Positions 1-64,000 of a stretch of 64,000 nucleotides of DNA are shown here, one piece after another. This DNA is from Phycisphaerales bacterium. GTDB lineage: Bacteria > Planctomycetota > Phycisphaerae > Phycisphaerales > UBA1924. A model generated the notes under the pieces. It had not been told where the DNA came from. It saw nothing but the letters and a program-made list of their open reading frames with translations, and ran no database searches. Position 1 is the stretch's first letter. The number at the start of each line of letters is the position of its first letter. The stretch spans positions 1 through 64,000 of the forward strand of contig WFPK01000025.1 of NCBI GenBank assembly GCA_015487555.1. The letters are read 5' to 3'. A program made the position numbers and the translations under genes.

Positions 1-1582
1 CGCGCTTCATCCCCGCGTTGGTGTTGTCCGCGTGGTCATCGAAGTTGTGCCCGTTCCAGATGGCCTTGACGGTGCCTTTGATATCGCGTGTGTTGAACTT
101 GAACGAGTCATCGGTGGGCTTGACATGGAGGTGTCCGAGTTTGGCGACCTGTTCCGCCCGAAGCTCGATCTTCTGTTCGCCCGTTTCTTTGCGTCCGCCC
201 TGGCGCGATCGCTGCTTGGCTTCTTCCATGGCTTTCTCAAAGCCCTCAAGATCGACGCTCAGCCCGCGTTCTTGGGCCATCAGATCGGTGAGGTCGATGG
301 GGAAGCCGTAGGTGTCGTAGAGCTTGAAGGCGTCGGGGCCGGAGATGGAGCCAGAGTCTGATGCAAGCCCTTCAAACATCTTGATCCCACGATCCAGCGT
401 CTTCCCAAAGCTCGTCTCTTCCTCCGCGATGATCCCAATCACTCGCTCGCTGTTGGGCACCAGCTCCGGGAACGCCTCGCCCATCGTCTCGATGACGGTG
501 GGGGTCAACCCGGCCAAGAACCCTTCGGGGGCGCTGAGTTTCTGCCGCCCGTAGCGCACCGCCCGGCGCAGAATCCGCCGAAGCACATACCCACGCCCCT
601 CATTGCTCGGCATCCCGCCATCGGTGATCGCAAAGACCAGCGTGCGGATATGATCGCCGATCACGCGGTACGCCTCATCGACGCCATCGGTATCCTCATC
701 GCCGAGCTTGCCGGTGTAGGCGCGAGCGCCCGTCAGCGATTGAAGCTTCTCAAAGATCGGCGTGAACACATCCGTGTCGTAGTTCGAGTCCTTGCCTTGC
801 AGCACCGACACCACGCGCTCAAGCCCCATCCCCGTATCGACATGCTGGGCGGGCAGCTGGCTCAGCTTGCCGCCTTCAAGTCGATCGTACTGGATAAACA
901 CCAGGTTCCACAGCTCAATCACCTCCGGGTCGTCGGCGTTGACTAGATGCGACGCATCACGATTGCCCACGCGATCATAATGCAGCTCCGAGCAAGGCCC
1001 GCACGGGCCGGTATCGCCCATCTCCCAAAAATTGTCCTTCATCCCAAACGCCATCACCCGCTCGGGCGGGAGGAACTTCTCCCAGATTTTTTTCGCTTCG
1101 AGATCAGGATCGAGCCCTGCTTTTTCATCGCCTCCGAAGTACGACGCATAGAACCGCGATGGATCAAGTCCGAAGCACCCGTTCTCCCGCGGCCCGGTCA
1201 TCAGCTCCCACGCCCATGCGATCGTCTCGGCTTTGAAATAATCCCCAAACGACCAGTTGCCGAGCATCTCGAAGAAGGTATGGTGATAGGTGTCCTTGCC
1301 CACATCATCGAGGTCGTTGTGCTTGCCGCCCGCGCGGATGCACTTCTGGGTATTGGTCGCGCGCTTGAGCCCCTGCAAAGGCGAGTTGGGATCGAGCGTG
1401 CCCAGAAAGATCGGCTTATATTGATTCATCCCCGCGTTGGCAAAGGTATCACGAAGCGACGGATCGTTCGTCGGGCAGGTCGTCGATGAGGGCACGAAGG
1501 TGTGTCCACGATCGGTAAAGAACTTGATAAACGCGCTGCGAACCGCAGCTGCGGAGTTGGTATCGGTAGCAGTAGGGGACAT
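1..1582 (-). CDS. alaS: alanine--tRNA ligase, N-terminal part (runs off the left edge)
   Basis: Charges tRNA-Ala with alanine in the cytoplasm. Only the first 527 or so codons are inside the window; the editing and C-Ala domains lie beyond the left edge. The translated minus strand begins [18 protein letters not shown] and shows class II AlaRS hallmarks: the early RGHTFVPSS and [13 protein letters not shown] segments, the [21 protein letters not shown] region, and later [17 protein letters not shown]. It therefore covers the catalytic core and the start of the tRNA-recognition domain. The ATG at 1582 is chosen because the family-conserved region starts about 12 residues later. The gene stands alone, divergent from the protease gene to its right. 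Confidence 0.95.
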
Positions 1583-1788
1583 TGGGTGTTCCGTTTCTGT
1601 TGGGGATTGGCCATTGCGTTCAATTACGCATCGGTGATGATAGGGGCTTTGCATTCGTGTTGTACCGATTCCCAAGGTCGCAAAAGCACACAAATTACCC
1701 GAGTTCATTGGCAGCCGGGCGGTTTTCGGGGTCTCTTTGAGTGTCCAACGATCCCGAGCGATTTTCCAAGAGACGAGGAGCCCAGCCG
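1583..1788. promoter_or_regulatory. divergent intergenic region between alaS and the protease gene
   Basis: This 206-bp gap separates two divergently transcribed genes, so promoters for both must lie here. I could not assign -35/-10 boxes with confidence. A GAGGAG ribosome-binding site lies at 1775-1780, ahead of the ATG at 1789, and decides the start of the protease gene. Confidence 0.5.
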
Positions 1789-2673
1789 ATGCGCTATCTG
1801 TATACCGCCCAAGCCATCACCCTGCTTGGTATTGTCGCTGCGTCTGGGTCCGCTGGCGTCATCCGCCACGATGTCAACGATGCCCTCTATCAAGAGCTCG
1901 GGCAACAGAACCCGTTTAGCGCAGTCGGCCAGCTGAGCGTTTCATTCTCCACCGGCGGGGGGACAAGCTGCTCGGGAACATTGATCGCCGACCAATGGAT
2001 CCTCACCGCTGCCCACTGCGTCGATCGCCCGGTCGCCTCGGCTGCCTTCCTCCGCGATACCAACTTCGGATTCATCGACCAAGTCATCCTCCACCCAGAC
2101 TGGCAACGCAACAACTTCCTCGGCGGCGGAGACCTCGCACTCCTGCGCCTGAGCACCCCGATCACCGCCATCGACCCCGCAGAAATCTACACCGGACGCG
2201 ATGAACTCGGCGCCCAAGGCACCATCGTCGGGTTCGGACAAACCGGCACCGGACTCACCGGCGCCCAGGCAGGAACCCAAGGCACACTCAGAGCAGGTAA
2301 CAATGTCATGGATGTGCTGGGCACCGCGCGCGGATGGGACGAACGCATCCTGCTCACCGACTTCGACAACCCGCTCAACCCCGGTGACTCAAACTACGGT
2401 TCGAGCTCGCCTTTGGATCTCGAATACTCCATCGCCCCAGGCGACTCGGGCGGGGCCCTGTTCATCATGACCGATTCAGGATGGCAGATCGCGGGCGTCA
2501 GCTCATTTGTCAACTCAACCGACGGCTCACCCAACAGCGACTACGGCGATAGCAACGGCTTCACCCGCGTCTCGGACTACGCCGGGTGGATCAACTCGAT
2601 CATCCCCGCGCCGGGAACCCTCCCGATGCTGGCTGGCGGATTGCTCTTTGGCGCCCGCCGACGCCGAGCGTGA
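1789..2673 (+). CDS. secreted trypsin-like serine protease with PEP-CTERM-like tail
   Basis: A 294-residue S1-family (chymotrypsin fold) protease. The start at 1789 is preferred over the upstream in-frame GTG at 1741 because it follows GAGGAG and opens directly into a signal peptide ([20 protein letters not shown]). The catalytic triad is visible: His76 in LTAAHC, Asp115 in GGDLALLRL, and Ser220 in APGDSGGAL. The C-terminus is [18 protein letters not shown] followed by Arg residues, that is, a Pro-containing motif, a hydrophobic helix and a basic end, as in PEP-CTERM sorting signals. Expected to be exported and then processed or anchored at the surface. The substrate is unknown. The family and triad are certain; the sorting signal is likely. 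Confidence 0.9.
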
Positions 2674-2689
2674 CAAGTATTTGAAATCC

Positions 2690-2790
2690 CCATCCGGGTG
2701 CCACGCCTTGACCGTCTTCGGCAAGGCGTGTCTTGTTCCCTACTCAACGCAAGAACACTGCTTGCCGAAGACGGTCAAGCAGCGGTACCT
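2690..2790. repeat. twin-hairpin palindromic element (diverged copy)
   Basis: A 19-base arm at 2707-2725 (CTTGACCGTCTTCGGCAAG) is repeated as its exact reverse complement at 2761-2779, with 35 bases between. Each half can also fold alone: CACGCCTTG/CAAGGCGTG on the left and CTGCTTG/CAAGCAG on the right. The left edge (GGGTGCCACG, then CGTCTTCGG) resembles the start of the larger palindromic elements near 27.8 and 49.8 kb, so this is probably a diverged or shortened relative. It lies between two convergent genes and could also terminate transcription, although no T-run follows. Confidence 0.6.
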
Positions 2791-2811
2791 TTGTGAGGTA
2801 TCGGGTCAAGA

Positions 2812-4182
2812 TTACGGACATCCAGCAGCAAATGCTTGAAGAAACTCGGAGACATCAAAGAAGTTCCATCGTCCGTCATTGTTGAAGTCGGCTGCGGGAT
2901 CGTTGGCGGCGAAGAGTTTGAGGAACTCAGAGATGTCAAAGAAGTCAAGTGCAAAGTTGTTAGTAAGATCAGCGGCGCAGTTGATGTCGAAGATATATGT
3001 GGAACCAGAACTGGTCATTCCGGCACTGTCATCACCAGCGGCTCCAATTGCAATGGTGCCGTTGTTGATCGCAACAGACCAGCCGAAGTAATCGTATCTC
3101 TCACCATCGCTTGCAAGGAGTTTGGCGAGTTGAACACCAGTGGACGCATCGAATAGATACGCGGACCCAGACAGAAACCCATTGTCTACATCCCCAATCG
3201 CTCCAACAGCGATTAAGCCATCATTGATAGAAGTTGAATGCCCAAATCGGTCTTCGTATGCCCCATCGTTTGGCAGGAGCTTGGAGTTTTGGAAGTGAGT
3301 GCCGGTGGATACATCATACAGGTACACGGAGCCGGAGGCAGGACCATTTTCGTTGTCAGTGAAGGCGCCAACTGCGACGAGGTCATCCGCAATGGCAATG
3401 GACCAGCCGAAGTCGCCACCCCCATCGCTTGGAAGAAGCTTCGCGATTTGAGTCCCTGTGGAAGCATTAAAAAGATACGCGGAGCCAGAAATAGCATCTC
3501 CAATTGACCCAACGGCCACAATGTTGTTGTCGATAGCAATTGACCATCCAAAGTAATCTGCGACCCTGCCACCGATAGGGAGTAGTTTTGCGATCTGTGT
3601 GCCCGTGTTTGCATCAAACAAATATGCTGAACCAGCAGAGAATCCGTTTTCGTCATCGAACCATGCTCCAACTGCAACGATGCCGTTGTCAATAGCAATA
3701 GACTTGCCAAATTGATCCCCCTCAGTTCCATCATTTGGAAGCAGCTTGATGAGTTGAGTGCCTGTTGTGGCATCAAAGAGATAGGCAGACCCAGAATCGT
3801 CGCCGTTGTCATCATCAAATGGTGAACCAACCGCGACAACTCCATTGTCTATGTCTATTGAGGTGCCAAACAAATCATCCATTGCTCCATCACTGGGGAG
3901 AAGTTTGGCGAGTTGAGTACCGGAAAGTGCATTGAAAAGATATGCAGATCCGGAGTTTTCGCCATTGTCGTCGTCATTTTTCGCGCCAATTGCGATGATG
4001 TCGATGTCGATGGCAACGGAAGTGCCAAACCAATCACTCCCAGAAGGATCGTTCGCTTGCAGTTTGAAGTCTTCGTTGATTACTTGCCCACTTGCTGTGG
4101 GCACGGCACCTGTAGACATGCCAATGAGTGTTGTGAAAAAAATGCAGTTCCTGTAGGAAGCACGGTTGTTCATGATATTCAT
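2812..4182 (-). CDS. secreted FG-GAP/beta-propeller repeat protein with GC-type dockerin
   Basis: A 456-residue exported protein. Residues 1-32 form a signal peptide ending near PTASG. About seven repeats of roughly 50 residues follow, each of the form WFGxSVAID...IAVGA...D.D.NG..SGSAYLFDA.TGTQ.AKLLP, which match integrin-alpha/FG-GAP propeller blades with Asp-rich calcium-binding loops. The last 55 residues hold two dockerin-like segments (FALDFFDISEFLKLF and NNDGRWNFFDVSEFLQAF) and end in AAGCP, the signature of the GC-type dockerin of Phycisphaerales. Likely displayed on, or attached to, the cell surface. The gene is clearly more AT-rich than its neighbours. No enzyme motif is seen. Confidence 0.88.
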   Translation of the reverse strand: MNIMNNRASYRNCIFFTTLIGMSTGAVPTASGQVINEDFKLQANDPSGSDWFGTSVAIDIDIIAIGAKNDDDNGENSGSAYLFNALSGTQLAKLLPSDGAMDDLFGTSIDIDNGVVAVGSPFDDDNGDDSGSAYLFDATTGTQLIKLLPNDGTEGDQFGKSIAIDNGIVAVGAWFDDENGFSAGSAYLFDANTGTQIAKLLPIGGRVADYFGWSIAIDNNIVAVGSIGDAISGSAYLFNASTGTQIAKLLPSDGGGDFGWSIAIADDLVAVGAFTDNENGPASGSVYLYDVSTGTHFQNSKLLPNDGAYEDRFGHSTSINDGLIAVGAIGDVDNGFLSGSAYLFDASTGVQLAKLLASDGERYDYFGWSVAINNGTIAIGAAGDDSAGMTSSGSTYIFDINCAADLTNNFALDFFDISEFLKLFAANDPAADFNNDGRWNFFDVSEFLQAFAAGCP

Positions 4183-4317
4183 TCCGTTTCGTGTGACATA
4201 TACAGCGAAGATGGTCTACTCAACAGAGATGTTCATCGGCACACGGTAGGGATTTTGGCCAACCAGCGAGCTTATTCTCCTGACCCAAGAAGCAAAATCG
4301 GCTACCCTTCCAATGCA

Positions 4318-5502
4318 ATGGCCAAACGCACCACCAAAAAGAAAACGACCAAGAAAACGACCAAGAAGCCCACCCGCAAACGCGTCGTCACCGATGCCGC
4401 CCCCGCGATTCGGCTTTATGACTCGCCCATCGCACTCGGGTCAGTCCTGGGTCAATCGCGGGCGGCCGAAATCCTTGGGCAGTCCATGCAATCGGGGCGT
4501 GTGCATCACGCCTGGATATTCCATGGCCCCGAAGGCGTCGGCAAGTTCACCGCGGCCATCGCGTGGGCGGCGACGATCCTTGATCCAAGCTCGGCTCCCG
4601 ATCTGGGCGGGCAGATCGCACCCGATCCCGACAGCCATGTCCAGCAACTCCTCAAAGCCGGCACGCACCCGGACCTGCATGTCATCAAGAAAGAACTCGC
4701 GCGGTATCACGAAGAAAAAAAGGTCCGCGATGCCAAGCTCGCGACGATCCCCAAAGCCATCGTCGAAGAGCACCTGATCGTGCCCGCGACCTTGGCCCCG
4801 ACGATGAAGAGCGATTCGATCGCGGGCAAGGTGTTTATTGTCGATGAAGCCGAGCTGCTCGATCGCTCGCCGACCAATGCCCCGGTGCAGAACGCGATCC
4901 TCAAAACCCTCGAAGAGCCCGCGCCCGGCACAGTGATTATCCTCGTGACCTCCAGCGAAGATCGGCTCTTGCCCACCATCCGCTCCCGATGCCAGCGCGT
5001 GGCCTTTACGCCCCTCGATGACGACGCGATGCGGGCATGGGTCAACACGCAGGATTTGAACCTCGATCCCGACGAACACCACTGGCTGATGCACTACGCA
5101 GCCGGCTCGCCGGGGCGATTCCTCGGCGCGATCGAAGGCGGGCTCTACCACTGGCACAAGCAGATCGACCCGATGTGCAAAGAGGCCGAGCGAGGCGTGC
5201 ATCCGATCGCGCTGGGCCCGACGATGGGCGAGCTGGTCGATCAATGGGCAAGCAAGTGGGTCAAAGAGGGCGAGAAGCTCGGCGAGAACCGCTCGAAAGA
5301 AGCAGCCAACAAGAAGGGGGCCGACCAGATGTTCGCGCTCATCGCCCAACGCGCCCGCAAGGGATTACGCGAACCTGCATCAATAGCTCGCGCGCTCCAC
5401 ACGATTGATTGCGTCGAGCGTGCCAAGATCGAGCTCAACACCAATGTGCAGGTCAAGTTCGTGATGGAACACCTGGCAGCAGGGCTCAGCGAACCGGTAT
5501 AA
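4318..5502 (+). CDS. holB: DNA polymerase III delta' subunit (clamp-loader ATPase-like)
   Basis: Clamp-loader component that helps place the sliding clamp during replication. The ATG at 4318 gives 394 residues; the frame is open further upstream, but that stretch overlaps the divergent propeller gene and its promoter. After a Lys/Thr-rich N-terminus (about 25 residues) comes an AAA+ module: IALGSVLGQSRAAEIL, Walker A GPEGVGKFT, the Walker B/sensor segment KVFIVDEAELLD, NAILKTLEEPAPGTVIILV, and the SRC motif in TIRSRCQRVAF. The zinc-binding cysteines typical of the tau/gamma subunit are not apparent, which favours delta'. The basic N-terminal tail is unusual. The downstream gene is convergent (fliS). 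Confidence 0.85.
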   Translation: MAKRTTKKKTTKKTTKKPTRKRVVTDAAPAIRLYDSPIALGSVLGQSRAAEILGQSMQSGRVHHAWIFHGPEGVGKFTAAIAWAATILDPSSAPDLGGQIAPDPDSHVQQLLKAGTHPDLHVIKKELARYHEEKKVRDAKLATIPKAIVEEHLIVPATLAPTMKSDSIAGKVFIVDEAELLDRSPTNAPVQNAILKTLEEPAPGTVIILVTSSEDRLLPTIRSRCQRVAFTPLDDDAMRAWVNTQDLNLDPDEHHWLMHYAAGSPGRFLGAIEGGLYHWHKQIDPMCKEAERGVHPIALGPTMGELVDQWASKWVKEGEKLGENRSKEAANKKGADQMFALIAQRARKGLREPASIARALHTIDCVERAKIELNTNVQVKFVMEHLAAGLSEPV

Positions 5503-5519
5503 GTTTTCGGATTGGGCTT

Positions 5520-5999
5520 TTAGGCCTGGAAACTGATCGGCTGATGGGCCGTCGGCGATGCCTGCGATGCGGGTGTCGCTGGCGGGGTTGGAATCGAGCC
5601 AACGATCCCTTGCTCGCGTTCCTTGGCCACCTGCTCCATCGTCAAGACCCATGTCTCGCGTTCGTATTCGAGCAGGTTGATCATCTCATCGAGCTTCTTG
5701 ATGTCTTTGTCGTTGCTCGCGCGGAACAGCTCGCCATAGATAAAGGTATAGAGCTCGCGGACCGCTTTGGCGATCTCGGGTGCGGGCTCGGTTTTGATCG
5801 TGTTGAGCAGCTCAAGGACGATATCCCGGCACTGGGTAAACCCTTCGTAGATCATCTCCGGGTGCTTTTTCTCAAGCCCTGCGCGGGCCTGATTGGCAAA
5901 CTTGATTGCTCCATCGAGGAGCATCAGCCGAAGCTCTTCAGGCGATGCGGTCATCACCTTGGTCCGAAGGTACGCATTGGCGGTGGTGTTTTCATTCAT
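5520..5999 (-). CDS. fliS: flagellar export chaperone FliS
   Basis: Binds flagellin in the cytoplasm, preventing early polymerisation and guiding it to the type III export gate. The 159-residue protein has the family's N-terminal pattern (NAYLRTKVMTASPEELRLML, then LLDGAIKFANQA) and a helical bundle with LYTFIYGELFRASNDKD. The C-terminal 25 residues are Pro/Ala/Thr-rich and extend past the usual end of about 130 residues. It lies 45 bp downstream of fliD on the same strand, the common fliD-fliS order, so both are probably co-transcribed. No flagellin gene is present in the window. Confidence 0.93.
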   Translation of the reverse strand: MNENTTANAYLRTKVMTASPEELRLMLLDGAIKFANQARAGLEKKHPEMIYEGFTQCRDIVLELLNTIKTEPAPEIAKAVRELYTFIYGELFRASNDKDIKKLDEMINLLEYERETWVLTMEQVAKEREQGIVGSIPTPPATPASQASPTAHQPISFQA

Positions 6000-6044
6000 C
6001 GCAGGGAGTATCGGTCCTTCACGAGCCCTTCTTGAGCCGGATTC

Positions 6045-8924
6045 TTATCCTAAAGCTGCCAACTGTGATAATGATGCACCTTGGGTCTGGAATGCGCCAA
6101 TCGCCTGCTCCATGGCCAAGAACTGGCGTTGGAGGACGACTCGTTTGTTGTCGAGCCCACGCTGAATCGCTTCGATCCGATCTTCTTGGAGCTTGATTTG
6201 CGAATCGAGCGCGTCGGATCGGTTCTGAAGCACGCCTCCGATGCTGGTAACATATGAGTTGGCGAACTCTTCGAGCTGCCCGAGCACACTCAGCTCCGTG
6301 AAGAAGGGTTCGTCGATGGTGTTTGGATTATCATCGTCGTTTGCATCAAGGGTCTGCTGGGTGAAGAGGTTCTCAACCGCTTCGGGGTCCTGGGCATACG
6401 CCTCGCGGAACACCTCGGCATCGAACTCGAGCTTGCCACCCGATCCAACCCGGATTCCCACCTCATCGAGCGAGTTAAAAGTATCGGTAAACCCATCATT
6501 CTCTCGGCGGATAACCGAATACATCGAGTTGCGTAGATTGAGGAGCGTGCCATCGCCGAGCAAGATGCCGCGTTCTTCGGTCTCTTCGTCATAGCGTGTC
6601 TGGAAATCAATCCCCTCGATGACATTGTTGAACGATGCGACAAAGTCACTGATTTTGGACTCGATCTCGGCGGTGTTTGTTGTCACCGAGACTTCAACCG
6701 AGTCTTCCGAGCTTGAAAGCAGGTCGATGGTGACGCCTTGGACAATCCCGTCGAGTTGATTGGTCGAGCTGGTCAAGAGCACGCCGGTGGCAGCGTTATC
6801 AGAGCCAAAGAACACACGCGCGTCGTTGCCTTCGTCGAGGGTGCTGAGCCCAAGATCAAATCCGCCGGTATCGACCAAGAACCGCCCGTCTTCACCCGAG
6901 CGTTCGCTGGTGAGGTTGAGCCGGAACGGTGCCGATCCGACTCCAGTATTGATCACCGAGGCGTTCACACCGACATTGGCAGCATTGATCGCATTGCGAA
7001 CATCTTCAAGCGTTGCATCGGCATCAAAGTCGATGACCTTCTCGAATGAGCCAGTGATGAAATTATCGGCACCTGAGCCTGTCGCTTCGCCCACGATTCC
7101 GAGATTGGTCGCGACCGAGCCGGAGACTTCGGCGATGGTTATCGTTGTGCCAGCCCCGCTTGTATCTTCGATGGTGATACCGTCGCCGTTGTCGTTGATC
7201 CGTGCGTTGATCTCGAGCGAAGGCGACGCGTTATTGATTTTCTTGAGCAAGTCGGCGATGGTGTTGTCGGAGTTGGTGATGGTGATCTCAGCACGGATGC
7301 CATTGGCATCAACGATTTCGAATGTCCCGGTGCCGATGCCCTCGCCGTTGTTGAGTTCGTCAAGGAGCGAGCCCGTGCCGACATACGCTAGTTGCAGGTT
7401 CGATCCCGCAGCAGTCCCATCGGTGAATGATCCCGAGATACCCAAGATCGCCGCGGTATCGCTGCCTCCGGTTCCCGTGATACTAAAGGTTGTTCCTCCG
7501 GTGGTATTGTCCACGATCTGGATGCCGGTGCCGTTGGCATTGATCGAAGCGGTGACCGCACCGCCGGAATCAGCATTGATTTTGTTGATAATGTCATTGA
7601 CATCATCGAGCCCGCTGACATCACTCGAAAAGGCGCTAGTCCCATCTTGTGTGACAAAGTTGAGTATCCCGTCGGTTGCTCCAAGCCCCGTTCCGCCGTT
7701 GAGACTCGAGACGAGTTTGGTGTTCATCCCTGCGAGGATGCGCGATCCACTGGCGCTGCCTCCGGTGTAGCTTCCGACGAGTCCGAGGTCTTCTGCGGTG
7801 GTGACGACGCCGGTGCTGTTCGAGAAGTTGGCGATGTCAAAGTTGCGTCCCGATGAATCGACGATATCGATGCCGCCGGTGGTGGTATTGATCGAAGCGG
7901 TAAACTCGGAGAACCCGGCATCGCTCAGTTGGGTGTTCAAGCGATCAATCACACCACCAACGGTCGAGACCGCTCCGCTGATCACACCGATCACCGGCTG
8001 CCCATCATCATCGAGGATCGGATCACCATTCTCATCGGTGAGTTCGCCCTCGATCTCGCCGATGCGGATATCAACAACAATATCATCAGTCCCAACACCA
8101 ACCCCGTCGCCGTCGATATCAATGGTGATGGTGAAATCCTCGATACCCAGCCCTGATGCGACACGCGTAGCGACGCCTCGACCATCATTGAGCGATTGAA
8201 GCGGGGTGTTGGCATTCATACCAAAGACGGAAGTCCCGACCAAGGTGTTGCCGCTGATGTCGTTGGGATCGAGCCCGAGCGATGCAAGGATTCCCGCTCC
8301 GGATTCTTCCGAGATGCTGAGTGTGCCGGTGCTGCTGATAACAAAGTTGTCGTTTTCGACCCGTGCGGTGACATCGGGAACCGATGAGATCGCATCGAGC
8401 ACTTCTTGGACGGTGCCTGCGCGTGAGAGATCGACCTCGGTGCCGTTGACGGTGATGGTGCCCCGGGTGATCCCATCGCCGTTGTTGAGGTCGGCCAGTG
8501 CGGTATTGTTATCGAGTCTTGCCGCATCGGATTCAAAGGAGAGCGAAGAGATCCCGATGGCCGAGGAGTCCAGATCGGCAAAGCCGCGTGTGAGCATCTG
8601 CTGGGTCGAGACAAGCCGATCAACGATGAAGTTGTAGCTCCCGGGCACCGCTGCGGAGCTCGCTGTCGCGGTGAGCACGGATTCATTGCTCGATGCAACG
8701 CTTCGCGATGCGAAGATGTTGTTGATGCGAAACGAGGCAGCTGCGGTCTTGAAGTTGTTGAGTCGAGAGTTGATATCCAGAAAGGCAGACTGCTGGGACT
8801 TGAGCTGGATGACCCGCTGCTGGGCAAGAATCTTGGGGCGAGACTGTACCGAAATCAACTGGTCGATCAGCGATGCCGAATCAATCCCCGAAAATATCCC
8901 AACGCCTGTGGTGATGCCACCCAT
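6045..8924 (-). CDS. fliD: flagellar hook-associated protein 2 (filament cap), oversized
   Basis: Caps the flagellar filament and directs flagellin insertion outside the cell. The N-terminus (MGGITTGVGIFSGIDSASLI, then DQLISVQSRP) and the C-terminal coiled coil (YVTSIGGVLQNRSDALDSQI, then FLAMEQAIGAFQ) are classic FliD. At 959 residues it is about twice the usual 450-500. The extra length sits in the middle (about residues 140-680), where related units recur: LADLNNGDGITRGTITVNG, LQSLNDGRGVATR, LVSSLNGGTGLG and LLDELNNGEGIGTGTFEI. Each is followed by a Thr/Gly/Asp-rich stretch and an AINA/KINA helix, as in flagellin-hook IN repeats. The start has AGGAG at about 8930-8934 upstream. Probably heads a fliD-fliS operon. 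Confidence 0.95.
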   Translation of the reverse strand: MGGITTGVGIFSGIDSASLIDQLISVQSRPKILAQQRVIQLKSQQSAFLDINSRLNNFKTAAASFRINNIFASRSVASSNESVLTATASSAAVPGSYNFIVDRLVSTQQMLTRGFADLDSSAIGISSLSFESDAARLDNNTALADLNNGDGITRGTITVNGTEVDLSRAGTVQEVLDAISSVPDVTARVENDNFVISSTGTLSISEESGAGILASLGLDPNDISGNTLVGTSVFGMNANTPLQSLNDGRGVATRVASGLGIEDFTITIDIDGDGVGVGTDDIVVDIRIGEIEGELTDENGDPILDDDGQPVIGVISGAVSTVGGVIDRLNTQLSDAGFSEFTASINTTTGGIDIVDSSGRNFDIANFSNSTGVVTTAEDLGLVGSYTGGSASGSRILAGMNTKLVSSLNGGTGLGATDGILNFVTQDGTSAFSSDVSGLDDVNDIINKINADSGGAVTASINANGTGIQIVDNTTGGTTFSITGTGGSDTAAILGISGSFTDGTAAGSNLQLAYVGTGSLLDELNNGEGIGTGTFEIVDANGIRAEITITNSDNTIADLLKKINNASPSLEINARINDNGDGITIEDTSGAGTTITIAEVSGSVATNLGIVGEATGSGADNFITGSFEKVIDFDADATLEDVRNAINAANVGVNASVINTGVGSAPFRLNLTSERSGEDGRFLVDTGGFDLGLSTLDEGNDARVFFGSDNAATGVLLTSSTNQLDGIVQGVTIDLLSSSEDSVEVSVTTNTAEIESKISDFVASFNNVIEGIDFQTRYDEETEERGILLGDGTLLNLRNSMYSVIRRENDGFTDTFNSLDEVGIRVGSGGKLEFDAEVFREAYAQDPEAVENLFTQQTLDANDDDNPNTIDEPFFTELSVLGQLEEFANSYVTSIGGVLQNRSDALDSQIKLQEDRIEAIQRGLDNKRVVLQRQFLAMEQAIGAFQTQGASLSQLAALG

Positions 8925-9318
8925 AGCTCAACTCCTTTTGAGCGGTTTCTCTACCTGATGAACCGCTTCTCGTGCCGGTTTCACACGCACGCCACCCGCC
9001 CAAGGCCGGTGGCAAGAAAAAGTTCACGCTGCACCATCTATCGGGCGAGGAAAGGGGTATTCTGGACTCAGATTCGCCTCATCCACGACCATTGCTCGGG
9101 TTGGAGCCAGAGAAGTCGAGTAATGCGCCCAATCGGTCAGAATCTGCCCTTGGCTGCGCAAGAACTGCCCAGGCGTGAATCAATCACCCGATTCATGGGT
9201 TTGGTCTGCCAACATCCCATCCGATGCCTACAAATCATCAAATAAATCATGCAGCGATGCCGATCACACCTTTGCGAGGATCGTACACAATAAGCACATA
9301 CCCTTACGGCTACACACC
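8925..9318. promoter_or_regulatory. divergent intergenic region between fliD and a membrane-protein gene
   Basis: This 394-bp stretch has no convincing gene on either strand. It must contain the fliD promoter, but I found no clear match to a sigma-28 flagellar promoter by eye. A short GC-rich palindromic patch (CCACCCGCCCAAGGCCGGTGG) lies near 8991-9011. Short open frames here have no recognisable content. Confidence 0.4.
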
Positions 9319-9999
9319 ATGAGCACACCAGAGCAGTCCAGTCCAAATACCTCCCCCGCGTTGCTTCGTTCTGCAACACTGATCGTCTGCGCTATTGTCG
9401 CGCTGACGACACTTCCCTGGATTTGGATGAGCATGGGACGATTTGGCGGGTTTGCATGGGGGATGTTTGGGTTCGAGTTGATTCTTTTGATCGGGTGCCT
9501 GATGACGATTCTGGCAGCACTGGGCAAGGTGCGCGTCGGGGACGCCTTTCCCATGGCCATCACTTGCCTTCTCGGAACCATCCTCGTCGGGGCGGTCTTT
9601 GGCATCCATGTCGATGCGCGGGCGGTGGTTGGTGATAATCCCCAGATCGGCCCGTGGATCAATCGGACACTCCTCTTCAGATTCGGTGCCATCGGGATGC
9701 TGGGGCTCTTGGCGACGCTCGATGTGTATCGCCGAGACCCACGATCGTGGTCATTGGTGCTTCGCAGCATCCTCTTCCTGATCCCCGTGATCGCAGCATT
9801 GGGGTGGGCGAGATTCAAAGGCATGCCCACCGTGGCCGACGCTACAGGTGAGCCAAGCCCTGTCCGTATGATCCTGTTCCTGATCGGAGGCCTTGCCCTG
9901 GGCATCCTCTTCTCGGTCGGTGGACATCTCCTGATCCGCTCCTACGAAATCGCCCTGCCCGAAGCAGAACCCGAAAAAAATACCAATAATCCCTCCTGA
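9319..9999 (+). CDS. multi-pass membrane protein, unknown function
   Basis: A 226-residue integral membrane protein that I do not recognise. The ATG at 9319 (MSTPEQSSPNTSPALLRSAT) is preferred over an upstream frame extension that shows no membrane or conserved character. About six hydrophobic segments are visible, including SATLIVCAIVALTTLPWIWM, FGFELILLIGCLMTILAAL, AITCLLGTILVGAVFGI, FGAIGMLGLLATLDV, ILFLIPVIAALGW and ILFLIGGLALGILFSVGGHL. The C-terminal tail is acidic and short. No catalytic motif is visible. It is followed 67 bp later, on the same strand, by another membrane-anchored protein gene. Confidence 0.6.
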   Translation: MSTPEQSSPNTSPALLRSATLIVCAIVALTTLPWIWMSMGRFGGFAWGMFGFELILLIGCLMTILAALGKVRVGDAFPMAITCLLGTILVGAVFGIHVDARAVVGDNPQIGPWINRTLLFRFGAIGMLGLLATLDVYRRDPRSWSLVLRSILFLIPVIAALGWARFKGMPTVADATGEPSPVRMILFLIGGLALGILFSVGGHLLIRSYEIALPEAEPEKNTNNPS

Positions 10000-10066
10000 A
10001 CGCCGATTTTGCGATCAAATCCGCGATCCCTGAAACCGCCGAGATTACCCGACCAACAATGAGGGT

Positions 10067-10762
10067 ATGAGTGATTTCATTCTCTTAGCCATCGCGTTGT
10101 TCTTCGCTGCCATCATCGGCGCAGGGGTTGTGTTCTTCCTCGTTTCTTCGCTCAAGCGAGGGCGCAAGGGCGGGGGTGTGGACAAAATCTCGCTGCGGAT
10201 GCTCACCGAGCGCGTCCGCGCGGTCGGCAAGCTCGTCGGGCTCGAGGTCCACGCCAAGGAGATCGCCACCGCGACAAGCGGGTGGAACTGGCTGCCTCCG
10301 ATTCTGCTCAGCCAAGCCAAAATCGCGATGATCTTCCAGTTCGAGAAGCAGTACGCTGTCGAACTCGGCGCGATCACCGAATCGGATGTCGAGGACTTGG
10401 GCGATGGGCGTTTCCGCGTCACCTTGCCTCCGATCGTTGGGTCGCTGCGTCTGATGGATGTCGAGCCCTACGACATTCAGCAAGGGCGTGTGCTGGGATT
10501 GGTCGATGTCATCAACATGAACGCCGAGCGCCAATCGCTCTTGATGAAAACCGCCCAGACCCAAGCTGCCGAGCTCTTCGAGAAGAACGACGAACGCTAC
10601 GAAGCCCAGGCCCGTGATGCGATCGAACGCCAGCTCCATTCGATCGCCAAGCTCTTCGAAGGCTCACTCGAAATCCACTGGCGCGAACAACCAGTCCGCA
10701 CCCAGCCCCGCATCATCATGGACGAAGCCCTCAAGACCGGGTCGGCGCTCGCAACGGGCTAA
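10067..10762 (+). CDS. membrane-anchored DUF4230-like protein
   Basis: A 231-residue protein with one N-terminal membrane helix (FILLAIALFFAAIIGAGVVF) and a soluble domain. The soluble part fits the DUF4230 pattern: SLRMLTERVRAVGKLVGLEV, then a beta-rich segment with FEKQYAVELGAI and FRVTLPPIVGSLRLMDVEPY, then a helical C-terminus with Ala/Arg-rich coils. Members are common in bacteria and have no established function. It precedes the REP pair at 10771-10850 by only 8 bp and is convergent with the half-size aldehyde dehydrogenase gene. Confidence 0.65.
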   Translation: MSDFILLAIALFFAAIIGAGVVFFLVSSLKRGRKGGGVDKISLRMLTERVRAVGKLVGLEVHAKEIATATSGWNWLPPILLSQAKIAMIFQFEKQYAVELGAITESDVEDLGDGRFRVTLPPIVGSLRLMDVEPYDIQQGRVLGLVDVINMNAERQSLLMKTAQTQAAELFEKNDERYEAQARDAIERQLHSIAKLFEGSLEIHWREQPVRTQPRIIMDEALKTGSALATG

Positions 10763-10770
10763 ACAACTCC

Positions 10771-10850
10771 CGGTGGCCCGGCTCGCCGAGCCGGGTCTTC
10801 TTTCAATGATCGTGAACCCCAAAGAGCCTGGTTCGGCGAACCGGGCCACC
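10771..10850. repeat. REP-like inverted palindrome pair, copy A
   Basis: A GC-rich palindrome at 10771-10800 (CGGTGGCCCGGCTCGCCGAG, followed by CCGGGTCTTC) faces an inverted copy at 10824-10850 (CCTGGTTCGGCGAACCGGGC, followed by CACC). Each copy contains its own hairpin (for example CCCGGCTC/GAGCCGGG), and the outer GGTGGCCCGG is mirrored as CCGGGCCACC. The pair fills the gap between two convergent genes. The same units occur inside valS at 63.0 and 63.75 kb, next to a RAYT transposase, so this is probably a BIME-like copy mobilised by that transposase. Confidence 0.85.
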
Positions 10851-10855
10851 AAGAG

Positions 10856-11704
10856 TCACACCGCGCTGGGATGCCAGATCGTCTTGAACTCCACAAACGG
10901 ATCAATCCAGTTCGGCCCTTCGCACTGGGCATCGTCAAAGAAGTCGATGTCTTCGCGGATGGTGACTCGTTTGAGATTATCCGCCGAGCCCCGCCGGAGA
11001 AGTGTCCGGTGCTCGTCGCTGACGCCACTGGCGTGAATCCCGATCAACTCACGATGCGAACTGAAATGCTCGACGAGCTCATCGCGGTACCCGCTGAGCA
11101 GGTTGACGATGCCGCCGGGCAGGTCACTCGTCGCGATGGCTTCACTCAAGATCATCGCCGGCACCGGGTTCTTTTCGCTGGCAAGCACGACACATGCATT
11201 GCCCGCTGCGATCACGGGGGCAATCAACGACACCACCCCGAGTAGTGCAGGCTCATCGGGGGCAATCACGCCCACCGTGCCCATCGCGAACGGGATCGTA
11301 AAGTTATGGTAAGGCCCCGCGACCGGGTTCGTCCCGCCCATCACCTGGGCGTATTTGTCCGTCCACCCTGCAAAGTGCACCACGCGATCAATCGCGGCAT
11401 CGACTTCTTTTTCGCCGCCTTGACCAATTGCGTGGGCGAGTTCTAATCGCTTGCCCTCCATCATCTCAGCGAGCCGATAGAGCACCTGCCCGCGCAGATA
11501 CGCTGTGGCGTTGGCCCATGCCCCTTGGGCCTTGCTCGCCGCTTCGACCGCGTTGCGCACATCCTTGCGCGACGCCCGGCAGACATGGGCAACCAGATTC
11601 TGCGCATTGTCATGCACCTCGATCGTCCGTCCCGATTCGGTCCGAGGAAACTTGCCTCCGATGGCCAGTTTGTAGGTCTTGATGATGGGGACTCGGTCAC
11701 TCAT
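10856..11704 (-). CDS. half-length aldehyde dehydrogenase family protein (no catalytic half)
   Basis: A 282-residue protein homologous to the N-terminal NAD-binding half of aldehyde dehydrogenases: KLAIGGKFPRTESGRTIEV, VRNAVEAASKAQGAWANATA, GTVGVIAPDEPALLGVVSLI, AGNACVVLASEKNPVPAMIL and DLPGGIVNLLSGYRDELVEH. It stops where the catalytic domain would begin, so there is no catalytic Cys or general-base Glu. The usual PWN before the cofactor site reads APDEP. It is the last gene of an apparent operon with a full-length ALDH and a GNAT gene. Short ALDH-like proteins next to an active ALDH are known and may act as a partner subunit; that role is an inference here. Confidence 0.8.
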   Translation of the reverse strand: MSDRVPIIKTYKLAIGGKFPRTESGRTIEVHDNAQNLVAHVCRASRKDVRNAVEAASKAQGAWANATAYLRGQVLYRLAEMMEGKRLELAHAIGQGGEKEVDAAIDRVVHFAGWTDKYAQVMGGTNPVAGPYHNFTIPFAMGTVGVIAPDEPALLGVVSLIAPVIAAGNACVVLASEKNPVPAMILSEAIATSDLPGGIVNLLSGYRDELVEHFSSHRELIGIHASGVSDEHRTLLRRGSADNLKRVTIREDIDFFDDAQCEGPNWIDPFVEFKTIWHPSAV

Positions 11705-11746
11705 AAATACGCTCGTTTCTCAGTTTCGTTTCTCAATCGCCCCGCT

Positions 11747-12247
11747 TTAGAGCATGTATTCCATTTCAAGTTCATGCCGAATCGCAATCCCATCGAACCC
11801 GGCGTTGGGAATCTCAGGCTTGAGCTTGCGCGATTCCGTCACCGCGTTGCGATACAAGGCCACCAGATCAAACCCCCGGCGTTGATAAAACCGCATCGCT
11901 GGCGTGTTGTCGTTGGTCGTAATCAGCCACAATCTTTTGCACCCGAGTTCGCGGGCTTTGTCGCGCACCGCATCGAGCAGGCACGAACCGATCCCCCCGT
12001 GACCAGCCATCGAGTTGTGTGTGATGATCTCGCATTCGTCGCCTTCGATGTTGTAGGTTAAAAGCCCGACTTCAGACCCGTCACGCACCGCAACGACTCC
12101 GGGCAGTTCGTCCGCCTGGAGCTGCTGTCCGCGCGTGATCTGCACCGTCGAGCCCCAATACTGCACCAAGACCCGCTGGACCCAGGATTTGTCTTCATCA
12201 GTCAGATCACGGATATCGAAGGAATGGATGCCTGGTTGTGTCGTCAT
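11747..12247 (-). CDS. GNAT family N-acetyltransferase
   Basis: A 166-residue acetyltransferase of the GNAT fold. Visible elements are the beta strands around PGVVAVRDGSEVGLLTYNI, the acetyl-CoA pyrophosphate loop region in GHGGIGSCLLDAVRDKARE (a variant of Q/RxxGxG/A), and the C-terminal NDNTPAMRFYQRRGFDLV, which is typical of the fourth motif. The substrate cannot be read from the sequence. It sits 42 bp from each neighbour between two aldehyde dehydrogenase genes on the same strand, so it is probably co-transcribed with them. Confidence 0.85.
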   Translation of the reverse strand: MTTQPGIHSFDIRDLTDEDKSWVQRVLVQYWGSTVQITRGQQLQADELPGVVAVRDGSEVGLLTYNIEGDECEIITHNSMAGHGGIGSCLLDAVRDKARELGCKRLWLITTNDNTPAMRFYQRRGFDLVALYRNAVTESRKLKPEIPNAGFDGIAIRHELEMEYML

Positions 12248-12289
12248 GGTGTACCTCTGAATAGCCTAGAAAATATGAATCTCTACGAT

Positions 12290-13807
12290 TTACTTGCAAT
12301 ACGCCATCAACCCGTGCCGACCGCCCTCGCGCCCGAACCCGGATTCCTTATACCCGCCGAATGGACTCGTCGGATCAAACTTGTTGTAGGTGTTGAGCCA
12401 GATGATCCCCGCATCGAGCTTCTTGGCGACATCGAAAATCTTCGACCCCTTGTCCGTCCACACCCCCGCAGCCAACCCATAAGGCGAGTTGTTCGCACGC
12501 GAGATCGCCTCGCCGGGCGTGCGGAAACTCAGCACTGCCAAGACCGGCCCAAAGATTTCCTCCCGCGCGATCGTATGGCTCGGCTGCACCCCGGTATAAA
12601 AACAAGGCTTGCACCAATACCCCTTCTCTGGCAGCGTCGATTGGCACACATCATGCTTCGTCGCGCCTTCATCTTCGCCCGTCGCCAAGAACCGCTCGAT
12701 CGTGCCGAGCTGCTCTTTGGAGTTGATCGCGCCCACATCGGTGTTCTTATCCATCGGATCCCCAACGCGAAGCGTGCTCATCCGATCACTCAGCTTGTCG
12801 ATGACCCGATCCAGAATCGACTCCTGCACAAACAGCCTCGACCCAGCGCAGCACACATGCCCCTGGTTGAAATAAATCCCTTCGATGATCCCCTCGATCG
12901 CCTGATCGAGCGATGCGTCCTCGAAGATGATGTTGGCGCTCTTGCCTCCGAGTTCGAGGGTGAGTTTTTTCTTCGTCGAGGCGACGGCCTGAGCGATCGC
13001 CTTGCCGACCGCGGTCGAACCCGTGAACGCGATTTTGTCGATGCCATCATGCTCGACAATCGCCTTGCCCGTCTCGCCTGCGCCCGTGACGATATTCACC
13101 ACGCCCTTGGGCAGCCCAACCTCCTGACAGATCTGCGCGAACCGCAAAGCAGTGAGCGAAGTCGTCTCAGCCGGTTTGAGCACCACCGTGTTCCCGCACG
13201 CCAAAGCCGGGGCGATCTTCCAAGAGAGCATCATCAGCGGGAAGTTCCACGGGATAATCTGCCCGCACACACCCACGGGCTGAGGGTCGCGCCCGGGCAG
13301 TGCATAGCGCAGCTTGTCCGCCCAACCGGCGTGATAGAAAAAATGGGCTGCTGCCAATGGCACATCGACATCGCGCGATTCCTTGATCGGCTTGCCCCCA
13401 TCGAGCGTTTCGAGCACCGCCAGTTCCCGGGCGCGTTCTTGCATCCTTCGCGCGATGCGGTACATATATTTCCCGCGATCCTTGCCGCTCAATCCCGCCC
13501 ACGCCGGGAGCGCATCGCGTGCTGCCTGCACCGCCCGATCGACATCTGCTGCTGAGGCTTCGCCCACCATCGCAAGCGTGTCCTCGGTCGCCGGGTTGAT
13601 CGTGGCGAAGTGACTACTGGATGATCCAATCGAAGTCGGCTCGATGAACTCGCCTCCGATAAACAATCCATACTTATCGGCGATCTCCGGGCGCACCGAT
13701 TCAGGAGCCGGGGCATATTCAAAGATCCCGCCTCCGATTGCTGCCCGCAGATCAAGTCTTTTCGGTGCTTCGATCCCCGAACCTGATGGTTTACTCACAA
13801 TACTCAT
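12290..13807 (-). CDS. NAD(P)-dependent aldehyde dehydrogenase
   Basis: Oxidises an aldehyde to the acid. This is a full-length 505-residue enzyme. Cofactor and active-site motifs are complete: IIPWNFPLMMLSWKIAPALA, VVLKPAETTSLTAL, FTGSTAVGKAI, the general-base Glu in LELGGKSANIIF, and the catalytic cysteine region FNQGHVCCAGSRLFVQ, with EEIFGPVLAVLSF near the end. It resembles the betaine-aldehyde/gamma-aminobutyraldehyde type, but the substrate is not certain. It is the first gene of the operon with the GNAT and half-length ALDH genes. A deoC gene lies about 3 kb away; DERA releases acetaldehyde, a possible substrate, but the genes are not contiguous. Confidence 0.92.
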   Translation of the reverse strand: MSIVSKPSGSGIEAPKRLDLRAAIGGGIFEYAPAPESVRPEIADKYGLFIGGEFIEPTSIGSSSSHFATINPATEDTLAMVGEASAADVDRAVQAARDALPAWAGLSGKDRGKYMYRIARRMQERARELAVLETLDGGKPIKESRDVDVPLAAAHFFYHAGWADKLRYALPGRDPQPVGVCGQIIPWNFPLMMLSWKIAPALACGNTVVLKPAETTSLTALRFAQICQEVGLPKGVVNIVTGAGETGKAIVEHDGIDKIAFTGSTAVGKAIAQAVASTKKKLTLELGGKSANIIFEDASLDQAIEGIIEGIYFNQGHVCCAGSRLFVQESILDRVIDKLSDRMSTLRVGDPMDKNTDVGAINSKEQLGTIERFLATGEDEGATKHDVCQSTLPEKGYWCKPCFYTGVQPSHTIAREEIFGPVLAVLSFRTPGEAISRANNSPYGLAAGVWTDKGSKIFDVAKKLDAGIIWLNTYNKFDPTSPFGGYKESGFGREGGRHGLMAYCK

Positions 13808-13918
13808 GCCCCCATTCTAACAGCTTGGCCCACGCCTTGCCGTCCTAACCCGCATCCTGTTGAGTTTTCTTGACCGATTCGGGCAAAGTTGCACGCGGAT
13901 CTAGTCGCTCTGGGCCCT

Positions 13919-14581
13919 ATGAGTAACTCGCCACCAGATCGGAAAGCACCCAAACTCTGCCAATCGGGTTATCAAACACGCCGGGAGTCTCGGTTTGGCA
14001 CCGATGAGCTCCATTGCTCACTCGGGCGCATCGCCGACATCACAGGCTCGGGCATGCGCATGATCGTCAAACCCGAAGACCTCCCCGAGGTCGGCGATAT
14101 CCAGTCCTACACCTTCACGGACGAGAAAAACGAACTCACCATCACCGGCACCGTCAAATGGACCCGCAAAGCAACACTCTTCACCCGCAGAGGCGAAATC
14201 GGGGTCGAGTTTGTCAAACTTGCCCCCCAAACCCGCGAAGCCATCATCCGCCTGGCAGTTCATGGCGAGATGGGGCTCGCCAAAGACAAAGATATCCAAG
14301 TCGCCTACCCAGACCTCTACAAAATCCTCGGCTCAAGCCGATACGCCAGCAAAGACGAACTCCAAGCAAGCTACCGCAAAGAGGCCAAAGCCTGGCACCC
14401 CGATGTCAACGATCATCCCCAAGCGGCCCAATACTTTGAAGAAATCCAAAAGGCCTACGCCGCCTTGAGCAACGACCAAGCCCGCGCCAAGTACGACCTC
14501 CGATTCTTCGGCCCCGAACTCGACCCCGAAAACACCTTCGGCGATCATCCCGACGAACAATCAGGCTTCGCTGCTGCGTGA
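13919..14581 (+). CDS. PilZ domain-J domain fusion protein
   Basis: A 220-residue protein; the ATG at 13919 is preferred to a TTG 30 bases upstream. Residues about 15-115 resemble PilZ, the c-di-GMP-binding fold: an RRESRF box, then GRIADITGSGMRMIV (matching D/NxSxxG) and GTVKWTRKATLFTRRGEIGVEF. Residues about 128-195 are a DnaJ-type J domain: YPDLYKILGSSRYASKDEL, ASYRKEAKAWHPDVN with the HPD motif, and AAQYFEEIQKAYAALSNDQA. J domains stimulate the Hsp70 ATPase. A PilZ-J combination is not one I know as common. It suggests second-messenger control of a DnaK client step, which is inference. Its 3' end overlaps the convergent gene by 37 bp. Confidence 0.82.
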   Translation: MSNSPPDRKAPKLCQSGYQTRRESRFGTDELHCSLGRIADITGSGMRMIVKPEDLPEVGDIQSYTFTDEKNELTITGTVKWTRKATLFTRRGEIGVEFVKLAPQTREAIIRLAVHGEMGLAKDKDIQVAYPDLYKILGSSRYASKDELQASYRKEAKAWHPDVNDHPQAAQYFEEIQKAYAALSNDQARAKYDLRFFGPELDPENTFGDHPDEQSGFAAA

Positions 14582-15279
14582 TCTGATCCACACTCCGGAC
14601 ACCGATCCAAATCCTCCGCCGCATACCCACACGCCAGGCACAACCCCCGGCGCTTTCGCCGATGAGTGCGAACCGTGCGCCAGATTACGCCGGGGAAATA
14701 CCATGCGGCGCTCCAAAAGAGGATATTGAGGAACAATCCTGTCCAGATCGGTGCGATCGGAATGCGGTAGAAGGGCATCCACGATGGAATCCAGTTTGGA
14801 CGATCAAGCCCTCGATAGATACCCGCGCGCTCATACATGAGTTGGTGATACGACATGACCTTCATGTTGGCGATGCTCGAACCAGTGCTTAGATCATCAA
14901 ACGAGAATGCCCGCCAAGGATAACCAAATCGAAATCGCGTGAGGTACACCGTCGGCGGGATGTCCGCATGTTCGATATCCCAAGTGTCTTGCAACCCGCC
15001 ATAGGTATACTCAATCAGGTCAAAGCCCAAGTTGTATCCTAAATACAAGGCTTCTCCATTCACACCCGCGGGCAATGCAAGCTCTGTATGCTCAAGGGGG
15101 GGAGCGATATCACTCAGATATGTGGGGGGATTCGGGTACGATCGCGGGGCATAGTCCATCACCCAGTTGCCGAGATTGCCAAAGGTTGCAATGGATTGGG
15201 CGATGAACACGGTAAGTATCACCCCCATGCAAAGCGCACGAAGCAATCGCCATCTCAGTTTGATCCGCTTTGCAATCAT
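14545..15279 (-). CDS. membrane protein with C-terminal zinc ribbon (paralogue 1 of 3)
   Basis: A 244-residue protein with a basic N-terminus, one membrane helix (LCMGVILTVFIAQSIATFG), a periplasmic or external middle, a second hydrophobic stretch (IWTGLFLNILFWSAAWYFPG), and a cytoplasmic basic linker (RTVRTHRRKRRGLCL). It ends with a CxxC...CxxC zinc ribbon: CLACGYAAEDLDRCPECGS. Function unknown; such ribbons are common on planctomycete membrane proteins. Two paralogues follow in tandem at 15359 and 16161. Likely topology: two transmembrane helices with ribbon and N-terminus inside. The last 37 bp overlap the PilZ-J gene on the other strand. Confidence 0.65.
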   Translation of the reverse strand: MIAKRIKLRWRLLRALCMGVILTVFIAQSIATFGNLGNWVMDYAPRSYPNPPTYLSDIAPPLEHTELALPAGVNGEALYLGYNLGFDLIEYTYGGLQDTWDIEHADIPPTVYLTRFRFGYPWRAFSFDDLSTGSSIANMKVMSYHQLMYERAGIYRGLDRPNWIPSWMPFYRIPIAPIWTGLFLNILFWSAAWYFPGVIWRTVRTHRRKRRGLCLACGYAAEDLDRCPECGSDHAAAKPDCSSG

Positions 15280-15358
15280 ACATCCCCAAGAAATCTACCA
15301 ACAGCTTCGCTCAAAGTTTCAAGCCCCCGGTGCCGTGGTTAAAATCTCGAAGAGATTT

Positions 15359-16099
15359 CTAACCACGATCTTCAACCCGCTCCGCCCCACACTCTGGGCA
15401 CACTTCCAAGTCCTCAACCGCATACCCACACGCGAGACAAAGTCCCCGACGCTTTTGCCGATGAGTGCGAACCGTGCGCCAGATCACGCCGGGGATGATC
15501 CAGAAGACGCTCCAAAACAGGAGGTTGATGATGAGTCCGCTCCAGATCGGGATTGCAGGCAATCGACGCCCGTACGCATCGCAGAAAAGCCAGCCCGGAT
15601 ATTCAATACCCATCTGCCGACCAGCGCATTGCTTGACCTGATCGAAATAGACCTTGAGTGATTGGCTCGTCCCACCTGAAACGCCATAGTCATCCCAATA
15701 TGCAGCACGCAGCGGAAACCCGAAGCGGTATCGTGAAAGAGACAGCGACGGCGGGCGATCGCCATCGCGTTTGACTTCCCAGCCGAGATGAGAGTCGCCA
15801 TAGATGTACTCGATGACATCGACACCAAAATCAGGAGTCGGCATAAACTGGCCATCACATTTGCCAAACGGTGTACGAGCCCAAGCGGATGAAAACGCAG
15901 GCGCGAGATCGCCCAAATAACTGGGAGCGTCTTGTGGGCGGATTGTGAGATCATGCTCACTGGAATAGGTCCAACTGTTGAGGTCTTGTACGGATGCCGG
16001 CCAGTATACAGTAAATGCAGTAGCGAGCAGTCCAAAGAGAACAGCCCGAGCATATCGCCACCTTCGTTTTCGTGTGTGCTTACGCATCCGAAAGATCAT
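15359..16099 (-). CDS. membrane protein with C-terminal zinc ribbon (paralogue 2 of 3)
   Basis: A 246-residue paralogue of the neighbouring gene, with the same plan: basic N-terminus, helix (RAVLFGLLATAFTVYW), a domain containing VDVIEYIYGDSHLGWEV and LSLSRYRFGFPLRAAYWDD (matching VDLIEYTYGG... and YLTRFRFGYPWRAFSFDD in paralogue 1), a second helix (GLIINLLFWSVFWIIPGVIW), the shared RTVRTHRQKRRGLCL linker, and the ribbon CLACGYAVEDLEVCPECGA. The start could also be the Met four codons later (MRKHTRKRRW). Function unknown. Confidence 0.65.
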   Translation of the reverse strand: MIFRMRKHTRKRRWRYARAVLFGLLATAFTVYWPASVQDLNSWTYSSEHDLTIRPQDAPSYLGDLAPAFSSAWARTPFGKCDGQFMPTPDFGVDVIEYIYGDSHLGWEVKRDGDRPPSLSLSRYRFGFPLRAAYWDDYGVSGGTSQSLKVYFDQVKQCAGRQMGIEYPGWLFCDAYGRRLPAIPIWSGLIINLLFWSVFWIIPGVIWRTVRTHRQKRRGLCLACGYAVEDLEVCPECGAERVEDRG

Positions 16100-16160
16100 A
16101 CCCGCCGCATACTCCCCGTTGCGAGATTCTGGTTTTTCCTATACACTATCGCTGGCGAGT

Positions 16161-16871
16161 TCAGGTGTGTTTGGTGCCGCATTCGGGACACTGGTTGAGG
16201 CCTTTCAGTGGGTACTGGCACTCTGGACAAAGCCCGCGCCTGCTGCGATTCGATCTGATTCGTTTCCATATCAGACGCCTACAAAAAAGCAGAATCTCGA
16301 AGATCAATGCGAACACGAGGACATTCGGAATGAATGTTCGCCAGATTGGCATCAGAGGCAGAAATCTACCGCCTTGCTTGTTAGAGATTTTGACACCGTT
16401 GAGAAACAAATCGCCAAACAGGGTTTGGGCACCCGGGCGGGCGTCGTCAGGTCCTCTGTGCGTCATGGTGTAGAACGGCCAACCCACATAGACCTGATCC
16501 ATTCCATACTCCAGCTGATCTTTGTAAAATGAGACCGTGCCTCCCAAAATGCGCGTCCCTTTGTGCATGCCTTGGCGTAGACGCATCCACGCAGGTCGGT
16601 CTCCCATCGATGCTGTGTTCAGATCATATGTCGTGTATATGAGTGTGGTTTGCTCTGGTTTCGTAGGCCAATGTTCAGGTACAGACTCAACCCAATGCGT
16701 GCTCACTCCATGCGTGTAGGCCATCGATGCAGGCAGTGCGACAATCACGATCGCATAAGTAAATGCGATTGTCATCACGATACCCGCGAGCGTGTCGCGA
16801 ATAACCCTGCAGGCGATCTTTGATATTCTGCGTTTCCTCATGCTGGATGAGACCTTACCAGATATTCTCAT
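16161..16871 (-). CDS. membrane protein with C-terminal zinc ribbon (paralogue 3 of 3)
   Basis: A 236-residue, more diverged member of the tandem family. It has an N-terminal helix (DTLAGIVMTIAFTYAIVIVA), an external domain with YVGWPFYTMTH, a second helix (FIPNVLVFALIFEILLFC) and the ribbon CPECQYPLKGLNQCPECGT. A start at the internal Met 11 (MRKRRISKIAC) would align better with the N-termini of the other two. Function unknown. It is the most AT-rich of the three. Confidence 0.6.
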   Translation of the reverse strand: MRISGKVSSSMRKRRISKIACRVIRDTLAGIVMTIAFTYAIVIVALPASMAYTHGVSTHWVESVPEHWPTKPEQTTLIYTTYDLNTASMGDRPAWMRLRQGMHKGTRILGGTVSFYKDQLEYGMDQVYVGWPFYTMTHRGPDDARPGAQTLFGDLFLNGVKISNKQGGRFLPLMPIWRTFIPNVLVFALIFEILLFCRRLIWKRIRSNRSRRGLCPECQYPLKGLNQCPECGTKHT

Positions 16872-17027
16872 TCTGTTTAAGACCTATGAAACAATGAGTT
16901 GATTTCAGCTCCAATACAAACACACAAATTTTCGTTCCCATGTGCAAGTCTCGCTCGCTTCCTCGTTTACGCATAGAGAATAAAATGCGTTCGTATATGA
17001 ATGAAGGTGAAGGAGTTTGCAGGCTTC

Positions 17028-17948
17028 TTACGCATCCGAGAAGTCATACCCCGCGGCATACTCCCCGCTCTTGAGCTTCTGCATACTCCGAAGCACATCA
17101 TTGAGCAACGAACTCGCTCCAAACCGGAACCACTCGGGGCTCAGCCACCCCTCGCCGAGCGTCTCGTTGACCATGCAGAGATAGTGCCAGGATTGCTTAG
17201 CCGTGCGGATCCCGCCAGCGGGTTTCATGCCGATCTTCTTGCCAGTATCTTTATAAGCGTCCCGGATCGCTTCGAGCATCACCAGGGTGACGGGCATCGT
17301 CGCGGCTGGCGAGACCTTGCCGGTGGATGTCTTGATGAAGTCACCTTCACGGATATTGGCGATTGCGATATCGCTGGCTTTGCGCACATGGTCGTAGGTG
17401 ACGAGTTCGCCGGTTTCGAGGATGACTTTCAAATGGGCATCGCCGCAGGCTTGCACCACCGCTCGGATTTCCTCCGCGACGATCTCGTATTTGCCCGACA
17501 AGAACGCCCCGCGATTGATGACCATATCAATCTCGTCAGCCCCATCCCTGACCGCCTGCTCCACATCGCGCACACGAATATCAAGCGGATATTGCCCACT
17601 CGGGAACCCCGTCGCGACCGACGCCACCTTGACCCCGGTGCCCCCGAGCAGTTCCTTGGCGTAGGGCACCATCGAGGGATACACGCACACCGCAGCTACG
17701 GGCCCGAGCCGACGCCCCAAAAACTCCTCGTCCTTTTCCCAAGGGCGAATCGCCTTGATGCACAAACTCCGCACCTTCTCAGGCGAGTCCGAGCCTTCAA
17801 GCGTCGTCAGGTCGATCATCGACGCTGCCAGTTCGAGGGCGCCGAGTTTGGAATCCTTCTTGATCGAGCGCGTGGTGAACGACGCCGCCCGTCGATCGGT
17901 CGCGATGGCATCAACAGTGGGGGAGATTGGAAGCAGTGGATTGGTCAT
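17028..17948 (-). CDS. deoC: deoxyribose-phosphate aldolase
   Basis: Splits 2-deoxyribose-5-phosphate into glyceraldehyde-3-phosphate and acetaldehyde in deoxynucleoside catabolism. The 306-residue protein is the long DERA type. Motifs: AVCVYPSMV, VASVATGFPSGQYPLDIRVR, DEIDMVINRGAFLSGKYEIV, VILETGEL, DFIKTSTGKVSPAATMPVTL with the Schiff-base Lys, and IGMKPAGGIRTAKQ with the second catalytic Lys. The ATG at 17948 is chosen over a GTG at 17957 because a GGAGG lies about 10 bases upstream. It is downstream of, and probably co-transcribed with, the rhodanese-like gene, whose stop ends 5 bp before the deoC start. Confidence 0.95.
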   Translation of the reverse strand: MTNPLLPISPTVDAIATDRRAASFTTRSIKKDSKLGALELAASMIDLTTLEGSDSPEKVRSLCIKAIRPWEKDEEFLGRRLGPVAAVCVYPSMVPYAKELLGGTGVKVASVATGFPSGQYPLDIRVRDVEQAVRDGADEIDMVINRGAFLSGKYEIVAEEIRAVVQACGDAHLKVILETGELVTYDHVRKASDIAIANIREGDFIKTSTGKVSPAATMPVTLVMLEAIRDAYKDTGKKIGMKPAGGIRTAKQSWHYLCMVNETLGEGWLSPEWFRFGASSLLNDVLRSMQKLKSGEYAAGYDFSDA

Positions 17949-17953
17949 CTGGA

Positions 17954-18457
17954 TCACTCGCCTCCCATGTTTGTTTCAGGCTCCGTGATCGGCAACCCGG
18001 TGATCTCCCACTCGACCCATCCGCCCAGATACACCTTGACGCGTTTTTTGGCGAACCCGTTGTACCCCGCTTCGATCATCCGCTTGGCCATCGCATGGGT
18101 GCTGGCCTGCCCGGGGTTTTCGCCATAGAGCACGAGGTTCTTGTACCGCGTGATCGCCGGGTCGGTGCCATAGCGCAGATCAATATCAGGCGTCCGCATA
18201 TTGACCGCCCCGGGGATATGCCCTTGGGCGAATCGCTCAGGTTTGCGTGTGTCGATGAAGAGGGCGGTGTCGTTTTCCTTCTGCTGTTTCTCGTAGAGTT
18301 TCACCGCCTGGGTGAGGTCGATATAGTCGATCTTGCGATCCGAAATATTCGACTTGGCGCATCCGCCGAGCATCAGCACCGCCAGAAAAGCCCCCCCAGC
18401 CACGAGAAAAAGGACAGCTGGAGCATTTCGCGAAAACATGTGCATCTTTTTGACCAT
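17954..18457 (-). CDS. rhodanese-like lipoprotein lacking the catalytic cysteine
   Basis: An envelope protein with a lipoprotein signal (LFLVAGGAFLAVLMLGGCA, Cys in the lipobox) and a rhodanese fold: YIDLTQAVKLYE, ALFIDTRKPERFAQGHIPGA, and the loop LVLYGENPGQASTHAMAKRM, followed by VKVYLGGWVEWE. In active rhodaneses the loop carries a Cys where this protein has Gly-Glu (YGENPG), so sulfur transfer seems unlikely; a binding or structural role is more plausible. The start is uncertain: Met at 18457, 18445 or 18439 would all leave a usable signal sequence. Precedes deoC. Confidence 0.75.
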   Translation of the reverse strand: MVKKMHMFSRNAPAVLFLVAGGAFLAVLMLGGCAKSNISDRKIDYIDLTQAVKLYEKQQKENDTALFIDTRKPERFAQGHIPGAVNMRTPDIDLRYGTDPAITRYKNLVLYGENPGQASTHAMAKRMIEAGYNGFAKKRVKVYLGGWVEWEITGLPITEPETNMGGE

Positions 18458-18537
18458 GAACAACAATAAGCATGTGGAGTGGTGCGTTCTGCTTTGTAAG
18501 CCGATGAACATGGCAGAATCCTTGGCAGCCAAAGGAA

Positions 18538-18581
18538 GATCAAGACACGATCAAGACACGATCAAGACATGATCAAGACAA
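18538..18581. repeat. 11-bp tandem repeat, four copies
   Basis: The unit GATCAAGACAC occurs four times in a row, with the last base or two varying in copies 3 and 4 (GATCAAGACAT, GATCAAGACAA). It lies in the short divergent gap just upstream of the GTG start at 18597. Copy number may vary between strains, and it could affect spacing of the promoter there. Confidence 0.85.
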
Positions 18582-18596
18582 GACGGAGCCCCATCA

Positions 18597-19418
18597 GTGC
18601 CGATCTGTGCAAAACAACTCAGCTTTTCGACCCTCCTGACAACCAGTGCGCTCTTCTTGGGATCGGCCCAGGCGGCCAAGGCGGGCGAGCGTCTCACACT
18701 CTCCGCAACGACCTCATTGAGCGAGATTCACCCCGGCGATGAAGGAATCCTCGCGATCACCATCGAGATCGAAGAGGGCTGGCACACCTATTGGCCCGGC
18801 GTGTCGGACTCGGGGGTCGGGTTCAAGCTCGATATCGACACCTCCGATGCGATCACCCTCGACGATCCGATCTGGCCCACCCCCAAGCGATACCTTCAGC
18901 CCGGCGACATCCTCGATTTCATCTACGAAGATGCGGTGACCATCCTCGTCCCCTTCCAGGTCGATGACGATGCCTCCGCAGGCGATCTGCTGCTCTTCGA
19001 TATCAACGCGGACTATCTGGTCTGCGAAGAAGTCTGCCTCCCCGAAAGTGCCAGCACCTCGGCAAGCATCACGGTGGTTGATGCCCAGAGCACCAAGTCC
19101 CCAGCCGCATCGCATGACGCAATCCGTGCACTCTACGATGCCAGGCCTCAAGTCTTTGATCCCAAAGCCGAGCATGTGCGTGTGCAGTGGATCGCCTACC
19201 GCGCTGCCATCATGTTCCGCGACGCCACCAAGATCGAGTTCTTCCCATCCGCAGAGTGCACCGAGCTGGCCGACCCAATCACCAGCACCCTGACCGAGAA
19301 TAACCGACTCATCCTCAAGTTCGCCACGAGCGAAAACAAAGTCCTCGCCGGGCGCATCCGCTCCTACGAACGCACAGGCCCGGTCGATTACGACATCCGC
19401 ATCACCCCGCCGGACTAA
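18597..19418 (+). CDS. exported DsbD N-terminal-domain-like (DsbD-alpha) protein
   Basis: A 273-residue exported protein with a signal peptide (LSFSTLLTTSALFLGSAQAA). The domain matches the immunoglobulin-like alpha domain of DsbD: EIEEGWHTYWPGVSDSGVGF, PTPKRYLQPGDILDFIYEDA, and the redox loop DYLVCEEVCLPESAS, whose two cysteines (CxxxC) would exchange electrons with a DsbD-type membrane reductase. The membrane and thioredoxin parts of DsbD are absent from the gene. It starts with GTG at 18597, after a weak GGAG. The next gene, a thioredoxin-fold protein 24 bp downstream, suggests a shared envelope redox role. Confidence 0.82.
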   Translation: MPICAKQLSFSTLLTTSALFLGSAQAAKAGERLTLSATTSLSEIHPGDEGILAITIEIEEGWHTYWPGVSDSGVGFKLDIDTSDAITLDDPIWPTPKRYLQPGDILDFIYEDAVTILVPFQVDDDASAGDLLLFDINADYLVCEEVCLPESASTSASITVVDAQSTKSPAASHDAIRALYDARPQVFDPKAEHVRVQWIAYRAAIMFRDATKIEFFPSAECTELADPITSTLTENNRLILKFATSENKVLAGRIRSYERTGPVDYDIRITPPD

Positions 19419-19442
19419 CTTCTTTCGAGAAAGAAAGCCGCT

Positions 19443-20099
19443 ATGAACAGAGCCGCCATGAACACAAGAACACGCTTGGTTGGAGTCCTCGCACTGATCG
19501 GGCTCGGCATCGCCATGCTCGGCGCGGGGAATGTCGCCCAGGCCCCCAAAGCCCAAGCCCCCAAAGCCCAGATTGGACAACCCGCGCCCGATTTCACCCT
19601 CACCGATCTCGATGGCAACGAGCACACGCTTTCTCAGTACAGTGCCAAGGGGCAGATTGTGGTGCTCGAATGGTTCTCGCCGTTGTGTCCGTTCGTGAAA
19701 AAGCACTACCGCGAAGACACCGGCACGATGCTGGCGATCGAGCAGGATTTCAAGGATGAATCGGTCGTCTGGCTCCGCATCAACTCGTCGCGGGCTTCGC
19801 ACCGGGCTGCCGATCTCGACCTCAACAAACAGACCGCAGAAAAATGGAGCATCACCTCGCCGATTTTGTTGGATCCACAGGGCACCATCGGGCGTACATA
19901 TAAGGCCAAGCGCACCCCCGAGATGTACATCATCGACGCCCAAGGCGTGCTCGTCTACCACGGCGCGATCGACAACCGTTCCGATGCGCAAAGCCCAGGC
20001 GAGATCAACTATGTCCGCAACGGGCTCGATGAGCTCATCGCAGGCAAAGAACTCTCCAAACCCACCACCAAAGCCTACGGGTGCACCATCAAATATTAG
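19443..20099 (+). CDS. exported thioredoxin-fold redoxin (AhpC/TSA-like)
   Basis: A 218-residue protein with an N-terminal signal or anchor (LVGVLALIGLGIAMLGAGNV), a duplicated APKAQAPKAQ linker, and a redoxin domain: IGQPAPDFTLTDLDGNEHTL, VVLEWFSPLCPFVKKHY, NSSRASHRAADLDLNKQTA, TPEMYIIDAQGVLVYHGAID and a final Gly-Cys-x-Ile-Lys-Tyr. The CPFVKKHY site replaces the usual CxxC, so it has one resolving-free cysteine, as in the redoxin subgroup that often shows this motif. Probably acts in the periplasm with the upstream DsbD-alpha-like protein. A good terminator follows at 20134. Confidence 0.83.
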   Translation: MNRAAMNTRTRLVGVLALIGLGIAMLGAGNVAQAPKAQAPKAQIGQPAPDFTLTDLDGNEHTLSQYSAKGQIVVLEWFSPLCPFVKKHYREDTGTMLAIEQDFKDESVVWLRINSSRASHRAADLDLNKQTAEKWSITSPILLDPQGTIGRTYKAKRTPEMYIIDAQGVLVYHGAIDNRSDAQSPGEINYVRNGLDELIAGKELSKPTTKAYGCTIKY

Positions 20100-20133
20100 C
20101 GTTTTTCAAAGTGAATCCATCCGACTCCTCTTC

Positions 20134-20174
20134 AGGCACGCCCGCACACATCCCCCGGGCGTGCCTGTTCTTTC
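20134..20174 (+). terminator. rho-independent terminator after the redoxin gene
   Basis: An exact 11-bp stem, AGGCACGCCCG at 20134-20144 and CGGGCGTGCCT at 20156-20166, with an 11-base loop, is followed by GTTCTTTCT. It lies 35 bp after the stop codon of the redoxin gene and 110 bp before the site-2 protease gene. Confidence 0.75.
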
Positions 20175-20282
20175 TGCCCAGGTGGGACATCGGGCGAGGG
20201 CATCGGGCATTTGAGCCGATAGACTTCCATAGAGCAAGTCGGCCCAAGGCCAGAACCCACGACCACCGCTTCGGAGCATTGC

Positions 20283-22460
20283 ATGTTTGATCTTCTTCCA
20301 GGACCATTGGGCACCTTCGCCAACTTCCTTGTCATCGCGCTGGGATTCGGGTCCATCATCTTCATCCACGAGCTGGGTCACTTTGTCGCAGCCAAATGGG
20401 CCGGCATCCGGGTCCTGGCCTTCTCGATCGGGTTCGGCAATGTCCTCGTCTCCTACCGCAAAGGGATCGGGTTTCGCCGAGGCTCATCCGATGCCGAGTA
20501 CCGCAAGCTCGTCTATGGCTCAGGTGCATCCGACGGGCCCGACGAATCCGACAAATCCAATCATCGCCCAGAGATCAGCCCCACCGAATACCGCCTCTCG
20601 ATGCTCCCGCTGGGCGGGTATGTCAAGATGCTCGGACAAGAAGACCTCAACCCCGATGCCACCTCCCAAGCTCCCGATTCCTACCAGAACTGCCCGGTGG
20701 GCAAACGGATGGTGGTGATCTCGGCGGGTGTGGTCATGAACATGGTCATGGCAGCTGTCCTGTTCATCATCGTGTTCATGGCCGGTCTGCAATCACTCCC
20801 CGCAGAGGTCGGGTTTGTCAGCGCAGGCTCGCCCGCAGCCAAAGCCGTCGCGATCAACCACCCCGAGATCACCCCCGGGCTCCAACGCGGCGATCAGATT
20901 ATCTCGATCAACAACAAAGCCGTCTACTCCTTTGAAGACATCCTCCCCGAAATCGCCATGGCATCCAAGGATGCCCACGCCCAAATCCTCGTCGAGCGCC
21001 CCGGTATCGAAGACCCGATCGCGTTCGAGACCATCCCGACCAAGAGCGAGCTCAACGGGCTCTTGGAAATCGGCATCTCGCCTGCGATCAGCGCAACACT
21101 CAAATCGGTCAGTACCCCCGCCGAGCGTCGGCTTTGGGAGATGTCAAGCCGAGAGTATGGCATGGATGGGCTCGAACCCGGCGACCGATTCGTCAGCGTC
21201 AACGGCCACCCCATCACCTCGCCTTTCGATGTGCTCGACGCTGCCAAGGCCGATCCGGGTCAACCCGTCACCATCGAGATTCAACGCGGCAGCGAGCATT
21301 TCGAGCACACCATCGAACAAGTCCCCGCGTTGCAGGTCGATCTTGTTGAAGTCGGCGAGCAGGTCCAGGCGGTCCGCCATATCCTGGGTTTGACCGGCGT
21401 GATGATGGTCAATCCATACGCAGCTCAAGAAGACACCAAGCAAGGCTTGCAACCCGGCGATATCTTCGTCCGCATCGCCACGGTCGAGTATCCTTCAATC
21501 GGCGAAGGGATCACCGCCATCCGTGCGCACAAAGGGCAATCACTGGACCTGGTCGTGCTGCGTGAGAATCAGCGCGTCAAACTGACCGTCGAAGTGACCC
21601 CAGCGGGCACCATCGGGTTCTACCAGGCGATGAGCACGACCCACACCAACCTCGTCTCCAAACCCGCTAGGTTCGTTCGTCCGATCGAAGCTGACGAAAA
21701 TGACGATGGTGAGCAAACCCATCTCGTCTCACCACCCGCTGCCGACCTGATCGAATACCCCGGCTCGCGCATCATCGCGGTGGGGGACTCCCCGATCACC
21801 ACCCTGCGCGATGTGCCCAATGCGATCTTGCGCACAATCGACCAGGCAGACCAGGCTAGTGACAAAGAAACCTTCACCATCCCCATCACACTCGAGCTCC
21901 CGCTCCCCATCCAGCCCGATGGCTCAATCCCGACGACCACCGCCCAACTCACCATCGACCAGACTCAGCTCCAGATGATCCGCGAACTGGGCTCGACACT
22001 CCCCGGCGATATCGCGATGGTCAACATGTTCGAATATGCCCAGATCATCGTCAAAGCCGACGGGCCGATTGATGCGATCTCCCGGGGGATGAGCAAGTCC
22101 CGCCGAGTGATGATCCAGACCTACATCACCTTCCTGCGCCTCTTTGAAGGCTCGGTCAAGGTCGAGCACCTCAAAGGCCCCGTCGGGATCGCCCACATCG
22201 GCACCCAGCTCGCATCCCAAGGGTGGGTCTGGGTCTTGTTTTTCATGGCCCTGATCTCGGTGAACCTCGCGGTCATCAACTTCCTCCCTCTGCCCATCGT
22301 CGATGGCGGGCAGTTCCTGATGCTCGTCTACGAATGGATCCGAGGCAAACCCGTCCCGATCGTCGTCCAGAACATCGCCACGATGGCAGGGCTGTTGATG
22401 ATCGGCACCATCTTCCTCTATGTCACCTTCAACGATGTCAAAGCGCTCTTTGGGCTCTGA
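20283..22460 (+). CDS. rseP: RseP-like site-2 membrane zinc protease with multiple PDZ domains
   Basis: Intramembrane metalloprotease of the RseP/S2P family, which cleaves anti-sigma factors or signal-peptide remnants in the membrane. The zinc site HELGH is in FIHELGHFVAAKWAG near residue 32; the conserved LPLGGYVKMLGQED follows, and the second zinc-ligand motif is FLPLPIVDGGQFLML near residue 660. At 725 residues it is much longer than E. coli RseP (about 450). The middle holds three clear PDZ-like units (around LQRGDQIISINNKAV, LEPGDRFVSVNGHPI and LQPGDIFVRIATVEY) and a fourth partial one near SRIIAVGDSPI. Gene order with the hydrolase downstream (16-bp gap) suggests co-transcription. Confidence 0.92.
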   Translation: MFDLLPGPLGTFANFLVIALGFGSIIFIHELGHFVAAKWAGIRVLAFSIGFGNVLVSYRKGIGFRRGSSDAEYRKLVYGSGASDGPDESDKSNHRPEISPTEYRLSMLPLGGYVKMLGQEDLNPDATSQAPDSYQNCPVGKRMVVISAGVVMNMVMAAVLFIIVFMAGLQSLPAEVGFVSAGSPAAKAVAINHPEITPGLQRGDQIISINNKAVYSFEDILPEIAMASKDAHAQILVERPGIEDPIAFETIPTKSELNGLLEIGISPAISATLKSVSTPAERRLWEMSSREYGMDGLEPGDRFVSVNGHPITSPFDVLDAAKADPGQPVTIEIQRGSEHFEHTIEQVPALQVDLVEVGEQVQAVRHILGLTGVMMVNPYAAQEDTKQGLQPGDIFVRIATVEYPSIGEGITAIRAHKGQSLDLVVLRENQRVKLTVEVTPAGTIGFYQAMSTTHTNLVSKPARFVRPIEADENDDGEQTHLVSPPAADLIEYPGSRIIAVGDSPITTLRDVPNAILRTIDQADQASDKETFTIPITLELPLPIQPDGSIPTTTAQLTIDQTQLQMIRELGSTLPGDIAMVNMFEYAQIIVKADGPIDAISRGMSKSRRVMIQTYITFLRLFEGSVKVEHLKGPVGIAHIGTQLASQGWVWVLFFMALISVNLAVINFLPLPIVDGGQFLMLVYEWIRGKPVPIVVQNIATMAGLLMIGTIFLYVTFNDVKALFGL

Positions 22461-22476
22461 TGGAAGGGCGTGATCC

Positions 22477-23430
22477 ATGCACCCACTGATCGGGTTGATC
22501 CAGCTCTTGGGCATCGGGTTCGGGTTGTATCTTGCCCTGCTGATCCTCTACACCATGTGGGGGTTGACCCATCCGCGCCGACAGACCTACGCCTGGGCGA
22601 TCTGTCGAAACCTCCCCGGCGATCCTTCCGAACTCGATGAACCAATCCCCTTTGAAGAACGCATCGTCCAGGGAGACCAAGCCGACCAGGGCGAGCTGCA
22701 CCTCTGGGTCTTGCAAGGCAAGAACCCCCAAGGTCCGCGCATCGTGATGACCCATGGCTGGGGATCGAGCCGAATCGGTGGACTCAAACGCATTGCCCCA
22801 TTGCTCGAACACGCATCGCAGATCGTCCTCTGGGACCTCCCCGGGCACGGCGACTCGGCAGGAAAGGTGCATCTGGGATCAACAGAACACACCGATCTTG
22901 CGCGCATCCTCGAATCACTCGAAGACGAAACACCAACGATTTTTTACGGCTGGTCGATGGGCGCGGGGGTCTCGCTGGCGTTGGCCAAAGCGTTTGGAGA
23001 TCAGTATCCGATCGTGGGGCTCATCTGCGAATCGCCTTATATCCATGCTCAGACCCCCGCCCGCAATGTCATCCGTCTGCGAGGCATCCCGTATCGGTTG
23101 AATCTCACACCCGCGATCTGGTTGCTGGGAATCTGCTTTGGGCTTGGCCCATCTTGGCGCGGGTTCGCCCGCGATGAACTCGCCAAATCCATCGAGCTCC
23201 CGATCCTGATCCTCCACGGCGACGCCGACCCCGTCTGCCCGATCGACGACGCCCGGCGCATCGCTGCATGCGCCCCCAACGCCACACTCGTCCCCATCGC
23301 AGGCGGCGGGCACAACAACCTCTGGACGGACCCGGTGTATGCCCACCAGATGAGCCAGGCGATCGAATCATTTCTGGCCGAGTGTTCGGTCAGTCCGCCA
23401 TCGCAAACCGGATCGCCTGCTCGGCCATGA
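22477..23430 (+). CDS. membrane-anchored alpha/beta hydrolase
   Basis: A 317-residue hydrolase with an N-terminal membrane helix (IQLLGIGFGLYLALLILYTM). The alpha/beta fold shows the oxyanion region MTHGWGSS, DLPGHGDS, the nucleophile elbow GWSMGAG (Ser), the acid in LHGDADPVCP (Asp) and the base in IAGGGHNN (His). It resembles acyl-peptidase-like or lysophospholipase-like hydrolases, with no clear substrate. It follows the site-2 protease closely, and its 3' end overlaps the convergent racemase gene by 41 bp. Confidence 0.85.
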   Translation: MHPLIGLIQLLGIGFGLYLALLILYTMWGLTHPRRQTYAWAICRNLPGDPSELDEPIPFEERIVQGDQADQGELHLWVLQGKNPQGPRIVMTHGWGSSRIGGLKRIAPLLEHASQIVLWDLPGHGDSAGKVHLGSTEHTDLARILESLEDETPTIFYGWSMGAGVSLALAKAFGDQYPIVGLICESPYIHAQTPARNVIRLRGIPYRLNLTPAIWLLGICFGLGPSWRGFARDELAKSIELPILILHGDADPVCPIDDARRIAACAPNATLVPIAGGGHNNLWTDPVYAHQMSQAIESFLAECSVSPPSQTGSPARP

Positions 23431-24082
23431 TGTCGCTGGCGTTGTAGATCGGCAGGTCGCAGTTGTCGGGGGTGACCATCAGGGGGGCTTCGGAGCATCC
23501 GAGGATCACCCCTTCGCATCCCTTGGCGCCGAGCCGACCGATCACATCGAGAATCAACTGGCGCGATTCTTCGCGGACGATCCCGAAGACCAGCTCATCG
23601 AAGATGATCCGATCGAGCATCGCCGAGTCATCTTCGTCGGGGCGGACAAGCTTGATGCCCTTGACTCCAAGGTCGGTCTGGTAGGCCGAGCCCGAGGTGA
23701 CATATTTGGTGCCGATGACGCCGATAACGGTACGGCTGTCGGCTTCGATCCGATCGGCGACGGCACTGGTCATTTTGAGCCAGGGGATCGGGCACGAGAC
23801 CTCGGCGAGTTGCACCGCGTGCTGGACAGCGTTGTCGGGGGTGAAGCAGAACTCGGCGCCGATCGAAGCGAGTCGCTCCGCCGAGTCGCGCATGAGCACC
23901 GCGACCTGCCTCCAGTCATCGCGCCGGACCGCATCGACATACTGGGCAAGGGGGATGTTGTGGACACACACCGCCGGGTGCATATGGGGCTCGAGGTTGA
24001 CCGCTGCGTGGCGAAAAAGCTGTTGATAACACAGCGATGCCCCTTCAGGACTCACGCCCACAATCCCGATCTGTTTGGTCAT
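23390..24082 (-). CDS. aspartate/glutamate racemase family protein with altered first catalytic site
   Basis: A 230-residue protein of the Asp/Glu racemase superfamily, beginning MTKQIGIVGVSPEGASLCYQ at 24082; an upstream extension lacks family character. The second catalytic motif is intact (GVILGCSEAPLMV). The first, usually PCNTAH or TNTMH, reads CFTPDNAVQH, so an Asp stands where the Cys or Thr is expected. The protein may be a racemase with one cysteine, or have changed chemistry. No pathway neighbours. Confidence 0.8.
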   Translation of the reverse strand: MTKQIGIVGVSPEGASLCYQQLFRHAAVNLEPHMHPAVCVHNIPLAQYVDAVRRDDWRQVAVLMRDSAERLASIGAEFCFTPDNAVQHAVQLAEVSCPIPWLKMTSAVADRIEADSRTVIGVIGTKYVTSGSAYQTDLGVKGIKLVRPDEDDSAMLDRIIFDELVFGIVREESRQLILDVIGRLGAKGCEGVILGCSEAPLMVTPDNCDLPIYNASDIMAEQAIRFAMAD

Positions 24083-24213
24083 ATCCGATCGCCTTTCTAG
24101 CACCCCATCGAGTTTCTGGGAGGATTCCCGATACTCCATCGTCCACGATCCTGGCCTATTCGTCAAACGCGAACACCAAAAACGCACCAATCTCGTCTAC
24201 ACTCACCCATTCT

Positions 24214-24753
24214 ATGGCCAACACTCCACAATCCAACCCATTTGCCCTCTTTGATCTACCACCCAGGTTCGATCTCGATGCAACAGATATCGAACGGTCC
24301 TATCTGTCCAAGCTCGCCTTGGCACACCCGGATATGGGTGATGGTGATGCCCAAGGGCCCGATGCAGCCGAGCTCAATCGGGCGCGGGCGACTTTGCTCG
24401 ATGGGGAGCAACGGGCCATCGCCTTGCTCGAAGTGCTCGGCGGGCCCAGCGCCTCAGCGTGCAAAGACCTCCCCGATGGGTTCTTGATGGAGATGATGAC
24501 CCGTCGCCAGGAGATCGAAGAGGAGATTGCCAAGGCGGGCGATCAATCGCGCACCCGATGGGAAGCATGGGCACGCGATGAACGCGCTCAATATGCGCAC
24601 CAAGTCGGCGAGCGTTTCGCAGCACTCGGGGAGGCTCCGAATTCTGAAAAACTTGTCGAAATCCGCGTGCTGCTCAATGCCTGGCGGTATATCGAGCGAC
24701 TGATCGAACAACTCGATCCCGAATATGATCCTGCACAGGCAGATTTCCGATAA
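24214..24753 (+). CDS. hscB: Fe-S cluster assembly co-chaperone HscB-like J protein
   Basis: A 179-residue protein starting MANTPQSNPFALFDLPPRFD. It has an HscB-type J domain (FALFDLPPRFDLDATDIERS, then ALAHPDMGDGD with the HPD tripeptide) and a C-terminal helical domain (AIALLEVLGGPSASACKDLP, GFLMEMMTRRQEIEEEI, VLLNAWRYIERLIEQLDP) that binds the scaffold IscU in known members. It should hand IscU to a specialised Hsp70 (HscA) or DnaK. No isc genes adjoin it in this window. Confidence 0.88.
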   Translation: MANTPQSNPFALFDLPPRFDLDATDIERSYLSKLALAHPDMGDGDAQGPDAAELNRARATLLDGEQRAIALLEVLGGPSASACKDLPDGFLMEMMTRRQEIEEEIAKAGDQSRTRWEAWARDERAQYAHQVGERFAALGEAPNSEKLVEIRVLLNAWRYIERLIEQLDPEYDPAQADFR

Positions 24754-24795
24754 AAGGATCGTGAGGAGCAATCGGGATCGCCCCGAAACTGGTTT

Positions 24796-26085
24796 ATGGA
24801 TGCATCAGACACCCCCATGATTATTCTGCTCGTCGCTTTGCTGGTGTGCTCTGCATTGACCTCGGGTTCGGAAACCGCCCTCTTCGGGATTACCCACGGG
24901 CAGCGGGCGATGCTCAAACGCACCAACGCCAAGCTCTCGCGCATCATCGAGTCCTTGCTCACGCGCCCGCGTGAGCTTTTGATGCAGGTACTCTTGCTCA
25001 ATATGGTGGTCAATGTCTCGTACTTCATCGTCACCAGCATCCTGACGATCCACGCTGACTCGATGATTGCTCAGGTCGCGATTTCGGTGATTTCGCTGGG
25101 CGCGATCATCCTTATCGGCGAGGTCTTCGCCAAGCTCTTCGCCTCGTCGGCGACGATCCTGTTCTTGAGATTTGCCGGGCCGATGCACATCATGATCCGC
25201 CGACCGATCTCGCCTGTGATCAGATTTATGTACGCATGGATCGTGGGCCCGCTATCGAGGTTATTTGCACCAAGTCAGTCCAAAGCCCAGCCTCACGCGG
25301 TTTCGCCAGAGCAGATGGGAACGCTCATCGAGCTCAGTGTCCACGATGGTGTGATTGATCCCGGCGAGCAGGAGCTGCTCACTTCGATTGTGTCGATGGG
25401 GCAGATGCGTGTTGAGCAGGTGATGACGCCTCGGGTTGATATGTCGTGGATTGATTTCAATACGAGCAACGAGGAGATCATCACGATCTGCAAAGCCACC
25501 GGGCGGACGAGGCTTTTGGTCTGCAAAGACGGGATCGACGCGGGGGTCGACGGCATGGTCAACGCCCGCAGGGTGCTCGAAGGACAAACAATCGAGCAGG
25601 CGATGAGCGAGGTGCTCTTTGTCCCCGAGCAGAGCCGCCTTGATATGCTCATCGAGCAGTTCCGCCAATCCGGGCAGAGCGTCGCGGTGTGTGTCGATGA
25701 GCACGGCGGGGTCTCGGGGATCGTCACCATCGCCGATGTCACCAAAGAACTCATCGAAAGCGTTGGCGACCCACACCATGATTTGGCCAACGAGGTTCAA
25801 CTCGTCGGCGTAGGCAAATGGATCGTGCCCGGTCGATTGTCGATCCGGGATTGGTCTGCGATGTTTGCTGACCGATCGGTGATCGAGCACGCCAAGAAGG
25901 TCAACACACTCGGCGGGTTGGTAATGGTTTTGCTTGATCGTGTGCCTGAGGTCGGCGACCGGGCCCGGATTGGTGAGATTCAGCTGACGGTTGTGGAGAT
26001 GGACGAGCGTTCGATCGAGCGTATCGAGGTGAAACTTATCGAAAGCGATCAGGATGAAAGCGATCAGGACGGGGGTGCATCATGA
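24796..26085 (+). CDS. CNNM/DUF21-CBS-CorC_HlyC membrane protein (1 of 2)
   Basis: A 429-residue hemolysin-C-like membrane protein: an N-terminal DUF21 (CNNM) membrane domain (IILLVALLVCSALTSGSETA, MLKRTNAKLSRIIESLL and LLMQVLLLNMVVNVSYFIV), a CBS pair (VEQVMTPRVDMSWIDF and VAVCVDEHGGVSGIVTIAD) and a C-terminal CorC_HlyC domain (VNTLGGLVMVLLDRVPEVGD). CNNM proteins are linked to magnesium/sodium transport and nucleotide sensing through the CBS pair. It overlaps the next gene by 4 bp (ATGA), so the two are translationally coupled. Confidence 0.9.
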   Translation: MDASDTPMIILLVALLVCSALTSGSETALFGITHGQRAMLKRTNAKLSRIIESLLTRPRELLMQVLLLNMVVNVSYFIVTSILTIHADSMIAQVAISVISLGAIILIGEVFAKLFASSATILFLRFAGPMHIMIRRPISPVIRFMYAWIVGPLSRLFAPSQSKAQPHAVSPEQMGTLIELSVHDGVIDPGEQELLTSIVSMGQMRVEQVMTPRVDMSWIDFNTSNEEIITICKATGRTRLLVCKDGIDAGVDGMVNARRVLEGQTIEQAMSEVLFVPEQSRLDMLIEQFRQSGQSVAVCVDEHGGVSGIVTIADVTKELIESVGDPHHDLANEVQLVGVGKWIVPGRLSIRDWSAMFADRSVIEHAKKVNTLGGLVMVLLDRVPEVGDRARIGEIQLTVVEMDERSIERIEVKLIESDQDESDQDGGAS

Positions 26086-27077
26086 GTGCTTCTGAACTGA
26101 TTTTCTGGTGGGCAATCATGTTCATCGGGCTCGGTGGGGCAGCGATGTGCTCGGGGTTTGAGGTTGGGTTGTATACGGTCAACCGGGTGTTGGTGCGTGT
26201 GCATGCTGTTGGAGGGCATCAAGGCAGACGGGCACGGGTGCTCGAGTCCCAGATCGAGCATGCCGCCTCGACGCTGACAGCTTTGCTGGTCTGGAACAAC
26301 ATCTCGAACTATGCGGGTACCTTGGCACTCACGACGCTGATTGCGACACTCGGGCTCGCCGACATCGAGATGATCCTCATCCAGGTGGTGGTGCTGACGC
26401 CAGTGCTTTTGGTATTTTCTGAAGCGATGCCTAAGGAAATCTTCCGCTCCAATGCCAATATGCTGATGGAGCGCTTTGCTTATGTGATCTATTGCATGAG
26501 GCTGGTGCTCATCTGGATCCCGATTGTGCCTGTGCTTATGTGGGTCGCCAACGGGGCATCGAAACTCGTTGGCGTCGATACACTCGGCTCATTGACCACC
26601 GCGCGCGAACGGATGGCCGACCTGCTCAAGTTTGGCTCGAACCAGATGAGCGATGCCCAGGTCTCGCTGATCGAACGGGCGCTCGAACTCGAGCATGCGA
26701 CGGTGCGTTCTGAGATGATCCCGCTGCGCAATGCGGCGTTTGTGCGCACAAACTGGTCGATCGCCAAAGCCCGGGCCTTTATCCGCAATCACCCCTACAC
26801 GCGATACCCAGCCCTTTCACCCAAGGGGCAGGTGGTCGGGATTCTAAGCAGCATCGACCTGTATACCCAATCGGAGATGGATACTCACCAGTCAGTCCAA
26901 GCTTTGCTGCACCCGCCTGTGCGGGTCGAAGGCGGGCTTTCGGTGAGTCAGGCGCTGGGCAAGCTCAGTCAAGGGAGTGGACGATTGGGGATTGTGACCC
27001 TTGGTGATCGTGATGTAGGGATCATTACTCGAAAGGACCTGATCGAGCCTCTGGTCGGGGAGCTTGAGGATTGGTAA
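26082..27077 (+). CDS. CNNM/DUF21-CBS membrane protein (2 of 2)
   Basis: A 331-residue paralogue of the preceding gene: DUF21 membrane domain (LGGAAMCSGFEVGLYTVNRV, LVWNNISNYAGTLALTTLIA) and a CBS pair (MIPLRNAAFVRTNW and LGIVTLGDRDVGIITRKDLI). It lacks the C-terminal CorC_HlyC domain. Tandem, overlapping CNNM genes suggest that the products form a heterodimer. Confidence 0.88.
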   Translation: MSASELIFWWAIMFIGLGGAAMCSGFEVGLYTVNRVLVRVHAVGGHQGRRARVLESQIEHAASTLTALLVWNNISNYAGTLALTTLIATLGLADIEMILIQVVVLTPVLLVFSEAMPKEIFRSNANMLMERFAYVIYCMRLVLIWIPIVPVLMWVANGASKLVGVDTLGSLTTARERMADLLKFGSNQMSDAQVSLIERALELEHATVRSEMIPLRNAAFVRTNWSIAKARAFIRNHPYTRYPALSPKGQVVGILSSIDLYTQSEMDTHQSVQALLHPPVRVEGGLSVSQALGKLSQGSGRLGIVTLGDRDVGIITRKDLIEPLVGELEDW

Positions 27078-27201
27078 AGTGTTTGGTGGGCGATCCCATT
27101 TGTCTGATAGAAGGATGCCCAGTCTAAGCCTCAAGGGGGAATAGCTCAAACTTTGGGTGTGTTCGCCAAGAGAATCGCATGTGCTGAAAAGAGGATTCCT
27201 G

Positions 27202-27660
27202 ATGCAGAAGTCAAAGCTGATTGTTCCATTCTTGCTCGTGGTCGCTGCTGCGATTTTCGTGCTCCCCACGGTGATCGGTCTGATCAAAGGCACCGCCGAC
27301 ACGCCGGGCGTCTTTGCCGATGCCTATACCCTGACTCAGGCAGCCGAGCTTTCTAAAGAAACCGGCAAACCGATGCTGGTTTTGGCGACCGCCGACTGGT
27401 GCCCGCCTTGCCAGACACTCAAGCGAACGACCCTTGTGGATCCAACCGTGGTCGAGTGGATCAAGGCCAATACGATCCCGGTGTATCTCGAAGATGCAGT
27501 CAATGGCGAGGAGATCGGTGGGTTGGGCGTGCGATCGTACCCAACGACGATGCTGATTCAGGATGACAAGGTCTTGGTGTCGGTGCCCGGGGCGGTCAAG
27601 GCGGGCTCATTTGTGCGGGCGCTGAGTGCTGCGATTCCTGCGACACCCAAAGCGCCCTAA
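27202..27660 (+). CDS. membrane-anchored thioredoxin-like protein
   Basis: A 152-residue thioredoxin-fold protein. The ATG at 27202 follows a GAGG ribosome-binding site and starts the membrane anchor (LIVPFLLVVAAAIFVLPTVI). The active site is LVLATADWCPPCQTLKRTT, a standard CPPC; the cis-Pro motif is VRSYPTTMLIQDDK. Likely a periplasmic disulfide reductase, or a partner of DsbD-like proteins. It precedes a repeat-rich intergenic region. Confidence 0.88.
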   Translation: MQKSKLIVPFLLVVAAAIFVLPTVIGLIKGTADTPGVFADAYTLTQAAELSKETGKPMLVLATADWCPPCQTLKRTTLVDPTVVEWIKANTIPVYLEDAVNGEEIGGLGVRSYPTTMLIQDDKVLVSVPGAVKAGSFVRALSAAIPATPKAP

Positions 27661-28065
27661 AATGGAAGCGAGTCAAAAGCTGCCCTTTCGCCATGCTCTG
27701 CGGCGGGCCTCCCTGCAAGGGTGCAGGGAGGGGCGATGCCGATCCTCTTGCTTTGTCCCTCGGTCGTGGCTGACGGCTCAAAGGCATCCCATCGGGTGCC
27801 ACTACTCGCCGTCTTCGGTGCCGTCGTGTCTTTGTTTGGTTGAGCACACGGGCACTACTGCGCCCTTCGGGCGAGTAGTGGCACCCAGATTCGGATTGAT
27901 AATCGAGCCGTCAGATGCGACCGAGCTCATCGTCGCCCTTGCCTTCCTTTCTGAATCCTTATTCTGCCAGAACCAAATGGGTATGTATCGGGTATAGACT
28001 CAGAGAACGACCAATCGGCGTTCCCGTGTATGTGCGGGGGCGTTTGTGTCCATATGGAGGCCATC
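27661..28065. other. repeat-rich intergenic region
   Basis: This 405-bp gap holds no gene that I can support. It contains a perfect 10-bp hairpin at 27708-27731 (CCTCCCTGCA, loop AGGG, TGCAGGGAGG), which may terminate the thioredoxin transcript although no T-run follows, and then the palindromic element at 27765-27913. The ctp promoter should lie after 27913. GGAGG at 28056-28060 is the ctp ribosome-binding site. Confidence 0.7.
27765..27918. repeat. twin-hairpin palindromic element, copy 1
   Basis: About 150 bp, bounded by TGACGGCTC (27771) and its inverted copy GAGCCGTCA (27905). Inside, a 17-base arm at 27794-27810 (GGGTGCCACTACTCGCC) is repeated in inverse at 27870-27886. The right half also folds on itself (CACTACT/AGTAGTG around a CGCCCTTCGGGCG loop). 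Copy 2 at 49.7 kb has the same layout with CGACT in place of CTACT in both arms, so the pairing is preserved by compensating changes. No coding content. Confidence 0.85.
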
Positions 28066-29751
28066 ATGGCTCAGAAAAGCTCATTGCTGCTCATAGGGAT
28101 TCTTGGCATCGCGGTTGTTGGCTCGACCATCGCGGTGGCGACCAACGCCATCCGTGTGACGGCTGACGACTACGCATTCTTTGATCCGATTGTCGATGTC
28201 GAGACGCTTATCGAGGGACTCTATGTTGAAGAGCCTGATACCGACAAGCTCCAGCTCGGGGCGATCAATGGCATGATCGAGGAGCTCAACGATCCATACA
28301 CCACCTTTGTTCCCAAACGAGATACTGACGATTTCGAGCGAAGTCTGACCGGCGAGTATGTCGGGATCGGGGCCGAGGTGCAGATTCGGGACGGTTGGCT
28401 GACGATTTCGTCGCCGCTCGATGGATCGCCTTCGTGGAAGGCCGGGGTGATGCCTGATGATCGGGTGATCAAAATTGATGGTGAGAGCACCGAAGGGCAA
28501 TCCATCGACGATGCAATTGATCGGCTCATCGGCGAGCCTAAGACCAAAGTGGTCATCACGGTCGAACGCGGCGCCGAGACACTCGATATCGAGATCATCC
28601 GCGACCATATCAAAGTTCAGGCGGTCAAGGGGTTCATGCGCCTCGAAGGCGACGGGGCCTGGGAGCATGTGATTGATTCGGATCGGAACATCGGATACAT
28701 TCGGCTGACGCAGTTCACACCCAAGGCGGCCCTCGAGATTATTCATGCGATTAACAACGCTGAAAAAGAGAACGGCGAAGAGCTCGGGGGGTTGATCCTC
28801 GACCTGCGATTCAATCCCGGTGGGTTGCTCGACGAGGCGGTGAAGATCGCGGATATGTTTATCGACGAGGGCACGATTGTCTCGACCAAGGGGCGGGTGT
28901 TCGAGGAGCGTATCGAGCGGGCGCACAAGAAGAATACGATCATCGACATGCCTTTGGTTGTGCTGATCAACGGGCAGAGCGCCTCGGCTTCGGAGGTCTT
29001 GTCGGGTGCATTGTCCGATCATGATCGGGCCGTTGTCATCGGGACGCGATCGTTTGGTAAGGGATCGGTGCAGACGGTTCGCGAGCTTGAGAGTGGTGCT
29101 GGGATATTGAAGATCACCGAGCAGTATTACTATCTGCCCTCGGGTCGGTTGCTCCATCGACGCGATGATTCGACGGTGTGGGGGGTTGATCCGACGCCTG
29201 GATATTATGTGCCGGTGAGCAACGAGGAGATCGGCGAGATGCTCGCAGCGAGGCGTGAGCAGGAGATTCTCACGCATGTTGATGCAGCCGACACGGTGGA
29301 TATCCATGATACGGATGCGGTGCTCGATGCGCTCAAAGACCCGCAGTTGACTGCAGCGGTGCGGGTGATGCAAAATCGGATTGATACAGGGATATTCGAG
29401 CCCGTCGGGATCGAGGCCAATGCGCCCGATGATGTCGCGCTCGCTGAGCTCAATGCGCTGCGGAACCAGGAAGAGCGGATGCTCCGCGAGTTGACGAGAC
29501 TCTACAAACGCGTCGAAGCGGTTGAAAGCGGGATTGACGAAGCCAAGGCTGAGGAAAACCCACGCGATTTCTGGGACGACGAACTCGAACTCAAAGGCGG
29601 CGAGCTCATCGTCCGCGATAAGGACGGCAACATCGTCACCACCCTGAGAATCACAGGCGAGAACCTCGAACGCTGGCTCATTGATGCCGATGTCGAGAAA
29701 GTCGAGAAGGTCGAGCAGACTGAAGATTCAGAAACGGAATCCGGTTCGTGA
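28066..29751 (+). CDS. ctp: S41 family C-terminal processing peptidase
   Basis: Periplasmic serine protease of the CtpA/Prc family, which trims or degrades proteins from a C-terminal tag. The 561-residue product starts at the ATG at 28066, five bases after GGAGG. It has a signal anchor (LLLIGILGIAVVGSTIAVAT), an N-terminal helical part with INGMIEELNDPYTTFVP, a PDZ domain (SPLDGSPSWKAGVMPDDRVI), and a protease core with the nucleophile in GQSASASEVLSGAL and the Lys in RSFGKGSVQTVREL. The C-terminal 180 residues form an added helical/acidic region. The stop overlaps the tsaD start by 4 bp. Confidence 0.93.
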   Translation: MAQKSSLLLIGILGIAVVGSTIAVATNAIRVTADDYAFFDPIVDVETLIEGLYVEEPDTDKLQLGAINGMIEELNDPYTTFVPKRDTDDFERSLTGEYVGIGAEVQIRDGWLTISSPLDGSPSWKAGVMPDDRVIKIDGESTEGQSIDDAIDRLIGEPKTKVVITVERGAETLDIEIIRDHIKVQAVKGFMRLEGDGAWEHVIDSDRNIGYIRLTQFTPKAALEIIHAINNAEKENGEELGGLILDLRFNPGGLLDEAVKIADMFIDEGTIVSTKGRVFEERIERAHKKNTIIDMPLVVLINGQSASASEVLSGALSDHDRAVVIGTRSFGKGSVQTVRELESGAGILKITEQYYYLPSGRLLHRRDDSTVWGVDPTPGYYVPVSNEEIGEMLAARREQEILTHVDAADTVDIHDTDAVLDALKDPQLTAAVRVMQNRIDTGIFEPVGIEANAPDDVALAELNALRNQEERMLRELTRLYKRVEAVESGIDEAKAEENPRDFWDDELELKGGELIVRDKDGNIVTTLRITGENLERWLIDADVEKVEKVEQTEDSETESGS

Positions 29752-30806
29752 TCGTCCTGGGGGTCGAATCTTCATGCGATGAAACCGCAGCGTCGATCGT
29801 CGAAGACGGGCAGATCGTGCGTTCGTCGATCGTGGCGAGTCAGTACGAGCTCCACGAAGAGTTCGGAGGCGTTGTTCCCGAGATCGCCTCGCGCGCCCAC
29901 GAACAGCACATGATCCCTGTGCTCCGCGATGCGGTTGCGCAAGCGGGGATCGAGCTACGCAAGATCGACGCGATCGCGGTGGGGCATCGACCGGGGTTGA
30001 TTGGGTCGTTGCTGGTTGGTTTGAGCGCAGCCAAGGCCTTGGCGTGGTCGCTCGGGGTGCCGATGGTCGGGGTGGATCATGTGCATGCACACCTCTACGC
30101 CGGGATGCTCGGCAGAGAGATTCCCAGGTTCCCCGCGTTGGGCGTGGTGATCTCAGGCGGGCACACCTCGCTCTATCGCATGGACTCAGAGATGAAACTC
30201 ACCCGCTTGGGCGCGACGATCGACGATGCGATCGGCGAAGCGTTTGATAAGGTCGCTGCGATTTTGGAGCTTGGGCATCCGGGGGGACCAAAGCTCGATG
30301 CGCTGGCTGCAGAGGATGGATCCGATGATCGGGCGTTTGATTTTCCAGTGTCTCGATTGGGCAAAGAATCGCTCGATTTCAGTTATTCGGGGCTCAAAAC
30401 CGCGGTGCTTTATACGGCCAAGGGGCGTCCTGCGCCGCCTGCGCTCAAGGGCAAGCCGCCACTTCCAAAGCCTGCGGTTCCTGAGCTGACCGATGAGCGC
30501 AAGCGCGACATCGCAGCGAGTTTTCAGCGTGCAGCGGTCAAGGCGCTGACACTCAAAATCGGGCGGGCGCTCGAACATATTGATGATTGCCGCACCCTGA
30601 TCGTCGGCGGCGGCGTCAGCGCCAACACCCTCGTGCGCTCCGAGATGAGCCGCATGGCCGACGAACATGGGCTCGAGTTGTTGATCCCGGAGATGGCGCA
30701 CTGTGTCGATAACGCAGCGATGATCGCAGGGCTGGGCACCAAGCTCCTCCAGGCGGGTTATCGCGACGACTTCTCCCTCTCGGCAGTGCCCACGGCGGCG
30801 TGCTGA
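29748..30806 (+). CDS. tsaD: tRNA N6-adenosine threonylcarbamoyltransferase
   Basis: Transfers threonylcarbamoyl to A37 of ANN-decoding tRNAs, with TsaB and TsaE. The product is 352 residues. Motifs: MIVLGVESSCDETAASIVED, HEQHMIPVLRDA, the metal-binding HxxxH in GVDHVHAHLYAGML, PALGVVISGGHTSLYRM, LGATIDDAIGEAFDKVA, LDFSYSGLKTAV and CVDNAAMIAGLGTKLL. It starts with GTG overlapping the ctp stop (GTGA), so translation is coupled. The stop overlaps the next start (TGATG). Confidence 0.96.
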   Translation: MIVLGVESSCDETAASIVEDGQIVRSSIVASQYELHEEFGGVVPEIASRAHEQHMIPVLRDAVAQAGIELRKIDAIAVGHRPGLIGSLLVGLSAAKALAWSLGVPMVGVDHVHAHLYAGMLGREIPRFPALGVVISGGHTSLYRMDSEMKLTRLGATIDDAIGEAFDKVAAILELGHPGGPKLDALAAEDGSDDRAFDFPVSRLGKESLDFSYSGLKTAVLYTAKGRPAPPALKGKPPLPKPAVPELTDERKRDIAASFQRAAVKALTLKIGRALEHIDDCRTLIVGGGVSANTLVRSEMSRMADEHGLELLIPEMAHCVDNAAMIAGLGTKLLQAGYRDDFSLSAVPTAAC

Positions 30807-31348
30807 TGGATTTCGATTTCCTCGATCAACCCGTCGATCGCCCAATCCACCCGGCAGCCCTCGATGTGGAGACGCTGCTCAAGGATTGCACCATTTCCCG
30901 AGGACGAGCATCGGGACCCGGCGGGCAACATCGCAACAAGGTCGAGACGCATATCACCGTGGTGCATAACCCTAGCGGGATTGATGCCCAGGCGGGCGAG
31001 CGACGGTTGGCCAAGGAGAATCAGTCCGTGGCCATCCGCAGGCTTCGGCTCAAGCTCGCGATGGAGATTCGGATCGAGGTGCCCGCTGGCGAGATCCGAT
31101 CCCAGCTCTGGAAAAGCCGATGCGTGAAGAATCGGATCGTGTGCAATCCCAAGCATGCGGATTATCCGAGCCTGCTCGCCGAGGCATTGGATGTCATCGA
31201 GGCGTGCGGGTTCGATCTCAAGAAGGCATCGGCTCGGCTTGAATGTTCGACGACCCAGCTCATCCGGCTTATCGGGGATCATCGCCCCGCGTTGGAACAA
31301 CTCAATCAATCGCGCGAAGATCGCGGATTGCACAGGCTCAAAGTGTGA
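30806..31348 (+). CDS. peptide chain release factor-like protein (GGQ domain only)
   Basis: A 180-residue protein with the catalytic domain of class I release factors and no codon-recognition domain: CTISRGRASGPGGQHRNKVE with the GGQ motif that triggers peptidyl-tRNA hydrolysis. Such short proteins (ArfB/YaeJ and related families) rescue stalled ribosomes. The C-terminus differs from ArfB: instead of a plain basic tail it has a small helical part (DVIEACGFDLKKASARLECS) that looks like a helix-turn-helix. The ATG at 30806 overlaps the tsaD stop; a GTG at 30800 is an alternative. Confidence 0.85.
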   Translation: MDFDFLDQPVDRPIHPAALDVETLLKDCTISRGRASGPGGQHRNKVETHITVVHNPSGIDAQAGERRLAKENQSVAIRRLRLKLAMEIRIEVPAGEIRSQLWKSRCVKNRIVCNPKHADYPSLLAEALDVIEACGFDLKKASARLECSTTQLIRLIGDHRPALEQLNQSREDRGLHRLKV

Positions 31349-31380
31349 TTCGGGCGGATTTGCGGGTACACTACTGATCT

Positions 31381-32880
31381 ATGCCACCGTCCAAAGATCG
31401 TGAATCCATCAAAATGCAGGCGGAAAAAACCGTCCTGGCCGCCTTGCGCCTGCCCGATTCGAACTATGACCAGCGCGATTCCTTCGGCGAGCTGCGCGAG
31501 CTGGCGGTCCAGGCCGGCGCCGTGATCGTCGGCGAGATCGAACAACGCAAAGACCGGCCCGAACCGGGCACCTACATGGGCAGGGGCAAGGTCGAAGAGC
31601 TCCGCGATTTGTGCGATGCGACCGGTGCGACTTCGATCATCTTCGATCATGATCTCTCGCCCAAGCAGATCAGCAATATCCAGGAGATCACCAATCGCAA
31701 GGTGCTCGATCGTTCGGAGCTGATCCTTGATATCTTCGCCTCGCGCGCTGCGACGCATGAAGCCAAGCTACAGGTCGAGATCGCCCAGCTCGAATATACT
31801 TTTCCAAGATTGCGCGCGATGTGGAATCACCTCGAACGGCTCGGAAGTTCTGGCGGGGCCGGGAGCATGGGCGGGATGGGCACGCGTGGGCCTGGTGAGC
31901 AACAGCTCGAAGTTGACCGTCGATTAGTCCAACGCCGAAAGTTGGTGCTCCAGCGCGAGCTCGAGGAGATTCAGGTCCGCAAGCGCCGAGCGGTCGAGAA
32001 AAGGAATACGGATTACTTCACGATCGGGCTCGTGGGGTATACCAACGCGGGCAAGAGCACGCTGTTCAATACGCTTACTGAGGGCGGGGCGTATGCCGAC
32101 GATCGCGTGTTTGCCACGCTGATGACCCGCACGCGCGAGTGGGACATGGGCGGCGGGCATACGGCCATGTTGTCCGATACCGTCGGGTTTGTCCGCGATC
32201 TGCCTCACCACCTGGTGGCGTCGTTTCGCGCGACACTCGAAGAGGCGACCCATGCGGACCTGTTGTTGGTGATGCTCGATATTTCTGATCCAAGCGTGGA
32301 GCTGCACTATGAAACCGTGATGAAAACGCTCGATGGGTTGTTCGAGGAGGTCGAGGATCGTCAACAGAAGGATGCGCTCCGCGCCAAACGCGACGGTACG
32401 GGTGACTTCATCGCCTACAAACGACCTGAGTTGTTGGTGCTGCTCAACAAGGCCGATGTTGAGACGGTCGATGAGCAGGATACTCTGTATTGGCAGTCCC
32501 GTGCGCCTGGTGCGATCCCGATCTGTTCGATTGCAGCTGCTGAAGAGGCCCCCGATGATCAGCTGCCGATGGGGCAGGGTGAGTTGATCGAGCGTGTCAA
32601 AGCCATTTCCATTGGTCCGATCGAAGAGCTTGATATCACGGTGCCGATGTCGGATTCAAAGACGATCCACACCATCGAGAACCGGGCCCAGGTGTTGGAT
32701 CGGACTTACGAGAATCAGGTTGTGATTCTTCGGGTCAAGATCGGCAGGAACCAGCTTGCCAAGTTGCGCTCGGCGGGCGCGCGGATGTGGGTGATGACGG
32801 TTGAGGGCGCGCCGTACTTTGCCAACGATGAGAAAACCGGATGGGTGTATGACCCGGCTGCTGCGGATTTGGATTTCTGA
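31381..32880 (+). CDS. hflX: ribosome-associated GTPase HflX
   Basis: GTPase that splits stalled or inactive 70S ribosomes under stress. The 499-residue product has the HflX N-terminal domain (RKDRPEPGTYMGRGKVEELR, FDHDLSPKQISNIQEITNRK, DRSELILDIFASRAATHEAK), the helical linker with a Gly-rich GSSGGAGSMGGMGTRGPGEQ segment, and the GTPase domain: P-loop GLVGYTNAGKSTLFNTLT, switch DTVGFVRDLPHHLVASFR and NKAD. Last gene of the ctp-tsaD-RF-like-hflX run, 32 bp after the previous gene. Confidence 0.96.
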   Translation: MPPSKDRESIKMQAEKTVLAALRLPDSNYDQRDSFGELRELAVQAGAVIVGEIEQRKDRPEPGTYMGRGKVEELRDLCDATGATSIIFDHDLSPKQISNIQEITNRKVLDRSELILDIFASRAATHEAKLQVEIAQLEYTFPRLRAMWNHLERLGSSGGAGSMGGMGTRGPGEQQLEVDRRLVQRRKLVLQRELEEIQVRKRRAVEKRNTDYFTIGLVGYTNAGKSTLFNTLTEGGAYADDRVFATLMTRTREWDMGGGHTAMLSDTVGFVRDLPHHLVASFRATLEEATHADLLLVMLDISDPSVELHYETVMKTLDGLFEEVEDRQQKDALRAKRDGTGDFIAYKRPELLVLLNKADVETVDEQDTLYWQSRAPGAIPICSIAAAEEAPDDQLPMGQGELIERVKAISIGPIEELDITVPMSDSKTIHTIENRAQVLDRTYENQVVILRVKIGRNQLAKLRSAGARMWVMTVEGAPYFANDEKTGWVYDPAAADLDF

Positions 32881-32901
32881 CCGGTCTGTATGATCGATTT
32901 C

Positions 32902-32937
32902 CATGGTTCAAATCATGGTTCAAATCATGGTTCAAAT
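32902..32937. repeat. 12-bp tandem repeat, three copies
   Basis: CATGGTTCAAAT occurs three times without change. It lies in the 75-bp gap between the convergent hflX and asparaginase-like genes. Too short and too few copies for a CRISPR; probably slippage. Confidence 0.9.
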
Positions 32938-32955
32938 GAAGGGGTCTGCCCATTC

Positions 32956-33504
32956 TCAATGGGATGATGATTTGTCTTTACCTTGCACAAATGTTCCGCG
33001 TTCTCGGTCTTTGATTGGTCCTGGGAACTGGTGGGCGTTGCCGTGGGCGACGACATAGATGCCGGGGTCGAGGGCCGCGGTGGCGAAGATGGCTTCGTTG
33101 AGGTTTTGCAAGGCATCGGAGCGTTTCATCTCGAAGGGGCGCATCGCCCCGGTGAGGATGATGGGGATGGTGGGGGATTTGAGGTGCTGATAGAGGTATT
33201 CGCCGGTGTCGCAGAGGGTGTCTGTGCCGTGGAGAATGACGATGCCGGAGCACTCGGTGGGGTCTTCTTTGGAGCCTGTGAGGAGTTCGACAGCCCCGGC
33301 GATGCGCTTGCGGTCGGAATCGGTAAATTCGAGCGAATCCTTGGACATGAGCTCGAGTGTGTTGATGCTGGTGTCTTCGAGGCGGAGCAGGCGGAGCATC
33401 TCCTGGACGATCGAGGTGCGGTTGGAGAGGGTTCCAGCGTGTTCATCGTAGGTTTTTTCGATGGTGCCACCGGTTGAAATGAGCGTGATCTGTCGCATCT
33501 GCAT
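32956..33504 (-). CDS. single-domain asparaginase-like protein
   Basis: A 182-residue protein matching only the N-terminal catalytic domain of L-asparaginases. The nucleophilic Thr is in ITLISTGGTIEKTYDEHAG, the second Thr-Asp pair in IVILHGTDTLCDTGEYLY, and the Lys region in ILTGAMRPFEMKRSDALQNL. The C-terminal domain, which completes the dimer interface in classic enzymes of about 330 residues, is missing. Stand-alone asparaginase domains of about 160-180 residues are known but poorly studied. The start at 33504 is set by the family-conserved MQMRQITLIS. Confidence 0.85.
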   Translation of the reverse strand: MQMRQITLISTGGTIEKTYDEHAGTLSNRTSIVQEMLRLLRLEDTSINTLELMSKDSLEFTDSDRKRIAGAVELLTGSKEDPTECSGIVILHGTDTLCDTGEYLYQHLKSPTIPIILTGAMRPFEMKRSDALQNLNEAIFATAALDPGIYVVAHGNAHQFPGPIKDRERGTFVQGKDKSSSH

Positions 33505-33570
33505 AACCTTCTTCCCTGTTCTCGTCGATATCGTGGATGATATTCGCTCGGTGGCTCGGAGGTTGTGTGT

Positions 33571-35067
33571 ATGCCCATGTTGAGCATGAAAGATGCCTAT
33601 GGCAACGCCAAGGCGTTGTACGATAAAGGATTTTATCGGGCTGCGGTGCATGCCTCGGAGGTGCTTTATAAGCAGATGCCGCACCATCCGCCGATCGTTG
33701 CCCTTTATGTGGGCTCATTGCTGCGTATTCAGCGGTTCGAAGACGGGGTGCGGATCGCATCGCGGGCATTGCGTCATATCACGCACAAAGAGCATCGGAT
33801 CGCGATTATCACTCAGCTCACCGAGGGGATGACGCAGGCGGGTCAGCTCGATGGCGCGATCGAGCTGGTACGCAAGGAGCTCGATGCCCAGCCTGACCAT
33901 CAATCGCTTATCGGAGCGTACACCCACTTGCTGGTGGTGAACAATCAGCGCGAGGAGGCGATCGAGTATATTGATGCGCTGCGGGCGCGTGGGATCGAGG
34001 GGCTTTCGATTGCAGCGGTCTTCGGGCGGGCGGTTTTGCGAACGGATCGGCGCGACGAAGCGATCGAGTGGCTGACCAGGTTACTTGAGACTCAGGCAGG
34101 TGCATCCGATGCCCGCAAGCTCCAGGCGCTCAACTCGCTGGGACATCTGCTCGACCGGGCCAAGCGCTATGACGAGGCGATGGAGGCTTTCAAGCGTTCC
34201 AATGCGTTGCACGAAGCTGACTATGTGGATCAGCGTGTACAGGTGCTCGAAGAGTCGATTATCGCCAACTGGACCAGCGATCGGTTCCGTGGGGCGAAGC
34301 GCCCCGAGCCCTCGGGCCCGCGTCCGGTGTTTATTGTCGGGATGCCCCGATCGGGGACGACGCTGACCGAGCAGATCATTGATGCGCATCCCAAGGGATA
34401 CGGCGCGGGCGAGCTGGGGCTGATCTCGGAGCTCTTCCGCGGGTTGGCCAAATCGGAAATGAATCCCTACGATACGCCTCCCGATGAGTATGACCCCGAG
34501 AAGCTCGCCGAGGCTGCCAGGATCTATCGCCAGGAGACCGCCGCGATGGCCAACGATGAGTCGGTCGAGGTGATTGTCGATAAGGCACCGATGAACTTCA
34601 ACTACCTGGGGATGATCGCGTTGGCGTTTCCCGATGCGCGGATTATTCATTGTCAGCGTGATCCGCGGGATAACTGTTTGTCGTGCTTTTTCCAGCTGCT
34701 CAACGCCGGGCACGCCTATAGCTTCGATCTCAAAGACTGCGGGCTGTTCTACCGCCACTACCGCGCGATCGTCGAGCACTACACCGAGCTGCTGGGTTCG
34801 GATCCAGTCAACATGCCGATCTTTGAGAATGTGTATGAGGACATGGTCGCCGATCAGGAAAAACGCACCCGCGAGCTGCTCGATTTCATCGGGCTCGATT
34901 TTGACCCGGCCTGCCTGGATTTCCACAAAACCGGGCGGGTGGCGATCACGCTGAGCAACGAGCAGGTCCGTCAGCCGATATACAAATCATCGACCAAACG
35001 CTATGAGCGGTACAGCAAGCACATCGGTCCGATGGTCGAAGCTCTCGGAGATGTGATCCGGGATTGA
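33571..35067 (+). CDS. TPR-sulfotransferase fusion protein (1 of 4)
   Basis: A 498-residue protein: about 220 residues of tetratricopeptide repeats (AYGNAKALYDKGFYRAAVHA, SLIGAYTHLLVVNNQREEAI, LNSLGHLLDRAKRYDEAMEA), followed by a sulfotransferase domain. The PAPS 5'-phosphosulfate loop is VFIVGMPRSGTTLTEQIID, and the 3'-phosphate site is IIHCQRDPRDNCLSCFF. The C-terminus has RQPIYKSSTKRYERYSKHIG. The acceptor is unknown; the type is closest to protein (tyrosine) or glycan sulfotransferases of the Sulfotransfer_3 kind. The ATG at 33571 lies 8 bases after CGGAGG. Forms a pair with the next gene. Confidence 0.9.
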   Translation: MPMLSMKDAYGNAKALYDKGFYRAAVHASEVLYKQMPHHPPIVALYVGSLLRIQRFEDGVRIASRALRHITHKEHRIAIITQLTEGMTQAGQLDGAIELVRKELDAQPDHQSLIGAYTHLLVVNNQREEAIEYIDALRARGIEGLSIAAVFGRAVLRTDRRDEAIEWLTRLLETQAGASDARKLQALNSLGHLLDRAKRYDEAMEAFKRSNALHEADYVDQRVQVLEESIIANWTSDRFRGAKRPEPSGPRPVFIVGMPRSGTTLTEQIIDAHPKGYGAGELGLISELFRGLAKSEMNPYDTPPDEYDPEKLAEAARIYRQETAAMANDESVEVIVDKAPMNFNYLGMIALAFPDARIIHCQRDPRDNCLSCFFQLLNAGHAYSFDLKDCGLFYRHYRAIVEHYTELLGSDPVNMPIFENVYEDMVADQEKRTRELLDFIGLDFDPACLDFHKTGRVAITLSNEQVRQPIYKSSTKRYERYSKHIGPMVEALGDVIRD

Positions 35068-35153
35068 GACACGCACACGATATCCGGGTTCTGGTCGCAT
35101 AAACTGTGCGAGACCCTCCGACCTGATGACCTTGCCCACAATGGGAGTGAGCC

Positions 35154-36698
35154 ATGCAGCAACAAGCACCACCAAATCAACCCACCCCCCAACAAGTCTT
35201 TGAAGAGGCGTATCGCTTGCTCCGCGTGGGCGATGTATTCGAAGCTTCCAAGCGGGCGGGCAAGCTTCGGGCCCACTTCCCCGAAGATATCCCCGTCCTG
35301 ACCCTCCACGGGTTGGTCCTTGCCCGGATGGGGATTCACCCCCAGGCGTTGAGCGATCTCATCAAGGCAGCCCAGCTTACCGAGAACGCGCTGGCCAACG
35401 AGGAAGATGAGAACCCGTCGCGTCCGCGGATTGTGGATCAGCTGATTCGGCTGTGTGTGCAGATTTGCCGATCGTCATTGGCGATCGGGGAGCTCAAAGC
35501 AGCGGATGAAGCGATCGAGCAGGCGATCAAATGGGATCCGGATCGGGGCGACGCTGTCGCAGCCAAGGCCGAGCTGATGGCCCAGCAAGGCGACGAAGGC
35601 GGGGCATTGGAGCTCATCGAGCAAGGGCTCGCCGACAAGCTCGATTCGATGCCTCTGGTGCTGAGCAAGGGGAAGATTCTGCTCGATTGGGATTCGGCGA
35701 CAGACGAAGCGTTTGAATCCGCGAAGAAAGCGCTCGAAACCGAGTCACAGGTCTCTGGGCTCAGCGCGATGGATCTGGGCGATCTTTTGCGGACATTGGG
35801 GATGATTCACGATCGGCTCGGCGAGCATGAGCAGGCGTTCAACGCCTTCCGCCGGGCGAGCAAGCTTCGGCGTGGTTCCTACGACGCCAAAGCACACGCG
35901 ATGATGAGCACCAAGGTGATCCACGATTGGACCAGCGAGAAGGTCGCCAAACTCAAGAAACCCGATGAATCGGGCGAGCGATTCGTGCTCGTGCTCGGGG
36001 CGCCCAAGTCGGGTGCAGATGAGCTGGCGGATTTGCTCGGGCAGTTCGAGGGCGTGACGATCATCGGGCCTTTGGAAACCTTGTCGTCGGTGGGCGTACG
36101 CCATCTGGGCGCTCGCCAGGGTGTGCTCCGTCCGGTGCCCTTCGAGCCCACCAAGCTTCGGGGCGTTCAGCTCAAAGAAGGGGCAGCCGAGTATGCCAAG
36201 CAGGTCTCAGCCTTGAATGATTCGGGAGCCAGCGATGGCGAGGCGGTTCGATTTGTGGATACGCATCCGCTCAATATCCCGCTTGCCGGGGCAGCAGCAG
36301 CGATGCTCCCGGGGATCAATGTGGTGATCTGTCAGCGTGATCCGATGGAATCAACGCTCGCGTGCTTCTGCGATGCGATGGTGGGGAACCACCCGTATGC
36401 GGGCGATCTGATCGACGCTGCGAGCTTTGTCGCGGACTGCAACCGAATGCTCGAGCACTGGAGCGCGGTGCTTGGCGAAGAGGGCTTTGGTGCCAATGTG
36501 GTGGGCGTGAGCTATGCCGATCTGAGCAATGATCCCAAGAAGGTCGCTGCCAAGGTGGCGCGTGAGATCGGGCTCGATGCGCGGGCGACTTCGATCAAGC
36601 ACACGCCGAGCTTTGATCGCGGGCCAGGTGCGCATCCTGAGCTCTATACGCAGTTCACCAAGCCGATCGAAGGGTTCTTTGACCCGGCCAATGCGTGA
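35154..36698 (+). CDS. TPR-sulfotransferase-like protein with degenerate PAPS site (2 of 4)
   Basis: A 514-residue paralogue of the preceding gene, with an N-terminal TPR region (QVFEEAYRLLRVGDVFEASK, IRLCVQICRSSLAIGELKAA, LLRTLGMIHDRLGEHEQAFN) and a C-terminal sulfotransferase-like domain. The 5'-phosphosulfate loop has decayed: FVLVLGAPKSGADELADLLG lacks the SGTT of active paralogues. The 3'-site NVVICQRDPMESTLACF is partly kept. The RQPIYKSS-type end is replaced by DRGPGAHPELYTQFTKPIEG. It may bind the same partner without catalysis, or use a different donor. GGAG lies 8 bases before the ATG. Confidence 0.82.
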   Translation: MQQQAPPNQPTPQQVFEEAYRLLRVGDVFEASKRAGKLRAHFPEDIPVLTLHGLVLARMGIHPQALSDLIKAAQLTENALANEEDENPSRPRIVDQLIRLCVQICRSSLAIGELKAADEAIEQAIKWDPDRGDAVAAKAELMAQQGDEGGALELIEQGLADKLDSMPLVLSKGKILLDWDSATDEAFESAKKALETESQVSGLSAMDLGDLLRTLGMIHDRLGEHEQAFNAFRRASKLRRGSYDAKAHAMMSTKVIHDWTSEKVAKLKKPDESGERFVLVLGAPKSGADELADLLGQFEGVTIIGPLETLSSVGVRHLGARQGVLRPVPFEPTKLRGVQLKEGAAEYAKQVSALNDSGASDGEAVRFVDTHPLNIPLAGAAAAMLPGINVVICQRDPMESTLACFCDAMVGNHPYAGDLIDAASFVADCNRMLEHWSAVLGEEGFGANVVGVSYADLSNDPKKVAAKVAREIGLDARATSIKHTPSFDRGPGAHPELYTQFTKPIEGFFDPANA

Positions 36699-36715
36699 GT
36701 GGGATGGTCTATCAT

Positions 36716-37441
36716 TTAGTGCGTGTGATCGTGGGCGTGGTCATGGTCGTGGTTGCATCCGCCGCCACGACCACCACCGCCGCACCCGCCGCCGCTGCCA
36801 CATCCGCCGTTGCCGTCGCAGCATCCTGATTTTTCGGGGATGGGTCCCAGGAGTTTTTCGACCTTGGCGTTGAGGTACCAGGCGTGGTGTTCGAGGTGCC
36901 AGCAGAGGTGGTTGGCGATTTCTCGGACACTGACTGGCCCATTGGTCGGATGAATCCCTTGCCTGTTCCATTGGGTCTCATCGAGCTGCATGAGCAGGGC
37001 GACGAGCCAGGATCGGGTGGTGTGGATCATTGCCAGGTCGCCTCCCATTGGTGGGAGGAGGTTTGATCCTTCGGTGCACCCGTAGATTCCGCCGTCGATG
37101 AAGGCGTGCTCGTCCCAGAGGTTGAGCGTGGGGTTGTCTTCGGCGATGATTCTGCGGATGCGATGGGCGATGACCATCTCTGCATCGGCGAGGTGTCCGA
37201 TGAGGATTCGGATGGGCCAGGTTCCTACGCCAGCGTCTTCGAGCCACGCCTGCGAGACTTGCTCGTTGTCGAGCTCAGCGACACGCGGATCAAAGAGCCC
37301 GAGCCCGATGTGCATCCGCGCTGCCAGCGATGCGCCGTCGAGGGCTTTGATCTTTCTCATCGAAGGGCGCGGGCACAGCGGGGGGGCGGATGAATCCGTT
37401 GAGTCGGTTGAATCAGTGGGGGGGGTGGGGGGGGTGGTCAT
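36716..37441 (-). CDS. DinB-like four-helix protein with Cys/His-rich metal-binding tail
   Basis: A 241-residue protein. Residues about 30-195 have the DinB/YfiT pattern: WPIRILIGHLADAEMVIAHR and VREIANHLCWHLEHHAWYLN supply the His triad that binds a divalent metal. The tail after residue 200 is extraordinary: CCDGNGGCGSGGGCGGGG followed by GRGGGC and NHDHDHAHDHTH, with four Cys in the Gly-rich part and six His. It resembles metal-storage or nickel/zinc-sensing tails. The N-terminus is Pro/Thr/Asp-rich (TDSTDSTDS), from a G/C-rich repeated DNA stretch near 37380-37440. Substrate unknown. Confidence 0.8.
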   Translation of the reverse strand: MTTPPTPPTDSTDSTDSSAPPLCPRPSMRKIKALDGASLAARMHIGLGLFDPRVAELDNEQVSQAWLEDAGVGTWPIRILIGHLADAEMVIAHRIRRIIAEDNPTLNLWDEHAFIDGGIYGCTEGSNLLPPMGGDLAMIHTTRSWLVALLMQLDETQWNRQGIHPTNGPVSVREIANHLCWHLEHHAWYLNAKVEKLLGPIPEKSGCCDGNGGCGSGGGCGGGGRGGGCNHDHDHAHDHTH

Positions 37442-37477
37442 AGAGAGAGTTTAGCATCTTTGAGGGGAGAAGATCAC

Positions 37478-38089
37478 TCAGTCCACGAACCAGCGGAGCC
37501 GATAGTTGCCTTTTTCGAAGACCACATCGAGCCCGATCCAGTAGAGCGATTCGTTGTTCGCCCGGGGGAGTTTGAGCCGAAACACATTTCGTCCGATGGT
37601 TTCGAGGAAGAGCCCGGGGGTGTATTCGCCCATGGGCATGTAGTAGAACATGCGGAAAATATCTCGTTGCCGGTTGGCGAGTTCATCGAAAGCCAATCCT
37701 GGGTCGAGCCCGCGCTCGTGGAACTCCTCTTTGGTGATCGAGGACAAGACCTGTTCGACGAAGAGGTCTCGTTCGTCGTTCTGGATGGTGGCGGTGATGT
37801 GGGCCATGAGCTGGCGGACGGATTTGGAATAGAGGGTGATTGAGCCGTCGTCGTGCTCGATGCGGATGCCTTCGTCGGGTGTGCGCAGGAAATCGGGGAG
37901 GGCCTGGGTCGGGCGCTTGGCGGGGATGGCGGATTCTGATCCATCGAGCCCTGAGAGGATGCTCGTTCTGGAGATCACCCGTTCGTATCGGCACCCGCCG
38001 ATGGGCAAGGCGATGATGAGCAGGGCGCATCCCAAGATCATCAGCAAGCGCGGGTGCGTGGATGGGGGTTGTGATTCGGGTGGGGGCAT
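37478..38089 (-). CDS. putative lipoprotein of unknown function
   Basis: A 203-residue protein beginning MPPPESQPPSTHPRLLMILG, with a hydrophobic signal and lipobox-like LPIGGC. The mature part includes RTPDEGIRIEHDDGSITLYS, LMAHITATIQNDERDLFVEQ, YYMPMGEYTPGLFLETIGRN and a final YWIGLDVVFEKGNYRLRWFV. I do not recognise a domain. The start is placed at 38089 because the upstream open frame is antisense-like and lies inside nadB; the ATG overlaps the nadB stop, so the gene is coupled to nadB. Confidence 0.65.
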   Translation of the reverse strand: MPPPESQPPSTHPRLLMILGCALLIIALPIGGCRYERVISRTSILSGLDGSESAIPAKRPTQALPDFLRTPDEGIRIEHDDGSITLYSKSVRQLMAHITATIQNDERDLFVEQVLSSITKEEFHERGLDPGLAFDELANRQRDIFRMFYYMPMGEYTPGLFLETIGRNVFRLKLPRANNESLYWIGLDVVFEKGNYRLRWFVD

Positions 38090-39831
38090 CAGTTCTTCGA
38101 TACGCCTGGTTTGGCGCTGGGTTCGATGTGAATCGTGATCGGATTGGGATTTGTCGTCTCGAGCTGGGCGAGGGTGCGTGTGAAGGTCGGCGTTGATGCC
38201 CCCCGAGTCCAGATGGTGTGCTGGCGGGGTGTTGGGTGCTCGGGGTGCTCGTTCATCGGGCTCGGCTCGGGGGCATTGGCCAGGGTGTGGGTGCCGATCG
38301 AGTGTTCGCGGGAAAGGGCTGCCCGGGCAATGAGGGCACCGACAGCGAGCATATTCTGCACCTCCCACCCTTCGGGAGTCTCAAAGATTTTATCGAGGGT
38401 GTACCGCCCCCAGAGATCGAACATATCGCAGGCATCATCGAGTTTGGTCAGCGTCCGCTCGATCCCGGCGTTGTACCACATCGTCGAACGCAAGGACGAG
38501 CGGACATCATCGAGATCGAGCTCGGCGTGGTTCGAGTGCTCGATCATCGAGACGATCGAGCCCGGCGAGACCGGCGAGGTGTCGGATCGGTTGGCTGCCT
38601 CGTCGCCTGCGATCGCGCCCATGACCAATCCTTCGAGCAGGGAGTTGGACGCGAGTCGATTGGCCCCGTGGAGTCCGGTGCACGAGACCTCGCCAACAGC
38701 GAGCAGATTGGGCAGGTTGGTGCGGGTGCCCAGATCGGTGCGGACGCCTCCGATGGTGTAGTGGGCAGCGGGGTGGACGGGGACGAGGTCTTTGGATGGA
38801 TCGAGCCCGAAGGAGTCGAGCGTGGAGTGGATGCCCGGGAATCGGGCTTTGAATCCTTCGATGTGCCTGCAATCGAGCCAGACATGCTTGCCGCCTTGGA
38901 TCGCCAGCTGGCGGACGATCGCACTGGCGACGACATCACGCGGGGCGAGCTCGGCGAGCTCATGAATCGCGGGCATGAACCGATGCCCCGCATGATCGAG
39001 CAAATACGCCCCTTCGCCTCGCACGGCTTCGGAGATCAGGGCCCGGGCGGCACCGGGGATGTAGAGCGTGGTGGGATGGAACTGGATGAACTCCATGTCG
39101 GCGATCTGTGCCCCTGCGCGATACGCCATGGCGATGCCGTCGGCGGTGGCGACGCGCGGGTTGCTCGTCTCGCGGTAGACCTGACCCGACCCGCCCATCG
39201 CTAAAATCGTGGTGCGTGCCCAGATGACCTGCAGCCCGTATTTGGGATGCCAGGTCATCGCGCCCAGCACCGGCGATCCGGGCTCGTTGGAATGAGTCAA
39301 CAGGTCGATGACGAAGCAGTGATCGAAGAGCCGGATGTGTTCATGGGATGCCGCTTTGTCGATGAGTGTGCGTTGGAGCTCGACGCCGGTTGCATCGCCG
39401 CCGGCGTGGTAGATGCGCGAGCTGTTGTGTCCACCTTCGCGTCCTGCGCGGAGTGAGCCGTCGGCGTTGCGATCGAACGCCATGCCCCAGTCGATGATCT
39501 CTTTGATGCGATCGGGCCCTTGCTCGCAGATGAGCCGGACAGCTTGAGGATCGCACAACCCCGCCCCGGCGGTTGTGGTGTCGTTGATGTGATCTTCGAT
39601 GGAATCGTCAGGCGAGAGCACGCCTGCGATCCCGCCTTGGGCCCAGGCGGTGTTGGTGAGATCGAGCGATTCTTTGGCGCAGACGATGACCTGTCCAGAT
39701 TTGGCAGCCCCGATGGCCGATCTGAGCCCGGCGACCCCTGATCCGAGCACGAGGGTGTCGCAGAAGATCTGCGGGAGGAGCCCGGTGCGGAATGGGATCA
39801 AATATCGGCGTGTGTCGAAGATGGTGTTCAA
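38089..39831 (-). CDS. nadB: L-aspartate oxidase
   Basis: Flavoenzyme that oxidises L-aspartate to iminoaspartate, the first step of NAD synthesis. The product is 580 residues. The FAD-binding motif is TLVLGSGVAGLRSAIGAAKS; other family motifs are NTAWAQGGIAGVLSPDDSIE, GREGGHNSSRIYHAGGDATG, MEFIQFHPTTLYIPG, HYTIGGVRTDLGTRTNLPNL and GLHGANRLASNSLLEGLVMG. The start appears to be TTG at 39831 (MNTIFDTRRYLIPFRTGLLP), since the conserved N-terminus begins right there. nadA and nadC are not in the window. Confidence 0.94.
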   Translation of the reverse strand: MNTIFDTRRYLIPFRTGLLPQIFCDTLVLGSGVAGLRSAIGAAKSGQVIVCAKESLDLTNTAWAQGGIAGVLSPDDSIEDHINDTTTAGAGLCDPQAVRLICEQGPDRIKEIIDWGMAFDRNADGSLRAGREGGHNSSRIYHAGGDATGVELQRTLIDKAASHEHIRLFDHCFVIDLLTHSNEPGSPVLGAMTWHPKYGLQVIWARTTILAMGGSGQVYRETSNPRVATADGIAMAYRAGAQIADMEFIQFHPTTLYIPGAARALISEAVRGEGAYLLDHAGHRFMPAIHELAELAPRDVVASAIVRQLAIQGGKHVWLDCRHIEGFKARFPGIHSTLDSFGLDPSKDLVPVHPAAHYTIGGVRTDLGTRTNLPNLLAVGEVSCTGLHGANRLASNSLLEGLVMGAIAGDEAANRSDTSPVSPGSIVSMIEHSNHAELDLDDVRSSLRSTMWYNAGIERTLTKLDDACDMFDLWGRYTLDKIFETPEGWEVQNMLAVGALIARAALSREHSIGTHTLANAPEPSPMNEHPEHPTPRQHTIWTRGASTPTFTRTLAQLETTNPNPITIHIEPSAKPGVSKN

Positions 39832-40055
39832 TCGAGGCTCCGATGATTTCCGGACTTGTCGCGACGGATCGTGTGGGTTTATTCTACGCGCTTGGGCATG
39901 GCGGGAATATGGTGGGGATTGAGGGGAATTGTGCAGCCAAAACCGTCTACGATAGATGGATATTGGCGTTTGGACGCGATTCTCAGGCGGTCTTGAGTCG
40001 CCGACGAGCTGTGCCGATGGAGACCGATCCCGGGTGTGTGTGGAGTATCAAACCG

Positions 40056-41513
40056 ATGGCCAAGAACAAGCACAAAGCTGCCCAATGCTACCGCAAAGGG
40101 GTCGAAGCGATCAAAATCGAGAACTTCGGGGTCGCCAAGGGCATGCTCACCAAGGCCTACGAACTCGACAAGGATAATCCCGACATCATGATGAAGCTCG
40201 GGCAGGTGCTGGTGGCTTCGGGGTATACACAAGAAGCAGTCGAGGTCTTGCGCCGGTGTATCAAGCGCAAGCCCAACTTTCCCGATTCGCTCTTGCTCTT
40301 GTCGCAGGCGTACATGGGGCTGGGGCGGATCGAGGATATGCACGCGACGCTCGATAAGGCCTTGGCGTGGGACCCGACGCATGGGGCGTGTTTGCATGCC
40401 AAGGTGATCGGGTACATCAATGCTGGCGAGCTCGAACTCGCCAGCGAGGTGCTCGATCGGGCCAAGGGGATAGATGATCCTCACCCACTGATTTTGCTCT
40501 CGCAGGCCAAGCTCGCGCGGGCGAAGAAGGAATACTCGATCGGGGTCGATGCTGCCAACGCGCTGCTCGAACACCCCCGAGCGCTCGATCGGCACAAGCG
40601 CTCGGCCCGGTTCGAGCTCGGGCATCTCCATGATGCGATGGGTGAGTATGACCAGGCGTTTGCATTTTTTAAGCTCGCCAACTCGGGGCATATTCATGGG
40701 AAGGTTCTGCATGCCGATTCGATCATCTCGATGTGGACGCCTGAGATGCTCAAAGCGATCCCCGAGTCCACGATCGAGACCCAGCGCCCGGTGTTTATCG
40801 TCGGGATGCCCAGAACCGGGACGACCCTGACCGAGCAGATTCTTATCGCGCATCCGCTTGTTGGCGGGGTGGGCGAGTGTCCACAGATGATGCAGATGCT
40901 TCGGCGTCGCTCGCCGACTTCGCTGAGCATCGCTGAGGTCGATGCCTATGCCCGCGAGTATATCGAGCTCTGCGATGGGAATGTTGATGCGGGGATCACC
41001 CGCGTGATCGACAAGCACATCGGCGCCGAGCGGACACTCGGGCTCATCAGCCGACTCTTCCCCAATGCCAAGGTGATCCACTGTCAGCGGGACCCGGTCG
41101 ATACCTGCCTGAGCTCGTATTTCCAGAACTTTGGCACCAATGTGCCCTACTCGCGTGACCTTGCCCAGCTCGGCAAGCACTTTGTCGCGTATCAACGGGT
41201 GATGGCGCACTGGTACGAAGTGCTCGAGATCGAGATTCTGCCCAATCCATATGAAGAGCTCGTCGCTGATCCTGAGCCCAGGTCGCGGGCATTGGTTGCG
41301 CATGTCGGGCTCGAGTTTGATCAGCGGTGTTTGCGGTTCCATGAATCGCGAGCGCATGTCAGCACCGCCAGCAGCGTGCAGGTGCGCAGCCCGATCTACC
41401 AATCGAGCAAACAACGCTGGCGCAACTATGAGCATCACCTTGGTCCATTGATCGATCAGCTTGGCGAGTTTGCCCAAGGGGCGAGGCCTTTTGTCTCAAA
41501 GCACGGAGCGTAG
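40056..41513 (+). CDS. TPR-sulfotransferase fusion protein (3 of 4)
   Basis: A 485-residue protein: TPR part (AAQCYRKGVEAIKIENFGVA, MMKLGQVLVASGYTQEAVEV, LLLLSQAYMGLGRIEDMHAT, FELGHLHDAMGEYDQAFAFF) and sulfotransferase part with VFIVGMPRTGTTLTEQILI as PAPS loop and VIHCQRDPVDTCLSSYFQ as 3'-phosphate site; the end is RSPIYQSSKQRWRNYEHHLG. The ATG at 40056 (MAKNKHKAAQCYRKG) is favoured; the open frame extends 88 codons upstream without family character. It is followed 4 bp later by the fourth paralogue. Confidence 0.9.
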   Translation: MAKNKHKAAQCYRKGVEAIKIENFGVAKGMLTKAYELDKDNPDIMMKLGQVLVASGYTQEAVEVLRRCIKRKPNFPDSLLLLSQAYMGLGRIEDMHATLDKALAWDPTHGACLHAKVIGYINAGELELASEVLDRAKGIDDPHPLILLSQAKLARAKKEYSIGVDAANALLEHPRALDRHKRSARFELGHLHDAMGEYDQAFAFFKLANSGHIHGKVLHADSIISMWTPEMLKAIPESTIETQRPVFIVGMPRTGTTLTEQILIAHPLVGGVGECPQMMQMLRRRSPTSLSIAEVDAYAREYIELCDGNVDAGITRVIDKHIGAERTLGLISRLFPNAKVIHCQRDPVDTCLSSYFQNFGTNVPYSRDLAQLGKHFVAYQRVMAHWYEVLEIEILPNPYEELVADPEPRSRALVAHVGLEFDQRCLRFHESRAHVSTASSVQVRSPIYQSSKQRWRNYEHHLGPLIDQLGEFAQGARPFVSKHGA

Positions 41514-41517
41514 TTTT

Positions 41518-42975
41518 ATGATGTCTCAGTTTTCCAACTTTGGTTCGGGTGCACCGGTATTGACTGCCTATGACAAGGCGGTCAACAACTGCCGAGGCTT
41601 GGTCGAGGCGGGTCAGTATGACGCAGCAATCCAGATGTTGCGTGAGGTACTCAAGCAATCGCCTCGGGATGTGCAGGTGCTCCGGATGCTTGGGCATTCG
41701 CTGATGATGATCGATTCGCCGGTCGAAGCGATCCGGAATCTGACCTTCGCCAGCAAGCTCGACCCCAGGAATCCGGATCTGCTCTGTGACTTGGCTTCTG
41801 CGCTTCGCAGGATGGATGAGATGCGCAAAGCCCACCAGGCAGCCGACAATGCCCTCAAACTCGCGCCGAGTTACCCACGCGCGGTCATGACCAAAGCCCG
41901 CCTGCTCCAATCGCATGGGCAATCTCAGCGGGCCTACGAGCTGGTCGATCAGGCACTCGAGCAGAAGTTCGATCCGATGCTCATCGCCACCTACGGGCAG
42001 CTCTGCCGAGAGCTCAAGTACCTGAGCAAGGGGATCGACACGATGCGAAAAGCCCTCGAGATCCCAACACTGACGCGGGCAGCTCGGACAGATATCCTGA
42101 TGGTGCTCGGGCATCTGCTCGATTCGGCAGGCGAATACGACGAAGCGTTCGAGTGTTTCCGCAAGGGCAACGCGATGAGCGACGAACCTTCGCATGTGAA
42201 TATCGAGAAATACATCGAACGATGGGATCCCGAGGAGTTTGCCAAGGTGCCGACATCAGAGCTTGATGGATCGCGGGCGGTGTTCATCGTCGGCATGCCC
42301 CGATCGGGCACCACGCTCACCGAGCAGATCATCGCTTCGCACCCCTTGGCAGGCGGGATCGGCGAGAGTTTGCTCCTGGGCACATTCACACGCAACAAAG
42401 AGCTCAAAGAATACGACCAGGCCTATATCAATCAGACCGGCAGGACCTATCTCGATATGCTCGACGAGCATTTCCCCGATAAGTCAATCAAACGCGTTTG
42501 CGATAAGATGCCCGAGAACTATTACTACCTCGGGTATGTTTCAAAGTTTCTCCCCGGGGCTCACATCATCCATTGCAAGCGCAATCCGATCGACACCTGC
42601 CTCTCGATCTACTTCCAACGCTTTGGCCCGCGCCTGACCTACGCGACCGATATCGAGCACTGCGCCAAGCAGTACCTCGTGTATACCAAAGTGATGAAAC
42701 ACCTGAGCGAGCACTTTGACATTTCGATGCATGATGCGGTCTACGAGCAGACCACCACCAATCCAGAAGAGTCGATCCGGGCGATGCTCGATCATATCGG
42801 GCTGCCCTTTGACCAGGCGTGCATGGAGTTCCACAAGAGCAAGAAAGCAGTGCACACCGCCAGCGCAGCCCAGATTCGTCAGCCGATGTATACCAGCTCG
42901 ATGCAACGATGGAAAAACTACGAAAAACACATCGGCCCGATGATCGAGATCCTTACGCCCGTGCTTGAAGAGTGA
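41518..42975 (+). CDS. TPR-sulfotransferase fusion protein (4 of 4)
   Basis: A 485-residue protein: TPR part (CRGLVEAGQYDAAIQMLREV, LRMLGHSLMMIDSPVEAIRN, LGHLLDSAGEYDEAFECFRK) and sulfotransferase part with VFIVGMPRSGTTLTEQIIA and IIHCKRNPIDTCLSIYF; the end is RQPMYTSSMQRWKNYEKHIG. Its length equals that of the upstream paralogue, suggesting a tandem duplication. The start at 41518 (MMSQFSNFG) is uncertain by one codon. Co-transcribed with the upstream gene. Confidence 0.9.
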   Translation: MMSQFSNFGSGAPVLTAYDKAVNNCRGLVEAGQYDAAIQMLREVLKQSPRDVQVLRMLGHSLMMIDSPVEAIRNLTFASKLDPRNPDLLCDLASALRRMDEMRKAHQAADNALKLAPSYPRAVMTKARLLQSHGQSQRAYELVDQALEQKFDPMLIATYGQLCRELKYLSKGIDTMRKALEIPTLTRAARTDILMVLGHLLDSAGEYDEAFECFRKGNAMSDEPSHVNIEKYIERWDPEEFAKVPTSELDGSRAVFIVGMPRSGTTLTEQIIASHPLAGGIGESLLLGTFTRNKELKEYDQAYINQTGRTYLDMLDEHFPDKSIKRVCDKMPENYYYLGYVSKFLPGAHIIHCKRNPIDTCLSIYFQRFGPRLTYATDIEHCAKQYLVYTKVMKHLSEHFDISMHDAVYEQTTTNPEESIRAMLDHIGLPFDQACMEFHKSKKAVHTASAAQIRQPMYTSSMQRWKNYEKHIGPMIEILTPVLEE

Positions 42976-43000
42976 GTTTGTAAGCTGTTCCTGCACAATA

Positions 43001-43028
43001 AAAAAATCACCCAAGTTGCTGGGTGATT
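43001..43028 (-). terminator. rho-independent terminator of the ompH gene
   Basis: A 9-bp perfect stem, AATCACCCA at 43005-43013 and TGGGTGATT at 43020-43028, with a 6-base loop; read on the minus strand it is followed by a run of T (AAAAAA on plus at 43001-43006). It is placed 24 bp after the ompH stop. It may also serve the convergent sulfotransferase gene. Confidence 0.85.
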
Positions 43029-43051
43029 GAAGTTCGATGATCCGAGTTTGA

Positions 43052-43774
43052 TTACTCGTCTTCGCTTGCAGGCGTCTCGGCTGATTCCTCAGCTGGTTCT
43101 TGAGCGGGCTCAATTGCAGGCTCGGTGACAGGCTCTTGCGATTGAGGTTCGACATCGGGGAAAGGAAGCTCTTCAGGATATCCGAGTTTGATGCGCACGA
43201 GCTCGGTGATATCAACCCCTGCCGGCGGGGTCATCAGCGGGCGGGCGAGGATTTCCTGGGTGACGCCTGCGATGGTATTGGTCTGGACGAGCTCACCATC
43301 AGAACGGGTCGCAAAGACGAAGACGAATCCTTCTTGTGCTCCGATCTCGTTGGCTGCAGCGTAGATATCGGTGTAGGCCGAGGCGAGTTGCTGGGCGACC
43401 AGCACCTGGTAGGCGGCGCCGATCTGTTGCGATGCGTTGTCGTGCTGGGCGGAGATCGATTGGTACTGTTGATAGACGGTTGCCGCTTCGGGATCACCTT
43501 GCTGCATGGTCGAGAGTTTGGTTTCGAGCTCGGCGAGCTGGGCTTTGAATCCATCGAGCATCTCGTTGGACTTGGTGGTGAACTCGGTTCGGGCGTTGGC
43601 CGATTCTTCGGAGCTTAGCGCATGGTCGATGAGCTTGAAGACATCGACAAATGCAATATCGCCAGACTCGATCGCGGCGCGTTTGCCCGCATCGGCGGGC
43701 GAGACGAGCATCGTGATGAGGACGGCGGCCAGCACTAGGGTGCTCAGGGTGAGGATGTGGGTCACAGATTTCAT
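43052..43774 (-). CDS. OmpH/Skp family periplasmic chaperone-like protein
   Basis: A 240-residue exported protein with a signal peptide (LSTLVLAAVLITMLVSPADA) and the OmpH/Skp pattern: a short beta strand (GDIAFVDVFKLIDHALSS), a long coiled-coil hairpin (MLDGFKAQLAELETKLSTMQ, then QYQSISAQHDNASQQIGAAY) and a return strand (EGFVFVFATRSDGELVQTNT). The tail is rich in Glu and Pro (EPVTEPAIEPAQEPAEE), unlike classic Skp. Known members carry outer-membrane proteins across the periplasm. No bamA gene adjoins it. Confidence 0.85.
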   Translation of the reverse strand: MKSVTHILTLSTLVLAAVLITMLVSPADAGKRAAIESGDIAFVDVFKLIDHALSSEESANARTEFTTKSNEMLDGFKAQLAELETKLSTMQQGDPEAATVYQQYQSISAQHDNASQQIGAAYQVLVAQQLASAYTDIYAAANEIGAQEGFVFVFATRSDGELVQTNTIAGVTQEILARPLMTPPAGVDITELVRIKLGYPEELPFPDVEPQSQEPVTEPAIEPAQEPAEESAETPASEDE

Positions 43775-43913
43775 ATCTCGGTACTCCGTTTGGATGGAAA
43801 CTCGTGGGGGGGTATAGTTCGGTTACAACTGTACGGCCCGGATTCCTCCTCGTGTTCGCTGTGGGCATGAAAAATCGGTCGAACGGTCAAGAGATGCCCG
43901 ATTGGAGACCCTG

Positions 43914-45053
43914 ATGCGCGATCAACGCCTCGATAAACTCGCCGATGTGATTGTCAAATATTCAACCAAGATCAAAAAAGGCGATCTGGTGGCGATCAAT
44001 GCCGATCCCATCGCGATGCCGATGGTCGAGGCAACCTTCGAAGCCGTCCTCAAAGCCGGCGGGCACCCCTTCTGGCAGGTCCGTGGCGATTCGCTCGCCG
44101 ACATCTTCATGGAGCACGCCACCGACGAGCAACTCGATTTTCTCAACCCGATTGTGATGAACACAGTCGAGACCATTGATGTCCAGATCGGATTCTGGGC
44201 CGATACCAACACGAAGTCCCTCTCGCGGGTCGATCCCAAACGCGTCTCACGACAACGCGTCGCCAATACCCCGAAGATGACCCGGTTCATGAAACGCGCA
44301 GCCGACGGCGATCTCCGATGGTGCGGCACCCTCTACCCAACACTCGCCTCGGCACAAGATGCTGAGATGTCCCTGGCGCAGTATGAAAAGTTTGTCTTTG
44401 AAGCTGGGCTCTTGCACCTGCCCGATCCCGTCGCAGCATGGCAGGCGATTCATCAACGCCAACAAGGGGTGTGCGATTACCTGCAAACCAAGAACGAAAT
44501 CCATTTCAAAGCACCCGCCCGCGATGGACATGACGGCACGGATCTGCGCGTCAATGTCGATCACAGCAAGTCCATCTGGATCAACTGCTCAGGCGGCGAG
44601 AACTTCCCCGACGGCGAGGTCTTCTGTGGCCCGCAGGGGGCAGACGGGCATGTGAACTACACCTTCCCCGCGGTCTACAACGGGCGCGAAGTCGAAGGCG
44701 TACGATTGGAGTTCAAGGACAACCGCGTTGTCGATGCCAGTGCGACTAAGAACGAGGAGTTTTTGATTGCGATGCTCGATCAGGACGCTGGCGCTCGCAC
44801 CATGGGCGAGATCGCCATCGGGACCAACTACTCGATCAAGGAGTTCTCCAAGAACACCCTCTTCGATGAAAAAATCGGCGGGACTTTCCATGCTGCATGC
44901 GGGGCCGGGTATCCCGAATCGGGCTCGGACAATGAGTCGGCGCTGCACTGGGATATGGTCTGCGATCTGCGTACTGGCGGGACGATCTCAGCCGACGGCG
45001 AGGTCTTTCACAAGGATGGCAAGTTCCTCAAAGATAACTGGCCTGGCGAGTAA
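43914..45053 (+). CDS. M29 family (AmpS-type) aminopeptidase
   Basis: A 379-residue metallopeptidase. The start at 43914 is chosen because GGAG lies six bases upstream. The sequence has the M29 pattern: VIVKYSTKIKKGDLVAINAD, AVLKAGGHPFWQVRGDSLAD, then NCSGGENFPDGEVFCGPQGA with the metal-binding Glu, LGEIAIGTNYSIKEF-like (here MGEIAIGTNYSIKEFSKNTL) and EKIGGTFHAACGAGYPESGS. Metal ligands Glu and His are in the expected places (GENFPDGE, HWDMVCDL). Cytoplasmic peptide turnover is the likely role. Confidence 0.92.
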   Translation: MRDQRLDKLADVIVKYSTKIKKGDLVAINADPIAMPMVEATFEAVLKAGGHPFWQVRGDSLADIFMEHATDEQLDFLNPIVMNTVETIDVQIGFWADTNTKSLSRVDPKRVSRQRVANTPKMTRFMKRAADGDLRWCGTLYPTLASAQDAEMSLAQYEKFVFEAGLLHLPDPVAAWQAIHQRQQGVCDYLQTKNEIHFKAPARDGHDGTDLRVNVDHSKSIWINCSGGENFPDGEVFCGPQGADGHVNYTFPAVYNGREVEGVRLEFKDNRVVDASATKNEEFLIAMLDQDAGARTMGEIAIGTNYSIKEFSKNTLFDEKIGGTFHAACGAGYPESGSDNESALHWDMVCDLRTGGTISADGEVFHKDGKFLKDNWPGE

Positions 45054-45118
45054 ATCCACAGCGTCTTAGCATGGAAGAGCAAGCCGATGCTGCTGCATCA
45101 TTGCGGGCCCGACTTGAA

Positions 45119-47053
45119 TCAGGCAGCACGCCTGGGTTGGGCATGTGATGCGCGCCACTTTGCGACCAGATGAGCACAGGATTTGATGAGGGCGTCTTTG
45201 TTGATTGGTTTGGTCATGTATTCATCGCATCCAGCTGCGATGCAATGCTCGCGATCGCCATCGAGGGCGTGGGCGGTCAGGGCGATGATGGGGATGGTGA
45301 TGCCCTGTTCTCGGAGCTCAACGGTGGCGTGGTACCCATCGAGCACGGGCATCTGCATGTCCATGAGGATGAGGTCGAAGGGGGATTGGTTCTCGATGGC
45401 GTTGTTGATCGCGTCGATTGCTTGCTGACCATCATGTGCCTGCTCAATCGTAGCGCCGGTGCGTTTGAGGATATGTTCGAGGAGGACACGATTGTCTTTG
45501 GCATCATCGACGATGAGGAGTTTGATGGATTCGAGCGATGCCTGGGGCGATTGGGCATTGGCAGCGATATTCAGGGCAGGGCTTTGCTGGAGCGTTTCTT
45601 TGAGCCCGATGGTCAGGGTGAATGTGGAGCCTTGCCCTGGAGTGGATTCGACAGCGATATCGCCATTGAGCGCATGGGCGAGTTCCCGTGAGACGGTGAG
45701 TCCGAGTCCTGCGCCGCCGAAGGATCGGGTGAGGTTGTCGTCGGATTGGGTAAAGAGTTCGAATATGGATTGTTGATCTTCTGGTTTGATTCCAACGCCG
45801 GTGTCGGTGATTTTGATCTCAAGTGTTTGAGGGGTTGGCGTGTCGATAAGGGCGGCGGAGATGTCGATCCGTCCGGCATCTGTAAACTTGATGGCGTTGT
45901 CGATGAGGTTGTAGATGATCTGTTCGAGGCGTTTGGTGTCTGTCTCGATCTCGACGGGGCAAGACTGGTCGATATGCAAGTTGAGATCGAGTTGCTTGGC
46001 CTTGCTCAGAGGGTCGGCGTTGTTGCAGAGCCTCTCGAGGGTCTGGTGCAGGTTGCACTGCTCGGTGACGGTGCGGAGCTGTCCCGACTCGATCGCAGAC
46101 ATATCGAGCATGGTCTCGATGAGGTGGGTGAGCTGGGTGCTCGAATCGCAGATTGATTTGGTGAGCCTTGTACGCTCAGATTCAGAGAGCGATTCCTCCG
46201 CGAGGAGATCGGTGAATCCCACAATGGCGTTCATTGGTGTGCGAAACTCGTGTCCCATGTTCGAGAGCAGACGCCACCGGACCGCATCTGAACGGGCAGC
46301 CTGCTTGGTTGCCTTGTCGAGCTCTTGGAGCTGGCGTCGGATGATGAGGAAGGTTGGTTCGATGATAAAGAGGATATTGGCCGCCAGGACACCCAGGAGA
46401 ATAATCATCCCAAGTCTGGCGTAGGCGATGCTCTGGTCGATCTCGGATTCGTATTTCTGCTCCTCGAGCGAGACAATTTTCTCGATCCCCGGGAGGAGGG
46501 CCGCGTGGGCTTGTGCGATTTCATCCTTGGCTGCGGTGACACGATCGAGGGTAAGCTGGTCGATATAAGGCGATCTGCGAATGATGCTGATGGTCAGTTT
46601 GTTGAGTTCCACCGCTGCTTTGATCATGCTCTGGTAAGGCAATGCAATGTCGGCGAGTACCGCTTGCTCTGCTTCGGTATGCGCTTGATTGGCACCGGAT
46701 TGATGGACAAACTCAGTGAGGAAGAGGTGGGTTTCTTGGATATCCTGCGTGGATTGCTGGAGGTCACCCAAGGCGGGTTCGAGGGCATCCCAGTGCTGGA
46801 TTTGGATTGCATGGTCGATGGTGATGGCATCGGTGAGGATTTGTTGGGCGAGCAATCGTTGTTTGCTGGTGATACTGATTTTGGTTGCGGTGGTGGCATC
46901 GAGGACCGAGATGACACTGATGACCATCATCGCAGCCAAGACCGCAACAAAGGCGGCAGATCCGATGGCGAGCTTGCGGAATCGGGTGATGCTTCGGAGT
47001 ATCTGATTGCTGTTGGGTTCGCTCACCGAGGAGTTCCTGTGCTTTGAGATCAT
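45119..47053 (-). CDS. membrane hybrid histidine kinase with C-terminal receiver
   Basis: A 644-residue signalling protein. Two membrane helices (AIGSAAFVAVLAAMMVISVI and LGMIILLGVLAANILFIIEP) flank a helical sensor domain of about 160 residues resembling the PilJ/type IV pili MCP N-terminal bundle (ISITSKQRLLAQQILTDAIT). The kinase core follows: H-box NMGHEFRTPMNAIVGFTDLL, N-box YNLIDNAIKFTDAGRIDIS, G-boxes ITDTGVGIKPEDQQSIF and FGGAGLGLTVSRELAHAL. Then comes a complete receiver: LLIVDDAKDNRVLLEHIL, acceptor Asp in LILMDMQMPVLDGYHA and Lys in YMTKPINKDAL. It lies next to two PilZ proteins on the same strand. Confidence 0.93.
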   Translation of the reverse strand: MISKHRNSSVSEPNSNQILRSITRFRKLAIGSAAFVAVLAAMMVISVISVLDATTATKISITSKQRLLAQQILTDAITIDHAIQIQHWDALEPALGDLQQSTQDIQETHLFLTEFVHQSGANQAHTEAEQAVLADIALPYQSMIKAAVELNKLTISIIRRSPYIDQLTLDRVTAAKDEIAQAHAALLPGIEKIVSLEEQKYESEIDQSIAYARLGMIILLGVLAANILFIIEPTFLIIRRQLQELDKATKQAARSDAVRWRLLSNMGHEFRTPMNAIVGFTDLLAEESLSESERTRLTKSICDSSTQLTHLIETMLDMSAIESGQLRTVTEQCNLHQTLERLCNNADPLSKAKQLDLNLHIDQSCPVEIETDTKRLEQIIYNLIDNAIKFTDAGRIDISAALIDTPTPQTLEIKITDTGVGIKPEDQQSIFELFTQSDDNLTRSFGGAGLGLTVSRELAHALNGDIAVESTPGQGSTFTLTIGLKETLQQSPALNIAANAQSPQASLESIKLLIVDDAKDNRVLLEHILKRTGATIEQAHDGQQAIDAINNAIENQSPFDLILMDMQMPVLDGYHATVELREQGITIPIIALTAHALDGDREHCIAAGCDEYMTKPINKDALIKSCAHLVAKWRASHAQPRRAA

Positions 47054-47143
47054 CTAAAACCGTGTCGATGTTGCCCAGTATCGGCCAGATAGAGATTGGG
47101 CTGAAGTTCAAGTGCTTATGCAGGCTTGGGTTATGGCGGTGAT

Positions 47144-48235
47144 TCAGGCGGCCTGCTTGGTGCTTTTGCAGAGGGTCATGATGGATTTGAGCTCTTTGTC
47201 AAACTGATGCAAATCACCCGAAGCAGCGATTTTTTCCCCGACTTGCAAGGTGAGGTCGCGGAGTTCTTTCATACCCAACAGCGGGGCAAGCGAGCGGATT
47301 TTGGTGCAGGTGCCGTAGACTTTGATCGGATCATCAGAATGGATTTGCTGCTCGAGGAGAATGCCAAGCTTTGTAAGCTCTGTGCATATGGATTTGACGG
47401 TATCAATATCGACCCCCGAGCGGAGTGCTTCGAGCGTGTCTTGAGACCACTTGGTGAGGAGAAACTCGCCCAAGGCGCACATGACCGATTTCTCGGTCAG
47501 TGGCGTAGACAAGAACATGTCGGCATTTGAGAGTCTGATTTGCTGTTTGGTCAGCTCATCCTCTGCCTGACCTGCAAGAATAATCGGGTTGTGATAGTTG
47601 TTTTCGCGGAGGTATTTGGTGAACTCCGGGCCCGTCATATCCTCGAGATCAAGACACAAAAAGAGAAGTGCATATTGGTCGGCACCCTTCTCAAGCACTT
47701 CTTTGGCAGACTTGACGAACCCGAAGTTCATGTTGGTGTTGATAAGGTATTCGCGAAGAAATGGCACGACAGTTTCATCGGTGCCAACGAAGAGCACTTT
47801 TCCATTGAGTTGTTCGGGGTCGACGATTTCAAGCGAAGAAATGGAGTTGTTGATATCTGGGCGGACAAACTCCTGAACGATGATTTCTCGATCGAACTCG
47901 ATCCCGATTTCGTGGACGACGCCGCCTCGATGTGAGCATCGGCAGACTTTTCCCGAGACCCTCGAGACCGACCCGTCTGTCCGTCGGAGCCGGGCAGTGA
48001 TCCGGGTGTCAGTGTAGACAAAGCTCGCATGGAGCACGGACATCCCCCCGCGGGAGATGTTGCGCGTTGCGACGGTAATGTCTTTACGGGATCGATCCGC
48101 AGCTTCGAGCGTGAGCAGGAGGTAAGGGTCGAGGTATTCAAGGCGGGTATAGATACGATCGGCGGGGATATCGGTCGTTTTGGAAGCGATCTCGTCGAGC
48201 TTCGAGAGCAGCTGCTTGTAGACCGGATCGCTCAT
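47144..48235 (-). CDS. PilZ protein with degenerate receiver and HPt-like parts (1 of 2)
   Basis: A 363-residue protein starting MSDPVYKQLLSKLDEIASKT. Residues about 25-140 are PilZ-like (ITVATRNISRGGMSVLHASF, then GGVVHEIGIEFD). Residues about 145-260 look like a receiver (NGKVLFVGTDETVVPFLREY, YALLFLCLDLEDMTGPEFTK, ADMFLSTPLTEKSV), but the acidic pair, the acceptor Asp (Cys by alignment) and the Lys (Thr) are all lost. The C-terminal 100 residues resemble HPt (CTKIRSLAPLLGMKELRDLT) without the phospho-His. So it probably works by binding rather than phosphotransfer. Confidence 0.8.
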   Translation of the reverse strand: MSDPVYKQLLSKLDEIASKTTDIPADRIYTRLEYLDPYLLLTLEAADRSRKDITVATRNISRGGMSVLHASFVYTDTRITARLRRTDGSVSRVSGKVCRCSHRGGVVHEIGIEFDREIIVQEFVRPDINNSISSLEIVDPEQLNGKVLFVGTDETVVPFLREYLINTNMNFGFVKSAKEVLEKGADQYALLFLCLDLEDMTGPEFTKYLRENNYHNPIILAGQAEDELTKQQIRLSNADMFLSTPLTEKSVMCALGEFLLTKWSQDTLEALRSGVDIDTVKSICTELTKLGILLEQQIHSDDPIKVYGTCTKIRSLAPLLGMKELRDLTLQVGEKIAASGDLHQFDKELKSIMTLCKSTKQAA

Positions 48236-48413
48236 TCCAAGCGTGTTTCGTTTGTTAGGCAGGCAGGGTTTGGGAGATCGGCTTCTCATGCAATGCACGA
48301 TGGATCGGGCGATTGGCATTGGGAGTTGAGGGGTTGATGGCGCATTGAGGCACCGATTGCATCATCTGGCAATCGGTGGTTTGGGTGGTTCGGATTGGCA
48401 GGGTTATCGGGGG

Positions 48414-49547
48414 TTAGGCAGCGGGTCTGGCTTTGATTCTTCGGCAGGCAACGATGAGTGCTCGGATTTGAGATGAGGCGCCCTTGAGATCGCCAGTATC
48501 GAGCTTCTTCTCGGCTGCGATGGCAAGCTCGGAGATGGATTCAAATCCCAAAGGCGAAGCGGTACCCGAGAGGGCCCGGCAAGTTTCGATGCTGCTCTGG
48601 AGATCATCGTTCTGCATCGCCTTCTCAAGCCCGAGCGCCATCTTGGGGATGGCGGTGAGGAACTTGTTGAGCAACGAGTATGCGGGATCATCTTTGGTGA
48701 GCGTGGTGTAGAGCGGCCCCCCATCGCCATCGGCGTGGAGGAACTCTGCCAATGCCTGGAGGAGGCGTTCGCTGGAGATCGGCTTTGAGAGGATGCCCGA
48801 TGCGTCGGCGTCTCGGATGGTGTCAAGGATCGTTTCCGATTTGTCCGAGGTCATAATAATCACAGGCATATCCGCGCCTTGAGATCGCAGGGCCTTGACG
48901 AGATCGGCGCCCGACTCTTCGCCAAGATGAAAATCGGAGATCACCAGATCACATCCCTTAGAAGCCCTCTTTACAGCCGATTCGATGGTGTTGGCATAGG
49001 TGAGCATAAGCCCGGTTTCTTCGAGGAAGACGAAGATGATGTCTCGATCGAGTTCAGTGGGCGTGACGACCAGGACCGAACCATGGAGATGCTTGGGCTC
49101 GACACGCTCGAGTGAATACGCCTCGTTGAGCGGGTCGAGCCCCAAGAGGTCCTTGGTAGAAATCTGTTCATCAAAGGCAATCCCGACCTCGTGCACACGC
49201 CCGGTGATATGAGCGCACCGGATAACCTTCGCAGGGATACCCTGTGATTTGCCGCCCGGGATTTGAAGCACAACCTCGCACGGGCTTCCGGTGTGGATAT
49301 AAGTCGAGTGGAGGATGGAGATGCCGCCTCGAGAGATGTTTCGCGTGGCGACGGGTAAAGAAATCTTTGATCCGGTGGCGTGCTCGAGGATGAGATCAAC
49401 CGCGCTGAGCCGATATGTCCATCGGACGAACTCGCGATCGGGATGGGCCGTCTTGGTTTGCGAGTGATCGAACTGTTCAAGGAGTTTCTGGAGATCGTGC
49501 TGGGCAAGGCGGAGGGTATTGAGCTTGTTGTTGGGGTCGCTGGCCAT
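48414..49547 (-). CDS. PilZ protein with receiver-like and HPt-like parts (2 of 2)
   Basis: A 377-residue paralogue of the next gene, with the same three-part plan. PilZ: LPVATRNISRGGISILHSTY and HITGRVHEVGIAFDEQISTK. Receiver: SVLVVTPTELDRDIIFVFLE, with an Asp kept in CDLVISDFHLGEESGADLV and Lys in GILSKPISSERLLQAL, but no acidic pair after the first strand. HPt-like end: IETCRALSGTASPLGFESIS, where the usual AHxLKG reads CRALSG, so the phospho-His is missing. The start at 49547 (MASDPNN) matches MSDP of the paralogue; ATG 49559 is an alternative. About 180 bp separate the two genes. Confidence 0.8.
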   Translation of the reverse strand: MASDPNNKLNTLRLAQHDLQKLLEQFDHSQTKTAHPDREFVRWTYRLSAVDLILEHATGSKISLPVATRNISRGGISILHSTYIHTGSPCEVVLQIPGGKSQGIPAKVIRCAHITGRVHEVGIAFDEQISTKDLLGLDPLNEAYSLERVEPKHLHGSVLVVTPTELDRDIIFVFLEETGLMLTYANTIESAVKRASKGCDLVISDFHLGEESGADLVKALRSQGADMPVIIMTSDKSETILDTIRDADASGILSKPISSERLLQALAEFLHADGDGGPLYTTLTKDDPAYSLLNKFLTAIPKMALGLEKAMQNDDLQSSIETCRALSGTASPLGFESISELAIAAEKKLDTGDLKGASSQIRALIVACRRIKARPAA

Positions 49548-49951
49548 AAAAGTTTCCATCGAGAGATGATGTGCGAACGGATGGGCTTTTTCTGGCGGGG
49601 ATATCGTTACCAAAGGATGTCGGCTTAGACGCAGGCAGGATATGCGACAGGAATGTGTTGATGCGCCCAAAAACAACCCAAAGCTGGGGCATCGCGCGGT
49701 TGAGAAGCTTTGGAATCGGTGGGCTTCCTAGGGCGTGTCTGACGGCTCAAAGACATCCCATCGGGTGCCACGACTCGCCGTCTTGGGTGCAGTCGTGCTT
49801 TGGTTTCTCCGCCATCAAAGAACACGACTGCGCCCTTCGGGCGAGTCGTGGCACCCAGATTCGGATTGATAAACGAGCCGTCAGACACGATCGAGGCGGG
49901 CTTCCTCCAGGTGGGTTTTCCGGGCGGGAAGCTTGGGGGATGCCGAGCCGA
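49548..49951. other. intergenic region with palindromic element
   Basis: This gap of about 400 bp lies between the PilZ gene start and the gyrB stop; both genes read leftward. It holds the palindromic element at 49735-49888 and, presumably between 49560 and 49730, the promoter of the PilZ gene. No gene is supported. Confidence 0.6.
49735..49888. repeat. twin-hairpin palindromic element, copy 2
   Basis: A 154-bp element with perfect 14-bp terminal inverted repeats (GTGTCTGACGGCTC at 49735-49748 and GAGCCGTCAGACAC at 49875-49888). A 17-bp inner arm (GGGTGCCACGACTCGCC at 49763-49779) is inverted at 49840-49856. Each half folds alone as well, CACGACT/AGTCGTG occurring in both halves. Outer sequence and layout match copy 1 at 27.8 kb. 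No ORF content of note. A MITE-like or structured-RNA element would both fit. Confidence 0.9.
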
Positions 49952-52612
49952 TCAGACATCGAGATTCTTGACTTCGAGGGCGTGGTCTTCGATATACTTC
50001 CTTCGAGGCTCGACATGCTCGCCCATCAAGAGCGAGAACAGGTTGTCCGCTTCGCCTGCCTGATCCCACTGGACGCGGAACATCGAGCGGACCTCGTGGT
50101 CCATCGTGGTCTCCCAGAGCTGGATCGCATCCATCTCGCCCAATCCCTTGAATCGCTTGACTTCCATGCCTCGGCGTCCGATCTCATGAAGAGCACTGAG
50201 AATGGCAGGGATATTTTCTGCTTCGACAATTTTCGAACTTGCTGTTGAAACGGTTTCGTTTTCATCGTTTGGGATGTCGAGCTTGGTGCTCTTGCCAGTC
50301 TTGGTCGTGCTCCAGGCGAACCGGGCGGGCATCTTGTCGCCAGTGATCGACTCTTCCTGAACCAGGGCATAATCATTGATGTCGATGCCCAGCTCGGTAA
50401 GCTCGGCGAAGATGACAGCGAGTTCGCGGTTTTCATGGAGCTCGCGGACGGTGGCAACAGGGGCATTGATCTCGGCGATGGCATCAGATTCGGAAGGGGC
50501 GCCCGGGAGCTCGATCCCTTCGATGGCATCCTCTTCGATGTCGTCGGAATGACGCCAGTTGTTCTGGGCGATGACTTCCAACGCTTCGGTCTCTGACCAC
50601 GCGTATTGGCTCGTAGCCTGTGTCGCCACGATGTGGGTCGGAAGGACGCCATCGCGGCGGGCTTCGAGCAGATCGACAAACTTGGTGCCCCGACGCTCTG
50701 CAACTTCAACAAGCTCACCCAGACGCGAGATGGCGCGAACAAGCCGCTTTGCATCGTTGCCCGTGATCTCGGCGATGGTTTCAGGTTGATCGCCGATGCG
50801 GGTGTTGTCGATATCGCGGATGAGCAGCGACGAGCCTTCGAGCCCAAGCTCGGTCAGCACCGCGTCGAGCTTGCCCTCGTTGAGCACATACTGCGACTTC
50901 TTGCCTTTGATAATCTGATACAACGGCGGCTGGGCGATGTAGATATGCCCGCGCCGGAGTAACTCGTTCATATGACGGAAAAAGAAAGTCAACAACAAGG
51001 TCCGGATGTGCGACCCGTCGACATCGGCGTCGGTCATGATGATAATCTTGCCGTACCGGAGTTTGGAGATATCGAAATCGCCTCCGATGCCGCAGCGGAG
51101 CGCGCCGATGAGTGTGCGGATTTCTTCAAAGCCCAGCACCTTGTCGATGCGTGCGCGTTCGACATTGAGAATCTTCCCCTTGAGCGGCAAGATCGCCTGC
51201 GTTTCGACATCGCGCCCCTGGGTCGCTGATCCACCCGCCGAGTCGCCTTCGACAATGAAGAGTTCTGCGCGGTCGAGGTCCTTGGTTTTGCAATCGCGGA
51301 GCTTGTGAGGCATCGAGCCTGAATCGAGGGCGGTTTTGCGCCGGGTGAGCTCGCGGGCTTTGCGGGCAGCTTCGCGGGCCTGGGCAGCGACGATGCCCTT
51401 CAAACACAGCTTTTTGGCTTCGGCGGGGTGTTCTTCGAGCCAGTTGTTGAGGGCTTCTTGAACGGTGCCCGAGACAAAGGATTCGATCTCTGGGTTGAGG
51501 AGTTTCTCTTTGGGCTGATTGTTGAACTGGGGGTCGGGGAGTTTGACCGAGACGATGGCGATCAAGCCTTCGCGCAGGTCATCGCCCGATGGGTTGGGGT
51601 CTTTGTCTTTGAGGAACCCGAGTCGGCGGGCGTAGCTGTTGAGTGTGCGGGTGAGTGCGGTTTTGAATCCTTGCCCGTGTGTTCCCCCGTCGGCGTTGTT
51701 GATGTTGTTGGCGAAGGTGAGGAGGTTTTCGGAGTACCCATCGTGGTATTGGAGCGCGATCTCGCAGAGCATGTTCTCTTCAGCGATTTCATTGCGGAGG
51801 AAGATCGGCGAGGAGATCGCGGTCTTGCCCTTCATGAGGTGGACAACATATTCGAGGAGCCCGTTGTCGGCCTTGAATGAATCGTGCTTGATTTTGCCAT
51901 CGGCACCGACGCGTTCGTCGGTGAGGCGGATCGCGACGCCGGGGTTGAGGTAGGCCAGTTCGCGGAGTCGATGGGCCAAGACAGTGTAGTCGAAGGTGAC
52001 ATCTTCGAAGATTTCGGTGTCGGGCTTGAAGACGATGGTGGTGCCGGTTGCGCGGGTGGCATTCTCGGGGATTTTGCCGACATCGTAGAGCGGTTTGGTG
52101 ACGACGCCTCGCTCGAAGGCGATGGCTTTGATCTCGCCGTCGCGCCAGACCTCTGCTTCGAGCATGGACGAGAGGGCATTGACACACGAGACGCCCACGC
52201 CGTGAAGACCGCCCGAGACTTTGTATGCCGAGTCTTCTTGTTGGAACTTTCCGCCGGCGTGAAGTTTGGTGAGGACGACTTCGATGGCGGGTTTGCCGTT
52301 GATTGTGGGGTCGTCGTTGTTGGTGACGGGGTCGGTGGGGATTCCTCGTCCGTCGTCGGTGACTTTGATTGAGCCGTCGGCTTGGATGGTGACGGAGACA
52401 AAGGTGGCAAAGCCGGCCATAGCCTCGTCGATGGAGTTATCGACGACTTCGTAGACGAGGTGGTGGAGGGCACCGAGTCCTGTGCCTCCGATGTACATGC
52501 CGGGTCGCTTGCGGACCGCTTCGAGTCCTTCGAGGACCTTGATCTGGTCCGAGGAGTACTCGGTGTTGGGGGCGGATTGTGAAACGGGATTGGTGTCTTG
52601 TTGTTCGGTCAT
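49952..52612 (-). CDS. gyrB: DNA gyrase subunit B
   Basis: ATPase subunit of DNA gyrase, which introduces negative supercoils. The start at 52612 (MTEQQDTNPVSQSA) gives 886 residues. Motifs: VLEGLEAVRKRPGMYIGGTG, VYEVVDNSIDEAMAG, DDGRGIPTDP and GGLHGVGVSCVNAL for the GHKL ATPase; LFIVEGDSAGGSATQGRD and IMTDADVDGSHIRTLLLTFF for Toprim; and the C-terminal FKGLGEMDAIQLWETTMDHE, then DNLFSLLMGEHVEPRR. There is an extra stretch of about 100 residues (from HSDDIEEDAIEGIELPGAPS to ALHEIGRRGMEVKR) after Toprim, more than in E. coli-type or short GyrB. gyrA is not in the window. Confidence 0.95.
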   Translation of the reverse strand: MTEQQDTNPVSQSAPNTEYSSDQIKVLEGLEAVRKRPGMYIGGTGLGALHHLVYEVVDNSIDEAMAGFATFVSVTIQADGSIKVTDDGRGIPTDPVTNNDDPTINGKPAIEVVLTKLHAGGKFQQEDSAYKVSGGLHGVGVSCVNALSSMLEAEVWRDGEIKAIAFERGVVTKPLYDVGKIPENATRATGTTIVFKPDTEIFEDVTFDYTVLAHRLRELAYLNPGVAIRLTDERVGADGKIKHDSFKADNGLLEYVVHLMKGKTAISSPIFLRNEIAEENMLCEIALQYHDGYSENLLTFANNINNADGGTHGQGFKTALTRTLNSYARRLGFLKDKDPNPSGDDLREGLIAIVSVKLPDPQFNNQPKEKLLNPEIESFVSGTVQEALNNWLEEHPAEAKKLCLKGIVAAQAREAARKARELTRRKTALDSGSMPHKLRDCKTKDLDRAELFIVEGDSAGGSATQGRDVETQAILPLKGKILNVERARIDKVLGFEEIRTLIGALRCGIGGDFDISKLRYGKIIIMTDADVDGSHIRTLLLTFFFRHMNELLRRGHIYIAQPPLYQIIKGKKSQYVLNEGKLDAVLTELGLEGSSLLIRDIDNTRIGDQPETIAEITGNDAKRLVRAISRLGELVEVAERRGTKFVDLLEARRDGVLPTHIVATQATSQYAWSETEALEVIAQNNWRHSDDIEEDAIEGIELPGAPSESDAIAEINAPVATVRELHENRELAVIFAELTELGIDINDYALVQEESITGDKMPARFAWSTTKTGKSTKLDIPNDENETVSTASSKIVEAENIPAILSALHEIGRRGMEVKRFKGLGEMDAIQLWETTMDHEVRSMFRVQWDQAGEADNLFSLLMGEHVEPRRKYIEDHALEVKNLDV

Positions 52613-52799
52613 GGTGTGCTTATATGGGGCGTCCGTATGCCGATGAAACCGGAGTGATCGAACGCGGAATACTGTGTTGTGGTATCGTGTGCGTACGGGG
52701 CCGTTTGTGGATAATTTCGTACGGCAGATTATAGCGCATTGGGGCGTGTTTTGCTCGCATTTCGAGGCACAAAGCGAGGCATGGATGGGGTTGCATCGG
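52613..52799. promoter_or_regulatory. divergent promoter region of gyrB and a membrane-protein gene
   Basis: This 187-bp gap separates divergent genes. It is relatively AT-rich around 52674-52735. I cannot assign boxes with confidence. An open frame reading rightward through it to 52674 is not taken as coding. Confidence 0.4.
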
Positions 52800-53877
52800 A
52801 TGAGCGAAAACACTGAAAAAACAGATGAAAACCTCGATTTTGGGCGTGGGTTGTTCGTGTGCGAGAGTCCCGGGCATGAGTTTGTCGGCATGAGGAAGGC
52901 CGGGGCAGTGATCGGTGTGCTGGGATCGCAGGTCTTTGCCATGTTGCTTTTGATCCCGGGGCTTGGATTCTTCGTGTTGTGGAATCAGTTCGGGGTTTCT
53001 CTTCTCGTGACCGGGCTTGTCACAGGGGCGACGCTGATTGTGGCGGTGGCGATTGGGCTGATTTTTTTGTTGAAGCTCAACAAGATGAATCGCAAACAAT
53101 TACCGGGTGCATTTTTTAGGAAGAAGAGTGACTCGCGGTATCGGGTGCGGGCAGTGATTCCGCAGAAACGCCAAGGTGATGCGATCCACAGGTGGGCCCA
53201 GCTCGCAGCGTATGGGAGGATTGGCGATGGAGATATGGTCAGCGCCGATGAACTTGAGATGGTGCAAGGCGGGTTCGAGCCGATCATTCTTCAACCCTGT
53301 TTTGGGATCAAACGGGATCGCCGATATTGGTGGACCGTTGTCGTGATGTCGGTTGTGGTGGGCGTTGGTACTCTCTTTGGGCTAAGCCTGTTCTTTGGAA
53401 GCTTGACGGATTTGTTGCAGGTGTTTGGCTTTCTGGGGTATGCCGTGATGGGATTGTCGATGGTGGGGGGCGTGGTGGCTGGGGAGTTGATGTGGCCGGT
53501 GTATATCCGGTTGGTTCCTGGGCAGTTGGACATTTTTCGGTATGGTTTTTTGGGATCGGGCAAGCCTGTCGTTGAGCGCTTTGATCTGCGCAAGGTTGGC
53601 GTGTGCGTGGATTTTGGCGGGTACATTGTTTCGCTCGAACCCCAGCGCCCGGTGGGCGAGCCTTTGCCCGCGTTGGTGATGGGCAAGCGCTGGCCCAATG
53701 CCCAGGTATTTCCCGAGTGGTTCGCGCCGACCTATTTTACAAGCGGTTGCAGCCCGGAATCGGCGCGAGTTCGCGCAGCGATTGATCCAGGCGGCCTGGA
53801 CCGACGAGCCTGCGCCTGAGGTTTCAATGGAGCAACTCAGCGAGCCTTCAGGCGAGGATCAAGCACGCCAACAGTGA
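52800..53877 (+). pseudogene. two-helix-pair membrane protein gene with a probable 1-base frameshift
   Basis: A membrane protein of about 358 residues in reconstructed form; I do not recognise the family. It starts MSENTEKTDENLDFGRGLFV and has two hydrophobic regions (LGSQVFAMLLLIPGLGFFVL and LVTGATLIVAVAIGLIFLL; later VVVMSVVVGVGTLFGLSLFF and GYAVMGLSMVGGVVAGELMW). As read, the frame stops at 53819 with an unlikely tail (SGCSPESARVRAA). Skipping one T in the run at 53735-53738 continues instead as PTYLQAVAARNRREFAQRLI to a stop at 53877, which looks native. This is either a recent mutation or a sequencing error. Confidence 0.6.
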
Positions 53878-53894
53878 GGACAGCGTGCAGAGGG

Positions 53895-54263
53895 TTATTT
53901 TTTCTTTCCATCACGCATCGCTCGGCGGGCCTGATGGGAGTCAAGGTTGATCCCACACTCTGGGCAGGTGGTCGGGCGGGGGAGGCTGCTCACATCGTAT
54001 TGACAGAAATAGCAATGCCCATCGACGGTGACAGCCCGCCCATATTCGTCGAGAATCGCATCCCAAATTCCCGCGATGGACTCCTTCGCGATGCGGAGCT
54101 GGATCATGGTCGGGGATTCAAGGATGATCTGGTATCGGTCAGTCTTTTTCTTGTGTGCTTCGAGCACTTTGGCGCGGACGCCTCGGATGGATAAGCCATA
54201 GAGAATCTGGGCGACATCGGCCTGGTCGTTGGCGGTGGTGATGATGAGGTCTGGATCGGGCAC
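53895..54263 (-). CDS. small protein with C-terminal zinc ribbon, unknown function
   Basis: A 122-residue protein. The N-terminal part (DLIITTANDQADVAQILYGL, SIRGVRAKVLEAHKKKTDRY) resembles a small ferredoxin-like or DUF2007-like fold, and the end is a CxxC...CxxC ribbon: HCYFCQYDVSSLPRPTTCPE followed by CGINLD. The tail is basic. It is divergent from rsmH; the starts are 40 bp apart, so they share a promoter region. Confidence 0.65.
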   Translation of the reverse strand: MPDPDLIITTANDQADVAQILYGLSIRGVRAKVLEAHKKKTDRYQIILESPTMIQLRIAKESIAGIWDAILDEYGRAVTVDGHCYFCQYDVSSLPRPTTCPECGINLDSHQARRAMRDGKKK

Positions 54264-54303
54264 GGGTGAGGATAGGGAGATGGGAGGGGTCTATCCTCTC
54301 TCG

Positions 54304-55293
54304 ATGCCTGATGAACAACCAGACGAACTTGGTCATATCCCGGTGCTGCCCGACGAGGTGGTCGAGCTGCTCGATCCCCAGCCTGGCGAGGTTTTGGTCG
54401 ATTGCACCGCCGGTTTGGGTGGGCATGCTGCACTGATTGCCCAGCGGCTTGGCCCGACGGGCACCGTGGTGCTCAACGATCTGGATCAAGAGAATCTGGA
54501 TCGTGCCAAAGTCAGTGTCGCCAAGGTGTTATGTCCGGGCGATCCGGGGTCGGCCAAGGTGTATGCGATCCGGGGGAACTTTGCCGAGTTGCCGATCAAG
54601 GTGCGGGAGCTGGGGTTGTCTGCGGACATGATTCTGGCGGATTTGGGGTTTGCCAGCACGCAGGTGGATGATCCCGAGCGTGGGTTGAGTTTTCGTTTTT
54701 CTGGGCCTTTGGATATGCGATTGGATCAATCGACCCCGATCACCGCTGCGGAGTTAGTAAACACTCTTCCCGAGCGGGATCTGGCGGAGATCATCTGGCG
54801 GTTTGGCGAAGAAAAATCGGCCCGTCGCATCGCATCAAAACTTGTTGCTGCGCGGGAGGTTGAGCCGATTACAACGACTGATCGGCTTGCCGAACTTGTG
54901 CGTTCGGTCAGCCGCGGACCTCGCGGTTCGATCAATCCCGCAACGAAGACCTTTCAGGCGTTGCGGATCGCGGTCAACGATGAGCTGGGCAGCTTGGAAG
55001 CGCTGCTTCGGGTCATGGGCATCGCGCTTCGCAAACAGTCCCAAACGGGGGCTGGTGGGGAATCGGGTTGGATTGGATCAGGCGCGAGGATCGCGGTCAT
55101 CGCGTTTCATTCGCTCGAAGACCGCCCGGTGAAACGGGCGTTTGGCGAGTGGGTCAAATCGGGATGGGCCAAGCCGATCACCAAGGGCGTGGTCACGGGC
55201 ACTGAGTCCGAGATCGCGTCGAACCCGCGGGCCAGGTCGGCCAAGCTGCGGGTGTGTCGGTCGGTTCGCGGAGACGCGTTGGGCTCGATTTAG
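54304..55293 (+). CDS. rsmH: 16S rRNA (cytosine(1402)-N(4))-methyltransferase
   Basis: Methylates N4 of C1402 in 16S rRNA. The ATG at 54304 (MPDEQPDELGHIPVLPDEVV) is supported by the conserved HIPVL that follows; an in-frame upstream start at 54229 lies in the neighbouring gene. 329 residues, with VDCTAGLGGHAALIAQRLG (SAM-binding), ILADLGFASTQVDDPERGLSF, FGEEKSARRIASKLVAA, NPATKTFQALRIAVNDELGS and IAFHSLEDRPVKRAFGEWV. First gene of a reduced cell-wall/division cluster; mraZ is not present upstream. Confidence 0.95.
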   Translation: MPDEQPDELGHIPVLPDEVVELLDPQPGEVLVDCTAGLGGHAALIAQRLGPTGTVVLNDLDQENLDRAKVSVAKVLCPGDPGSAKVYAIRGNFAELPIKVRELGLSADMILADLGFASTQVDDPERGLSFRFSGPLDMRLDQSTPITAAELVNTLPERDLAEIIWRFGEEKSARRIASKLVAAREVEPITTTDRLAELVRSVSRGPRGSINPATKTFQALRIAVNDELGSLEALLRVMGIALRKQSQTGAGGESGWIGSGARIAVIAFHSLEDRPVKRAFGEWVKSGWAKPITKGVVTGTESEIASNPRARSAKLRVCRSVRGDALGSI

Positions 55294-55380
55294 ATGGTGT
55301 TCATTGCCCAGAGTCAAGGATCGACTTTGGGGCGATCTGTTTCTCGATAGTTTTTATCCCCTTGCCGCAAGGAAGCGCCC

Positions 55381-56184
55381 GTGACCAGAGAAAGCAAACT
55401 CGCCCTCATTATCGGATTTGTGCTTGTGCTTGTTGTTGGTGTGCTCATCAGCGATCATTTTTCGCAGGCCAGCACCATGTCGCTTGATCTCCAAGAGCCT
55501 CAAGTCGCTCGGGTGATTGCGCCCCTTGCGGATTTGGGTCAGCGCGAGGAGCAGAAGCTGGGCACTGCGATTAGCTCGGCACGCGCCAATCAGGCGATGG
55601 GTGATCGCCGGGGGGTGTTATCGCCGACTCCATCAGCTGGGCCTGTGATGATTTCCAACAGCCCGGGCACATCGAGCGATGCCAGGACCAAGGCGGGGAA
55701 CTCGATCCTTGATCGCGCATTCGATCATGTTCAAGACATCGAGCTGCCTCGGGCTGCTCAGATTTCACCAAGGACACAGCGCACGAATCTTCGCCCACTG
55801 CCCGAGACGCAAACCCGGACATACACAGTCGTCAAGGGCGACACCCTCATCGGCATCGCGCGGCGGACGCTCGGCGATGGACAACGATGGACTGAGATTC
55901 ATCAGCTCAACGCCGATGTGCTCGGGCCCGATGCGATCCTCAAGATCGGGATGTCCCTCAAGCTGCCAGGCGATGCCAAGGCTGGCGCTGTTCAATCAAA
56001 CAATCCGCAACGGGCAGCTTCGTCAAAGACGAGCTACACCGTTGTCTCGGGTGATACCCTCGGCGAGATTTCGATGAAACTGCTGGGCACCTCTCGGCGG
56101 GCCAACGAAATCGCCAAGTTGAACGGGTTGGAAAGCGCCAACGATATCCGTATCGGGATGACGCTCAAAATCCCGGCGAAATGA
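55381..56184 (+). CDS. membrane-anchored protein with two LysM domains
   Basis: A 267-residue protein: one N-terminal membrane helix (LALIIGFVLVLVVGVLISDH), a low-complexity linker of about 120 residues, then two LysM peptidoglycan-binding domains (YTVVKGDTLIGIARRTLGDG ... ILKIGMSLKLPGDA; YTVVSGDTLGEISMKLLGTS ... DIRIGMTLKIPAK). It starts with GTG at 55381 after AAGGAAG. Placed between rsmH and the FtsL-like/FtsI genes, where a FtsL or wall-binding partner would be expected, so a role in septal or lateral wall synthesis is plausible. Confidence 0.88.
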   Translation: MTRESKLALIIGFVLVLVVGVLISDHFSQASTMSLDLQEPQVARVIAPLADLGQREEQKLGTAISSARANQAMGDRRGVLSPTPSAGPVMISNSPGTSSDARTKAGNSILDRAFDHVQDIELPRAAQISPRTQRTNLRPLPETQTRTYTVVKGDTLIGIARRTLGDGQRWTEIHQLNADVLGPDAILKIGMSLKLPGDAKAGAVQSNNPQRAASSKTSYTVVSGDTLGEISMKLLGTSRRANEIAKLNGLESANDIRIGMTLKIPAK

Positions 56185-56212
56185 ATGAATCCGATGGGTG
56201 TGGGAGTGTGAT

Positions 56213-56599
56213 GTGTTTGTGAAGCTGGTGGTTTTGATTCTGGTGTGCGGAAGCAGCGGCGTGGGGTTGCTGTCGGTGCGCCAGTCCCGGCTTCAAGCAG
56301 CCCATGAGATGGCCGAGGCGAGGCATCGGACACAACGGCTCGACGAGCAAGCCCGCGAGATCCGTACGCGGATCGCCCAGGCATGTACACCCGAGCGCGT
56401 CATTGCGTTGCTCAAGACGCAGGGGGAGTATGACCCAGCGGTGCATCGTCGAGCCAAGTGGACAATCGGGGTTGATCCCGAAGCTGCATCTGTGTTTGAA
56501 CCCGACGATACCCAGGGGGGCTGGATGGATGATGATTTCAAGGCCGAGCATTCGTGGATTCTCGAAGATGGATCGCATGTGATCCTGCTCAACGATTGA
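56213..56599 (+). CDS. FtsL-like small bitopic membrane protein
   Basis: A 128-residue protein with one N-terminal helix (KLVVLILVCGSSGVGLLSV), then a heptad-like coil (QSRLQAAHEMAEARHRTQRL, DEQAREIRTRIAQACTPERV), then a short acidic end (WMDDDFKAEHSWILEDGSHV). That size and plan, plus its place just before the penicillin-binding protein gene, resemble FtsL, the partner of FtsI/FtsW in septum synthesis. Sequence similarity is too low for certainty. The start is a GTG at 56213, six bases after GGAG; an earlier GTG at 56198 is possible. Confidence 0.6.
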   Translation: MFVKLVVLILVCGSSGVGLLSVRQSRLQAAHEMAEARHRTQRLDEQAREIRTRIAQACTPERVIALLKTQGEYDPAVHRRAKWTIGVDPEAASVFEPDDTQGGWMDDDFKAEHSWILEDGSHVILLND

Positions 56600-56613
56600 T
56601 ATGAAAGTTTGCC

Positions 56614-58719
56614 ATGCTCAATGAACGCGATGCTCTGATGGATCCGGCGCCGATCAGCCCTGCCCAAGATGCGCCGAGCAACCGGATCGCTTGGATGCTT
56701 CGCATCGGCACGCTCTTGGGGTTGGCGATTGTGCTCGGGCGGGTGGTGCAGCTTCAGGTTGCGCCCGGTGAGCAGCTCGAAGGGTTTGTCGCAGCGCGCC
56801 AGACCACGCAGACACTCAAATCCGTGCGGGGCGATCTGCTCGATCGGCGCGGGCGGGTCTTGGCGACGACACGCGTCGGATATCGTGTGATTGTCGATCC
56901 GGTGGGGTTGCATCAGGCGATGAAAAAAGACCCGGCTGTGATTGACCGGGTGATCGTGAGTCTCGGGCAGGTCATCGACCTGCCGATCGAGCAGATCGCG
57001 GATCGGTTGATCTCGAAGATGGTGCGCAACGAGCAGATTCGTGTCGCTGCCAAGACGCAATCGACTGCGCCAAGTTCGGCATCGTTCGTGATGGCCACGC
57101 TCGGTTCCAATACCGAGTCGGCACCCAAACCGATCAAGCGCTCGCGCTATCTGCCGATGGGCTCGCCGATGGATCAGGCCAAGACCCAAAGGCTGCGCGA
57201 GCTCATCAAAGAACAGAACCTGGCAGGGGTGACACTCGAACATACACCCATGCGGGTGCAGACCGGCGAAGCACTGGTCGGTTCGATTGTCGGCAAGTTC
57301 GGATACACACCCGAAGGCACCGAGCGCACCGGGGTATTGGGCGCGGAAAAGCTTTTCAATGCCCGGCTCATCGGCGAGGACGGGTCAAAGACCTATGTTC
57401 GCGATGCCAAAGGACGCCCGCTTTGGGTCCAACGCGGGGCATGGGTTGAGAGCAGCAAAGGGCAAGATGTCCGATTGAGTATTGATCTCGAACTCCAGCG
57501 CATGGTGCACGAACAGCTCGTGCGCGGCGTTGAGGACGCCGACGCAGCGGGCGGACGGGCGATTGTGCTCAACCCACACACCGGCGAAGTGCTCGCGATG
57601 ACCGATGTGCTCCGCGAGATTCCGGGTCTGCAAACGGTGCAGTGGTGGGATCCAAAGTCAGATACGCCTCGCCCGACGATGCCCGAGGTGAAGGATCAGC
57701 CCAGATACAAGGTGCTCCGCGATGATCCGCATCGGGAGACCGAGCCCGCGCTGGCCTACAACCGATGCTTGCAGGATGTCTACGAACCCGGATCAACCTT
57801 CAAACCCTTCGCCTGGACATTGGCCAAGTCCAAAGGCTTGCTCCCCGACGATGAAGTGCTCGACATCAAACAGAAATCGGCCCGCACTGAATATGGGCGG
57901 GTGATCACCGATGTGTATTCATATCCCGATCTCGACAACTGGGACGCGGTGCTCCGATATTCGTCGAATATCGGGATGTGGAAAGCGACCTCAAGACTCA
58001 CCCATGACGAGCTCCGCCTGATGGTCGAATCGCTCGGGTTTGGGAATCGAACCGGGATTGGGTTGGCGGGCGAGTCGAGCGGGATTGTTCGATCGAAGAA
58101 GGATTGGACGGACTACACGCAGACCTCGGTGGGGATGGGGTATGCAGTCGCGGTGACGCCGATCCAGATGGTCCGGGCGTTCTCGGTCTTTGCGCGCAAA
58201 GGCGAGATGGCAGGGACATTGCCCGAGGTTCGTCTTTCCGCTGCGGGCGATCGGAACAAACCTGGCATGGTTGGCGATGAGATTGTCGTCGAGCGGGTGT
58301 TCAGCGCCGAGTCGGTGCAGCGGACGATCGCGCCGATGCGTGAGGTTGCCCAGCGGATGGATAAGAATGCTGCCCGTCAGTATCCCGATGATCCCGAGCC
58401 CAGATATTCGATGTTCGGCAAATCGGGCACGACATTGATCTCGATGGTGCCCCCGGCGGGGCTCTTGGCGCCCAAGAGCAAACGGACTTACTACGAGAAG
58501 CAGCACCATTCGAGTTTCATTGTTGCAGCTCCCGCCGACGACCCCGAGATTGTGGTGTTGGTGGTGATCGATGACATCGGCCCAGAGCGTGTAGACAAGA
58601 AACAGCACTTCGGATCGTGGGTCGCAGGCCCGGTGGTTCGCCGCATTGTGGAGGATGCTCTTCCCTATTTAGGGGTGGAGGCAGACATCGAGCCGGATGA
58701 AGTTGTCGCTGGACAGTGA
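56614..58719 (+). CDS. ftsI: peptidoglycan D,D-transpeptidase (FtsI/PBP2-like class B PBP)
   Basis: Cross-links peptidoglycan in the periplasm. The 701-residue protein has an N-terminal membrane helix (LRIGTLLGLAIVLGRVVQLQ), a PBP dimer/pedestal domain (KSVRGDLLDRRGRVLATTRV) and the transpeptidase domain: SxxK in YEPGSTFKPFAWTLAKSKGL, SxN in LRYSSNIGMWK and the KTG equivalent KSGTTL. It is longer than E. coli FtsI (588), mainly between the pedestal and the active site. The start at 56614 could instead be the Met at 56638. Closely linked to the FtsL-like gene (14-bp gap). Confidence 0.93.
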   Translation: MLNERDALMDPAPISPAQDAPSNRIAWMLRIGTLLGLAIVLGRVVQLQVAPGEQLEGFVAARQTTQTLKSVRGDLLDRRGRVLATTRVGYRVIVDPVGLHQAMKKDPAVIDRVIVSLGQVIDLPIEQIADRLISKMVRNEQIRVAAKTQSTAPSSASFVMATLGSNTESAPKPIKRSRYLPMGSPMDQAKTQRLRELIKEQNLAGVTLEHTPMRVQTGEALVGSIVGKFGYTPEGTERTGVLGAEKLFNARLIGEDGSKTYVRDAKGRPLWVQRGAWVESSKGQDVRLSIDLELQRMVHEQLVRGVEDADAAGGRAIVLNPHTGEVLAMTDVLREIPGLQTVQWWDPKSDTPRPTMPEVKDQPRYKVLRDDPHRETEPALAYNRCLQDVYEPGSTFKPFAWTLAKSKGLLPDDEVLDIKQKSARTEYGRVITDVYSYPDLDNWDAVLRYSSNIGMWKATSRLTHDELRLMVESLGFGNRTGIGLAGESSGIVRSKKDWTDYTQTSVGMGYAVAVTPIQMVRAFSVFARKGEMAGTLPEVRLSAAGDRNKPGMVGDEIVVERVFSAESVQRTIAPMREVAQRMDKNAARQYPDDPEPRYSMFGKSGTTLISMVPPAGLLAPKSKRTYYEKQHHSSFIVAAPADDPEIVVLVVIDDIGPERVDKKQHFGSWVAGPVVRRIVEDALPYLGVEADIEPDEVVAGQ

Positions 58720-58811
58720 AGATAGGCAAGGCGTCTTTCGTGGCGTGTTGGCCAAAAAAACCACGAAAAAGTATGGTTTTGATCCCACATGGGTCTTGTA
58801 TGGGAAAGATG

Positions 58812-58854
58812 TTTCGCGTATCCTCTTTGCCAATGAGTCACCCAATTGTGGGTG
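58812..58854 (+). promoter_or_regulatory. shared leader motif and hairpin ahead of PEP-CTERM gene 1
   Basis: TTTCGCGTATCCTC at 58812-58825 is followed by a hairpin CACCCA-ATTG-TGGGTG at 58839-58854, 60 bp before the start at 58915. A near-identical word (TTTCGTGTATCCTT) and a similar hairpin precede the paralogous gene at 59979, so these are probably common promoter or leader elements. Confidence 0.55.
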
Positions 58855-58914
58855 TGAGGAACGATTGAACACCGCGCGTTTCTTACGCGATTCGTGGTTC
58901 ATAGGGAGAGGATG

Positions 58915-59631
58915 ATGCAGAGAGTACGAATCACAGCAGCGATGATTGCAATGATCGCAGGGGTTGCCCAGGCGGAAGTATACACCGACGCAACGAATGA
59001 CATTCACAGCAATATTGGGAGTGGTGCTGACATTCTCAATATCACGCAAGTTAAAGTGACCAACGATGCCAACTTTATCTACTTCGCGATCAGCGTAACA
59101 GGCGATCTCGATGCAGTGAACTGGGGCAAGTATGTCATCGGGATGGACACCGGGCGCAATGCGGGCGAGAACTCGAATCCTTGGGGGCGAAATGCTGACT
59201 GGGGACGCGGAATTACTGATTTTGTAGGCTCGTGGGCTGATGCTGGTGGCTCAGGTGTTGGTGCCGAGTTGTTCGCATGGAATGGTGGATGGAGTCTGAC
59301 GGATTCGACCAATGGTGCGGGCACCGAAATTATGGGTGATGACGCAGATCATGCAGCGGGCATTCAGCGTATCGCCATTTCGCTCGCAGCGCTTGGGCTT
59401 GGTAATGGCGATGTGCTCGAGTTTGATGTTTTCTCGACCGGGGGCAACGGCGGCGATGCGGGAGTCGATCACCTGAGCCGATCCGATGCATCCACCGACT
59501 GGTGGACGAACCAATCCCTTTCTGGAGAGTTCTTGTCGTACACCGTTCAGGTTGTGCCGTTGCCGAGCTCGGCAATGGCGGGGCTCCTTGGGCTCGGTGG
59601 TCTGGCAGCATTCAAACGGCTACGCCGATGA
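58915..59631 (+). CDS. secreted PEP-CTERM protein (paralogue 1 of 2)
   Basis: A 238-residue exported protein. It starts MQRVRITAAMIAMIAGVAQA, a short signal peptide, with AGGGAGAGG just upstream deciding the start at 58915 rather than the preceding Met. The body is rich in Gly, Asp and aromatic residues (FIYFAISVTGDLDAVNWGKY, then MDTGRNAGENSNPWGRNADW). The end is PLPSSAMAGLLGLGGLAAFK plus RLRR, a PEP-CTERM sorting signal with a Pro-containing motif, a hydrophobic helix and Arg residues. The body resembles beta-sandwich DOMON-like or carbohydrate-binding folds, but I cannot assign a function. The paralogue lies 350 bp downstream. Confidence 0.82.
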   Translation: MQRVRITAAMIAMIAGVAQAEVYTDATNDIHSNIGSGADILNITQVKVTNDANFIYFAISVTGDLDAVNWGKYVIGMDTGRNAGENSNPWGRNADWGRGITDFVGSWADAGGSGVGAELFAWNGGWSLTDSTNGAGTEIMGDDADHAAGIQRIAISLAALGLGNGDVLEFDVFSTGGNGGDAGVDHLSRSDASTDWWTNQSLSGEFLSYTVQVVPLPSSAMAGLLGLGGLAAFKRLRR

Positions 59632-59978
59632 GCAGGCCATAGCGAATGCATTGAAAAGTTCACACTTGGAGAACGCACACCCGGCCAAAAGCCGGGTGCT
59701 TTTTTGAAGTGAAATCAACCAAGCACATCGGTGCCGGCCTCCCAAGGAGGGACCAGCGCCTGCGTACGCCCTGCGAACAAAGTCCGTTCAAGTAAGTTTT
59801 CGTGGAATAAAGCCCGAAAAACGGGTAGAAATTGGCAAATCTGATCTCTTTCCGCGTTGTTTAGGAAACAAGTTTCGTGTATCCTTCACATGGACAACGG
59901 GCCCATTTGGTGGGTCTGTGAAGAGAGCGTCTTCGAAAATCGCACATTTGTGTGAAACTGAGAATGGAGAAAAGAGAG
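59632..59978. other. intergenic region between the two PEP-CTERM genes
   Basis: A 347-bp gap without a gene. It contains a terminator (59678-59705), then TTTCGTGTATCCTT at 59873-59886 and a hairpin (GGCCCA-TTTGG-TGGGTC, one G-U pair, 59900-59916), which parallel the leader of the upstream paralogue. The region between about 59780 and 59870 is AT-rich and may hold the promoter. Confidence 0.6.
59678..59705 (+). terminator. rho-independent terminator after PEP-CTERM gene 1
   Basis: Stem CACCCGGC at 59678-59685 and GCCGGGTG at 59691-59698, loop CAAAA, followed by CTTTTTT. It lies 47 bp after the stop codon. Confidence 0.88.
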
Positions 59979-60695
59979 ATGAGAAAAGCACTGATGACAG
60001 CTGCTGCCCTCGCGATGGTCGCAGGCGTAGCACACGCGGATGTTTACACGGACAACTCGGGGATGGAAGCCGATGGCGGCGATATCGCAGCTGCATTCGC
60101 AGGCTTTGACCATCTGGACATCACCCAGGTTGAAGTGACCAACGATGCCAACTTCCTTTACTTTGATATTTCGGTTGCGGGTGACCTCGATGCAACCAAC
60201 TGGGGCAAATACCTCATCGGGATGGATACCGGTCGTGTTGCAGGGACCAATACAGACGCATGGGGACGCAACATTGATTGGGGCTCGGGTATGACTGACT
60301 TTGTTGGTTCATGGGCCGACGATGGCGGGACGGGCATTGGTGCCGAGCTCCACGCATGGGATGGCGCTGCATGGAACTTGACCGATGCGACTTATGGCGC
60401 AGGTACCGAAATCATGGGTGACGATGCCAATCATGCTGCGGGCGTGCAGCGCATCGCCGTTTCGCTCTCGGCACTGGGTGTCGGGGTTGGCGATGTCATC
60501 TTCTTCGATGTTGCCACCACCGGCGGCGGGTTCGACCCAGGGGTCGATATGTTGAGCCGACAGGATGCAGCAACCGATGGGTGGGGCACCCAGTCTGTCT
60601 CGGGGCAGTACCTGTCGTACACGATCATTCCTGCACCAGGTTCGGCAGCACTGCTGGGTCTTGGTGGGCTCGTCGCTCTGCGTCGTCGCCGCTGA
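59979..60695 (+). CDS. secreted PEP-CTERM protein (paralogue 2 of 2)
   Basis: A 238-residue paralogue with the same length and plan: signal peptide MRKALMTAAALAMVAGVAHA, body LDITQVEVTNDANFLYFDIS ... NWGKYLIGMDTGRVAGTNTD, and a tail of PAPGSAALLGLGGLVALRRR. Large blocks are identical or nearly so in both proteins (GAGTEIMGDD, TDFVGSWAD). The start at 59979 follows a GAGAAAAGAGAG purine stretch; an earlier Met at 59952 is less likely. Probably a tandem duplicate, under the same kind of leader. Confidence 0.83.
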   Translation: MRKALMTAAALAMVAGVAHADVYTDNSGMEADGGDIAAAFAGFDHLDITQVEVTNDANFLYFDISVAGDLDATNWGKYLIGMDTGRVAGTNTDAWGRNIDWGSGMTDFVGSWADDGGTGIGAELHAWDGAAWNLTDATYGAGTEIMGDDANHAAGVQRIAVSLSALGVGVGDVIFFDVATTGGGFDPGVDMLSRQDAATDGWGTQSVSGQYLSYTIIPAPGSAALLGLGGLVALRRRR

Positions 60696-60751
60696 ATGAA
60701 TCATCAGCCAAACGGTTGAGAGACCAATGGTTGAAAGACAAAGCTACGAAT

Positions 60752-60785
60752 CGCACCCGGGCGGAAGTTCGGGTGCGTTCTTTTT
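60752..60785 (+). terminator. rho-independent terminator after PEP-CTERM gene 2
   Basis: Stem CGCACCCG at 60752-60759 and CGGGTGCG at 60770-60777, 10-base loop, followed by TTCTTTTT. It lies 57 bp after the stop codon and just before the end of the convergent lipoprotein gene. Confidence 0.88.
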
Positions 60786-60795
60786 GAATCTCATA

Positions 60796-61848
60796 TTATC
60801 GCGTGATCGGGGATTGTCCCATCACGATCCGGTTGCGTGAGCCCACGCGGACGATCTGGGCGATGAACTGCTGATACTCGAGATCAAGCTGGCGCAGTGT
60901 GGTGCCTTTGGGGAGAGCGGTCAAGAGTGTTGCCGGGCCGGTGCGCCGGGTGTTGAACTGGCGCAGATCGTGCTCATCGAGCTTGGATCGAAACGCACCC
61001 GATGCCGTATCTTTGAGGAGTTGATGCAGGGCCGATTGATAGCGCCCGCCTTGCCCTTCGTTGAGGAAATGGATCAAGGCCCAGACCTGCGCGTAGTAGG
61101 TCAGCGCGGTGGGTTTGCCGGTCGAGGCGCCCATGAGGTCTTGGGGGCGCAGGGTCAGCAGCGAATGGATCGGCATCAGGGCGTCGCGGTTGTGTGCGTC
61201 GCGGAGCTGATCGAACCGCTCGGTGTTGGCCCAGGGGAGGAATCGTGGGTGATCGGGGAACTGCTCGTCCCATTTGAACCCTTCCATTATGCACGCGACG
61301 CCCTCGTCGAGCCAGACGGGCATGGGGTCTTTGAAGGTCGAGTGGGCGTATTGATGCCACCCTTCATGGGCGCAGATGACGAAGGAGTCTTTGGGGCCGA
61401 TGTCGTAGAAGACGCCGATCTGCTTGGCCGAGTATCCGCCTCGCTCGATCGAGAGGTAGATGCCTGCGCGATCGCCCATGAGCGATCGGGTGAGGGTCTC
61501 CCATTGGTTGCGGGTGTCGAAGAAGTAGGTCTCGATGGGCTGATTCGGGCGAGGCAGTCGGGTGATATCGGATTGATAGTGCAGGATCGAGAGCTCGACG
61601 AACGAGGGTAATCGTTCGAGGATTTTGCGATCGGTTGAGGTGGTGCGGATGATCGAGTTGGGGGTGTAGTACGCCCAGCCTGTGTGCCCTTTGAATGTCC
61701 AAAGTTGACGGTCGGCAACGAATCGGGAAACATCGGTGCTTGGATTGATCGCTGGGCCAACCTGCCCGGTTGGCTGGCGCACAGGCACAGAGGCGCACCC
61801 CGCGAGCAGGGTTGCGCCGAGTCCAAGTGTAAGCCAAAGGCGGCTCAT
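60796..61848 (-). CDS. lipoprotein with gluzincin-like HExxH metalloprotease motif
   Basis: A 350-residue lipoprotein: signal and lipobox LWLTLGLGATLLAGCASVPV. The zinc site appears as VICAHEGWHQYAHSTFKDPM (HEGWH fits HExxH), with PVWLDEGVACIMEG about 20 residues later giving the third ligand Glu, as in gluzincins of the DUF1570/peptidase MA-like type. The N-terminal part and the C-terminal helical part are not recognised. Its start overlaps the valS stop by 4 bp (ATGA), so it is translated in tandem with valS. Confidence 0.82.
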   Translation of the reverse strand: MSRLWLTLGLGATLLAGCASVPVRQPTGQVGPAINPSTDVSRFVADRQLWTFKGHTGWAYYTPNSIIRTTSTDRKILERLPSFVELSILHYQSDITRLPRPNQPIETYFFDTRNQWETLTRSLMGDRAGIYLSIERGGYSAKQIGVFYDIGPKDSFVICAHEGWHQYAHSTFKDPMPVWLDEGVACIMEGFKWDEQFPDHPRFLPWANTERFDQLRDAHNRDALMPIHSLLTLRPQDLMGASTGKPTALTYYAQVWALIHFLNEGQGGRYQSALHQLLKDTASGAFRSKLDEHDLRQFNTRRTGPATLLTALPKGTTLRQLDLEYQQFIAQIVRVGSRNRIVMGQSPITR

Positions 61849-64000
61849 CCGAGTTTGTCCAATGCGGACTTGGTCGCGTCGCGGTCTTTTTCGAGCCCGG
61901 CGAGCTGATCGCGGGTTTGCTCGACGAGATGGGCGGGTGCTTTGTCGGTGTAGCCGGGATTCGAGAGCCGACCCTTGATACCCTTGATGGATTTTTCGAT
62001 GGCTGCGAGTTCTTTTTCGAGCCGATCTTTTTCCGCGCCCGCGTCGAGTGCGTCAGCGAGATTCGAGAGCTGGTACTCGCTGCCCTCGAAGGTAAACGAC
62101 GCTGCCTGCCCGTCGGGGGTGTCGGAGGTGATGGATTCGACCCCGGCGAGGGTTTCGATCAAAGGCGACCACCGCGCGATATCCTCAGCGAGCGATCCCG
62201 ATGCGTGCAGGACAATCCGGCGCTTGGGCGCGACCTGCGACTGGGCCCGGACCTCGCGGATGGTCGAGACCAACGAACGAATCCGCTCGTAGGCCTCCTC
62301 AGCCACTTCATCACGCAGCTCATCGTCAGGCTCGGGCCAACCAGATTGGCAGAGGGTCTGGTTCGATTTCGTGGGCGCAAAGCCGAATCCGGAAATCTCG
62401 CCCAGCGGGATGTCGGCGAGTTGCTCACTCAGGGTTTCGGTGATGAAGGGCATGACCGGGTGCATCAGGCGCAGGATACTCTCGAACACGAGTCGAAGCA
62501 CCGCCCGCTGGTTCGGGTTCTCGGCGATGGTCGGCTTGATCGACTCAAGATACCAATCACAGAAATCACGCCAGAACAGATCATACAGCGTATCGGCGTA
62601 GTCCTTGAACATGTAGTTGCGCTGGGCGGTGTTGATCTTGTTGGTCGCATCAACCACACGCGAGAGCATCCATCGGTCGATCAGGGTGAGTTCCTGCGGA
62701 TCAATCGGCATGCCGATAGGAACAGGATTCTTTTCGAGCATCATCATCGAGAACTTGGCGGCGTTCCAGAGCTTGTTGCACAGGTTGCGTCCCAGATCGA
62801 ACTTGGGCGATGTGTTTTTGCCGGTGGATTCGTCGCGGACGACGGGCATGCGGACATCCTGGGTCTGCGTGGTCATCTGGCAGAGGGTGAACCGCATCGC
62901 GTCAGCGCCGTGGGAGTGGATGATATCGAGGGGGTCTACGCCATTGCCCAGGGACTTGGACATCTTGCGTCCTTCGCCGTCTTGGATCATGGCGTGGATG
63001 AAGACATCTTTGAAGGGGGCAGGGCCAGGTTGATTTTCGGTGGCCCGGTTCGTCGAACCGGGTTCTTGTTGTGCTCCTTGAGGTTCTGAAGACCCGGCTC
63101 GGCGAGCCGGGCCACCGGGGAGGAAGTACCGGTTGAACATGGTCATCCGCGAGACCCAGAGGGTGATGATCTCGCGGGCGGTGGTGAGGACGGAGGTCGG
63201 GTTGTAGGCCGCGAGCATGGACTCGAAATCTTCGATCCCAGTGGAGGCTTTGGCAGCGGCAGCGTCGGGCCAGCCCATTGTCGAGAGCGGCCAGAGCGCA
63301 GAGGAGAACCAGGTGTCGAGGACATCAGGGTCTTGGGTGAATGTACATGATTCAAGAAACTCAACTACTTCGTGATCTGACTCATCCTTTACACATACAA
63401 ACACTTGCTCATCGGTTGAAAGCCATGGCTCATACATTTTGCCTACTGGTCTATTATTCAACCAAACTCTACCTTCTTCGATAAGTTGATTGATCCGTTT
63501 ACTAAAATCAACTACACGCTCTTGCTGTGAACGGTCTTTGGTTCCTCTTCCAATACCAACAGGAATAGGGGGTTCAACAAGGCGCTCGCCGGAACGAATC
63601 CATGTAGGTTTCGAACTCCACACCGGAATCCGATGCCCCCACCAAAGCTGTCGGCTGATGCACCAGTCGCGGAGGTTGTCGTGCCAGGTTTCGTAGGTTT
63701 TGGCGTAGCGGGCGGGGTGGAAGGACATTGAGCCATCGGTTGATTCCCCGGTGGCCCGGCTCGCCGAGCCGGGTTCTTCAGATACACCAGTCAGTGCTGA
63801 TATCACCGACTCGCTGAGCAAACAATGTAGCCATTCATGGCGATGCTTGGTCAGTTCTGCCTTGATGGGATTGTCAACGATGTAGGTGAGGTGGTCAACA
63901 TATTCATTTTCATCTCGAACAATCCGATCAAAGTGTTCATCTTGCCAGAGAGAACCGGTGCGGTTGGACTGGCTGTTGATTGTTCGTGCGGTGTATCGTT
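61845..64000 (-). CDS. valS: valine--tRNA ligase, C-terminal part, with in-frame RAYT and REP insertions (5' end off the window)
   Basis: Charges tRNA-Val. One frame is open from 61845 to the right edge. From about 63740 leftward it is ValRS: SFHPARYAKTYETWHDNLRD, WCISRQLWWGHRIPVW, DVLDTWFSSALWPLSTMGWP, then DVFIHAMIQDGEGRKMSKSL with the KMSKS loop, the anticodon domain (FCDWYLESIKPTI) and the C-terminal coiled coil (DRLEKELAAIEKSIKGIKGR). HIGH and most of the editing domain lie off the edge. Two stretches are foreign: a RAYT/REP fusion at 63749-64000 and a REP pair at 63029-63118. A separate loop of about 80 residues between WWGHRIPVW and DVLDTWFSS is encoded by AT-rich DNA (63339-63575). 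Confidence 0.93.
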   Translation of the reverse strand, partial: RYTARTINSQSNRTGSLWQDEHFDRIVRDENEYVDHLTYIVDNPIKAELTKHRHEWLHCLLSESVISALTGVSEEPGSASRATGESTDGSMSFHPARYAKTYETWHDNLRDWCISRQLWWGHRIPVWSSKPTWIRSGERLVEPPIPVGIGRGTKDRSQQERVVDFSKRINQLIEEGRVWLNNRPVGKMYEPWLSTDEQVFVCVKDESDHEVVEFLESCTFTQDPDVLDTWFSSALWPLSTMGWPDAAAAKASTGIEDFESMLAAYNPTSVLTTAREIITLWVSRMTMFNRYFLPGGPARRAGSSEPQGAQQEPGSTNRATENQPGPAPFKDVFIHAMIQDGEGRKMSKSLGNGVDPLDIIHSHGADAMRFTLCQMTTQTQDVRMPVVRDESTGKNTSPKFDLGRNLCNKLWNAAKFSMMMLEKNPVPIGMPIDPQELTLIDRWMLSRVVDATNKINTAQRNYMFKDYADTLYDLFWRDFCDWYLESIKPTIAENPNQRAVLRLVFESILRLMHPVMPFITETLSEQLADIPLGEISGFGFAPTKSNQTLCQSGWPEPDDELRDEVAEEAYERIRSLVSTIREVRAQSQVAPKRRIVLHASGSLAEDIARWSPLIETLAGVESITSDTPDGQAASFTFEGSEYQLSNLADALDAGAEKDRLEKELAAIEKSIKGIKGRLSNPGYTDKAPAHLVEQTRDQLAGLEKDRDATKSALDKLG
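63038..63117. repeat. REP-like inverted palindrome pair, copy B, in frame inside valS
   Basis: A palindrome at 63038-63068 (CGGTGGCCCGGTTCGTCGAA, then CCGGGTTCTTG) and its inverse at 63089-63117 (CCCGGCTCGGCGAGCCGGGC, then CACCG), about 20 bp apart. On the coding strand they give PGGPARRAGSSEPQ and EPGSTNRATENQP, inserted between NRYFLPG and PAPFKDVFIHAM without breaking the frame. Copy A at 10771-10850 has the same layout outside genes. Confidence 0.92.
63339..63575. other. AT-rich patch within valS
   Basis: For about 240 bp the coding strand has a strongly different base and codon composition (AGA, GTA, TCA, CTT, AAT frequent), encoding RINQLIEEGRVWLNNRPVGK, then MYEPWLSTDEQVFVCVKDES. Flanks return to GC-rich codons at both sides. 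The coded loop joins WWGHRIPVW to DVLDTWFSS and is longer than in E. coli ValRS. It may have been acquired or recombined. Confidence 0.7.
63749..63780. repeat. REP-like palindrome, copy C, at the RAYT-valS junction
   Basis: CGGTGGCCCGGCTCGCCGAG followed by CCGGGTTCTTCA, the same unit as in copies A and B. On the valS strand it codes for SEEPGSASRATGES, directly before TDGSMSFHPARYAK. It borders the transposase segment, as REPs border RAYT genes elsewhere. Confidence 0.92.
63785..64000 (-). mobile_element. C-terminal part of a REP-associated tyrosine transposase (RAYT) inside the valS frame
   Basis: The first 60 codons of the visible frame read RTGSLWQDEHFDRIVRDENE, then YVDHLTYIVDNPIKAELTKH and RHEWLHCLL. 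This is the C-terminal signature of RAYT (Y1-type, IS200-related) transposases: the (S/G)xxWQxxxFDR.VRDE box and a YxxxNPxKA motif (YIVDNPIKA at about 63884), whose Tyr is the expected nucleophile. The HUH part must be beyond the right edge. There is no stop between it and ValRS. RAYT proteins nick and move REP palindromes, which fits copies A to C. Confidence 0.85.

Follow-up and report, generated by a model that had tools for sequence, protein, structure and literature searches.

In Myxococcus xanthus the meeting of c-di-GMP with the Hsp70 system is already established, and the architecture class to which the protein described here belongs is not new. Four of the 24 PilZ proteins of this bacterium carry a DnaK or DnaJ domain (PMC8316039). 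Two of its proteins, CsdK1 and CsdK2, are PilZ-DnaK chaperones that enable the c-di-GMP-binding protein CdbS to accumulate in heat stress (PMC10313047). The M. xanthus PilZ-DnaJ proteins have been listed and deleted only, and they are likened here to our protein by description, not by sequence. A literature search on the phrase 'PilZ-DnaJ' returned only unrelated papers. More generally, a J domain joined to a partner domain other than those of DnaJ makes a class C J-domain protein.

The protein analysed here, PilZ-J, is encoded in a 64,000-nucleotide stretch of Phycisphaerales DNA (the window). Like the M. xanthus proteins it fuses PilZ to a module of the Hsp70 system, and CsdK2 has its c-di-GMP motif intact. 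However, CsdK1 and CsdK2 come from a different phylum and carry Hsp70 itself instead of a J domain; Pfam detects no DnaK domain within PilZ-J, which may at most work alike. The novelty lies in a J-domain family conserved within another phylum, a degron-like tail that is invariant in the genus, and a network of proteins sharing that tail. As PilZ-J is compact and conserved, second-messenger control of an Hsp70 co-chaperone becomes directly testable.

A PilZ domain and a J domain in one protein

The gene and its parts are located as follows.

13919..14581, + strand: PilZ-J gene (ATG at 13919, stop at 14579-14581, 220 amino acids; supported by orthologues)
13979..14263, + strand: PilZ domain, residues 21-115 (Pfam match at residues 36-112; barrel in the model; Foldseek matches to MrkH, Alg44 and PP4397)
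13979..13993, + strand: RxxxR motif, R21-R25 (RRESR; read from the sequence, R21 and R25 invariant in alignment A1)
14036..14053, + strand: D-x-S/T-x-x-G motif, D40-G45 (DITGSG; read from the sequence, present in 45/45 fused homologues)
14312..14497, + strand: J domain, residues 132-193 (Pfam 67.4 bits; model pLDDT about 90; J-domain structures matched at E 7e-5)
14396..14404, + strand: HPD tripeptide, residues 160-162 (read from the sequence)
14522..14578, + strand: disordered C-terminal tail, residues 202-220, ending Ala-Ala (pLDDT below 50; Ala-Ala conserved)

The first-pass annotation had read a PilZ fold and a J domain in a single protein, and had staked this claim beforehand on support for PilZ within residues 15-115. 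A domain search of both halves matched Pfam PilZ (PF07238) at residues 36-112 (34.7 bits against a cut-off of 22.5, E 2.3e-8, profile positions 25-99) and Pfam DnaJ at residues 132-193 (67.4 bits against a cut-off of 27.8, E 1.2e-18), and the claim stands, the model and the orthologues agreeing with both matches. The HPD reported as intact was indeed found (WHPD, H160-P161-D162), as were the RxxxR box and the D/NxSxxG-like motif, the latter (DITGSG) with Thr replacing the canonical Ser. No other Pfam domain was detected, and no NCBIfam family covers the whole protein.

An AlphaFold2 prediction built from 20 orthologues reached a mean pLDDT of 75, with about 85 in the beta barrel and about 90 in the J domain, and fell below 50 at the N-terminus, in a short hinge (residues 123-128) and over the last 19 residues. 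Given this hinge and a pTM of 0.45, the model does not fix the position of the two domains relative to each other. When the model was compared with known structures by Foldseek, J domains and c-di-GMP PilZ structures were matched, among them MrkH (5kgo, E 3.8e-4) and Alg44 (4rt0, E 1.2e-3); the nearest PilZ structures include the c-di-GMP complexes 5kgo, 4rt0, 3kyf and 4xrn. A spurious PilZ match is ruled out by the agreement of profile, model and orthologues, a misjoining of two genes by the open frame in 45 homologues, and a chance reading frame by 86% identity over all 220 residues with a second Phycisphaerales genome and by the recurrence of the two-domain protein within the genus. The fusion is thus genuine.

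With an HPD-bearing J domain and none of the other DnaJ regions (Gly/Phe, zinc finger, C-terminal domain), PilZ-J resembles class C J-domain proteins, but its partner domain is a predicted second-messenger receptor, its J domain is C-terminal, and the HPD has been lost twice. With PilZ receptors of the MrkH, Alg44, PP4397 and YcgR type it shares the fold and both nucleotide motifs, so that binding of c-di-GMP is predicted; unlike them, its output would be a J domain, and Thr stands for Ser in the genus.

Distribution, motif conservation and loss of the HPD

The closest named relative of PilZ-J, at 86% identity, is from a Phycisphaerales MAG. Of 20 sampled genomes of the genus, 18 have full-length fusions, the two others being 56% and 61% complete. 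A search of 397 genomes of the class gave full-length matches in 12 of 41 genomes from other genera of the same family; fusions also occur in part of the other families of the order (f2, f3, f5 and f6), patchily across it. No fusion was found outside the order among these 397 genomes, nor among the best matches listed from 392 genomes of the phylum, searched with a profile of 38 diverse fusions, a procedure that highly diverged fusions may escape. About 650 genomes outside the order were searched in all. The distribution across Planctomycetota, which the first-pass annotation had proposed to survey, is thus confined to one order in the genomes sampled, and PilZ-J forms a family that spans this planctomycete order. 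The suggestion that the architecture is uncommon holds for this phylum in the genomes sampled; PilZ-DnaJ and PilZ-DnaK proteins are already known from M. xanthus (PMC8316039, PMC10313047). A single origin of the fusion was not rejected by trees of either domain (AU p 0.67 and 0.50); these trees, built on 68-104 columns with PilZ-only rows picked for likeness to the query, are poorly resolved in their branching and cannot show a single origin, although they are compatible with one.

Variants of the arrangement were seen in the order. One locus (L054 in genome G404, 1456-2436, + strand) encodes a PilZ-J-PilZ protein, in which the PilZ domain occurs twice and the C-terminus is Ala-Ala. At two others (L042 in G381 and L044 in G319) the fusion gene has a further PilZ gene no more than about 1.5 kb away; the products of these second genes, of 338 and 383 amino acids stop to stop, both end Ala-Ala.

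Motifs were counted by regular expression over 45 fused proteins and checked by eye; in one of them (L012) the expression had hit a chance match instead of the true motif, DITGSG. The RxxxR motif is kept in 44 of the 45, the D/N-x-S/T-x-x-G motif in all 45 when Thr is allowed, and the HPD in 40, a conservation that spans homologues down to about 24-30% identity. In the HPD-bearing members of the genus, the PilZ and J domains are conserved to the same degree, at about 54% identity, while identity drops to 25% in the linker joining them and to 22% at the N-terminus.

The link from c-di-GMP to Hsp70 proposed at first reading fits this motif conservation and is plausible. We give about an even chance to PilZ-J being a short-lived, c-di-GMP-controlled specialised co-chaperone of the class C type, in which c-di-GMP would set the client or the location; for this reading we infer binding, DnaK stimulation, client, degradation and sigma factor. 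The PilZ domain would bind c-di-GMP via R21/R25 and D40-G45, and binding would alter the exposure of the PilZ face and the hinge. The flexibly linked J domain would bring DnaK to a c-di-GMP-dependent partner, probably of a surface or pilus related pathway, where its HPD would trigger ATP hydrolysis by DnaK. The exposed Ala-Ala tail would make PilZ-J a substrate of the ClpXP/ClpAP type, so that its level could be reset. A C-terminal, flexibly tethered J domain is expected if PilZ picks the partner or place and J brings DnaK. Both Pfam matches, the model, the Foldseek results and the motif conservation argue for this reading, and the linker and N-terminus appear to evolve freely while both domains are conserved. 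The source genome contains c-di-GMP machinery and Hsp70 genes (five GGDEF genes, one EAL gene and two full-length Hsp70 genes), so that both partners of PilZ-J exist. By analogy, the Ala-Ala tail together with the tmRNA tag, and the precedent of CsdK1 and CsdK2, also point this way.

Several results argue against a co-chaperone. The HPD has been lost in two separate lineages although the gene persists: a supported clade of three genomes in the genus (G010, G014 and G018; loci L018, L017 and L014, respectively) and another clade, G284 and G392 (L052 and L056). The proteins of both lineages retain RxxxR and D-x-S/T-x-x-G, and those of the genus lineage also retain helices III and IV of the J domain. 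Judged from these residues, Hsp70 stimulation is not family-wide. This pattern would suit a c-di-GMP effector whose conserved function is PilZ-based and whose J domain is mainly an interaction module, Hsp70 stimulation being secondary or absent, and close PilZ-only homologues indeed exist in the same order. We nevertheless hold this explanation to be somewhat doubtful, since the HPD persists in 40 of 45 proteins across deep divergence and conservation of the J domain equals that of PilZ in the HPD-bearing genus members. Also against a co-chaperone, gene context yields no client, and PilZ-J evolves faster than its neighbours (38-61% identity, one close relative aside, against 76-93% for the adjacent aldehyde dehydrogenase); the M. 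xanthus mutants affected in motility or development included none for the four PilZ proteins that have DnaK or DnaJ (0/4; PMC8316039).

A further difficulty for a c-di-GMP-controlled co-chaperone is the Thr in place of Ser in the second PilZ motif of the genus; PixB binds c-di-GMP despite missing this Ser (PMC8316039). The substitution could mean that c-di-GMP sensing by the PilZ domain has been lost and that the domain serves only for docking on a partner, making PilZ-J a constitutive targeted co-chaperone, and PlpA has the motif residues yet is reported as non-binding (PMC8316039). We regard such a loss of sensing as unlikely, because both nucleotide-binding motifs are near-perfectly conserved and c-di-GMP complexes are among the nearest structures.

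C-terminal Ala-Ala tails in the c-di-GMP network

The first-pass annotation mentioned neither the conserved C-terminal Ala-Ala nor the promoter-like element described below. PilZ-J ends -GFAAA, in the region of the model with pLDDT below 50. Ala-Ala ends all 19 PilZ-J proteins of the genus and one same-family row in alignment A1, in which the tails ahead of it vary in length and sequence. Outside the genus but within the family, most fusions end -AA, -VA or -SA; those of other families do not.

We then compared other proteins of the source genome. Ala-Ala ends 8 of its 11 PilZ or GGDEF proteins: PilZ-J, the PilZ proteins C98 and C17 (the latter end, ...LPKAA, read by eye), two PilZ response regulators of the window, a GGDEF-EAL protein (C108), an HDOD-GGDEF-REC protein (C29) and an HDOD-GGDEF protein (C23). 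Among about 471 other genes of the sampled stretches, including a blind contig set, only 6 encode this ending, a rate near the 1% that composition predicts; the contrast with the PilZ and GGDEF proteins has a Fisher p of 7e-12. Half of the stretches were chosen for c-di-GMP genes, which affects the genes seen but not the rate among the others. In six further genomes of the genus Ala-Ala was found on 19 of 27 PilZ and 18 of 30 GGDEF proteins; these rows are mutually orthologous, so that a pooled p-value is overstated, and grouping by eye gives about 8 of 12 orthologous families. Outside the genus, the ending was present on 8 of 30 GGDEF proteins. A general trait of the genome is ruled out by the rate of about 1% in other proteins, and a mark of all signalling proteins holds weakly at most, response-regulator proteins in general having it in 4 of 30 cases. 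An ORF ending -AA at L113 was set aside as probably a spurious antisense frame, with no Pfam match and dropped by codon-usage gene calls.

The two response regulators belong to a cluster of genes on the - strand of the window (45119-49676), which encodes histidine kinase-receiver, PilZ-receiver and PilZ-receiver-(weak Hpt) proteins and adjoins a gyrB-like gene. RxxxR and NISRGG are present in each of the two PilZ parts, and all three proteins end Ala-Ala.

45119-47053, - strand: gene with C-terminal Ala-Ala
47144-48319, - strand: gene with C-terminal Ala-Ala
48414-49676, - strand: gene with C-terminal Ala-Ala

Ala-Ala is the main element of the ssrA tag recognised by ClpXP (PMC7652416), and in Caulobacter turnover of CdnL needs its C-terminal AA, more than 80% of alphaproteobacterial CdnL homologues ending AA or VA (PMC5324124). 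With these precedents, and a tmRNA tag of AEPQYALAA in the source genome, a ClpXP-type degron is a reasonable reading. As in ssrA and CdnL, the PilZ-J tail is free, probably disordered and ends Ala-Ala; unlike them, it is a putative degron by sequence and is common to most of one signalling network. The shared tails suggest a ClpXP-type degron on the c-di-GMP network, from which we infer degradation. The presence of Ala-Ala on most c-di-GMP proteins of the genus points to network-wide control by proteolysis, which has been described piecemeal in Caulobacter; no description from a planctomycete was found in the literature searched.

Since such tails are common to c-di-GMP proteins, PilZ-J might itself regulate proteolysis, bringing DnaK and/or a Clp protease to Ala-Ala-tailed c-di-GMP proteins and so protecting or delivering them. 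CsdK1 and CsdK2 appear to stabilise CdbS (PMC10313047), and PopA is a c-di-GMP-binding ClpXP adaptor that helps to deliver CtrA (PMC8973945). However, PilZ-J carries the ending itself and may be just another substrate, and its contact with other tailed proteins is hypothetical; we consider this role very unlikely.

Upstream element and gene neighbourhood

A promoter-like element precedes the gene in the window.

13884..13911, + strand: CAAAGT-N14-GTCGCTCT, just 5' of the ATG (conserved ahead of genus orthologues)

The upstream regions of genus orthologues have CAAAGTC in common, followed after a spacer of 13 bases by (G/T)(C/T)CG(C/T)T, which stops about 6-12 bases short of the ATG; remoter genus orthologues retain just the second half. 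The consensus of E. coli sigma28 is TAAAGTTT-n11-GCCGATAA (PMC2859248). Compared with it, the element of the window has a spacing one base longer and a poor -10 half, and the orthologues match better; the likeness was found post hoc and with the E. coli consensus. In the source genome and four others, orthologues of the C98 PilZ protein are preceded by (G/C)AAG(T/A)-type elements of equal spacing with a perfect GCCGATAA, the E. coli sigma28 -10 consensus. Related sites lie ahead of an HDOD-GGDEF gene, a gene whose product weakly matches PilN, and a secretin gene, which hints at one regulon that may join c-di-GMP and pilus functions. A genome-wide sigma28 regulon was not borne out in G007, whose genes had no site with fewer than three mismatches. 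A broader scheme would have most c-di-GMP proteins (cyclases, PilZ effectors and PilZ response regulators) tagged with Ala-Ala and partly placed under one sigma28-like promoter class, PilZ-J being a c-di-GMP-gated co-chaperone that chooses between DnaK protection and the protease; we rate it as quite unlikely.

PilZ-J is a lone gene between a divergent aldehyde dehydrogenase gene and a conserved block, and its neighbourhood revealed neither an operon nor a client. At 14545-16871 on the - strand of the window lie three genes in tandem for look-alike membrane proteins with a zinc-ribbon-like C-terminal tail (CxxC-CPxCG), for which no NCBIfam match was found. The first of these genes shares 37 bases with the 3' end of the PilZ-J gene.
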